Below are positions 1 to 36,379 of a DNA stretch of 36,379 nt, in pieces (within the stretch, counting starts at the first letter, position 1; every line of letters begins with the position of its first letter). Below the pieces are notes generated by a model. It saw only the letters and a list, made by a program, of their open reading frames with translations, was not told where the DNA came from and ran no database searches. Source of the stretch: Anaerolineales bacterium (GTDB lineage Bacteria > Chloroflexota > Anaerolineae > Anaerolineales > Villigracilaceae); NCBI GenBank assembly GCA_023382575.1, contig JAHDWC010000016.1:1-36379 (forward strand), given 5' to 3'. Both the position numbers and the translations under genes were made by a program.

Positions 1-21
1 AATTCGACAGTGTCTTTTTGT

Positions 22-690
22 TTATTCTTTTACTTCGCTTTCCCTGCTGACAATCCCTTGCTGCCAGGCATAGACGGCGGCTTGGGTGCGGTCTGCCAGG
101 TGCAACTTGCTGAGAATATTACTCACGTGTCCCTTGACTGTATTCTCGCTGATGACCAACTTCTCCGCGATCTGGCTGTTGGTGAGACCGTTGGCGATGA
201 GTTTGAGCACATCTGTCTCGCGGTCGGTCAACTCGGTGAAGAGGGGCTGTTCGCTTCCTTCTCCGCGGATATTTTGCAGCACGCGCGAAGCGACGCGTGG
301 ATGCAAAGTCACCTCGCCTTGCACGGCGCGGTGCAGGACATCCACCAGCTTATCCATTTTCATATCCTTGAGAATGTAGGAGATCGCGCCCGCTTTCAAC
401 GCAGGGAAGATGTGTACATCTTCATGATAGGACGTCAATACCACGACTTTGGTGCGCGGGCTGATCTGACGGATACGGCGCGTGGTTTCGATGCCGTCCA
501 TGCCGGGCATCATCAAGTCGAGCAGCACAATGTCTGGGATCATTTCGCCGACCAAACTCAACGCCTCTTCGCCTGAAGAGGCTTCGCCCACAACATGGAA
601 ATCAGAGATCTTCTCAAGATAGGAACGAATCCCATTTCGGACTACTTCGTGGTCGTCCACGATCAATATACTTGTGCGATGGTGTTTCAT
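22..690 (-). CDS. NarL/LuxR-family response regulator
   Basis: A 222-residue cytoplasmic DNA-binding response regulator. Residues 1-125 form a receiver domain with the acidic pair D12/D13, the phospho-acceptor D58 in the LLDLMMPG strand, the switch T in VVLTSY, and K109 in the ILKD motif. Residues about 150-215 are a LuxR/GerE helix-turn-helix (LTDRETDVLKLIANGLTNSQIAEKL, here split as LTDRETDVLKLI and NSQIAEKL, then SENTVKGHVSNI). Its ATG lies 4 bases after the stop of the kinase fragment, and its AGGAG ribosome site sits in the kinase 3' end, so the pair is probably translationally coupled. It should be phosphorylated by the HisKA_3-type kinase encoded just upstream. Its targets cannot be read from the sequence; the divergent peptide importer at 4594-12784 is a reasonable candidate but unproven. 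Confidence 0.95.
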   Translation of the reverse strand: MKHHRTSILIVDDHEVVRNGIRSYLEKISDFHVVGEASSGEEALSLVGEMIPDIVLLDLMMPGMDGIETTRRIRQISPRTKVVVLTSYHEDVHIFPALKAGAISYILKDMKMDKLVDVLHRAVQGEVTLHPRVASRVLQNIRGEGSEQPLFTELTDRETDVLKLIANGLTNSQIAEKLVISENTVKGHVSNILSKLHLADRTQAAVYAWQQGIVSRESEVKE

Positions 691-694
691 AATT

Positions 695-1306
695 TCAATC
701 TCCTGCGCCGTTGCGGGTGGGAATTTGAATGATCAAACGAGTTCCCTGTCCCGGCGCGCTTTGAACTTGAAGTGTACCGCGAATACTGCTGATGCGTTCC
801 CGCATCGAACGGAAGCCCATGCCTTTTGCTTTCTGCTGCATGTCAAACCCGCAGCCGTCGTCCGCGATCATGACCTGTAAGACTTCATGATTATATACCA
901 GAGAGATATCGGCTCGCTTTGCCTTGCTATGCCGGGCGATGTTGGCGAGCGCCTCTTGAATCACGCGGTAGACGGCCTGCTCTGTCTCGAGCGGAAGGTC
1001 GCGTCCGTTTTGAATGTTCAAATTGACGACCGCATCATTGCGATGTTCCCACTCGAAGACATATTCCCGCAGAGTGGTTTGCAATCCTTTTTCCTGCAAG
1101 GCAATGGGATAGATTTCCTGAATGAGGAAACTTAATTCCTGGATAACTTCATAGATTAAGGTCTCCGCTTCGCTCAGATGCGGAGAGAGTTCCTGGGGAA
1201 GGTTGCGACTCATCCCGTTGACGGTTCCCAGTTGCGCAAGAGCAGCGAAGGCTTTCTGTTTGGCGCTGTCGTGCAGGTCTCGTGCGAGGCGGTTGCGTTC
1301 TTCCAT
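695..1306 (-). CDS. Sensor kinase catalytic part (HisKA_3 + HATPase), frameshifted from the upstream sensor ORF
   Basis: This 203-residue frame holds the transmitter module of a NarX/DegS-type histidine kinase. The dimerisation/phospho-acceptor box is ERNRLARDLHDSAKQ, with the His in DLHD as the phosphorylation site. The ATPase follows, with an N box at EALANIARHSKA, a G1 box at DDGCGF and a G2 box at GMGFRSMRERI. The frame stays open upstream of its first ATG: reading back from 1306 to 1339 gives ELFEQTKDLAV, the usual connector between a GAF domain and this box. The sensor ORF (1210-4428) runs into the same DNA in another frame. One base missing near 1340 would join the two into a single kinase of about 1,240 residues. 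Either this is a real mutation, with the kinase domain expressed separately from ATG 1306, or it is a sequencing/assembly error. The domain assignment is firm; the gene boundary is not. Confidence 0.85.
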   Translation of the reverse strand: MEERNRLARDLHDSAKQKAFAALAQLGTVNGMSRNLPQELSPHLSEAETLIYEVIQELSFLIQEIYPIALQEKGLQTTLREYVFEWEHRNDAVVNLNIQNGRDLPLETEQAVYRVIQEALANIARHSKAKRADISLVYNHEVLQVMIADDGCGFDMQQKAKGMGFRSMRERISSIRGTLQVQSAPGQGTRLIIQIPTRNGAGD

Positions 1307-4300
1307 GACCGCCAGATCTTTGGTCTGCTCGAAAAGCTCGCAATGGACAGGGCCGCACGATTGACCAATGCTGTAAATAAACGCGCGGAGTCTTTGGTCA
1401 ATGCGTTGGGACGGGTGTACGCCACGTGGAAGATGGCGACAACCTTGCCGTCTACCACGATGGGGAAGTGGGCAAAGGACTGGATGCCTTCGTTCTGGAT
1501 GGCAGCTTTGATGTCGGCGCGCAGAGAGCTTCGGGTCAGGTCTGAGGCGATGACGGCGGTGCCGGTCTGGATGGCGATGCCGATCATGCCCTCATCCTGG
1601 TTGAAGTTCAAGACAGCCAATGTCTCAGGTTTGAAGCCGCAGCTGATGCGCGGTGTGACCTTTTGTCTTTCTCCGTTCCATGCAAAGACGAGGCTGCGGT
1701 CTGCTTTCAAGGTGGAGACGGAGACGTCTACGAGGGTTTGGAAGATTTGATTTAGCGTGACGCTGCGCAGGATCTTTTCATCTGCCTGATACAAGGCTTC
1801 GATCTCGCCGGTTCGTTTCTCAAGGTCGGCTGTGCGCATTCGGACCAGACGTTCCAGAATGCGATTTTGATTCTCGATGCTTTTTACCCGCCAACGTAAG
1901 CCGCCTGCCACCACGCCGCCGATGGCAACTAGAAGCAGGCTGAGGAACCACCATGTCTCCCAGAACGGTGGCACGACAATGACTTGAAGCGTGACGTCTT
2001 TCTCGCTCCAGACGCCATCACTGTTCGAGCCGCGTAAGTGCAGGGTGTACGTTCCGCCGGAGAGGTTGGTGTAACGCCCATTGCGCTTGTTGCCGACTTC
2101 GATCCAATCTGTGTCAAAGCCTTCCAACATGTAGGCATATTGGTTTTTGTTGGGCTGTTCATAAGCGAACGAGGTGAACTCAAATTCAAATGAATCTTGC
2201 GGCCAGGTGAGGGTGATGGTGTCTAAATATTCGGTTGTTTGCTCGCCCGCCAATTGGACGCCATCGAGCGTTAGCGATGTCAACGCGACCTTGGGTGTGT
2301 AGGGATTGTCTGTGATCTCTTGTGGGGCAAAGATGTTCAGTCCATTAATGCCGCCAAAATACATCGTCCCATTGCTGTCTTTGCCATAGGCATTCTGGTT
2401 AAATTCATTGCTTTGCAAACCGTCGCTGGCGGTGAAGCGGCGGAAGGTTTGGGTGACAGGGTCGAACCGCGAAAGCCCGAAGTTGGTGCTCATCCACAGT
2501 TTTCCCGAATGGTCTTCGAGGATTCCGTAAACCACATTATTCGACAGCCCCTCATGTTCTGTGAAATGGGTGAAGGTATTGTCTTCAGGGTTGAAACGAC
2601 TAAAGCCGCCGCCATGTGTTCCGATCCAGATTGTGCCTTTGGTATCTTCGTAGATGCACATGATGATGCCATTGCTGATCGTGGACATATCGGTGGGGTC
2701 GTGACGGAAGATGGTCACCTCACCGGTTTCTCCGTCAATGCGCAGCACGCCGTCATCGTAGGTGCCGAGCCATAGATTTTGGTCTTTGTCTTCGTGGATC
2801 GTGTTGACACGAACCTTGCTGAAATAACCAGGTTCCACACCCTCGGGCTGGTATTCGCTAAACTCACGAGTGTCGCGGTCGAATAGCATCAGTCCGCGAT
2901 TGGAGCCGACCCAAAAATTTTCTTTAGAGTCTTCGTAGATGGAAGTGACGATGAAACGCGGCGAGTCGTTGAGGTTGGTATCTTCAGGTTTGAAATGGGA
3001 GAATGTATTCGTGCCGCGATTGTAGCGATCTAAGGCGGAGCCTGTGCCGACCCACAATATGCCGCGGCTGTCGCTGAATAACGCGCCGATGCTGTTATGG
3101 CTGATGGTGGTCGGGTCGCTTGGGTCATGGATGAAGCGAGTGAATTTTTCCAGCCGCGGGTTGAAGAGATTTAATCCATTATCGAACGTGCCGATCCAGA
3201 TCTGATTGGCGGAATCTGCCAGAATGGCAAATATGAAATTACTGCTTAGGCTGGTTGGGTCATCGGGGTTGTGACGGAAATAGGCGTAGCGGTCTTGTTG
3301 GCGGTTGTATTTGTTTAATCCGCCGCCATAGGTTCCGATCCATAAGACGCCGCTGGCGTCTTCGTAGATGGTGTAGACCTCGTTATTGCTCAGGCTGTTG
3401 GGTACATTAGGCTGATACTGGTGGTGGATAAAGCCGTTCTCGCGCGGATCGTAGCGGTCCAAACCCATGTTGGTGCCAACCCATAATGCTCCCGAACGGT
3501 CAGTGTAAAGGGAGTAAACCGTATTTCCGGCCAGGCTGTTGGGAACATCCCTTGAGTTCTTGAAGCGAATGAAGTTATTTTCTTCGGGGTCGTATTGGTT
3601 TAATCCGTTTGCGGTTCCGATCCAAACTCTGCCTGCCCGATCTTCCATAATCGACATGACATGGTTATGACTCAGACTTTTGGAGTTGTAGCCATTATTC
3701 TTGAAGGATTTGAATGTGTCTGTCTTGCTGTCGTAATAGCTTACGCCCGCATCGATAGTCCCGATCCATAGTCTGCTGTTGGAATCTTTGAAGAGGGTTG
3801 TGATCGACGAGCTGGGTGGGGCGATGGTGCTGTCATTGGAGGGGTAATGCCTGAAGGTATCTGTCTCAAAGTCGAGGAAATCGAGTCCGTTGTGGGTGCC
3901 GACCCACAAGCCGCCTTCGTCCAACCAGAGAGTGTTGACATAATTGCTGGCAATCGTCTGATTGTTGTTTTTGTCGTGTTGGTAATGTGTGAATTTCCCA
4001 GTACTGGGATCGTAGCGATTCAGTCCGCCCAGGCGGGTGGCGATCCATAAGCGACCTTGTGCGTCTTCCAAAAGATCATTGATGGAACGGTCGCTCAAAC
4101 TGTCGGGGTTGTTAGTGTCAGGTTTGAAGACCTTGAAGCTGTATCCGTCGTAACGATTAAGTCCATCATCTGTGCCGACCCAAAGGAATCCTTTGCGATC
4201 CTGCAGGATGGCACTGACCACACTTTGCGATAAGCCTTCTTCCAAACTAAGTTGTTCGAAGCGGATGTTCTTACCGTAGGGGATGAAGACATCCTTTTGT

Positions 4301-4428
4301 GGGGGGGCAGGCGTCGGGTTGTGAGAGGCGCTGGGCGACGCTTCCGCCTCAGGTGTGACGGATGCGGGTCCGCACGAGGCGAGCACGAGGGTTAGAAGGA
4401 TCATCCAGCAGATCAGAATCTTGCGCAT
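1210..4428 (-). CDS. Two-propeller sensor (Reg_prop, Y_Y_Y, TM, GAF) of a split histidine kinase
   Basis: A 1,072-residue sensor part of a two-component kinase. The chosen start, ATG 4428, gives a lipoprotein-like signal (MRKILICWMILLTLVLASC, Cys19 in a LASC lipobox); the earlier in-frame ATG at 4488 would only add a basic extension. Residues about 68-715 hold some fourteen two-component-regulator-propeller repeats of the type EDxxGxLWIGTxxGLNRYD, enough for two seven-bladed propellers. A Y_Y_Y domain follows (to about 820), then one membrane span starting at WWFLSLLLV (about 826-847), a coiled linker and a GAF domain (about 880-1025). The last 43 residues are out-of-frame: the true continuation is the HisKA_3 frame at 695-1339. 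A TATAAT box lies 8 bases before ATG 4428 with no ribosome site, so a leaderless transcript is possible. In characterised homologues this architecture senses extracytoplasmic sugars or glycans; the ligand here is unknown. Confidence 0.85.
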   Translation of the reverse strand: MRKILICWMILLTLVLASCGPASVTPEAEASPSASHNPTPAPPQKDVFIPYGKNIRFEQLSLEEGLSQSVVSAILQDRKGFLWVGTDDGLNRYDGYSFKVFKPDTNNPDSLSDRSINDLLEDAQGRLWIATRLGGLNRYDPSTGKFTHYQHDKNNNQTIASNYVNTLWLDEGGLWVGTHNGLDFLDFETDTFRHYPSNDSTIAPPSSSITTLFKDSNSRLWIGTIDAGVSYYDSKTDTFKSFKNNGYNSKSLSHNHVMSIMEDRAGRVWIGTANGLNQYDPEENNFIRFKNSRDVPNSLAGNTVYSLYTDRSGALWVGTNMGLDRYDPRENGFIHHQYQPNVPNSLSNNEVYTIYEDASGVLWIGTYGGGLNKYNRQQDRYAYFRHNPDDPTSLSSNFIFAILADSANQIWIGTFDNGLNLFNPRLEKFTRFIHDPSDPTTISHNSIGALFSDSRGILWVGTGSALDRYNRGTNTFSHFKPEDTNLNDSPRFIVTSIYEDSKENFWVGSNRGLMLFDRDTREFSEYQPEGVEPGYFSKVRVNTIHEDKDQNLWLGTYDDGVLRIDGETGEVTIFRHDPTDMSTISNGIIMCIYEDTKGTIWIGTHGGGFSRFNPEDNTFTHFTEHEGLSNNVVYGILEDHSGKLWMSTNFGLSRFDPVTQTFRRFTASDGLQSNEFNQNAYGKDSNGTMYFGGINGLNIFAPQEITDNPYTPKVALTSLTLDGVQLAGEQTTEYLDTITLTWPQDSFEFEFTSFAYEQPNKNQYAYMLEGFDTDWIEVGNKRNGRYTNLSGGTYTLHLRGSNSDGVWSEKDVTLQVIVVPPFWETWWFLSLLLVAIGGVVAGGLRWRVKSIENQNRILERLVRMRTADLEKRTGEIEALYQADEKILRSVTLNQIFQTLVDVSVSTLKADRSLVFAWNGERQKVTPRISCGFKPETLAVLNFNQDEGMIGIAIQTGTAVIASDLTRSSLRADIKAAIQNEGIQSFAHFPIVVDGKVVAIFHVAYTRPNALTKDSARLFTALVNRAALSIASFSSRPKIWRSWKNATASHETCTTAPNRKPSLLLRNWEPSTG

Positions 4429-4593
4429 ATAGGTCAGTATTATAAGCAATTTGCTCTTATTACGCCTTCTGGGGGACGGTGAATACACCCTACTGCGGTA
4501 TGGTTTTTACTCTATTTTCCGATTGTTTTTTAATGTGAGAGATGTTAATCGTTAACCATTCGGTTGAGGGGGGGAATCCAATGTTCAGGACGC

Positions 4594-4622
4594 ATGACAT
4601 TTTAGTCAGGACTACGTATGAT
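4594..4622 (+). promoter_or_regulatory. Sigma70-type promoter of the peptide importer operon
   Basis: ATGACA (4594-4599) and TATGAT (4617-4622) are each one base from consensus and are separated by exactly 17 bases. Transcription would start near 4629, giving a leader of about 185 bases before ATG 4813. The 384-base gap 4429-4812 between the divergent sensor kinase and the importer holds this promoter, the leader hairpin at 4681-4715, an isolated strong ribosome-site-like AAGGAGGTG around 4740, and no convincing gene. Confidence 0.6.
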
Positions 4623-4680
4623 TTGAAGGCATGCGGAAAAAAATCTCCTCCAAGAAGATAACAGGCCGCATTCATGCATG

Positions 4681-4715
4681 AGGCGGAGCCCAGTATACGG
4701 ACTGGTCTTCCGCCT
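4681..4715 (+). promoter_or_regulatory. Leader hairpin upstream of the binding-protein gene
   Basis: AGGCGGA (4681-4687) pairs with TCCGCCT (4709-4715), and inside it CCAGT (4690-4694) pairs with ACTGG (4701-4705) around a six-base loop. This makes a 12-bp two-part stem in the predicted 5' leader. There is no U-run, so it is not a simple terminator. It may stabilise or regulate the messenger. It matches no riboswitch class I recognise. Confidence 0.4.
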
Positions 4716-4812
4716 TCTGCTTCCTGCTCATGTCGTTACAAGGAGGTGTCCGATATCGCAATTTCGAGCAAGTGTTTTGGTTTTACTCAAGACTAAATTA
4801 GGAGAAAAGAGA

Positions 4813-7398
4813 ATGAAACTAAAAAATCTATATGCTCTCTTGAGTGTGCTGGTCATTCTAAGCATGGCTCTCGCTGCCTGTGCGCCTGCGGCAACTGAGG
4901 CTCCTGCTACAACAGATGAACCCGCCATGACAGAGGAACCTGCCATGACAGAAGAGACTCCGGCGGAAACCGAAGAGGCTCCTGCTACTGAACGTCATGG
5001 TGGTTGGCTGGATGAGATCGTCTTTTCTGTGGTCTCGTCTGATTCTGCTATTTCTCAGTTACAGGCTGGCGCGATTGATTTCTATGCTTCCAACCTGTCT
5101 TCCGATCGATTGCAGGAAATCAAGGATGCCGATTTGGGCTATACCCAGTCATATGGTGGTAACTACGGCATCAGTTTGAATCCGGCCGTGTTCGAGGATA
5201 CGAATGTTTTGAATCCGTTCTCGAACCGCAAGATCCGCGAAGCGATGAACTGGCTGATCGACCGTAACTACATCAACCAGGAAATCTACGGCGGCGGCTC
5301 CCTGCCGAAGCTGTTGGGCATCACCACCCAGTTAGTGGAATACACCAACCTGATCGAAACCGCCCGCGCGCTCGAAACCAAATACGCCTACAACCTCGAT
5401 AAGGCTCAGGAAGTTATCACAGCCGAGATGGAAGGCATGGGCGCGACCCTTGGTGACGATGGCAAGTGGCAGTACAACGGTTCACTCGTGACCTTGATCT
5501 TCCTCATCCGCTCTGACGGCGATGGCACCCGCCAGCCGATGGGCGATTACGTTTCCAATCAGTTGGAGACGATTGGCTTTACCGTAGATCGCCAGTATAA
5601 GACTTCCTCTGAAGCCTTCCCGATCTGGATCGGTACGGACGCCAAGGCAGGACAGTGGCACATGTATACCGCTGGTTATCTGCCTTCCGGTCTGACCCGC
5701 GATGAGCGTGGACAGATCCAACAGTACTACCTCAACACCAGCGTTCAGGCTGGCGAACCGTTCATCTCCAATGTCTCTGATCCTGAATTGCAGAAACTCG
5801 GCGATGATCTGGCCCAGGGTAACTTTAGCTCCAAAGAAGAACGCGATGCCATGATGGCGCGCGCGCTCGAACTCACCCTTGAAGATTCGCTCTTCGTGTG
5901 GGTTGTGGACCAGTTGGTGTACGCTCCGTATAACAACAACGTCACTGTCACGTACGATCTTGCCGCTGGTTACGAAGCCGCGTTCATGGGCAACTACAAC
6001 CTGCGCTTTGTGGGACAAGAGGGCGGCACCATGCGCGTTGGTACCAATGACCTCTTCACCCAACCGTGGAATACCCTTGCCGGTTCCAACTGGGTTTGGG
6101 ACTCCAACATCATGCGTGCGACCAGCATGGGCGCTGCCGGTATCAGTGGCAGCCAGGGCTTGATGGGCGATCCGTACACGGGTCTCGCCTGGCCCCAGCG
6201 CATTGAAAGCGCTTCGCTCGAATACAAAGCGGGTCTGCCGATTACCACCAACCTGGACTGGCTGTCAGTGACCGAAGTGGATGAAATTCCGGTTCCTGAA
6301 GATGCGTGGGTTGACTGGGATGCCACCACCCAGACCTTCATCACCATTGGTGAGAAGTTCCCCGATGGCACAACTGCCAATACCAAGAGCACGATTGTCT
6401 ATCCTGCTGACCTGTTCGAAACCGTCAAGTGGCACGATGGCAGCCCCGTCTCTGTGGCTGACTTTGTGATGGCGTTTGCCATTCTGTTCGACCGTGCCAA
6501 GCCCGAAAGCGCCGTCTATGACGAAGCTGCTGCCCCGTCGGTTGATGCGTTCCTGCCTTCCTTCAAGGGCTGGCGCATTACCTCCACCGATCCGCTGACC
6601 ATCGAATACTACTCTGACTCCTACAATGCGGATGCCGAATTGAACGTGCTGCCGCTGTGGCCTGCTTCTCCCACCGGACTCTCCGGTGAAAATAGCTGGC
6701 CTGTGTTGGCCGTGTCCAACCTGGCTGAAGCTGCTGGTGAAATTGCCTACTCTGCCGACAAGGCGGATGTGGAGCAGATCGAGCAGATGAGTTGGGTGGG
6801 TGGCCCGAGCCTCGAAGTCCTGAAGAAGTACCTCGATCAGGCCAAGGCTGATGGTTATGTTCCGTACGAAGCCACGTTGAGCCAGTTCCTCACGCCGGAA
6901 GAAATTGCCCTGCGCTATGAGAACCTCGACAAGTGGTATGCCGATCACGGTCACTTCTGGATTGGAACTGGTCCGTACTATCTGGATCAGGTCTTCACCA
7001 CTGAGAAGTCTCTCGTGCTCAAGAACTTTGCCGACTTCCCCGATCTCGCGGACCGCTGGTCTTCCTTCAGTGATCCGAAGCGCGCCACCGTCGTCCTGGA
7101 TGGTCCCGGACAGGTTGCTGCGGGCGAAGAAGCCATCTTCGATGTGATCGTCAACTTCAAGGATGAGCCCTACGCCAACGAGGATATCAAGCAGGCCAAG
7201 TACATCCTGTATGACACCACTGGAGCGGTCGTTGCCGTCGGTGATGCCGAAGCCGTGGGTGAAGGTCAATATCAGGTCACGCTGGATGCAGAAACCACCT
7301 CAAAGCTGGAATCTGGTTCGGCGAAACTGGAAGTGGCCATCGTCCCGATCCCTGTGGCGATCCCTGCCTTTACATCCTTCGACTTCATCGTTCAGTAA
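4813..7398 (+). CDS. Peptide-type ABC transporter substrate-binding lipoprotein, circularly permuted, with C-terminal Ig-like domain
   Basis: An 861-residue extracytoplasmic binding lipoprotein of the SBP_bac_5 (DppA/OppA) family. ATG 4813 follows AGGAG by 8 bases; the longer frame from 4678 lacks a signal peptide at its start. The signal ends at an LAAC lipobox (Cys23), followed by a Thr/Glu/Pro/Ala linker to about residue 61. The order of family motifs is inverted. Residues about 62-402 resemble the C-terminal part of DppA (WLDEIVFSV, NRKIREAMNWLIDRNYINQ, the helix before SLFVWVVDQLVYAPYN). Residues about 403-755 resemble its N-terminal part (GTMRVGT, KWHDGSPVSVADFV near 539, GTGPYYL near 718). 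A beta-rich Ig-like tail covers about 758-861 (ATVVLDGPGQVAAGEEAIFD and onward). This looks like a natural circular permutation. It is the first gene of the importer operon; the substrate is unknown but presumably peptide-like. Confidence 0.92.
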   Translation: MKLKNLYALLSVLVILSMALAACAPAATEAPATTDEPAMTEEPAMTEETPAETEEAPATERHGGWLDEIVFSVVSSDSAISQLQAGAIDFYASNLSSDRLQEIKDADLGYTQSYGGNYGISLNPAVFEDTNVLNPFSNRKIREAMNWLIDRNYINQEIYGGGSLPKLLGITTQLVEYTNLIETARALETKYAYNLDKAQEVITAEMEGMGATLGDDGKWQYNGSLVTLIFLIRSDGDGTRQPMGDYVSNQLETIGFTVDRQYKTSSEAFPIWIGTDAKAGQWHMYTAGYLPSGLTRDERGQIQQYYLNTSVQAGEPFISNVSDPELQKLGDDLAQGNFSSKEERDAMMARALELTLEDSLFVWVVDQLVYAPYNNNVTVTYDLAAGYEAAFMGNYNLRFVGQEGGTMRVGTNDLFTQPWNTLAGSNWVWDSNIMRATSMGAAGISGSQGLMGDPYTGLAWPQRIESASLEYKAGLPITTNLDWLSVTEVDEIPVPEDAWVDWDATTQTFITIGEKFPDGTTANTKSTIVYPADLFETVKWHDGSPVSVADFVMAFAILFDRAKPESAVYDEAAAPSVDAFLPSFKGWRITSTDPLTIEYYSDSYNADAELNVLPLWPASPTGLSGENSWPVLAVSNLAEAAGEIAYSADKADVEQIEQMSWVGGPSLEVLKKYLDQAKADGYVPYEATLSQFLTPEEIALRYENLDKWYADHGHFWIGTGPYYLDQVFTTEKSLVLKNFADFPDLADRWSSFSDPKRATVVLDGPGQVAAGEEAIFDVIVNFKDEPYANEDIKQAKYILYDTTGAVVAVGDAEAVGEGQYQVTLDAETTSKLESGSAKLEVAIVPIPVAIPAFTSFDFIVQ

Positions 7399-7422
7399 TT
7401 CGTTCGTTTAGCAGTTTCAAGA

Positions 7423-7454
7423 CTCAGGGCGAGGTAGCCAATCCTCGCCCTGAG
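7423..7454 (+). promoter_or_regulatory. Intercistronic hairpin after the binding-protein gene
   Basis: CTCAGGGCGAGG (7423-7434) is perfectly complementary to CCTCGCCCTGAG (7443-7454) with an 8-base loop, forming a 12-bp stem. No T-run follows. It sits 24 bases after the binding-protein stop and before the permease start. Such hairpins in importer operons usually protect the upstream messenger or partly stop transcription, so that more binding protein than permease is made. That role is inferred here. Confidence 0.7.
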
Positions 7455-7476
7455 AACATTCGATTGTGAGGTCCTC

Positions 7477-8598
7477 ATGTCTGTTACCACCCGTGTCCCC
7501 TCGGAAAATTTGGTCGTAAAGAAAAACTTTTTAAACAGTTCGTTTATGCGGATGGCACGTTATGTGATCGTACGTTTGTTGACGCTGTTCACAACGGTGG
7601 TAATCGGCGTGTATCTCACCATCCTGATCGCCAACATGGGCGGCTTTGTGGATGAGATCATCCGCGGACAGATCCGTGATGGCGTAACACAATCCATTGC
7701 CGGGAATCCGACCTATCAACAAATGGACCCGGATACCCGCCGCCAGTTGATCGAAGAACGCATCGCCTTGGAAGAAAAACGCCGCGGGCTGGATACGCCC
7801 ATTGCCATTCGCAACTTCCGCTATCTGGCGAACGCGCTTCAGCTCGACCTCGGGCGTGCCATCAACCTGACAAGTGACAGCGGCTCGAAGCAGGTGCGTC
7901 TCATTTTGCTGGAACGCCTGCCCGCCACCCTGTTGTTGATGGGTACGTCGCAGTTATTCCTTTTCTTTTCGAGCGTTTTCATCGCGCTCAACCTTTCGCG
8001 TCATTATGGCAATTTCTGGGACAAACTCATCATCGCATTGTCTCCGTCTTCCGCAGTTCCACCCTGGTTCTACGGAATCTTCCTCATTCTGATCTTCGCC
8101 TCAGGGTTGAAGATTCTGCCTTTTGGCGGCATGGTGGATTCGCCGCCGCCTGCCAATCGTTTTGATTATGCTGTCAGCGTGTTGAAGCATTTGGCGCTGC
8201 CCGGTTTGTCCCTCATTATTAGTTCATTTTTCTTGAGCGTTTACAACTACCGCACCTTCTTCCTCATTTATTCCAGCGAAGATTATGTGGATATGGCGCG
8301 TGCGAAGGGTCTGCATTCCAAGGACATCGAACGCCGCTACATTCTGCGCCCAACATTACCGAACATCATCACGAACTTTTCATTGCTGCTCATCGGCTTG
8401 TGGACGGGTGCGTTGTTTACCGAAACGGTCTTCTTGTGGCCCGGGCTGGGACGCACACTTTTCCAAGCCATCGGTTTGTATGATACGCCGATCATTGTCG
8501 GCTCGACGGTTATCTATGCCTATCTACTGGCAATGACCGTCTTCCTGCTCAACTTTGTGTATGCGCTGGTTGACCCCAGAGTAAAGATAGGCGAGTAA
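7477..8598 (+). CDS. dppB: Peptide-type ABC transporter permease (DppB-like)
   Basis: A 373-residue inner-membrane permease of the BPD_transp_1 superfamily, DppB/OppB branch. A first membrane span lies near residues 29-52 (YVIVRLLTLFTTVVIGVYLT). A short extracytoplasmic region ends in LDLGRAINL and ERLPATLLLMGTSQLF, which are family landmarks. Four or five further spans follow. The cytoplasmic EAA loop that contacts the ATPase is YVDMARAKGLHSKDIERRYI, followed by RPTLPNIITNFS and the WPGLGR motif. ATG 7477 follows GAGG by 5 bases. The next gene begins 4 bases after its stop, so the permeases are co-translated. It should pair with the next permease to form the channel. Confidence 0.93.
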   Translation: MSVTTRVPSENLVVKKNFLNSSFMRMARYVIVRLLTLFTTVVIGVYLTILIANMGGFVDEIIRGQIRDGVTQSIAGNPTYQQMDPDTRRQLIEERIALEEKRRGLDTPIAIRNFRYLANALQLDLGRAINLTSDSGSKQVRLILLERLPATLLLMGTSQLFLFFSSVFIALNLSRHYGNFWDKLIIALSPSSAVPPWFYGIFLILIFASGLKILPFGGMVDSPPPANRFDYAVSVLKHLALPGLSLIISSFFLSVYNYRTFFLIYSSEDYVDMARAKGLHSKDIERRYILRPTLPNIITNFSLLLIGLWTGALFTETVFLWPGLGRTLFQAIGLYDTPIIVGSTVIYAYLLAMTVFLLNFVYALVDPRVKIGE

Positions 8599-8602
8599 TG
8601 CC

Positions 8603-9940
8603 ATGAACAACTTGAAAGCATCCTTCCAAAAAATACTGATGTATCCATCCGCCATCGTGGGAGTGGTGGCGATCCTCATCCTCGTGGCGGTCTCCATCTA
8701 CACGATGATCACTATCCCGTATCCCGAAGCGATCCGTTTGTGGCGCGGCGGCGAGGATGTTTGGTATCAAAATCCGAAGTTCGCACAGCCAGCTTGGGTC
8801 AACTGGTTTTCCAGCAAGAAATATTCTGAATCCTTTGCGGTCAGCAGTGCGGACGGTGAATTTTCCAAAGTAGCCACGCCCGGAAAAGATGGTGCTACGA
8901 CCTACGAAATGATGCATGAGTTCGATTTCAATTACGACATGTTCCCACAGGACATGATCCTGTATTTGAAATCCAGCTTTGAAGTAAAGCAGCCATTCGT
9001 CTCGATTGAATTGATCACGCCAGATGAGCGGACTATTCGCATCGCCAGCTTCGTCATCACCGATAAATATACCTATCGCTTCTCACAGGATGAAAAGCTG
9101 CGCATCAAACTGCGGACGGAAGAAATCATCCCAGCCCTTTTCTCGAACCCGGAAACGGGGGAGATCCTCAAAGGCAAATACAAGCTGATTGTGACCGGTA
9201 CAACCTTCGAGCCGGAGTCCACGATGGATGCCGAATTCGTCTTCCACGGACAAGTCTTTGGCTTGGCTGGCACGGATCATGCCCGCCGCGATCTGACCTT
9301 GCCGTTGTTGTGGGGCGCTCCTGTCGCCTTGGCATTCGGCTTGATGGCAGCCATCGGCACCACAGTGCTGACCATGATCATCGCCGCGGTGGGGACGTGG
9401 TATTCAGGCTGGGTGGATGAGTTGATTCAACGTATCACCGAGATTAATCTCGTCCTGCCATTCTTTGCGCTGCTCATCATGATTGGTACGTTTTACTCGC
9501 GCAGTATTTGGGTCATTCTGACGGCGACGATCCTGCTGAGTATTTTCACGGGAGCGATTCTGGGATACCGCGCCATCTTCCTGCAAGTCAAAGAATCCAT
9601 GTACATCGAGGCGGCGCGGGCATATGGTGCGAGCAACTGGCGCATTATTTTCCGCTACCTCATTCCGCGCATGATCCCGCTTTTGATCCCCAGCCTGGTG
9701 CAGGCGGTACCAGCCTTCGTATTCCTTGAAGCGTCGCTGGCGGTCATCGGTTTGGGCGACCCTGTCCTCCCGACCTGGGGCAAGATCATTCAGGATGCCC
9801 AATCGAATGGTGCGTTATATAAAGGGTATTACTACTGGATTTTGGAACCGGCATTCTTCTTAATGTTGACGGGTCTTGCCTTTGCGGTGCTGGGCTTTGC
9901 GTTGGATCGCATCTTCAACCCGCGCCTGAGGGATGTATGA
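8603..9940 (+). CDS. dppC: Peptide-type ABC transporter permease (DppC-like) with large extracytoplasmic insertion
   Basis: A 445-residue DppC/OppC-type permease, against about 300 residues for usual members. Residues about 17-38 are the first membrane span. Residues about 45-220 are a hydrophilic, beta-rich extracytoplasmic stretch (for example SFEVKQPFVSIELITPDE and GKYKLIVTGTTFEPES) that is not part of standard DppC. The normal core resumes at FGLAGTDHARRDLTLPLLWG, equivalent to the family LGTDxxGRD box, and contains the EAA loop (MYIEAARAYGASNWRIIFRY) and LEASLAVIGLGDP. The stop overlaps the ATPase start in ATGA at 9937-9940. The insertion may dock the unusual binding protein encoded two genes upstream; that is inference. 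Confidence 0.92.
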   Translation: MNNLKASFQKILMYPSAIVGVVAILILVAVSIYTMITIPYPEAIRLWRGGEDVWYQNPKFAQPAWVNWFSSKKYSESFAVSSADGEFSKVATPGKDGATTYEMMHEFDFNYDMFPQDMILYLKSSFEVKQPFVSIELITPDERTIRIASFVITDKYTYRFSQDEKLRIKLRTEEIIPALFSNPETGEILKGKYKLIVTGTTFEPESTMDAEFVFHGQVFGLAGTDHARRDLTLPLLWGAPVALAFGLMAAIGTTVLTMIIAAVGTWYSGWVDELIQRITEINLVLPFFALLIMIGTFYSRSIWVILTATILLSIFTGAILGYRAIFLQVKESMYIEAARAYGASNWRIIFRYLIPRMIPLLIPSLVQAVPAFVFLEASLAVIGLGDPVLPTWGKIIQDAQSNGALYKGYYYWILEPAFFLMLTGLAFAVLGFALDRIFNPRLRDV

Positions 9941-10902
9941 GTCTCGTTGCTACTCAAGAATTGCTGAAGATCGAAAATCTGGTTTTACATTTCAAAACCA
10001 CCAAAGGTGTGGTCCAGGCCGTGGACGGCGTGGATTTTGAATTGGGCACGAATCGCGCTGTAGTGATTCTAGGTGAATCGGGTTGTGGAAAGACCTCACT
10101 CTCTAAAGCGCTGTTACGTCTGTTGCCTCGCAATGTGGATAAATATTCAGGCAAGGTTCTCTTGCAAGGCACAGATGTCATGGAGTTGGATGAAGAGGAA
10201 TATCGTCAGAATGTGCGCTGGGTGAGCATGTCACTCGTGCCACAGGCGGCGATGAACTCTCTGAACCCTGTGCTCAAAGTGGGGGAGCAGGTGGCTGAAC
10301 CTGCCATCTTGCATTTGGGCTTGAGCAAGGACGAAGCCCTTGGGTTGGTTTACAAGATGTTCCAGCATGTGGGTGTACCGCTCGATTTCGTGGAGCGCTA
10401 TCCCTTCGAGCTGAGCGGTGGGATGCGTCAGCGTGTGGCGCTGGCGATGGCTTTGGTCACCTCGCCGAGTTTGATCGTGTTGGACGAGCCCACATCTGCG
10501 CTGGATTTGTTGACGCAAGCCAACATCATGAACGTGCTCAAACGCATCAAACATGAACTGGGAACTTCGTTCATTTTGATCACACATGACATCGCCACAT
10601 CGAGCGAACTTGCAGATGAGGTCGCGATCATGTATGCAGGTCAAATTGTGGAAACGGGCGATGCGAAGGATTTCTTCCCCGCGCCGCTTCACCCTTACGC
10701 GCAGATGCTCATGGCAAGCGTGCCGCGCCTCCGCAGTGACGCGGACCCGATCTTCATCAACGGGCAGCCTCCCAGCTTGATGAATCCACCGACGGGCTGT
10801 CGCTTTGCGGCGCGTTGTCCTTTCCGTTTTGAGAAATGCAGCGAAGAACCACCTGTGTTTCGCAAAGGCAATCGCAAGGTCAAGTGTTGGTTACACAATT
10901 GA
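9937..10902 (+). CDS. dppD: Peptide-type ABC transporter ATPase (DppD-like)
   Basis: A 321-residue cytoplasmic ATPase that powers the importer. It shows Walker A GESGCGKTS, the Q loop in LVPQAAMNSLNP, the signature LSGGMRQRV, Walker B LIVLDEPTSALD and the switch His in LITHD. After the nucleotide domain comes the oligopeptide/dipeptide C-terminal extension (HPYAQMLMASVPR), with four cysteines spaced C-x5-C-x6-C-x15-C at the end, the pattern linked to a metal or iron-sulphur site in this family. It overlaps the upstream permease by four bases. The partner ATPase is encoded beyond an interposed DinB-like gene. Confidence 0.95.
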   Translation: MSLVATQELLKIENLVLHFKTTKGVVQAVDGVDFELGTNRAVVILGESGCGKTSLSKALLRLLPRNVDKYSGKVLLQGTDVMELDEEEYRQNVRWVSMSLVPQAAMNSLNPVLKVGEQVAEPAILHLGLSKDEALGLVYKMFQHVGVPLDFVERYPFELSGGMRQRVALAMALVTSPSLIVLDEPTSALDLLTQANIMNVLKRIKHELGTSFILITHDIATSSELADEVAIMYAGQIVETGDAKDFFPAPLHPYAQMLMASVPRLRSDADPIFINGQPPSLMNPPTGCRFAARCPFRFEKCSEEPPVFRKGNRKVKCWLHN

Positions 10903-10935
10903 TGGGTTGAGGTTGCCCACACGAATGGGATAGTT

Positions 10936-11520
10936 ATGTCCACTACCGCCCTGTATGATGTACTTTACTCGTTCAAGGATATTCATCGCGTAGTGCTTGA
11001 GTTCGCCCGCGAACTCGATGAAGACCAATTACGCTGGCGTCCGCGCGGATATAGCACTTCCATAGGGTTTCACCTCTGGCATTTGGCGCGCGAATCGGAT
11101 TTTCTCAAAGCGATCATTCTGGAGCGGACCCCTCAACTCGGCGCAGACTTTGGGGAGCCGGTGGAGATTTGGGCGAAGGATAACCTCGCTCAAAAATGGG
11201 GCTTTCCCACTGACTTAACCGCGACTGTAGGCACAGGCTTAAGTGACGAACTCGCTGCGATATTGCCAATCCCACCCAAAGATGAATTGATCGATTACCT
11301 AAAACGTTCATATGCTGCCATTGAAGGATTTATCCAACTACTAGATGAGCGTTATCCCACCTTCGATGGACTTGATGAAGAATTGACGCGGAAATTGCAA
11401 AACATCCGTTTGAACCTGTTGGTATTCCTCTCGCACGATTGCCGTCACCTCGGCATGATGGAATGCTTGAAAGGCTTGCAGACCGGGTTTGGCTCCGCAA
11501 CAGAAAAACGGCAGGCATGA
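10936..11520 (+). CDS. DinB-like metal-binding four-helix protein inside the importer operon
   Basis: A 194-residue protein of the DinB/YfiT-like superfamily. Family features are the N-terminal helix (LEFARELDEDQLRWRPRG), a first histidine cluster in GFHLWHLARESDF and a C-terminal pair in SHDCRHLGMMECLKG; three of these His normally bind a divalent metal. Members include thiol-dependent transferases, such as mycothiol- or bacillithiol-using enzymes, and many of unknown function. Its activity here cannot be specified. It lies 33 bases after the first ATPase gene and just before the second, so it is part of the importer transcript. No strong ribosome site precedes ATG 10936. Its placement may mean it acts on the imported compound, or may be chance. 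Confidence 0.85.
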   Translation: MSTTALYDVLYSFKDIHRVVLEFARELDEDQLRWRPRGYSTSIGFHLWHLARESDFLKAIILERTPQLGADFGEPVEIWAKDNLAQKWGFPTDLTATVGTGLSDELAAILPIPPKDELIDYLKRSYAAIEGFIQLLDERYPTFDGLDEELTRKLQNIRLNLLVFLSHDCRHLGMMECLKGLQTGFGSATEKRQA

Positions 11521-11552
11521 TCCACACCACTGAACTAAAAGAGGCCATGAGG

Positions 11553-12563
11553 ATGTCAACGAAAATACAGGCACAACGAGAAGTCCTGCTATCCATTCGA
11601 GATCTGCATGTATGGTATGAACTACGCCGCTTCGGCTTCAGCCATATTGGGTACGTCAAAGCGGTGGACGGTGTCAGCTTTGAGATGGCTCAGGGAGAAA
11701 CAGTGGCAGTCGTCGGGGAGAGTGGCTGCGGCAAGTCCAGCCTGATGAAAACGATTCTGGGAATCAATATCCCGACGCGTGGCGAACTCATCTTTGAAGG
11801 CAAGAACCTTTCCAAACTGGCGGGCTCAGACCTGCGGGATTATCGTTTTGACATTGGTTATGTTCAGCAAGACCCATATGGGGCGCTGCCGCCATTTATG
11901 AGCGTGCAACAAATTTTGGAAGAACCTTTGCTGGTCAGCGGCGTGAAAGACAAAGAAAAGCGGATGGAACGCATCCACAAGACGATGACGGAAGTAAAGC
12001 TTCATCCCGTGGAGGATTTCCTGCACAAGTTTCCGCACATGTTGAGTGGCGGACAGCAGCAGCGCGTCGTCATCGCCCGAGCCATGATCCTCGAACCGAA
12101 GATGATCGTCGCTGATGAGCCTGTGTCGATGTTGGATGCGTCGGTGCGTGTGGAAATTTTGAAGTTGCTGCGAAGTTTGCAGGAGCAACATCGCCTCTCT
12201 GTGATCTATATCACGCATGATCTTTCGACTGTGAAATATTTTTCTGAACGAATCTTTGTGATGTATGCGGGCAATTTGGTGGAGAAAGCCGAGACCCGTC
12301 GCTTGTTGACGAATCCGCTGCACCCTTACACCCTGGCACTGTTGGCTGCCACGTCAGACCCGGATGCGGGCAACGCGGACGATTTCAAAGAAGTGCCGCC
12401 CGGTGAGCCGCCCAGTCTCGTGAATCCGCCGAAGGGATGCCGTTTCCATCCGCGTTGTGCTAAAGCCATTGCTGGTTTATGTGACGAGAAAGAACCTGTC
12501 GATTTTGAGCCCGAGCCCGGCCATTTTGTCGCTTGTTGGTTGTATCAAAAGGAGAGTCCATGA
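11553..12563 (+). CDS. dppF: Peptide-type ABC transporter ATPase (DppF-like)
   Basis: A 336-residue cytoplasmic ATPase, the second of the importer. It has Walker A GESGCGKSS, the Q loop in YVQQDPYGALPP, signature LSGGQQQRV, Walker B MIVADEPVSMLD and the switch His in YITHDLSTV. The C-terminal oligopeptide extension follows (HPYTLALLAATSDP), with a cysteine cluster C-x5-C-x7-C and a last Cys in ACWLYQ. ATG 11553 is chosen because GAGG lies 8 bases upstream. Alternatives are ATG 11547 and ATG 11517, the latter overlapping the DinB stop in ATGA. The family motif LxIRDLHVWY begins shortly after the chosen start. Its stop overlaps the next small gene. Confidence 0.93.
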   Translation: MSTKIQAQREVLLSIRDLHVWYELRRFGFSHIGYVKAVDGVSFEMAQGETVAVVGESGCGKSSLMKTILGINIPTRGELIFEGKNLSKLAGSDLRDYRFDIGYVQQDPYGALPPFMSVQQILEEPLLVSGVKDKEKRMERIHKTMTEVKLHPVEDFLHKFPHMLSGGQQQRVVIARAMILEPKMIVADEPVSMLDASVRVEILKLLRSLQEQHRLSVIYITHDLSTVKYFSERIFVMYAGNLVEKAETRRLLTNPLHPYTLALLAATSDPDAGNADDFKEVPPGEPPSLVNPPKGCRFHPRCAKAIAGLCDEKEPVDFEPEPGHFVACWLYQKESP

Positions 12564-12760
12564 TGAAGTCGCCACTTTTAATGTTGAATTCCGGCGTGAT
12601 TATGATGTTCGTCGGAGGAATCCTCGTGCCGTTCCTGATGGTCATCAAAGTCATCGAGTCGACCTACTTCCTGAACTTTTTCTCGTGGGGGCTTTCCACC
12701 ATAGGGCTTGCCCTTGGGGCGATCGGATTTACGATGTACTCAAAGACAGAGAAAAAATAA
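12560..12760 (+). CDS. 66-residue two-span membrane protein at the end of the importer operon
   Basis: A short gene with a good ribosome site (GGAG at 12551-12554) that overlaps the ATPase stop (ATGATG at 12560-12565; either ATG may be used). The product MMKSPLLMLNSGVIMMFVGG and onward has two hydrophobic spans, about residues 8-28 and 37-56, and a charged YSKTEKK tail. Position, overlap and terminator directly after it indicate a genuine last gene of the transporter operon. I recognise no family. It could be a small accessory subunit of the importer, or unrelated. Confidence 0.7.
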   Translation: MMKSPLLMLNSGVIMMFVGGILVPFLMVIKVIESTYFLNFFSWGLSTIGLALGAIGFTMYSKTEKK

Positions 12761-12784
12761 ACCTCACTCATTGAGTGAGGTTTT
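12760..12784. terminator. Rho-independent terminator at the end of the importer operon, probably bidirectional
   Basis: AACCTCACTCA (12760-12770) and TGAGTGAGGTT (12772-12782) form an 11-bp inverted repeat followed by TTTT on the plus strand. On the minus strand the A-rich stretch at 12751-12757 supplies a U-run, so it can also stop the convergent heme A synthase gene. Confidence 0.85.
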
Positions 12785-12807
12785 GACAAGTCATTAAAGC
12801 GGGAAAA

Positions 12808-13884
12808 CTATTTTGTCGCCAGTTGCCCTTGCACAGGGACAGTTTCCGCTTGTGTGACCAACCTGCGGTCCAATGCGCGGAAGCGATGGATGAAATATAC
12901 AGCCAGCCCAAGCAAGAGGATGGCGTTCGCCTGATGCAGCAGGGCAATGACGATGTTCACGTACGAGAGCACGGTCAACACGCCAAGCGCGATCTGCAAC
13001 GCGACCACGCCGATCAGCCATTTGAGTCCGTTGACAATGTCTGCCGGGTAATTTTGCTTTTTGACGATGTAGAACACCCACGGCACGAGGATGATTCCCA
13101 GCCACGCGAACCAGCGATGGATGAAGACAACCGTCTGCGCGGATTCAAAGATCGCTGCAATCGAATTGAACAGGTTGGGTGGGATCAACTTGCCAAACAT
13201 GAGCGGCCAAGTCGAGGAGACGTGACCGGCTTTGAGACCGGCTACCAGTCCGCCGTACGAGATCTGGATGATAAGCACAATCATGGAAAAGACAGCCAGT
13301 TTGGAAGGCAGAGACCACTTGACGGGTTGGCTGTCGTGAAAGCCGTATTTGTGCCCAAAAGCTGTCCACAAGGCGAGGCTGAAGAGGGTTAGCGCCAGCA
13401 AGAGGTGAGCTGTGAGGCGGAAGTGGCTTACAGCGGGTTCATTCACCAAGCCGCTGGCGACCATGAACCATCCCATAAAGGCTTGACCAATGAAGAGCAT
13501 TCCCATCACAAAGTAGATTCCAAATTCCTTGAAGGGAATGGCTTTCTTGAATAGGAAATAAAAGACCGGGATGGCGTAGAACAATCCGGCGAGGCGGGCA
13601 ACGAGGCGATGGAACCATTCGATGTAGAAGATGTATTTATATTCTTCTACCGTCATGCTATGGTTGATGAGCCGGTATTCGGGCGTTTGCTGATACTTGG
13701 CGAATTCCGCTTCCCATTGATGATTACCCATCGGCGGGACAGTGCCATTGATGGGATTCCATTCGACGATGGACAAGCCGGAGCGGGTGAGGCGGGTGAA
13801 TCCGCCGAAGACGACCAGAAAAGCCACCACGCCGGCAAAGACATACAGCCAGGTTTTGATGGCAGAGTTTTGGGTTTTAGGCAT
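12808..13884 (-). CDS. ctaA: Heme A synthase, COX15/CtaA family
   Basis: A 358-residue integral membrane protein that oxidises heme O to heme A for aa3-type cytochrome oxidase. It has about eight membrane spans in two four-helix halves. The family signature GGFTRLTRSGLSIVEWNP is near residues 27-44, and the four heme-ligand histidines are visible: H92 (EWFHRLVAR), H160 (FRLTAHLLLA), H256 (FIHRWFAWLG) and H317 (LLHQANAILL). No cysteine occurs in the whole protein, so it is the Cys-free COX15 type rather than the Bacillus CtaA type with a disulphide pair. ATG 13884 follows GGAG by 7 bases; the upstream ATG 13914 lacks such a site. No oxidase genes lie in the window. The gene faces the importer operon and shares its terminator region. 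Confidence 0.93.
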   Translation of the reverse strand: MPKTQNSAIKTWLYVFAGVVAFLVVFGGFTRLTRSGLSIVEWNPINGTVPPMGNHQWEAEFAKYQQTPEYRLINHSMTVEEYKYIFYIEWFHRLVARLAGLFYAIPVFYFLFKKAIPFKEFGIYFVMGMLFIGQAFMGWFMVASGLVNEPAVSHFRLTAHLLLALTLFSLALWTAFGHKYGFHDSQPVKWSLPSKLAVFSMIVLIIQISYGGLVAGLKAGHVSSTWPLMFGKLIPPNLFNSIAAIFESAQTVVFIHRWFAWLGIILVPWVFYIVKKQNYPADIVNGLKWLIGVVALQIALGVLTVLSYVNIVIALLHQANAILLLGLAVYFIHRFRALDRRLVTQAETVPVQGQLATK

Positions 13885-13960
13885 TTGATTTCTCCACGTG
13901 AAAAGTGGCGGCATTATAGCACGCAGGAATTAACCGACTGTGAGAACCTGTTGGGGCAAG

Positions 13961-13987
13961 AAAAATGCCCATCACATGGATGGGCAT
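13961..13987 (-). terminator. Rho-independent terminator of the TPR gene
   Basis: Read on the minus strand, ATGCCCATC and GATGGGCAT (plus 13965-13973 and 13979-13987) form a 9-bp stem with a five-base loop, followed by TTTTT. It begins 6 bases after the stop of the TPR gene. Confidence 0.88.
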
Positions 13988-13992
13988 CCGTT

Positions 13993-16305
13993 TTACAGCT
14001 GACTTCGCATCTGATTCAACAGAGCGCGGTAATCTTCGACATTGGGTGGATTCATCAGGACGATTTGGTTGATGACCTCCATCGCGCCCTGACGGTCACC
14101 GCTTTGCAGGAGCGTCTCTCCTAAACCGTCGAGCAGGGAAATGGCGTCGGGCGTCCGTCCGGTGCGATGCAACAGCGCGGCCAGCGTCCGCTTGAGCGCG
14201 GGCTGTTCATGGTGATCGCGGACAAGTTCTTCGAGGAAGTTGAGCGCCAGATCGTTCTTGTTTTGGCTTTCCAAGTGAGTGATGTAGCTTTCCAACTCGG
14301 TGAGTGCCTTATCGGACTGACCCATGCGCAGATTCAACTCAATGATCTGCTTGCGGGTGGAGTCGTCGTCAGGCGTAAGCGTACGGATCTGTTCGAAGAC
14401 GCGCAGGGCCTGTTTCCAGTCGAGGCGCTGCATGTCGATATCCGCCATGCGTTGGAGGATGTGAGTGTTCCAATCGCGGCTGGCATTCCCTTGCTGGACA
14501 ACGCGCAGGGCGGTGGTGTAGGTCTTGCGCGCCATATCCAACTCAGCCAGACGGTAATAGATGGCGGCCAATTCGAGATATTCGTTTATGGCTTCGTCGA
14601 TCTGACCGCGCGCCACCAGTTGATCGATCAGGCGGTTGCGGGCGCCCATGTCCATGGGTGAGATTTGGATAATGCGTCGCAGAAGTTTCGCCGCCGGCAA
14701 GACTTCGCCACGCACGCTGTATGCATGCGCCACGACACTGTACTTGGTGATGGCTTCAGTACTGCGACCATCTTGAACGAGCAGATCGCCCATCAAAGTG
14801 TGAAGCGGCAGGTAGGTCGGCGCTTGTTGGACGGCATCGTAGGCTTCGTCCATGGCGGAGCGCAGACTGCCCATACGTGCCAACTGATTGATGCGGTTCA
14901 TCGACTCGAGCACCGAGCTGGACTGCGCCTGCAAGATCACCTCGCCGATGGGGGAGGGCAGGTTGCCTTCCATCTTTGGCATTTGCTCACGGGTCTTGTA
15001 AAGCTGTTCGCGCCAGTCTGCGCGCATGAGCAGGGTCTTGATGTTCTCGCTCACCTTGCGAAGCGCGGCGAGATCGGTCTCGTTTTGATAGGTTTCGATG
15101 ATGGGTTCGTACTGCTGGCGGATGTCATCTGCGTGGTCGGCAGGCGCGGACATGGAGTCGGCCAGCTTGAGGGCTTCGAGGTATTCCATGGCGGCTTCGT
15201 GGTAACTGCCCTTGGTATAGAGCATCTGTCCGAGCAGCAGGCGCGTGCCTAGCGCATAGTCATTGTGTTTGACGGCATTTTGTAAGACCCGCTGGGCACT
15301 TTCGATGCGGTCACCTTTGTAACGCAGGTAGCCGAGGTTGAAATACAAAGCCGGATTGGTAAAGCCTGCTTCCAACGCGCCTTCCATTTCTTCTGCGGCT
15401 TGCGCGTCGTTGCCTTTCGATTGCGCATCAATGGCTTGACCGAGGTGCAGGATGACCTTGGCTTGCTCTGATTGCTGGAGCGAGACGCCGCCTGTGCCTT
15501 TCATGATGGCAGCCAGTCCGCGTCGTTCTTGTGCGGCGGGACTGTCGTCGGAGTATTCGAAGAGCATCTCTGCCAGATGGGTCAACGCTTTCTGACGGGC
15601 TTCCGCTATCGGGTCCAGCCCTGAGGCGGCTTTTTGCGGCTGCTGTAACTGTTTGACCTGCGCCATGCGGATGGGTCCCGTCCCGCCTTTGCCGCGGATC
15701 GGCTTGGGGAGCAGTTGTCCCATCTTGAGGGAGGATTGCGCTTGTTTGACTTCGGGGCTTTCGGGCAGCAGGGAGCGGGCTTTCTCAACCATCTCCAGTG
15801 TCTTTTCGGCGTTGCCAGCGCGTTGGATGATGCTGGCAAGCGCGAGGTATTCGGTGACGGCTTGCTGTTTGTGCCCGAGCCGTTCGTGGACTTGTGCGAG
15901 GCGCGAGTGGGCGATGGCGTTCTCGGGGTTGATGCTGGTGACATGTACCCAGTTTTCGAGGGCTTTGTCGGTGTCGCGTTGTTTCAGGTAGAGATCGCCC
16001 GCGCGGATGGCGGCATCCATTGCAGTTTTGAGGTCGCCGATGCGTTCGGAGAGCTGCGCCACCTTCTCGGTGGAGACAGGGTCCTCGGGCGAGACCTTGG
16101 CGGCACGCAGGTAGATCTGCAGCGCCTCATCTACGTGACCGGTTTGGAACAAGGCAAGCCCCAGGCTGCTGAGCGCTTTGGGATGGTCGGGGAGTTCTTG
16201 AAGGGCGCGGCGATACGCCTGGATGGCTTTATCCCATTCCTGATCCCAGGCGGCGGAATGTCCCTCGTTCATTGCTTTTTGAAAGATGTCGTCTCTACCG
16301 GGCAT
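13993..16305 (-). CDS. Large tetratricopeptide-repeat protein
   Basis: A 770-residue, probably cytoplasmic protein made mostly of TPR helices. Clear repeats at the N-terminus (DKAIQAYRRALQELPDHPKA, HVDEALQIYLRAAKVSPEDP, DKALENWVHVTSINPENAIA, QAVTEYLALASI) run to about residue 190. A central block follows a short Gly/Lys-rich linker (RGKGGTGPIRMAQVKQLQQP) near residues 205-225, and a C-terminal block has repeats such as EAITKYSVVAHAYSVRGEVL, DEAINEYLELAAIYYRLAEL and QALRVFEQIRTLTPDD. There is no signal peptide, membrane span or catalytic domain, so it is presumably a scaffold. It is a single-gene unit with its own terminator. A TATAAT box occurs about 50 bases upstream of the start. Confidence 0.88.
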   Translation of the reverse strand: MPGRDDIFQKAMNEGHSAAWDQEWDKAIQAYRRALQELPDHPKALSSLGLALFQTGHVDEALQIYLRAAKVSPEDPVSTEKVAQLSERIGDLKTAMDAAIRAGDLYLKQRDTDKALENWVHVTSINPENAIAHSRLAQVHERLGHKQQAVTEYLALASIIQRAGNAEKTLEMVEKARSLLPESPEVKQAQSSLKMGQLLPKPIRGKGGTGPIRMAQVKQLQQPQKAASGLDPIAEARQKALTHLAEMLFEYSDDSPAAQERRGLAAIMKGTGGVSLQQSEQAKVILHLGQAIDAQSKGNDAQAAEEMEGALEAGFTNPALYFNLGYLRYKGDRIESAQRVLQNAVKHNDYALGTRLLLGQMLYTKGSYHEAAMEYLEALKLADSMSAPADHADDIRQQYEPIIETYQNETDLAALRKVSENIKTLLMRADWREQLYKTREQMPKMEGNLPSPIGEVILQAQSSSVLESMNRINQLARMGSLRSAMDEAYDAVQQAPTYLPLHTLMGDLLVQDGRSTEAITKYSVVAHAYSVRGEVLPAAKLLRRIIQISPMDMGARNRLIDQLVARGQIDEAINEYLELAAIYYRLAELDMARKTYTTALRVVQQGNASRDWNTHILQRMADIDMQRLDWKQALRVFEQIRTLTPDDDSTRKQIIELNLRMGQSDKALTELESYITHLESQNKNDLALNFLEELVRDHHEQPALKRTLAALLHRTGRTPDAISLLDGLGETLLQSGDRQGAMEVINQIVLMNPPNVEDYRALLNQMRSQL

Positions 16306-16443
16306 AGTGTTATCAATTTTACTTTCGGGTGAGCGGGTCTATGAAAACAATTATGTAATTATAACCTTGGTTGAGGCAGACAGGTCATTGCGAGTTTACA
16401 AGATGGAAAAGTTCCCGCGTCACTGGCTGAGTGGATGGAAAAC

Positions 16444-16475
16444 GGCTTCAAATGTTTGGATTTGAAGCTATTTTG
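16444..16475. terminator. Hairpin with U-runs between the TPR gene and the repeat array
   Basis: GCTTCAAAT (16445-16453) pairs with ATTTGAAGC (16460-16468) around a six-base loop. TATTTT follows on the plus strand and a TTTT run follows on the minus strand after GCCG. It could end minus-strand transcripts arriving from the polA group through the repeat array. The stem is AT-rich and only moderately stable. Confidence 0.45.
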
Positions 16476-16504
16476 TCGTGCAGGTACTTTCTCATGAAAC
16501 TGCG

Positions 16505-16810
16505 GGGGAACTAAATGGAGCCGTAGGGGAACTAAACCGGAGGGCAGGAAAACTAAATGGAGCCGCAGGGGAACTAAACCGGAAGGCAGGTGGACTAAAT
16601 GGAACCGTGGGGGAACTAAATAGGAAGGCAGATGGACTAAATGGAACTGCAGGGGAACTAAATGGAACTGCAGGGGAACTAAATGGAACCGCAGGGAAAC
16701 TAAACAGAACCGTGGGGGAACTAAATGGAACCGCAGGGAAACTAAACAGAACCGTGGGGGAACTAAATAGGAAGGCAGATGGACTAAATGGAGCCGCGGG
16801 GAATTAAAGG
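16505..16810. repeat. Fourteen tandem 21-bp repeats (minisatellite, possible heptapeptide-repeat ORF)
   Basis: Fourteen consecutive 21-base units of the type GGGGAACTAAATGGAACCGCA run from 16505 to 16798, with a decayed partial unit to about 16810. Units differ by a few bases, and some blocks recur: units 9-10 equal units 11-12, and the block at units 6-7 is echoed by units 13-14. Because 21 is a multiple of three, one plus-strand frame stays open from GTG 16478 to TAA 16807 (109 residues, heptads like GELNGTA/GKLNRTV), with the stop exactly where the array decays. There is no ribosome site before that GTG, and most unit differences change the amino acid, so coding is doubtful. The rest of the gap 16306-16892 holds the hairpin at 16444-16475 and nothing else recognisable. 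Confidence 0.9.
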
Positions 16811-16892
16811 CGAACTTCGGTCAGATCAAATGAGTTGCCTGCCAATTGGAGAAACCGTTTATAGTGTTTTAGGGCTTTTGCTGAGTGAATGA

Positions 16893-17168
16893 TTATTCTG
16901 ACCCGTCGAATTCAATGTTGACTCGCGTAGCATCTGGCGCTTGTTCATCCAGACTTTTCCTGTATTGGACGCACCCATTCATGAATTTTGACCACTCCGG
17001 GACTTGAATTTCCGGGGATAATTTTTCCGGGAGAAGATTCCAAAGGTCAGGATGATACCAACACAATTCATGTCCGCTGCTATCGCGATGCTCCCGAATG
17101 CCCCGCCGGAGCTTGATAATCTCTGCCATTAATTCTTCCCGGGTCATCAATTCCAAATCGCTGTCCAT
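16893..17168 (-). CDS. Small conserved protein of unknown function
   Basis: A 91-residue soluble protein. ATG 17168 is preceded by GGAGG at 5 bases, which decides the start over longer frames that run into the upstream gene. The sequence has an acidic/basic helix (TREELMAEIIKLRRGIREHR), then DSSGHELCWYHPDLWNLLPE and a C-terminal helix containing GCVQYRKSLDEQ. I have an impression that this HRDSSGHELCW-type small protein is widespread in bacteria as an uncharacterised family, but I cannot name a function. The Cys/His/Trp-rich centre could bind a metal. It starts 35 bases after the NTF2-like gene and is probably co-transcribed with it. Confidence 0.75.
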   Translation of the reverse strand: MDSDLELMTREELMAEIIKLRRGIREHRDSSGHELCWYHPDLWNLLPEKLSPEIQVPEWSKFMNGCVQYRKSLDEQAPDATRVNIEFDGSE

Positions 17169-17203
17169 CCTATCCTCCAACGTCTTTACCCAAAGATGAC
17201 GAT

Positions 17204-17599
17204 CTATTCTGACGAGAACGTCCTTCGCACCAGATCGGTATCCATATACTCTTTCAATTCCACAATTTTTCCACCACTTATTTTCATGACCCAGCAATAC
17301 CGATTATTATATTCCTTTCCGTTTGGCGTCTTATTATTTCCCACGCCTTCCACGACAACATGATCTCCTTCCGCCAGGATCAGGGTTGCAGTTACTCTGA
17401 ACGGTTGAGCAATGTCGGTCTTCACCGACTTCCAAAGTTCATGCAGAACGGATTCCTTCCCGTCGAAGGTCCTTGACAATCCACCGGAGCCCATCCACGT
17501 CCATTTCATGTCATTGTGCATCGCATCCAAAAATGGACGATCATCTCCGTCAGCAAGGGCAGCCATCACATCCATAACAAGTTTTTTCCCGTCAATCAT
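17204..17599 (-). CDS. NTF2-like (SnoaL-type) small protein
   Basis: A 131-residue protein with the pattern of the NTF2-like/SnoaL cone fold: an N-terminal helix followed by DGDDRPFLDAMHNDMKWTWM, a central strand with HVVVEGVGNNKTPNGKEYNN, then YCWVMKISGGKIVELKEYMD and a final TDLV. Members are either small enzymes (ketosteroid isomerase or polyketide cyclase type) or ligand-binding proteins, and the substrate cannot be inferred. ATG 17599 with AGGAG at 8 bases is preferred over a GTG nine bases upstream. It starts about 30 bases after the polA stop, so it may be at the end of the polA transcript. Confidence 0.8.
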   Translation of the reverse strand: MIDGKKLVMDVMAALADGDDRPFLDAMHNDMKWTWMGSGGLSRTFDGKESVLHELWKSVKTDIAQPFRVTATLILAEGDHVVVEGVGNNKTPNGKEYNNRYCWVMKISGGKIVELKEYMDTDLVRRTFSSE

Positions 17600-17629
17600 A
17601 ATTGCCACTCCTGTTTTATGGATACACTA

Positions 17630-20443
17630 CTAACCTTCCAGTACCTTCATCTCGCCCCAACTGACGCCCGCGCGTGCTTCTGTCTCCAGCGGAATGCTCA
17701 TCGGGTAAGCGGATGCCATCGTCTCGCGGACCACTCTGGCGGTCGCTTCGATCTCCTTCTTCGGCACTTCCAGCACCAATTCATCATGTACCTGTAAAAG
17801 CATCTTGGCGTTGAGTCCCGCCGACTTAAGCGCGGATGGGATCTGGAGCATGGCGATCTTCATGATGTCTGCCGCTGTACCTTGAATGGGCGCATTGATC
17901 GCTTCGCGCTCCTCCCGATTCTTCATCTGCACGTTTTGCTTGCCCTGCAAGGCAGGGAAGTATCGCCTGCGTCCGAGTAGGGTTTCCACGTAGCCGATCT
18001 CAGCCGCTTGACGGCGAATCCCGTCCAAATATTTTTTGATGCCGGGGAACTTCTTGAAATATGCCTTGACGAAATCCTCTGCCTCGGCAAGCGTCAACTC
18101 AGTTGTGCGCGTCAGCCCGAATGCAGACATGCCATAGATCAACCCAAAATTGATCGCCTTGGCATGGCGGCGCATATCCTTGGTCACATTTTCGAGCGGA
18201 ATATCATACACCGCCGCCGCCGTCGTAGCATGGATGTCTTCACCCGCGCGGAAGGCTGCCAGCATGGCTTCGTCCTGTGCCATGTGGGCCACAATGCGCA
18301 GCTCGATCTGCGAATAATCTACTGAAAGCAGCAGGCTGCCTTTATCGGCGATAAACCCATTGCGGACTCGCCTCCCCGTTTCGGTGCGGATCGGGATATT
18401 TTGCAGATTCGGATTGTTCGAGGATAAGCGTCCCGTCACGGCTCCGATCTGACTGTAAGAGGTGTGGACTCTTCCGGTGTTCGCATCCAACGCCGCCGGA
18501 AGCGCATCTACATAGGTAGACTTCAACTTCGACAGTTCACGGTGTTCGAGGATGAAATCCAACACGGGATGTTTGCCACGCAGCATTTCAAGCACATCCG
18601 CTGACGTGGAGTAAAAGCCCGTGGTTGTTTTGCGTCCCTTGTCGGGTGGTTCGAGGCGCAGATGGTTGAAGAGTACATCCGAAAGCTGCTGCGGCGAATT
18701 GATGTTAAACGTCTTGCCGACGTGTCCAAAAATTTCCTTTTCAATTTCTGCCAGACGCTTTGCCAAATCCTTCGACATCTCACCGAAGAATTCAGTGTCG
18801 ATCAACGCGCCGGTCATTTCCATTTCCGCCAGAACGGCGGTCAATGGCATGTCGATCTCATCCAAAATTTTCTGCCCGTTCACGCGCTTGAGTTCTTTTT
18901 CTTCGATCGTCATCAGGCGCAAAGTTGTCTCGGCATCGGCGGCGGCGTATCCCGCCACAGACTCGATAGCCACATCTGCCATGCTGATCTGCTTCTTGCC
19001 TTTGCCGATCAACTCTTCGATGTGGGTCATCTCTTCGCCCAAACGATATGCGGCGAGATTCTTCAAGCCGAGGTTGCGCGAGGAGGGGTCCACGATGAAC
19101 TCTGCCAGCATGGTGTCGAAGGTCAACGGCGAAATGACCAGCCCATGCCGCGCCAGCACGATGTAATCGTACTTGGCATTGTGCGCCACTTTGCCGATCT
19201 TCGCATTCGTCATCGCAGGTGTGAGCGCATCAATGACCTTTTTCAGCGGCAGGTTATTCCCCGAAGTATGCCCAACCGGGATGTAATACCCCGTGCCTTC
19301 CTTCACTGCCAGCGAAATGCCCACGAGGTCAGCTTTCATTTCTTCGGTGTCGGTGGTTTCGGTATCGAAGGCGATGACCTTGGCGCTGCCAAGTTCCTTG
19401 ACAAGCGCGTTCAACTTCGCCTCCGAATCGACGATGACCACCTCAATGGAAGCAGGCTTGATCTCCGCGACGATGGGTTGCGGTTCGTTGGCAAACATGC
19501 TCATCTGTCCGCTTTTGGTTTTGCTTGCTTTCACCGTCGGCGCTGGCGCGGACTCCGCTGCGGGCGCACTGCCGCTGATGGCTGGCACCTTGGTCACCAG
19601 TGTTTTGAATTCCATCTCTTTGAAGAAGGCTTCGAGTTTTGAGCCATCGAATGGCGCGACCTTGGCATGTTCAAAATCGAATTTGATCTTGAGGTTGGTT
19701 TCGATGCGTGCCAGGTCGCGGCTCATGTAGGCAGTTTCCTTGCTCGCCTCAAACTTGCCGCGCCAGCGATTCTCCACTTGTTCAAGATTTTCATAGATGG
19801 CGTCCAGTGTGCCAAACTTGTCGAGCAGGGCAATTGCGGTTTTTTCGCCCACACCCTTCACGCCGGGGATGTTATCGGAGGTATCGCCGACGATGGCTTT
19901 GTAGTCCACGACCTGATTGGGATGCACACCCAGTTTTTTGATCACGTCCGCATCGGTGATGTAGGTTTGGTCATCACCCGCGAGATAGACCGCCGTGCGC
20001 TCGTTGACCAATTGCAACAGATCCCTGTCGCCGGTGATGATCTTCACGCCCAAACCTTGTTCAGCGGCGATCTTTGCCACCGAGCCGAGCACATCATCGG
20101 CTTCGTAACCGTCCATTTCGAGGCGCGGAATGTTGAACATGTCCACCATCTCGCGGATGCGCTCGATCTGCGGACGCAGGTCATCGGGCATTTTTTCGCG
20201 CGTCCCTTTGTACTCCGGGAAGATGTCATCGCGGAAGGTTTTGCCTACATCAAAAGCCACAGCGAGGTATTCGGGCTTTTCCTGTTCCATCACGCGGATG
20301 AGCTCGCGCGCAAAACCGTAAATGCCAGCTGTTGGCTCGCCCTTGGAATTTATCCAACGTTGTGAACTTCCGCCAGCGGTGAGGGCGAAGTACATTCGGT
20401 AAGCGAGCGCGTGTCCGTCAATGAGATAAAGGGTAGGGGGCAT
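17630..20443 (-). CDS. polA: DNA polymerase I
   Basis: A 937-residue, three-domain DNA polymerase I for Okazaki fragment processing and repair. Residues about 1-300 are the 5'-3' flap exonuclease (YLIDGHALAYR, PEYKGTREKMPDDLRPQ, GDRDLLQLV, GDTSDNIPGVKGVGEKTA). A variable Ala/Pro/Lys linker follows. Residues about 340-520 are the 3'-5' proofreading exonuclease with its acidic residues intact (FDTETT near 358, HNAKYD, YAAADAETT), so proofreading is probably active, unlike Taq polymerase. The polymerase domain has motif A SVDYSQIELR near 708, the O helix RRHAKAINFGLIYGMS near 763 with Phe at the nucleotide-discrimination site, and motif C QVHDELVLE near 884. Length is as usual for the family. 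ATG 20443 has only a weak ribosome site. Confidence 0.97.
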   Translation of the reverse strand: MPPTLYLIDGHALAYRMYFALTAGGSSQRWINSKGEPTAGIYGFARELIRVMEQEKPEYLAVAFDVGKTFRDDIFPEYKGTREKMPDDLRPQIERIREMVDMFNIPRLEMDGYEADDVLGSVAKIAAEQGLGVKIITGDRDLLQLVNERTAVYLAGDDQTYITDADVIKKLGVHPNQVVDYKAIVGDTSDNIPGVKGVGEKTAIALLDKFGTLDAIYENLEQVENRWRGKFEASKETAYMSRDLARIETNLKIKFDFEHAKVAPFDGSKLEAFFKEMEFKTLVTKVPAISGSAPAAESAPAPTVKASKTKSGQMSMFANEPQPIVAEIKPASIEVVIVDSEAKLNALVKELGSAKVIAFDTETTDTEEMKADLVGISLAVKEGTGYYIPVGHTSGNNLPLKKVIDALTPAMTNAKIGKVAHNAKYDYIVLARHGLVISPLTFDTMLAEFIVDPSSRNLGLKNLAAYRLGEEMTHIEELIGKGKKQISMADVAIESVAGYAAADAETTLRLMTIEEKELKRVNGQKILDEIDMPLTAVLAEMEMTGALIDTEFFGEMSKDLAKRLAEIEKEIFGHVGKTFNINSPQQLSDVLFNHLRLEPPDKGRKTTTGFYSTSADVLEMLRGKHPVLDFILEHRELSKLKSTYVDALPAALDANTGRVHTSYSQIGAVTGRLSSNNPNLQNIPIRTETGRRVRNGFIADKGSLLLSVDYSQIELRIVAHMAQDEAMLAAFRAGEDIHATTAAAVYDIPLENVTKDMRRHAKAINFGLIYGMSAFGLTRTTELTLAEAEDFVKAYFKKFPGIKKYLDGIRRQAAEIGYVETLLGRRRYFPALQGKQNVQMKNREEREAINAPIQGTAADIMKIAMLQIPSALKSAGLNAKMLLQVHDELVLEVPKKEIEATARVVRETMASAYPMSIPLETEARAGVSWGEMKVLEG

Positions 20444-20487
20444 GTCGAATATCCAGTGATAGTTTGTTTGAATTAAGCGTGGAAGAA

Positions 20488-20493
20488 ATTATA
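20488..20493 (-). promoter_or_regulatory. Possible -10 box of polA
   Basis: Read on the minus strand this is a perfect TATAAT about 45 bases before the polA start. No good -35 box is visible at the right spacing (best is TTCTAA, 16 bases upstream), so the call is tentative. Confidence 0.35.
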
Positions 20494-20538
20494 CCCCGCG
20501 TTTCGTATTTTAGAACTTTTGTTTCAGATTTGAAGTTC

Positions 20539-20573
20539 AAAAAAGACCTGACAAGATGTCTTGTCAGGTCTTT
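20539..20573 (-). terminator. Rho-independent terminator of the receiver/transposase-fusion gene
   Basis: AAAGACCTGACAAG (20542-20555) and CTTGTCAGGTCTTT (20560-20573) form a perfect 14-bp stem with a four-base loop. On the minus strand the stem runs into six T residues. It lies 3 bases past the stop of the gene ending at 20577 and separates it from polA. Confidence 0.92.
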
Positions 20574-20576
20574 GGC

Positions 20577-22238
20577 TTAGTTTTTCAAGGGAGGTGGGGG
20601 TTCCTGTCCTTGTCGTGTGCGCGTCTGGCGGATGTAATCTCGCACCAGTTGCGGCGGATGCGGCTGCGAACCGCCCATGATGAGATACCCAGGCGCCCAA
20701 AAATCGCCGGAAGGATTCTCTTTTTTCATGCGCGGAAAATCCGCAAAGATTTTCTCCGAAGTTTGCTGACGCATGATGCGCATCAGATAACCGGGAGAAG
20801 TGCTCGGCTGCACATTCACAACCCACTGCAAATATTCGGGGCGCACAGCCAGAAATTCCAACCGCCAGCCGAAGGCAATACAAATGTTGGGCAGCCATTC
20901 GCTCAACCGATCTGAGAGATCGCCCGTGATGTAATGCGACGAAAAACGCGGCACGAGCAGGCAGGCATAGGTCAGGTGATACAGCCCCGCCGACACCGGC
21001 TCGACGACCAATTTCCGCGCCGCCTCGGTGGAAGGGCTTTCGCGTGTCACATCATGTTCACCGGGTTGCGGGCGCGCGATGGGAGTTTCAGGGCGCGGCT
21101 TTGGACGCGATGGCGCGGTCACTTCCACGCCTTCAAAGACCGATTGCGCCTCGCTTCGCGGCTGACTTTTTGTGTCGACCAGATTCTGAGATTGATTCGT
21201 CGCTGCGGGCTGGGGTTGATTCCTTCTTACAGCGGGCGAAGGTTCCCGGCTGAAGACCGAAGCGTTCGAAAGCGATTCAGAGACGCGCGTCTGATTCGGG
21301 TCAAAGGGCTCTTCTTCCCGATGGGGAAGCCTGAATTCATGAGAGGTAAGGGGCTCGGGATTGGGTGCAGGGATGTCGGACAGAATATTCGAAATGGGCG
21401 GAATGTTCAGTGGTTCACTCTCGTCCATTTCCGCTGGGACGTCACGACTTATCGGCTGAGGAGATGGTCTGTACTCGGGACGGTCATTGCCAAAATCGCT
21501 CAGCAGTTGACTCGCTTGTGTGCGGATGGTGCTGAAGGGAGTCTCCGCATCGAAGACCAGAGCCAGCACCGTGTCGGATGTGAGGCGCGTGGCGTAAAGC
21601 ATGTGCTCGGCTTTGGTGCTTTCCAATCGGATGAAGCGCAGCAAGTCCGAGCCTTTTTGTCCATCCCAGTTGCGGGTGACAGTTTGCGCTACTTCCTTGG
21701 CAGCATTTTGCGAAAGACCGCCCGCGTAGGCCCACAGATCGTTCTTGCGGGTGATGAGTGCGGCTTGCGCTGAAGATTCCAATGTGAGACGGGTGAGGTG
21801 TTGTGCGGCTTTGTTCGCATCATTGAGCCACGGCATCGTCAACATAGTGTTGGATGGCTGGGGCGCCTGCTCTTGGACGGGCTGAGGTTGCGGTTGACTG
21901 ATCGCGGTCATAAAGTCTGCCATTCTGAACGGCTTGCGAACAAGGATCCAGGGACGCAGCGCATCGAACGCAGGGACCACGTCCTGGTCATCACATAAAA
22001 TAATGAGATTGATGGTCGGGCTGACTGTGCGCAGCGCAACACCAATCTCAAGGACCCAATCTTCATCGAGCGCAAAATCCAACATTGCCAGCGGGACACC
22101 GATTTCATCTGCTCGCACCACAGCAGAGGCCTTGTTGTTGACAACATGGACTCGGTAGAAATTTGTCTCATCCAGCGAGCGTTTTACGGTATCGCCGAGG
22201 CTGGAGGACGGGGTGACGAATAAAAGATCCGCAGGCAT
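20577..22238 (-). CDS. Receiver-like / roadblock-like protein fused to an inactivated IS200-type (Y1) transposase domain
   Basis: A 553-residue multidomain protein. Residues 1-115 look like a degenerate response-regulator receiver: D54 sits in the central strand (LAMLDFALDE) and a Lys-Pro pair occurs in LVRKPF, but the N-terminal acidic pair is absent. Residues about 135-250 resemble a Roadblock/LC7 domain (AALITRKNDLWAYAGGLS, then ATRLTSDTVLALVFDAETPF). A Pro/Arg-rich linker to about 410 follows. Residues 412-545 resemble the Y1 transposase of IS200 elements (YHLTYACLLVPRF, LAVRPEYLQWVVNV, RQQTSEKIFADFPRMKK, FWAPGYLI, VRDYIRQTR). The metal-binding HUH motif, normally like PDHVHLLV, is PEYLQWVV at 467-474 and lacks both His; Tyr535 at the catalytic Tyr position remains. 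So it is probably a domesticated nucleic-acid-binding domain. TTGCCC and TACACT boxes 17 bases apart end 7 bases before the ATG, suggesting a leaderless messenger. Domain calls are by eye. Confidence 0.72.
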   Translation of the reverse strand: MPADLLFVTPSSSLGDTVKRSLDETNFYRVHVVNNKASAVVRADEIGVPLAMLDFALDEDWVLEIGVALRTVSPTINLIILCDDQDVVPAFDALRPWILVRKPFRMADFMTAISQPQPQPVQEQAPQPSNTMLTMPWLNDANKAAQHLTRLTLESSAQAALITRKNDLWAYAGGLSQNAAKEVAQTVTRNWDGQKGSDLLRFIRLESTKAEHMLYATRLTSDTVLALVFDAETPFSTIRTQASQLLSDFGNDRPEYRPSPQPISRDVPAEMDESEPLNIPPISNILSDIPAPNPEPLTSHEFRLPHREEEPFDPNQTRVSESLSNASVFSREPSPAVRRNQPQPAATNQSQNLVDTKSQPRSEAQSVFEGVEVTAPSRPKPRPETPIARPQPGEHDVTRESPSTEAARKLVVEPVSAGLYHLTYACLLVPRFSSHYITGDLSDRLSEWLPNICIAFGWRLEFLAVRPEYLQWVVNVQPSTSPGYLMRIMRQQTSEKIFADFPRMKKENPSGDFWAPGYLIMGGSQPHPPQLVRDYIRQTRTRQGQEPPPPLKN

Positions 22239-22280
22239 TTCTTAAAGTGTATCACTTCTGGCAAAGGCGGGCAAGGACGC

Positions 22281-22850
22281 TTAGGAGCTATCCAGAGTAT
22301 TATAGTCCTCTTGCAGTTCCTTGATACCTAACAAAACTATCAGGATTTCAGGCGGAATATCTGCTTCTGGCAGGTCGGTTTTGTATAGTTGCTCATTTTC
22401 CGCACGTTCGCGCAGATTTTTCCAGAGCAGTTGACGTTCCTCACCTTCCACCACCAGATCGTTCAACGTCCTGGCGTTGAGCAAATACTCGCCCGTGGAA
22501 TATAGAAAGGTCAGCCGTTTCCACTTATCGGTTCGGATGGGCGTCTTCAACTTTTCCAGCGCGCCCAACTGAAGCTTGTAATACTCTTCCTTTGCGCGTG
22601 GATGATCCGCCTCGTCCTTGAGTAGTTCTCCACGTGTAGTTAACTCATGTCCCTGCACCGGGGCGATGAATTCGATCTGTCCGCCTCTTTCGCCGAAGGA
22701 AGCGGGTTGGTAAAACGCGAGATAATCCACGGCGACAACTTTCGGCGCGGTCCGCAGCGGGATGCGATACCATCCCAACAGCCGCGCAATTTCCAAATCT
22801 CGCGGCGTCGGCAATAGACAGACGAGGACGAGGGAGGAAGGGGAAAGCAT
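22281..22850 (-). CDS. Conserved-looking protein of unknown function
   Basis: A 189-residue protein I cannot assign. It begins MLSPSSLVLVCLLPTPRDLE, which is hydrophobic but not a convincing signal peptide, then LEIARLLGWYRIPLRTAPKV, VVAVDYLAFYQPASFGERGG and FIAPVQGHELTTRGELL. A charged second half includes WKRLTFLYSTGEYLLNA and LVVEGEERQLLWKNLRERA. The pattern of strands and conserved-looking acidic and basic residues suggests a soluble enzyme-like domain, but no motif is diagnostic. ATG 22850 is chosen over ATG 22880 because the latter starts inside a palindrome. TATAAT lies 6 bases before ATG 22850, so the messenger may be leaderless. It ends 42 bases before the receiver/transposase-fusion gene on the same strand. 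Confidence 0.7.
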   Translation of the reverse strand: MLSPSSLVLVCLLPTPRDLEIARLLGWYRIPLRTAPKVVAVDYLAFYQPASFGERGGQIEFIAPVQGHELTTRGELLKDEADHPRAKEEYYKLQLGALEKLKTPIRTDKWKRLTFLYSTGEYLLNARTLNDLVVEGEERQLLWKNLRERAENEQLYKTDLPEADIPPEILIVLLGIKELQEDYNTLDSS

Positions 22851-22864
22851 GTCTCCATTATAAA

Positions 22865-22891
22865 GTAGAGGCGGGATCATCCCGCCTCTAC
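22865..22891. repeat. REP-like 13-bp palindrome, possible terminator of the PLP-enzyme gene
   Basis: GTAGAGGCGGGAT (22865-22877) and ATCCCGCCTCTAC (22879-22891) are perfect inverted copies separated by one base. It lies 4 bases beyond the stop of the PLP-enzyme gene. On the minus strand it is followed by TTTAT, a weak U-run. Its GC-rich core and lack of a good U-run make it look like a REP-type intergenic palindrome that also serves as a transcript end. Confidence 0.65.
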
Positions 22892-22895
22892 AAAA

Positions 22896-24362
22896 CTATA
22901 ACAACCCAACTTCTTTGTTAAATTCGACAATCAATTCGTCAATTTCATCGGCCTGTTTCTGGACGCTGGTCCAGTAATCGGGCTGGTACCACTGTGCCTG
23001 AATTTCATCATAAGTTTTGCCTTGCTGCTCGACCCAGGTGTAGTACTTGAGATTATGCACGCGGCGACGGTCGGTGTAGCGCAGTTCGAGCAGGTTATCT
23101 GTGGACTGTCCGTGCAGGTAGCGGGCAAAGTCTGCGGCGGCGTTGGCTTCAGTGTACTCGCCAAATTCCTGATGCATCTCGTGTAGACGCGAGCGATAGA
23201 GTTCCATCGAGTCGGTCAGCATGGTGAACATGATGTCGTTCTCGTCCATCTCGTAGTATTTGGCGGCTTTGATGGCAGAGAGGACATTGGAGATGCCGGA
23301 GAAGCCGAGCAAGTCCAGCTTGCTGACAACTTCTTCTGAGACGCCTTGCCTGACGAGATAAGCCTTGCCATTTTCCTCATTGAACAGACGGGAGATATTG
23401 ACCACGGCATTATCGTCAATTGCCACAACCATATCGGTGTTCTTGACATTATGCACCCAGGGGACGTGTTTGTCGCCGATGCCTTCGATGCGATGTGCAC
23501 CGAATCCGTTTTCGAGCAGGGTCGGGCATTGCAATGCCTCGCTGGCGACGATCTTGCTTTCGGGGAAGAGTTGCTTCATGTAGTCGCCGCTGGCAATCGT
23601 CCCAGCTGAGCCGGTGGCGGAAGCCATGCCGCGATACCGTCCATGTTTGCCTGCGACTTGCTTCAAGACTTCTTCCATGGCGTGACCGGTGATCTCGTAG
23701 TGCCAAAGGTAGTTGCCGAATTCCTGGAACTGGTCGAAGATCATCAAGTCCTGACCGGAGTTGCGCAGATCCCAGCATTTGTCGAAAATTTCTTTTACGT
23801 TGGATTCAGAGCCGGGGGTTTTGATGGTTTCGCCTGCGACCTTGGCAAGCCATTCAAAACGTTCCTTCGACATGCCTTCGGGCAGGATGGCGATGGATTC
23901 ACACGCCAGCAAAGCGGAGTCATATGCGCCGCCGCGACAGTAATTCCCAGTGGACGGCCAGACGGCTTTCTGCGTAGTCGGGTCGAATTGACCGGTGACG
24001 AGTCGCGGCACGAGGCACGAAAATGCCGCACCGACTTTATGTGCGCCAGTGGGGAACCACTTGCCAACGAGTGCGATGATGCGGGCTTTGACTCCTGTCA
24101 GCGAGGAGGGCAGCTCGATGAAATTGACTCCACTATAGGTCCCGCCGGATGCGATGGCTTGATTGTGCCAGTTGATGCGGAAAAGGTTGCGAGGATGAAT
24201 ATCCCATAATCCGATGCCTTTTAATTCCTCTTTGATCTTGGCGGGAATTTTCGAGGGGTCTTTCATTTGGGCATAGGTGGGGATGATGATGTTGCGTTCT
24301 TTTGCGCGTTGGATGGCACGCGCGCGCCGGTCTTTATGGATGGTCAGGTCAATCGTGGTCAT
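22896..24362 (-). CDS. Fold-type II pyridoxal-phosphate-dependent enzyme (cysteine synthase / threonine synthase superfamily)
   Basis: A 488-residue cytoplasmic enzyme. Lys109 in PTGAHKVGAAF is the likely Schiff-base lysine, and STGNYCRGGAYDSALL matches the substrate/cofactor loop of this superfamily. ATGSAGTIASGDYM resembles the phosphate-binding glycine loop. About 100 extra C-terminal residues, rich in Tyr, Trp and acidic residues, follow the core (RRRVHNLKYYTWVEQQ, YQPDYWTSVQKQADEIDELI) and are longer than in cysteine synthase. I cannot choose between lyase, synthase or desulphydrase activity. The start is supported by AAGGAG about 9 bases upstream. A good promoter with a FadR-like palindrome precedes it, so expression is probably repressed by a GntR-type regulator not encoded here. 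Confidence 0.87.
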   Translation of the reverse strand: MTTIDLTIHKDRRARAIQRAKERNIIIPTYAQMKDPSKIPAKIKEELKGIGLWDIHPRNLFRINWHNQAIASGGTYSGVNFIELPSSLTGVKARIIALVGKWFPTGAHKVGAAFSCLVPRLVTGQFDPTTQKAVWPSTGNYCRGGAYDSALLACESIAILPEGMSKERFEWLAKVAGETIKTPGSESNVKEIFDKCWDLRNSGQDLMIFDQFQEFGNYLWHYEITGHAMEEVLKQVAGKHGRYRGMASATGSAGTIASGDYMKQLFPESKIVASEALQCPTLLENGFGAHRIEGIGDKHVPWVHNVKNTDMVVAIDDNAVVNISRLFNEENGKAYLVRQGVSEEVVSKLDLLGFSGISNVLSAIKAAKYYEMDENDIMFTMLTDSMELYRSRLHEMHQEFGEYTEANAAADFARYLHGQSTDNLLELRYTDRRRVHNLKYYTWVEQQGKTYDEIQAQWYQPDYWTSVQKQADEIDELIVEFNKEVGLL

Positions 24363-24382
24363 GGGAATGTATCTCCTTGAAC

Positions 24383-24428
24383 AATTTGTCAGACAAATTT
24401 ATTATAGCGCACAATCTCGCAGTACCAA
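24383..24428 (-). promoter_or_regulatory. Promoter and FadR/GntR-type operator of the PLP-enzyme gene
   Basis: On the minus strand TTGGTA (plus 24423-24428) and TATAAT (plus 24401-24406) are 16 bases apart. Directly downstream lies the palindrome AATTTGTC-T-GACAAATT (plus 24383-24399). Its core TTGTCTGACAA fits the published-type consensus TNGTCNGACNA of the FadR subfamily of GntR repressors, and its position over the start site fits repression. Confidence 0.6.
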
Positions 24429-24485
24429 GGGGTGATTTTTGTCATCTCTCAGAGAACTATAATGCAACATAGCCAAGGAGATTTT

Positions 24486-24923
24486 ATGAGTAAAGCAAAA
24501 ACGACCACGCTCTCGGGGTGCTTGATCTGGTTTGTGTTGTTGACCTTGATCGGGACATGCATCATGCCGATTGCTTTTGTAGTGGGAAGTGTTACATCGT
24601 TCAGCGATTTTGCGATTCAAACCATGGGAGGGTTCATCTGCCCTGAAAATTCCACGCCTGAAAGTTATTCGTACGCGACGACTTCCACAGATGAATTTGG
24701 CAATCCGATCCCATCCACGGCCTATGAGTTGCATTGTGTGGATGCGAATGGGGAAGTTGTGAAAGAAGACCCGATCGGTTATGCCTTTGGTTGGATTGGG
24801 ATTGTGGCGCTGGTTGGCTTGGTTGTGACCGCGCTTCTCTCTTTCATTTTGGCTGTTCCTGGCGGGATGATGGTGACGAGGCTGTTGGAAAAATTCCGCA
24901 AGCCGCGTGCGATAGAAAATTAA
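24486..24923 (+). CDS. Small two-span membrane protein of unknown function
   Basis: A 145-residue predicted inner-membrane protein. ATG 24486 follows AAGGAG by 5 bases; the upstream in-frame ATG at 24432 lies before the promoter-like TATAAT at 24458-24463. The first span is about residues 10-34 (LSGCLIWFVLLTLIGTCIMP), then an extracytoplasmic segment of about 60 residues with two Cys (FICPENSTPESY, YELHCVDANG) that could form a disulphide. A second span follows (IGIVALVGLVVTALLSFILA), and a short basic tail. It is divergent from the PLP-enzyme gene and shares its 120-base promoter region. I recognise no family. Confidence 0.75.
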   Translation: MSKAKTTTLSGCLIWFVLLTLIGTCIMPIAFVVGSVTSFSDFAIQTMGGFICPENSTPESYSYATTSTDEFGNPIPSTAYELHCVDANGEVVKEDPIGYAFGWIGIVALVGLVVTALLSFILAVPGGMMVTRLLEKFRKPRAIEN

Positions 24924-24927
24924 AACG

Positions 24928-24960
24928 AAAGGGCGACCCGTCGGGTCGCCCTTTTATTTT
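24928..24960. terminator. Bidirectional terminator between convergent genes
   Basis: AAAGGGCGACCCG (24928-24940) and CGGGTCGCCCTTT (24942-24954) form a perfect 13-bp palindrome. On the plus strand TTTTATTTTTTT follows; on the minus strand CGTTTTAAT follows. It separates the small membrane protein gene from the convergent decarboxylase beta subunit gene. Confidence 0.92.
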
Positions 24961-24961
24961 T

Positions 24962-26095
24962 TTACAGCCCTAATATCTTGCTGACCACTGCCAGCAGAAT
25001 TCCACCTGCGATCACGCTTCCCAACTGACCGGCTGTATTCGCTCCCATGGCGTGCATCAGGATGAAGTTGTCCGGGTCTTCGTCGTTGGCGGTCTTGGCT
25101 GCCAGGCGTCCCGCCATTGGGAAGGCAGAGATGCCTGCCGCGCCAATCAGCGGGTTGACCTTACCGCCTGTCATCGCGGACATCAACTTGCCGAAGAGCA
25201 GTCCTGCCACGGTATCGAGCGCGAACGCAAACAAACCGAGGATCATGATCTTGCCCGTATCCCAATTGAGGAAGGCATCTGCACTCATCGTCGCACCAAT
25301 GGCGAGACCAAGGAACAGTGTGGAGATGTTGATGATCTCATTTTGCGCGGCATTGCTCAAGCGATCTACCACGCCCGTCACTTTGAGCAGGTTTCCAAGC
25401 ATCAGCATGGAAATAAGCGGAGTCGCTTCGGGCACGAGCAAGCCGACGACAAGTGTTAACACCACGGGAAAGAAGATCAGCGTCCGCTTGGAGATGGGCT
25501 TGGGCGCATATTCCATCGGAATCATGCGTTCTTTTTTGGTGGTGAGCAAACGCATCAACGGCGGCTGGATGATGGGGATCAGACTCATATACGAGTACGC
25601 CGCCACCGCGATCGGTGCGAGCAATTCGGGCGCGAGTTTGGTTGCTACGAAAATGGAAGTTGGTCCATCAATCGCGCCGATCACGCCAATGGATGCGGCT
25701 TCGTTCAAAGGGAAGCCCAGCGCAATTGCCAGCATCAACGTGCCAAAGATGCCAAACTGTCCTGCCGCGCCGAGCAACACCATGCGCGGTTGAGCCAGCA
25801 GCGGCGAAAAGTCGATCATCGCACCGACGCCGATAAAGATCAACAGCGGGAACAATTCTGTTTTGATGCCTGCGTTGTACAACACGCCCATCATGCCTTC
25901 CACGGCGGTCATACCCGCCAGTGGAATATTCGCCAGCATACATCCGAAACCGATGGGCAAAAGCAATACCGGCTCGATCTCTTTGAACACAGCCAGATAG
26001 ATCAAGACCAGCGCAGCAAAGATCATCACGCCGTTGCCAATCGTGAAGTTTGCCAGCCCTTTCAATAATTCGGGGAGTAACGCGGCTACATCCAT
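24962..26095 (-). CDS. mmdB: Sodium-pumping decarboxylase beta subunit (OadB/MmdB/GcdB family)
   Basis: A 377-residue polytopic membrane protein that decarboxylates carboxybiotin and couples this to sodium export. Family landmarks are the N-terminal LLPIGFGCMLANIPL, GVGAMIDFSPLLAQP, the strongly conserved GAIDGPTSIFVATKLAP whose Asp is needed for sodium transport, and C-terminal NPLIGAAGISAFPMAGR followed by HAMGANTAGQLGSVIAGG. Length is normal for the family. Its ATG overlaps the end of the biotin-carrier gene by 10 bases, and it is the last gene of a four-gene unit closed by a strong terminator. Confidence 0.94.
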   Translation of the reverse strand: MDVAALLPELLKGLANFTIGNGVMIFAALVLIYLAVFKEIEPVLLLPIGFGCMLANIPLAGMTAVEGMMGVLYNAGIKTELFPLLIFIGVGAMIDFSPLLAQPRMVLLGAAGQFGIFGTLMLAIALGFPLNEAASIGVIGAIDGPTSIFVATKLAPELLAPIAVAAYSYMSLIPIIQPPLMRLLTTKKERMIPMEYAPKPISKRTLIFFPVVLTLVVGLLVPEATPLISMLMLGNLLKVTGVVDRLSNAAQNEIINISTLFLGLAIGATMSADAFLNWDTGKIMILGLFAFALDTVAGLLFGKLMSAMTGGKVNPLIGAAGISAFPMAGRLAAKTANDEDPDNFILMHAMGANTAGQLGSVIAGGILLAVVSKILGL

Positions 26096-26547
26096 GACGC
26101 TTCACCCACATCGGCGAATTTGATCAATGCCTGTTTGTGCGCCACGCTCTGACCAAGTTCCACCAACACCTCCGCGATGGTGCCGCTGTACACCGAGCGG
26201 ATGCTGTTCTTCATCTTCATCGCTTCGATCACCAGCACCACCTGTCCGGCTTCCACTTTTTCACCCGGCTTGACGAAGATGCTGACAACCGTCCCTGGCA
26301 GGGGCGCGGTCATCGTGTTGCCACTCAAGGCTGGGTGAACCGGAGGGACTGTGCTTGGAGCAGGGGCGGGACGATACTCCTTGACTTCCTTCTTTTCGCT
26401 CGCTTCTTTCCGGACTTCAGGTTGATTCGCCGCTTCGGGCTGAATCTCAAACCGTTGTCCATCCACGCTGACCACGATGGGGCGCGCGTTGATATTTTCG
26501 ATTTCCACTTCGTATGGTTGGTTATTGACAGTGAGTTTGTATTTCAT
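26086..26547 (-). CDS. mmdC: Biotin carboxyl carrier subunit of the decarboxylase
   Basis: A 153-residue biotin carrier. The C-terminal domain (about residues 78-150) carries the biotinylation motif EAMKM with Lys111. It begins at TAPLPGTVVSIFVKPGEKV and ends with GQSVAHKQALIKFAD. The N-terminal part is a small strand-rich domain (MKYKLTVNNQPYEVEIENIN) typical of decarboxylase-type carriers, joined by an Ala/Pro hinge. The carboxyl group is moved from acyl-CoA to biotin by the carboxyltransferase and then to the beta subunit for decarboxylation. It starts 2 bases after the gamma-type subunit stop. A biotin ligase is required but not present in the window. Confidence 0.93.
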   Translation of the reverse strand: MKYKLTVNNQPYEVEIENINARPIVVSVDGQRFEIQPEAANQPEVRKEASEKKEVKEYRPAPAPSTVPPVHPALSGNTMTAPLPGTVVSIFVKPGEKVEAGQVVLVIEAMKMKNSIRSVYSGTIAEVLVELGQSVAHKQALIKFADVGEASWM

Positions 26548-26549
26548 GT

Positions 26550-26900
26550 TTATCGATGCCTTCCGCTATGTCCTTTTTCCGACATTTGCCTGGTGCGCAT
26601 GCCCAATTGCCACGCCGAGACGATGGCAGTGGGCGGTTCTGTCAGCGGGCGCGCGGATGTGGTTTCCTGCTCAGCCAGCGCCAATGCGACAGCCATCAGC
26701 GCCACTTGCAGTTTGGAATCTGCCTGGGGTGTTGAAACAACTTCGGCGGAGGCTGACGCGGGCTGTTCTTCTGCCGGTGATTCTTTTTCGGTAGTCAGCG
26801 CCGTTAAGACGATCATCATCAGCCACAGCAATAGAATTGCGCCGAAGACGAGTCCCATGCCAAGCGCGGTGATTTGAAGAGAGAGGGTGAGGTCGCTCAT
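26550..26900 (-). CDS. Small membrane subunit of the decarboxylase (OadG/MmdD-like)
   Basis: A 116-residue protein with one N-terminal membrane span (ITALGMGLVFGAILLLWLMM, about residues 10-33), the hallmark of OadG-type gamma/delta subunits including the GMGxVF motif. A Glu/Pro/Ala/Ser-rich flexible linker follows, then a short helix (ALMAVALALAEQ) and a basic tail. In characterised complexes this subunit anchors the carboxyltransferase to the membrane beta subunit. It lies between the carboxyltransferase and biotin-carrier genes with gaps of 3 and 2 bases, as expected for one transcript. Sequence conservation in this family is low, so the call rests on the span motif and context. Confidence 0.85.
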   Translation of the reverse strand: MSDLTLSLQITALGMGLVFGAILLLWLMMIVLTALTTEKESPAEEQPASASAEVVSTPQADSKLQVALMAVALALAEQETTSARPLTEPPTAIVSAWQLGMRTRQMSEKGHSGRHR

Positions 26901-26903
26901 GGC

Positions 26904-28457
26904 TTACACCGGGATGTTGCCATGTTTGCGCGGCGGAGCAGGCGCGAATTTGTCACGCAGGGCAGATAACGCCGCAATAACTTTCGGTCGTGACTCGCGC
27001 GGCTCGATGATGTCATCGACATAGCCGGTGGAGGCGGAATAGTATGGGTTGTTGAACTTGTCGCGATATTCGTCTGCGAGGCGTTTGCGTTCAACGGCAG
27101 GGTCGGCGGCTGCATCGATCTGTTTCTTGTAAAGGATGTTGGCTGCACCTTCTGCGCCGAGCACGGCAATTTCAGCGGACGGCCACGCGTAGGTGACATC
27201 GGTGCCGAGATACTTGCTGGACATGACCACGTACGCGCCGCCATAGGCTTTGCGAGTGATGATACAAATTTTTGGCACAGTGGCTTCGGAGTAAGCGTAC
27301 AGCAACTTCGCGCCATGACGGATGATGCCGCCATGTTCCTGTGCAATGCCGGGCAGGAAGCCGGGCGAATCGACGAAGGTGACCAGCGGAATGTTGAAGC
27401 AGTCACACATACGGACGAAGCGTGTCATCTTGTCGGCGGCGTCGATGTCGATCACACCCGCCATGATGGATGGTTCCTGGGAAACGATGCCTACGCTGTG
27501 TCCGCCGATGCGCGCCAAACCGACAATGGCATTCCTCGCCCAATCAGGCTGCAATTCAAGGAAGGTGCCACTGTCCACGATCTTCTCAATGACCTGATGC
27601 ATTACATACGGCTCATTCGCTTCGAGCGGGATGATATGGTTGAGGTCTTCGTCCATGCGCGTGAGTTCATCGGACGGCTGGGCAAATGGCGGATTTTCCA
27701 CATTGTTCGACGGCAAATACGAAAGGAACTTGCGCGCCATCTCCAATGCATCCGCTTCGCTCTTGACGCTCAGATGCGCCACCCCGCTGACTGCGTTATG
27801 CACGGCCGCGCCGCCCAGCGATTCAGCATCGATCACTTCACCTGTCACAGCTTTGATGACTTCCGGTCCGGTCAGGAACATGAAGGATTGCTTCTCGACC
27901 ATGATGACCAGATCGGTGAGGGCAGGGGAGTACGCCGCGCCGCCCGCGCAGGGTCCGAGCATGATGCTGATCTGCGGAACCACACCGGAATATTGCGCGT
28001 TGCGTCGGAAGATTTCTGCATAGCCGCCCATCGAGCGCACGCCTTCCTGAATGCGCGCCCCGCCTGAGTCGATCAACGAAATAAATGGCACGCCATTGCG
28101 GACAGCCAAATCCATCACACGACAAATCTTGTGGCTTTGCATCTCGCTCAATGTGCCGCCATAAATTGTGAAATCTTGTGAGTATAGATATACCGTCCGC
28201 CCGTTGATCTGACCGTAGCCTGTGATTACCCCATCTCCATAAAACTTTTCTTTTAGCAGTCCCAGTTCATCGCCTTGGTGTGTGATGAACGGTTCGATCT
28301 CATTGAATGTGCCTGGGTCAAGCAGCATCTCAACTCGTTCACGCGCCGTATGCTTTCCTTTGGCGCGCTGCTTCGCGTTACGTTCCTCGCCGCCCCCTTC
28401 CTTCGCCTTCGCGCGGACTCGCCGCAATTCCAAAATTCTGGGATCTTCTTGGGTCAT
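26904..28457 (-). CDS. mmdA: Acyl-CoA carboxyltransferase subunit of a biotin-dependent decarboxylase (methylmalonyl-CoA type)
   Basis: A 517-residue carboxyltransferase of the MmdA/PccB family with two crotonase-like halves. The N half has TARERVEMLLDPGTFNE, the oxyanion-hole region DSGGARIQEGVRSMGGYAEI and GPCAGGAAYSPALTDLVIMV. The C half has PGFLPGIAQEHGGIIRHGAK, KAYGGAYVVMSSKYLGTD and AVLGAEGAANILYKK. In the complex it transfers CO2 from methylmalonyl-CoA to biotin. The adjacent gamma, biotin-carrier and sodium-pump beta genes favour a methylmalonyl-CoA decarboxylase rather than a propionyl-CoA carboxylase, as no biotin carboxylase gene is nearby; glutaconyl-CoA or malonyl substrates are not excluded. 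ATG 28457 has AAGGA at 6 bases; ATG 28463 touches that site directly and is less likely. Confidence 0.92.
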   Translation of the reverse strand: MTQEDPRILELRRVRAKAKEGGGEERNAKQRAKGKHTARERVEMLLDPGTFNEIEPFITHQGDELGLLKEKFYGDGVITGYGQINGRTVYLYSQDFTIYGGTLSEMQSHKICRVMDLAVRNGVPFISLIDSGGARIQEGVRSMGGYAEIFRRNAQYSGVVPQISIMLGPCAGGAAYSPALTDLVIMVEKQSFMFLTGPEVIKAVTGEVIDAESLGGAAVHNAVSGVAHLSVKSEADALEMARKFLSYLPSNNVENPPFAQPSDELTRMDEDLNHIIPLEANEPYVMHQVIEKIVDSGTFLELQPDWARNAIVGLARIGGHSVGIVSQEPSIMAGVIDIDAADKMTRFVRMCDCFNIPLVTFVDSPGFLPGIAQEHGGIIRHGAKLLYAYSEATVPKICIITRKAYGGAYVVMSSKYLGTDVTYAWPSAEIAVLGAEGAANILYKKQIDAAADPAVERKRLADEYRDKFNNPYYSASTGYVDDIIEPRESRPKVIAALSALRDKFAPAPPRKHGNIPV

Positions 28458-28492
28458 GTTCATTCCTTTTGGTGATTAATTTCACAAAGAAA

Positions 28493-28516
28493 AGTATAAC
28501 ATTGGATGTCAGACAA
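28493..28516 (-). promoter_or_regulatory. Putative -10 box and FadR-like half-palindrome upstream of the decarboxylase operon
   Basis: On the minus strand TATACT (plus 28493-28498) lies about 36 bases before the start. Just upstream, TTGTCTGACAT (plus 28506-28516) shares the 10-mer TTGTCTGACA with the operator of the PLP-enzyme gene. It would sit in the promoter spacer, a position suited to repression. No good -35 box is visible (CTGGCT at 17 bases). Confidence 0.4.
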
Positions 28517-28623
28517 GCCAGTGATGGAGGTCATGCGGGAAATAGGATAATCCGCCTCCTCTTTTGGATTTGAGTTGCTTCGAGTTTATGAACTTTTTAC
28601 TACTTTGAAAGCTGATTCTGTGT

Positions 28624-28674
28624 AAAAGACCATGGACGATAGACTACCAGCCGTCATTTCCATCGTCCATGGTC
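28624..28674 (-). terminator. Long-stem hairpin after the M24 peptidase gene, REP-like
   Basis: GACCATGGACGAT (28628-28640) pairs with ATCGTCCATGGTC (28662-28674), a 13-bp stem with a 21-base loop, followed on the minus strand by TTTTAC. It starts 6 bases after the peptidase stop. The large loop and the partly repeated neighbouring words (GATAGACTACC, GGTGGACTATC) suggest a repeat-family palindrome acting as terminator. The rest of the 28464-28680 gap holds only the decarboxylase promoter region. Confidence 0.6.
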
Positions 28675-28680
28675 GGTGGA

Positions 28681-29871
28681 CTATCGCCCAAGAAGCACAA
28701 TCTCTCTTTGTGGCTCACCAATGTACAACGCGCCTTCTTCGGTCAGGACGACATCTTCTTCCAAACCGATGTAGCCGTAATTGGGAACTGCCAAACCGGG
28801 TTCAAGCGTATAGACTTGCCCAACTTCCAAAAGTTGATTGGGCGAATCGCCATATTTCTCCCACAACGGACCAAGCAATGCGCCACCATCGTGGGCGACA
28901 CGCCCCAACTGGTGACCAAGCGCGTACTTGTATTCAGGATAGCCGGAATCAGTCACGATCTCGCGCGCGATGGTATCGACCGAATTGCCCGTCACGCCGG
29001 TTTTCATCGCTTCGCGTGACTTTTCGATCGCCGTGCGGATGGTGATGAATCCGCGCTGCACTTCGATGGGAGCCTCGGTCTCGCCTTCGCGTAAAACGTA
29101 TGCCACACGTTGAATGTCGGAGCAGTAGCCTTCGAATTTCACCCCAAAGTCGAAGTGAATGACGTGGCCGCGCTCGATCTTGATCTCACTGGGTCCATTG
29201 TGCCCGACGACTTTGTTTGGTCCTGAGTTGACAGCAGGATTATTCTCACGCGGCCATGCAAAACCGACGCCATATTCCTTCATCAGCGCGTGCATATAAT
29301 CTGCTACTTCGATCTCGGTCATGCCGACTTTGATGAAGTCAAAGGTTTTCTGATAGATTTCTTCGGTGATCTTAACGGCTCTTTGAATGCAGGCGAGTTC
29401 GGCGTTCGTTTTGCGTCCGCGCATGGCATTGATGACCGGTTCTGCGCTGATGAGCCGATCCACGTAGGGTGTGCCGCTCAAATATTCGATCAGGAATTGG
29501 TACATGGAATGAGTCAAACCGTCAGCGTGGACATTGTTCTTGGATGTGTTTATCGCTATCCAGTCGGGGTTGAGGCGGTTGATCGTCTCGCGCAAGACGA
29601 TGCTCACGGCGGTGTCATATCCAATGATCTCGCTGAAGACATTCATCCGTTCGAGAGCTTCTTTTTCGAGATTACCCGCGATGGCGATCTTGTCACCTTT
29701 TTTGGTGAGGATGAGCGCAGACGGCCAGGTCAGGTCGTTATCGCCGATGAGAAAATCGAGTATGGGGTCGCGTACGCCGCTGGTTTCGCGGACAAAGGTG
29801 AGCCAGAGATCGATGTTCTGCTCTTTGAGAATTTGAATGGCTTGATCGACTTTTTCTTGAATGAGCGACAT
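28681..29871 (-). CDS. M24-family aminopeptidase (Xaa-Pro aminopeptidase type)
   Basis: A 396-residue metallopeptidase with an N-terminal creatinase-like domain (to about residue 155) and the pita-bread catalytic domain. The five expected metal ligands are in place: D241 (HFDFGVKFEGYCSD), D252, H320 (LGHQLGRVAHDGG), E357 (YTLEPG) and E371 (GLEEDVVLTE). It probably removes N-terminal residues from short peptides, Xaa-Pro in the best-known members, in the cytoplasm, which suits an organism importing peptides. The ATG follows AAGGAG by 7 bases. It lies 21 bases after the MFS transporter gene and is probably co-transcribed with it. Confidence 0.92.
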   Translation of the reverse strand: MSLIQEKVDQAIQILKEQNIDLWLTFVRETSGVRDPILDFLIGDNDLTWPSALILTKKGDKIAIAGNLEKEALERMNVFSEIIGYDTAVSIVLRETINRLNPDWIAINTSKNNVHADGLTHSMYQFLIEYLSGTPYVDRLISAEPVINAMRGRKTNAELACIQRAVKITEEIYQKTFDFIKVGMTEIEVADYMHALMKEYGVGFAWPRENNPAVNSGPNKVVGHNGPSEIKIERGHVIHFDFGVKFEGYCSDIQRVAYVLREGETEAPIEVQRGFITIRTAIEKSREAMKTGVTGNSVDTIAREIVTDSGYPEYKYALGHQLGRVAHDGGALLGPLWEKYGDSPNQLLEVGQVYTLEPGLAVPNYGYIGLEEDVVLTEEGALYIGEPQREIVLLGR

Positions 29872-29892
29872 GAAAACTCCTTGGTGATACGA

Positions 29893-31164
29893 CTATGGTT
29901 TGCTTTCGATGGCTTGATGTTTTCGCGGGTCTTTGACGAGGAAAATCAAGATGCCAATCATGACCAATGAAAGAACAGTTGAAATGGTGAATGTAGGGAC
30001 GAAGCCTGCGCTGTCTGCGATCCAACCGCCGATGATGGGGGCGATGATGGTGGCGGGGGCGGTGAGTGTTTGTGCAAGCCCAATGTAAATGGGACGGTCA
30101 TCCGCGCTGCCAAAGTCCACGGTCATCGTCATGCTGATCGTCCAAAGCGAAACGTTTGCCATGCCTGTCAAAACGAAGATGGGATAGAACCATGCAATGG
30201 AAGTCGCGTTCCATGCCAGCAAAGCAGAAAGGAACGCCGCAGTTGCACCCAAAATAAGCATGGCGCGATGACCGATGCGGTCGCCGATCCAGCCCATGCC
30301 AATGTTGGAGATCGTCTGTGAAATCGTCAACGTGGCGGTGAGATACCCTGCCACCACTTCGGTCATGTTGAACTCACGCAACGCATAGATGATATAGAAC
30401 GAGAAGCCCATCGTGGCGAACTGCGAGAGGATGCGGGCACTCAAGAACCAATTGAAATTTTTATCGCGTCGCAACACCTTTTGGGCGTCATCCCAAAAGT
30501 GAGTTTTTTCTTCAGGGATGATTTTTTCCGTATCTTCGGGTTCATGCGTGGACGCCAGGGCAAACCAGGATAAGGTAAAGAAGATGCTTGCAATGAAGAA
30601 ACAAACCGCAAAGTCCCACGGAGGCGCTAAAGAGTCCAATAAATATCCTGCGCCGATTGCTGAAATGCTGATGAAGAGATTGGCCAGCCCGGCTTGCATC
30701 CCAAAGAAGGTGCCACGTGAATCGGGCGGAATGATCTTTGAGATCATCGAAACCCAGGCATTGGCAGTGAAGCCGCCGCCCAATCCCTGCCAGGTGAGCA
30801 AAAGAAAGGTGAGGACCAAGCCTACTTGTAGCCCAACAAAGGGAATGAGCAGGGCGACGAAAGCGAATCCCAAAAATGGGGCACGTTCGTGGATGGTCAT
30901 CAACAGGACGGTACGTTTGTATGTGCGCAGACGGGCAACATAGCTGGCGGTAAAAAGCTGTGGGAAGAGCCAGCCTGCCGAATGGATGGCAGGGACCAGA
31001 CCGATCAGCATGGCGGAGTCTGTCATGGTGGCGACGAAGAGGGGCAGGATGGTTCCGAACGAGGCAAAGCCAAGCGCCACGCCAAACAGACTTCCATCCC
31101 ATAAGCCGACGGTTACATTGTGTTTCAGATTTTTTCTGATGTCTTGTTCAAGAGGGGAGAGCAT
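29893..31164 (-). CDS. Major facilitator superfamily transporter
   Basis: A 423-residue inner-membrane transporter with about twelve spans in two six-helix halves, separated by a charged cytoplasmic loop (STHEPEDTEKIIPEEKTHFW). MFS loop signatures are visible: RLRTYKRTVLL after span 2 and GWIGDRIGHRAMLILGA at the equivalent place in the second half, the latter close to the classical GxxxDRxGRR motif. The substrate cannot be inferred. A TAAAAT box ends 6 bases before ATG 31164 with no ribosome site, so the messenger may be leaderless. The downstream aminopeptidase gene hints at a peptide or amino-acid link. Confidence 0.88.
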   Translation of the reverse strand: MLSPLEQDIRKNLKHNVTVGLWDGSLFGVALGFASFGTILPLFVATMTDSAMLIGLVPAIHSAGWLFPQLFTASYVARLRTYKRTVLLMTIHERAPFLGFAFVALLIPFVGLQVGLVLTFLLLTWQGLGGGFTANAWVSMISKIIPPDSRGTFFGMQAGLANLFISISAIGAGYLLDSLAPPWDFAVCFFIASIFFTLSWFALASTHEPEDTEKIIPEEKTHFWDDAQKVLRRDKNFNWFLSARILSQFATMGFSFYIIYALREFNMTEVVAGYLTATLTISQTISNIGMGWIGDRIGHRAMLILGATAAFLSALLAWNATSIAWFYPIFVLTGMANVSLWTISMTMTVDFGSADDRPIYIGLAQTLTAPATIIAPIIGGWIADSAGFVPTFTISTVLSLVMIGILIFLVKDPRKHQAIESKP

Positions 31165-31267
31165 GGCAGGATTTTACCTTATTGGTCTAACGGGAGCTAA
31201 TTTTGGGGAATGCCGCCTACCCTTGTCAGCGGATGCTCATCCGATTTTGTAATGACGAATTGCATGG

Positions 31268-31295
31268 CTGCAATATCTTTTCAAAGTGTTACAAT
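31268..31295 (+). promoter_or_regulatory. Possible promoter of bacterioferritin
   Basis: TACAAT (31290-31295) is one base from the -10 consensus; CTGCAA (31268-31273) lies 16 bases upstream and is a poor -35 match. The start site would be near 31302, giving a leader of about 48 bases before ATG 31350. No clear iron-box (Fur or similar) palindrome was found. Confidence 0.35.
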
Positions 31296-31349
31296 AAAAA
31301 TAGAAACCGATCTTGGACACCAAGTTTTCAGAATAAAAAAGGAGCTACT

Positions 31350-31826
31350 ATGAAAGGCGATGCCAAATTACTAAAGACGCTCAACGACCTTCTGGCGGAC
31401 GAACTGACCGCCATCAGCCAGTTGATGGTGCATTCTGAAATGTGCTCGAATTGGGGGTACGAGAAACTGCACAAACAAATCGAGAAGCAAGCCATCGACG
31501 AGATGCATCATGCCGAGTGGCTGATCAGCCGCATTCTCTTCCTGGAAGGGATGCCGATCGTTTCCAAACTCAACGAGATGAAGATCGGTAAATCGGTGTT
31601 GGAGATGTTCACCAACGACGAAAACGCCGAGTTGGACGCGATCCGCGCCTACAATGCAGGCATCCAACTGGCTGGTGAAGTCAGTGACCAATCTACCGCG
31701 GATTTGCTGACGACCATCCTCAAGATGGAGGAGGGGCACCACGATTGGGCGAAGAAACAGCGCACCCAGATCGAGCAGATGGGTCTGGAAAATTACCTCA
31801 GCAATCAAGCCGGCGCAGGCGAGTAA
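31350..31826 (+). CDS. bfr: Bacterioferritin
   Basis: A 158-residue iron-storage protein that assembles into 24-subunit shells. The dinuclear ferroxidase ligands match Escherichia coli Bfr by number: E18, E51, H54, E94, E127 and H130. Met52, the axial heme ligand between subunits, is present in AIDEMHHAEWL, so it is a heme-binding bacterioferritin rather than a plain ferritin. ATG 31350 follows AAGGAG by 7 bases; the longer frame from 31203 has no such site. It is a single-gene unit closed by a strong terminator. It stores iron and limits iron-driven oxidative damage in the cytoplasm. Confidence 0.96.
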   Translation: MKGDAKLLKTLNDLLADELTAISQLMVHSEMCSNWGYEKLHKQIEKQAIDEMHHAEWLISRILFLEGMPIVSKLNEMKIGKSVLEMFTNDENAELDAIRAYNAGIQLAGEVSDQSTADLLTTILKMEEGHHDWAKKQRTQIEQMGLENYLSNQAGAGE

Positions 31827-31839
31827 ATCTGTACTAACG

Positions 31840-31870
31840 AACAAGCCCACCATTTGGTGGGCTTGTTTTT
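31840..31870. terminator. Bidirectional terminator between bacterioferritin and flotillin genes
   Basis: AACAAGCCCACCA (31840-31852) and TGGTGGGCTTGTT (31855-31867) form a 13-bp stem, in practice with a slightly larger loop than the two unpaired bases, followed by TTT on the plus strand. It lies 13 bases after the bacterioferritin stop and 10 bases from the convergent flotillin stop. Confidence 0.92.
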
Positions 31871-31880
31871 GATTCAAACA

Positions 31881-33485
31881 CTAAGCAGGGGAGGTCGGTT
31901 GGGCTGGCGGCTGGTCCGCTGGCTTTGTGGGCTCGATCGGCTGCACGTTCTGCCCTTTGACCTTGCCGAGATATTCAGGCAACTGGACGCCCGCCATTTC
32001 AGAAATATCCTGCAATGGAGGCAGACTCTTGAAGAGATTGGCGATGAAGTTGGACGTGGATGATCCGTTGCCATTGCCACCCGAATCCCAGACGGTGATC
32101 TTGTCGATCTTGAGGTTGCTGATGGCTTCCACCTGGCGGGAGACCAACTCTTCCAGCTTCTCGATCATCAATAATGTAGAAGCCGCTTGCGGGTCACCTC
32201 CGACGCTTTCGACCAATTGGCGATACCCTTCCGCCTTTGCTTGTAACAGTTGACGCGTACCTTCCGCTTCTGCCTGGTACTTGACGAGGATTCCATCCGC
32301 CACACCTTTGGCTTCACGGCGGACACGTTCCGCTTCTGCCTCGGCAGCGATCTCGATCTTGTTCTTCTCAATTTCCTGACGAACCACTTCCTCCGCTCGC
32401 AAGCGTTCCTGTTCGGCTTTGTAAAGCGCCTGTTGAATAGAGACTTGCGCCTCGTATTTGGCGACTTCCGCTTGCTTCAACGCAGCCGCGCGCTTGACTT
32501 CAAGCTCGGCGTTATAGTCCGCGATATTGGCTTTGGAAGTGTTCTCGCCTTTGACGGCACTGGCTTCCTGTTCCTGCACGAAGATGCGTTGATCGGCTTC
32601 AGCGGTCTTCTTACCCTTTTCTGAGTCCGCGGCGGCTTTTGCGCGTTGGATCTCCAGATCAGCATTGTAACGAGCGATGTTGGCGTTCGCATTGTTTTCG
32701 CCTTGCACCGCCGCCGCTTCCTGCTCCTGAACACGTTGACGTTGGTTGGCATCTGCGGTTTTGCGTCCGATCTCGGCTTCTGCCATTGCCTCCGCAACTT
32801 TCACTTCCTGCTCGCGGACAGCGTTAGCTTCACCGATGGCACCCAGCTTGGACTGTTCAGCAACGTCCACTTTCGCCTGGTTGATGGCTTCTGCCGCAGC
32901 CTTTTTACCGATGCTGGCGATATAGTCGGAAGCGTCTGTGATGTCTGTGATGTTGACGTTAATAAGCTGCAACCCGATCTTGTTCAATTCGGGTTCCACA
33001 TTGCGGCGGATCGCTTCGAGGAAGCTTTCACGATCCTGGTTGATCTGCTCGATGGTCAACGATGCGACGGTCAAACGCAGTTGACCGAAGATGATTTCCT
33101 TCGCCATTTCCTCGATGACATTTTGCGGCAACCGCAGGATTCTTTCCGCGGCATTGCTCATGATCTCGGGAACTGTGCTGACACCCACTGTAAACGTGCT
33201 CGGCACATTGATGCGGATATTTTGCAGTGACAACGCATTTTCCAATGGAATGCTGATCGTGATCGGAGTCAGGCTCAGATACGCATAATCCTGAATCAAC
33301 GGCCAGACGAAAGCACCACCACCATGCATGGTCTTGCTCGAACGTCCCTTTTCAACGCGCCCATAGATGACCAAAACTTTATCCGACGGACAACGTTTGT
33401 AGCGGCTTGCCATGAAGACGATCGTGAAAAACACCAACACCACGAAAGCGATCACGGCAAAGATGCCAAAACCTGCAGCGTTCAT
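31881..33485 (-). CDS. floT: Flotillin-like membrane scaffold protein
   Basis: A 534-residue flotillin (SPFH family). One N-terminal membrane segment (FGIFAVIAFVVLVFFTIVFM, about residues 5-26) is followed by an SPFH/band-7 domain (about 30-215) with YGRVEKGRSSKTMHGGGAFV and EIIFGQLRLTVASLTIEQIN. A long Ala/Glu/Lys coiled coil (about 215-440) contains repeated blocks: QEQEAAAVQGENNANANIAR is echoed by QEQEASAVKGENTSKANIAD. The C-terminus includes DKITVWDSGG and a Pro-rich tail. It probably organises ordered membrane microdomains. ATG 33485 follows GGAGG by 5 bases; a TTG twelve bases upstream is less likely. It lies 24 bases after the NfeD-like gene, the usual partner. Confidence 0.94.
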   Translation of the reverse strand: MNAAGFGIFAVIAFVVLVFFTIVFMASRYKRCPSDKVLVIYGRVEKGRSSKTMHGGGAFVWPLIQDYAYLSLTPITISIPLENALSLQNIRINVPSTFTVGVSTVPEIMSNAAERILRLPQNVIEEMAKEIIFGQLRLTVASLTIEQINQDRESFLEAIRRNVEPELNKIGLQLINVNITDITDASDYIASIGKKAAAEAINQAKVDVAEQSKLGAIGEANAVREQEVKVAEAMAEAEIGRKTADANQRQRVQEQEAAAVQGENNANANIARYNADLEIQRAKAAADSEKGKKTAEADQRIFVQEQEASAVKGENTSKANIADYNAELEVKRAAALKQAEVAKYEAQVSIQQALYKAEQERLRAEEVVRQEIEKNKIEIAAEAEAERVRREAKGVADGILVKYQAEAEGTRQLLQAKAEGYRQLVESVGGDPQAASTLLMIEKLEELVSRQVEAISNLKIDKITVWDSGGNGNGSSTSNFIANLFKSLPPLQDISEMAGVQLPEYLGKVKGQNVQPIEPTKPADQPPAQPTSPA

Positions 33486-33509
33486 ATCATCCTCCAAAGA
33501 CTAAATTGA

Positions 33510-34085
33510 TTATTTGACCTTTTCGACAACAAGTGTATTACCGTCCACACCCACCACGCGGATCTTATCTCCCGTGGCAAGCAAAAGCTTATCCTTGGAA
33601 ATCGCATCGAAGATTTTGAGCGCACCCTGCGTCACGATCTGGACCTGTCCAGTGCCATTTTTGGGAATGGTCAGATAAACGCTTCCTTCCGCGCCGACAG
33701 CGTTTTGCACATGGATAGTACCCTCACTCTGGAGGCGTTTCATCTGCGCAAAGATCAAGCTCAGCACCCAGAATGAAGCGAGTCCCGCTATCGTCCCACC
33801 GATCACACTGACCATGGCTGGAAGATTCGTTCTGAGCAGTGCCAATCCCACCAACCCGAACATCATGAAAAATGAAGTCAGCCCTTGCAGCGAGAGTAAC
33901 TTGAAACTCGCGTCACCATCGGTGCTGTGATCACTGGAGACATCACCTGCATCGAGTGCGGCATCGAGGGCATCATCGCTAAAATGTCCACCTACGAACA
34001 TCATTAAAGTTCGCAGGACGAATAACGTCCCGCCGATGATGGTAAACACCCAGTAGATGATCTCAATCAAAGATAATCCTGCCAT
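33510..34085 (-). CDS. nfeD: NfeD-like membrane protein (flotillin partner)
   Basis: A 191-residue membrane protein. Three hydrophobic stretches, about residues 6-32, 65-82 and 87-110, are followed by a C-terminal OB-fold domain (GAEGSVYLTIPKNGTGQVQI to GDKIRVVGVDGNTLVVEKV), the NfeD hallmark. An acidic loop (DDALDAALDAGDVSSDHSTD) lies between the first and second spans. NfeD proteins are almost always encoded next to flotillins or stomatins and are thought to act with them in the membrane. ATG 34085 with AAGGGA upstream is chosen over ATG 34106. A minus-strand TATAAT at 34118-34123 may be its -10 box, though no well-spaced -35 is seen. Confidence 0.88.
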   Translation of the reverse strand: MAGLSLIEIIYWVFTIIGGTLFVLRTLMMFVGGHFSDDALDAALDAGDVSSDHSTDGDASFKLLSLQGLTSFFMMFGLVGLALLRTNLPAMVSVIGGTIAGLASFWVLSLIFAQMKRLQSEGTIHVQNAVGAEGSVYLTIPKNGTGQVQIVTQGALKIFDAISKDKLLLATGDKIRVVGVDGNTLVVEKVK

Positions 34086-34178
34086 GTGGCATCCCTTCTT
34101 GTCCAAACATTTTCTGGATTATACACTTATACGCAAGTCAATCCCTTTTGTTGCATATGGGGGAGTGGATTCGTAGTC

Positions 34179-34225
34179 TTGACACAGAATAGAATGACCG
34201 GGTAAAATAAAAACGAACGTTCGTT
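34179..34225 (+). promoter_or_regulatory. Promoter and TetR-type operator of the efflux operon
   Basis: TTGACA (34179-34184) is a perfect -35 box, and TAAAAT (34203-34208) an 18-base-spaced -10 box. The perfect 14-bp palindrome AACGAAC/GTTCGTT (34212-34225) covers the predicted start site. Its GAACGTTC centre is typical of TetR/AcrR operators, so the TetR-family product encoded next probably represses its own operon. Confidence 0.82.
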
Positions 34226-34247
34226 CATTTTTATGGAGCCGAAATTT

Positions 34248-34865
34248 ATGTCCCAAAAATCAAAAGACATGCCCACCAAAGGTGAGATCACAAGGCTGGC
34301 TATTGAAGATGCCGCCATCGAGCTATTCCTGAAACAGGGCTATCACGCCACCTCCATGCGGCAGATCGCCGAACAGGCAGGCTTGGCGCTGGGTGGCATC
34401 TACAATCATTTCGCCAGCAAGGAAGAGATCTTCGAAGCCATCGTCTTGGACAAACATCCTTACAAGAAAATTCTACCGTTAGTCCTTGAAGCGGAAGGGG
34501 AGACCATGGAAGATTTTTTGCAGAATGCGGTCAAGATCACGCTTAAGGAAATTGGGTCGGAACCCATTTACATGAAATTGATGTTCATTGAATTTGTGGA
34601 ATTCAACGGCAAACATGGCGCATTGATGCTCTCTGAGATCGCCCCCAAAGTGTTGCCGGTATTTGAGCGGATCATTAAAGGACGAAAGGATTTGCGCGTG
34701 ACCAACCCCGCCTTGCTCATGCGTTCGTTCTTCGGCATGATCATCTCCTACTTTATTACGGACATGCTCGTCTCCAAATCTGTGATCGGAAAACTGATGC
34801 CGAAGGACGCCGCCACAGCTTATACAGATATCTATCTGCATGGTGTTCTTAAGGAGTCTGTATGA
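34248..34865 (+). CDS. TetR-family transcriptional repressor
   Basis: A 205-residue repressor. The N-terminal helix-turn-helix is classical: ITRLAIEDAAIELFLKQGYH, then TSMRQIAEQAGLALGGIYNHF and ASKEEIFEAIV. The variable C-terminal ligand-binding and dimer domain has hydrophobic helices (IYMKLMFIEFVEF, SFFGMIISYFITDML). ATG 34248 is preceded by GGAG at 9 bases, so it is preferred over ATG 34233, whose GAG codon forms part of that site. Its stop overlaps the permease start in ATGA, placing repressor and pump in one transcript under the palindromic operator. The inducer is unknown, presumably a compound exported by the pump. Confidence 0.93.
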   Translation: MSQKSKDMPTKGEITRLAIEDAAIELFLKQGYHATSMRQIAEQAGLALGGIYNHFASKEEIFEAIVLDKHPYKKILPLVLEAEGETMEDFLQNAVKITLKEIGSEPIYMKLMFIEFVEFNGKHGALMLSEIAPKVLPVFERIIKGRKDLRVTNPALLMRSFFGMIISYFITDMLVSKSVIGKLMPKDAATAYTDIYLHGVLKESV

Positions 34866-35989
34866 ACTCACGATTGACTTCCATCATCCGTAAGGAATTT
34901 TTACAGATATTCAGGGATGTACGCACGTTGGTGATGATCCTTGTCATCCCGATCATGCAGTTGTTTTTGCTGGGATATTCCGCTACGAACGATGTCCGCA
35001 ATATCCCGCTGGCAGTTTTAGATCGAAGCCGTAGTGTGGAATCGCGCTCTCTGCTGGATGCCTACCGCGCCGCGGACTACTTTCGCATTGCTTTCAGCGT
35101 GGATTCAGAATCAGAAATAGAAGATCTCATCTCACGTGGTGAGGCGCGCGCGGCGGTCATTATCCCACCGGATTATGCTCAACGCGTCCATGATGGAGAT
35201 GCCCAAGTCGCTTTCATTCTCGATGGCTCCGACCCAACCAGCGCATCCACTGCACTTTCGGCGGCGCAGCTTATCAGCCAGATGCATTCGACTGAGATTC
35301 TCACCGAGAAATTTTTGCGGACGGGTTCAAATATCCGCGTACAGCCGCCAGTGGAAGTTCGCACTACGGTTTGGTACAACCCCGACATGATCAGTGCCCA
35401 CTTTATGATCCCCGGTGTGATCGGCATGATCCTCTATGCCATTGCCGCCATCCTCACGGCTACGTCGGTTGTGCGTGAACGCGAGCGCGGAACGATCGAG
35501 CAGTTGATCGTCACGCCTATCCGCCCATGGGAATTGATCGTGGGTAAGCTGATGCCGTATGTCATCCTCGGCTTTTTCAACACCATCGAAGTGCTGGCAG
35601 TGGGACATTGGTGGTTTGGCATGCCCATCCGCGGTGACTTGGGTTTGATCCTTTTACTCTCCAGTGTATTTCTCGTCACAGGTTTGGGAATCGGTCTGTT
35701 TGCATCCACCATTGCCAACACACAGCAGGAAGCCATGCTTACGGTGTGGATGACGCTTTTGCCGAGCATCTTTCTCTCCGGTTTTTTCTTCCCGCTCGAA
35801 GCCATGCCCAAAGTGTTGCAATGGCTTTCATATCTCATGCCTTTACGTTATTACCTCGTCATCATTCGTGCGCTGCTACTTAAGGGTGTCGGTCTCGACA
35901 TGATCCAATTCGATGTCATTGCAATGACGCTTTTTGCTGTTGGCATCATGACCGCCGCCGCGCTTCGCTTCCGCAAACGCCTCGATTAA
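34862..35989 (+). CDS. ABC-2 type efflux permease (YhhJ/YbhR-like)
   Basis: A 375-residue ABC exporter permease. It starts with a cytoplasmic RKEFLQIFRDVRTLVMILVI segment and first span, then an extracytoplasmic domain of about 140 residues (residues 45-180, including AVLDRSRSVESRSLL and GEARAAVIIPPDYA). Five more spans follow, with the family motif VVRERERGTIEQLIVTPIRP and WLSYLMPLRYYLVIIRALLL near the end. The usual partners are an ATPase and an HlyD-type adaptor; the adaptor follows 18 bases later, while the ATPase is not in the window and probably lies beyond its end. Probable function is drug or toxic-compound export. Confidence 0.92.
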   Translation: MNSRLTSIIRKEFLQIFRDVRTLVMILVIPIMQLFLLGYSATNDVRNIPLAVLDRSRSVESRSLLDAYRAADYFRIAFSVDSESEIEDLISRGEARAAVIIPPDYAQRVHDGDAQVAFILDGSDPTSASTALSAAQLISQMHSTEILTEKFLRTGSNIRVQPPVEVRTTVWYNPDMISAHFMIPGVIGMILYAIAAILTATSVVRERERGTIEQLIVTPIRPWELIVGKLMPYVILGFFNTIEVLAVGHWWFGMPIRGDLGLILLLSSVFLVTGLGIGLFASTIANTQQEAMLTVWMTLLPSIFLSGFFFPLEAMPKVLQWLSYLMPLRYYLVIIRALLLKGVGLDMIQFDVIAMTLFAVGIMTAAALRFRKRLD

Positions 35990-36007
35990 TTTTTCAAGGA
36001 GATTTCC

Positions 36008-36379
36008 ATGAATCACAAACGTCCACCCATCCCCGCCATTATCATCTTGCTTTTGCTCGTTGCTGTAAGCATTTACTTTATCGTCACTCAAACTACAGGC
36101 GCGGATGAAACCGCTCTGACGGCTTCAGGTGCCATCGAAGCTGTTCAAGTCAACGTCGCGCCGGAACTTGCTGGAAAGGTGACCGAAGTCCTCGTTGATG
36201 AAGGTCAATCGGTTTCTGAAAACGATCCGCTTCTTCGTCTGGACCCGAGCCTACTGACTGCCCAACGAGCTGTTGCCTCCGCCGCAGTGGATTCTGCCAA
36301 CGCTGCCCTCGCATCCGCTCAAACCAAATATGACCAGACGCTCGAAGCCGCTCTTGCCGCGCAAGCCGCACAGCGCGCC
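36008..36379 (+). CDS. HlyD-family membrane-fusion adaptor, cut by the window end
   Basis: The first 124 residues of a periplasmic/extracytoplasmic adaptor; the reading frame is open to the window end. ATG 36008 follows AAGGAG by 6 bases. Residues about 9-26 are a membrane anchor (PAIIILLLLVAVSIYFIV). Then comes a biotinyl-lipoyl-like half motif (SGAIEAVQVNVAPELAGKVT, VLVDEGQSVSENDPLLRLD) and the start of an Ala-rich coiled-coil hairpin (AVASAAVDSANAALASAQTK). This order is diagnostic for HlyD/EmrA/YhiI adaptors. It belongs to the TetR/ABC-2 efflux operon and would link the pump to the cell envelope. Confidence 0.9.
   Translation, partial: MNHKRPPIPAIIILLLLVAVSIYFIVTQTTGADETALTASGAIEAVQVNVAPELAGKVTEVLVDEGQSVSENDPLLRLDPSLLTAQRAVASAAVDSANAALASAQTKYDQTLEAALAAQAAQRA

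Follow-up and report, generated by a model that had tools for sequence, protein, structure and literature searches.

A circularly permuted family-5 solute-binding protein beside an Opp-type operon in Anaerolineales, and related permutations in bacteria and archaea

A solute-binding protein (SBP) that is circularly permuted in nature has been described before: TpMglB-2 (Tp0684), from Treponema pallidum, is of the permuted type I kind labelled 'Type Ic/Cluster Bc', and its authors raised an adaptation to anchoring (PMC4990184). Recurrence of permutation has been suggested for C5 DNA methyltransferases, where it is thought to have happened several times and always in the same region (PMC5944983). 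Permutation by duplication, in which a tandem duplication is followed by trimming, is the textbook route (PMC3320104). Among archaeal oligopeptide-binding proteins, S. solfataricus SSO1273 and A. pernix APE1583 have been characterised. No description of a naturally permuted family-5 protein was found in the literature searched, which consisted of titles and the starts of abstracts and left most subscription papers outside, and novelty is therefore unproven; PMC3824201 had no bearing on the question.

Here we describe a protein encoded in a 36,379-nt stretch of DNA from an Anaerolineales bacterium (contig JAHDWC010000016.1), hereafter the window. It shares its fold and its Opp-type operon with E. 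coli DppA/OppA and other SBP_bac_5 proteins, but differs from DppA/OppA in the order of the halves, an added Ig-like domain and a longer core. The nearest solved structure by both sequence and fold is T. kodakarensis OppA (PDB 7fi3), which has the same long N-part; the N-part lies ahead of the C-part in 7fi3, whereas the two are swapped in the window protein. TpMglB-2 is likewise a naturally permuted, tethered solute-binding lipoprotein, but it has the type I/cluster B sugar-binding fold, of another class and with another cut. The permuted C5 DNA methyltransferases resemble the present case in the recurrence proposed, but are intracellular enzymes and do not belong to a transporter. Few transport proteins have been studied as well as SBPs, but the permuted family-5 branch, which spans many archaea and several bacterial phyla, did not come up in the literature searched; a linear profile scan reports such proteins simply as 'SBP_bac_5'.

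One binding protein with the halves of its fold in swapped order

The window is contig 16 of a genome of 4.37 Mb in 346 contigs. The binding-protein gene (4813-7398, + strand) encodes 861 amino acids and starts with an ATG preceded by AGGAG 8 nt upstream; an alternative in-frame ATG at 4678 is the less likely start. The parts of the protein and the genes downstream are listed in Table 1. Export and membrane tethering are inferred by motif only, from the signal peptide and lipobox. The same genome encodes a second permuted paralogue, 55% identical to the window protein, and also ordinary SBP_bac_5 proteins.

Table 1. Features of the binding-protein gene and of the transporter genes in the window
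Feature	Coordinates	Strand	Evidence and remarks
Signal peptide	4813..4881	+	Ends in lipobox LAAC (residues 20-23), Cys at residue 23; motif read from translation
Low-complexity linker, residues 24-61	4882..4995	+	Largely disordered in model; pLDDT <50 at 16-53
C-terminal part of SBP_bac_5 fold, placed first, residues 62-402	4996..6018	+	PF00496 148-350; 7fi3_A 332..755
N-terminal part of SBP_bac_5 fold, placed second, residues 403-755, long OppA type	6019..7077	+	PF00496 25-140; 7fi3_A 34..727
C-terminal Ig/macroglobulin-like beta sandwich, residues 756-861	7078..7395	+	AlphaFold models, VIA-align
oppB permease	7477..8598	+	PF00528 6.8e-25; best NCBIfam Opp4B, below cut-off
oppC permease	8603..9940	+	PF00528 4.8e-21; best NCBIfam Opp4C from residue 222, below cut-off
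OppC extra stretch, residues 46-215 (~170 residues)	8738..9247	+	No Pfam match at 0.1
oppD ATPase	9937..10902	+	ABC_tran, oligo_HPY
oppF ATPase	11439..12563	+	ABC_tran, oligo_HPY; TTG ORF, internal ATG possibly the true start

A swap of the two halves of the SBP_bac_5 fold (residues 62-402, then 403-755) had been claimed in a first-pass annotation made without database searches, and this claim held in Pfam, in a PDB search, in an in silico rotation and in AlphaFold models. Against the 368 positions of PF00496, residues 66-293 matched positions 148-350 and residues 536-742 matched positions 25-140, within one open frame. The total score of 108.8 bits (cut-off, 32.4) establishes SBP_bac_5 membership by sequence; the canonical linear order of the fold is not met, as profile positions 148-350 come ahead of 25-140. 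Aligned separately, residues 62-402 matched the later part of PF00496 and residues 403-755 the earlier part, the latter with 27.3 bits and hence below the cut-off. The best chain in a phmmer search of the PDB was 7fi3_A, with query residues 490-739 on chain residues 67-303 and query residues 128-307 on chain residues 397-584. A profile built from 32 family sequences, the window's included, placed both parts on 7fi3_A in reverse order with 200 bits. When the query was rotated in silico (403-755 followed by 62-402), a single 7fi3_A stretch was obtained (88-599 on 67-584) and the score to this chain rose from 74.9 to 85.6 bits.

The new ends correspond to residues 237 and 243 of the E. coli OppA precursor and to W233 (WGTK) and Q238 (QIDTLVF) of the DppA precursor, in the loop that links the 'NPxYW' turn to the 'xLDxIxF' strand; the first-pass placement of the cut at the GTGP...W / IDTLVF junction thus held. 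At the internal joint, window residue 398 aligns with OppA 541 of 543 and with DppA 535 of 535, and the old N-terminal part begins five residues on. The ancestral C- and N-terminal regions therefore adjoin in the window protein, as expected of circular permutation with the old termini joined. The window protein is one circularly permuted family-5 SBP with a single-copy core, in which the C-part comes before the N-part.

Two other arrangements were considered and rejected. Duplication, or the presence of two complete binding proteins, was ruled out, no repeated segment being found within any ORF scanned, and a normal linear order with a long insert was ruled out by Pfam, the PDB sequence search and the rotation. 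The earlier preference for permutation over duplication thus held, no segment being present twice in the ORF. The accompanying statement that the core is about one copy long held in part: its 694 residues equal one copy of the long archaeal-OppA type, not of DppA.

AlphaFold2 returned pLDDT 87.0 and pTM 0.83 for the whole protein (32 family sequences), and pLDDT 89.1 and pTM 0.74 for residues 403-861 (31 sequences). In VIA-align, where the ranges give the first and last aligned residue only, residues 57..402 corresponded to 7fi3_A 332..755 (Z 26.7, 337 aligned, rmsd 3.0), and residues 404..848 of the 403-861 model to 7fi3_A 34..727 (Z 29.8, 300 aligned, rmsd 2.4). Foldseek and VIA-align keep chain order, and each half was fitted separately to 7fi3_A without a joint superposition. 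The models of the two parts match complementary portions of one two-lobed binding protein; both parts are thus predicted to have the SBP_bac_5 fold, each matched singly to 7fi3_A. SBP_bac_5-type proteins head the fold-match lists; with regard to a type I/cluster B fold like that of TpMglB-2, absence from these lists excludes nothing. The C-terminal Ig-like domain that had been proposed is a beta sandwich in the models, with VIA-align Z values of about 10-11.8 to MG, PKD and filamin domains, among other beta sandwiches; Pfam FlgD_ig stayed below its cut-off of 27 (16.4 bits for the whole protein, 17.4 bits for residues 403-861).

Distribution and membrane anchoring of the first permutation

The arrangement noted for the window protein in the first-pass annotation proved to be a widespread form, permuted again in one bacterial order (see below). 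Matches to the window protein at E 1e-20 or better were present in 31 of 61 genomes, its own included. A set of 43 loci from GTDB genomes covered Chloroflexota classes, Bipolaricaulota/Acetothermia, Bacillota, Caldatribacterium (Atribacterota), Caldisericota, Neomarinimicrobiota and the archaeon HR02. A family profile matched 189/300 genomes of the HR02 phylum at 1e-10 (part of them weakly), 17/398 of the phylum of the Bacillota genome at 1e-30, 29/301 of the window's phylum and 7/50 of the phylum of Caldatribacterium; apart from the window's, these phylum labels are those of the locus used as the centre of each searched set. No match to the permuted family was obtained from the plasmids searched.

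The order of parts was determined by searching nine segments one by one with no order imposed. The order of the window protein (first permutation) was recovered in 29/30 loci of the 61-genome search, 42/43 GTDB loci, 30/30 best loci of the HR02-phylum search, 16/19 loci of the Bacillota-phylum search and 10/10 loci of the window's phylum. In the non-conforming loci only one half was visible; the sets overlap and include the window. Both halves were visible in 155 distinct genes, of which 149 had the first order, 5 a second order and 1 the ordinary order. First-permutation genes occur in Chloroflexota, Bacillota, Bipolaricaulota, Atribacterota and many archaea. The segment test is largely blind to classical SBP_bac_5 proteins (30 ordinary loci yielded one half in 17 cases and nothing in 13), and these are not part of the count of 155. 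The test therefore cannot count ordinary members, for which PF00496 was used. In addition, searches with the A1 profile favour the first-permutation order, because that profile itself has this order.

An assembly or frame artefact was considered as a rival explanation. The sources are mostly metagenome-assembled genomes, and at L030 and L063 the gene is spread across several frames; against this stand the 149 of 155 genes and all 30 of the best HR02-phylum loci, which refute an artefact for the first permutation, and overall we regard this explanation as all but excluded.

Ordinary and permuted proteins occur together in the archaeal phylum of HR02. No close ordinary-order relative was found in 14 archaeal genomes with weak matches, whose 30 loci, some of them two to a gene, comprised 28 with the first permutation and 2 with one half. 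In a broad tree of 68 of the 120 family rows, retained after thinning of near-copies, and 8 ordinary-order rows, the ordinary-order T. kodakarensis OppA fell beside a divergent archaeal permuted protein (support 97, long branches). Because of this placement, neither a single origin nor the direction of the first permutation is proven. In the scenario we propose, the first permutation would most likely have had one ancient origin, by tandem duplication and trimming, and would then have spread over bacteria and archaea.

Membrane anchors were called by simple motif and hydropathy rules, leaving out 5 genes without a start and 5 others that lacked segments on which the anchor rule relies. A C-terminal hydrophobic helix was present in 42/46 archaeal first-permutation genes and in 0/93 bacterial ones; a lipobox was present in 59/93 bacterial and 0/46 archaeal genes, and 34/93 bacterial genes had no lipobox by the rule used. 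Both anchor types are located at the new chain ends. The permutation would shift both new ends, and so the membrane tether, to another point of the trap, the tether at the shifted end being an N-terminal lipid in many bacteria and a C-terminal helix in most archaea examined. The anchoring idea raised for TpMglB-2 may, by analogy, extend to the family-5 permutations, each of which moves the anchored end; this is a fit only, without a test.

Several individual loci had unusual features. The archaeal member at L083 (9866-12691, +), from a genome with a second permuted copy, has an end that resembles, in our own reading, a coiled coil and a membrane helix. The 1193-aa ORF at L287 (6817-10395, -) carries a protein kinase domain (Pkinase, 5.2e-56) before the permuted core and is a possible receptor kinase, and the 1082-aa ORF at L286 (4980-8225, -) carries a matrixin-like metalloprotease domain (Pfam, 7.5e-7) in the same position. 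The split genes at L063 (9836-12582, +) and L030 (1489-4332, +) are apparently broken or misassembled.

A second order of segments in Dehalococcoidia

The L082 genome (Dehalococcoidia) encodes a 775-residue lipoprotein with the segment order c3-c4-n1-n2-n3-n4-c1-c2. A search of the class with this protein gave matches in 8/294 genomes, and the same order in G501, whose protein is 38% identical over residues 1-742. In a search of one order of Dehalococcoidia, the family was present in 7/84 genomes and the second order in four of these (G062, G501, G671 and G680). The second-order proteins number five in total, as G671 has two genes, one of them cut by a contig end. The four with a visible 5' end start with a signal or hydrophobic N-terminal sequence; that of G680 is without Cys, and in G671 no ATG was seen, the frame extending to the contig start. 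All five stop at the strand equivalent to GKWQY of the window protein. The second cut maps to OppA 381-385, in the second lobe. Pfam gives independent evidence of the restored junction: PF00496 positions 113-278 run across residues 571-777 in the protein of G680, with like matches for G671 and G501. For the G062 protein Pfam returned nothing at 0.1, though its segments score.

The n4-c1 joints of the second-order proteins are proline-rich and resemble the linker ahead of the first-permutation core. They bear on a less likely alternative to tandem duplication and trimming, namely fission and fusion, in which the halves were once separate genes that rejoined in the other order. The duplication route of PMC3320104 is proposed here too, yet the ORF scan brought up no intermediate with part of the fold duplicated, though tandem duplication would predict one; this favours fission and fusion. 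Against the latter, no stand-alone halves were noticed, the half-only loci inspected (not all) being contig ends, split frames or weak ordinary matches, and the proline-rich joints are such as a tandem fusion would leave. The joints are only suggestive, because T. kodakarensis OppA too has a linker there. Tandem duplication and trimming remains our preferred route.

Paralogues of the first and second order occur together in G062 and G501. A 31-row tree required four changes to account for the second order, and a single change sufficed in 0/200 bootstrap trees. The second-order label was hardly clustered in this tree (four changes, where shuffling gave 4.8 on average; 98/500 shuffles as low), and a single clade of the five proteins was rejected (p-AU 5.8e-6). 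As recombination could mimic repeated switching, the moved and unmoved parts were also treed separately. The moved-part tree needed three changes, with one change in 0/200 bootstraps, and the tree of the unmoved rest needed four (without bootstrap). In both part trees, L221 fell beside the first-order L217 (58% and 57%) and L099 beside the first-order L092, L222 and L223. The moved-part tree grouped L196, L220 and L226 (94/81), which merges two of the four switches counted in the full tree. The Dehalococcoidia trees were made from 31 and 30 chosen rows, and L201 contributed 424 residues only.

These trees favour at least three switches between the first and second order, but the count of changes cannot separate gains from losses; since the outgroups have the first order, repeated gain of the second is the simpler reading. 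The rival reading is that the second-order proteins had one origin, scattered by recombination with first-order paralogues, or one gain followed by repeated loss. In its favour are the presence of both kinds of paralogue in G062 and G501, the grouping of L196, L220 and L226, and the indistinguishability of gains and losses; the placement of L221 and L099 beside the same first-order rows in both part trees and the rejection of a single clade speak against it, and we judge it unlikely. Under the preferred reading of repeated switching, at least three further switches to the second permutation would have occurred within one Dehalococcoidia order, with the same stretch cut every time. If independent, these repeated second permutations in one order would be replicates.

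The gene at L213 (2-1339, +), in genome G559, has lost its 5' end at the contig edge; it runs n4-c1-c2-c3-c4 and then stops, which is an ordinary-order ending. G559 belongs to the same class but was not among the 84 genomes of the order searched. L213 grouped with two second-order proteins in the 31-row tree (99/99). A return to ordinary order is the simplest reading and a possible one, the start of the protein not being seen.

The Opp operon, the extra OppC stretch and a possible sensor role

In the window, the adjoining permease and ATPase genes, the latter with oligo_HPY, meet the context of an Opp/Dpp-type importer. At 7 of 11 further loci checked, oppB adjoins the binding-protein gene; it was absent from two long loci, L281 and L286 (the latter locus of 12 kb), and from L191 and L284, where the contig breaks off at the binding-protein gene.

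Among 69 distinct OppC rows, obtained with matches shorter than 180 residues omitted, the extra stretch was present in 49/49 rows with a core identity of >=49% and in 0/20 rows with <=36%. The 20 rows without it include OppCs of ordinary operons, but also three divergent ones that neighbour permuted genes of archaea (L131, L133 and L248) and have long N-terminal parts without a match. The stretch was seen only in transporters that go with this binding-protein family. It is also present in the operons of the second-permutation L214 and the ordinary-ending L213, and it therefore marks a transporter subfamily and not chain order.

Taken together, the window protein is likely a permuted family-5 (cluster C) SBP acting as the substrate-capturing lipoprotein of an Opp-type importer. 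That it captures peptides, and that these are imported, is only inferred, from the place of its gene ahead of oppBCDF together with the lipobox and the fold. In the mechanism envisaged, the permuted chain would fold into the usual two-lobed trap and pass peptides to OppBC, and the extra OppC stretch would perhaps aid docking.

Alternatively, the protein could be part of a sensor or receptor. For this reading, kinase (L287) and matrixin-like protease (L286) domains precede the permuted core in two relatives, the window has a putative two-component system upstream of the gene, and L281 and L286 are without an adjoining oppB. Against it, oppB, oppC, oppD and oppF lie downstream in the window, oppB recurs at most of the further loci and the OppC stretch accompanies the family. 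A sensor role is thus very unlikely, and the importer reading is retained.

A bolder joint reading is that permutation in this family is recurrent, with an ancient form common to bacteria and archaea, at least three independent re-openings at one and the same stretch of lobe II within one Dehalococcoidia order and one return to ordinary order elsewhere in the class, all with the same kind of Opp transporter and with the tether point under selection; we consider it as likely to fail as to hold. As the transporter seems constant while the order changes, nature offers in this family a ready experiment on the effects of chain topology and tether position on folding of a binding protein and on its delivery of substrate.

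Two further features of the window were observed. Upstream, the region 22-4488 (-) contains, in our own reading, a putative two-component system, in which a 1092-aa sensor-like ORF overlaps a 203-aa histidine-kinase-like ORF in another frame, followed by a response-regulator-like ORF. The last residues of the 1092-aa ORF look out of frame, which may reflect a frameshift or an error of assembly near 1210-1340. Between oppD and oppF lies a gene of the DinB_2 family (10936-11520, +; Pfam 7.7e-13).
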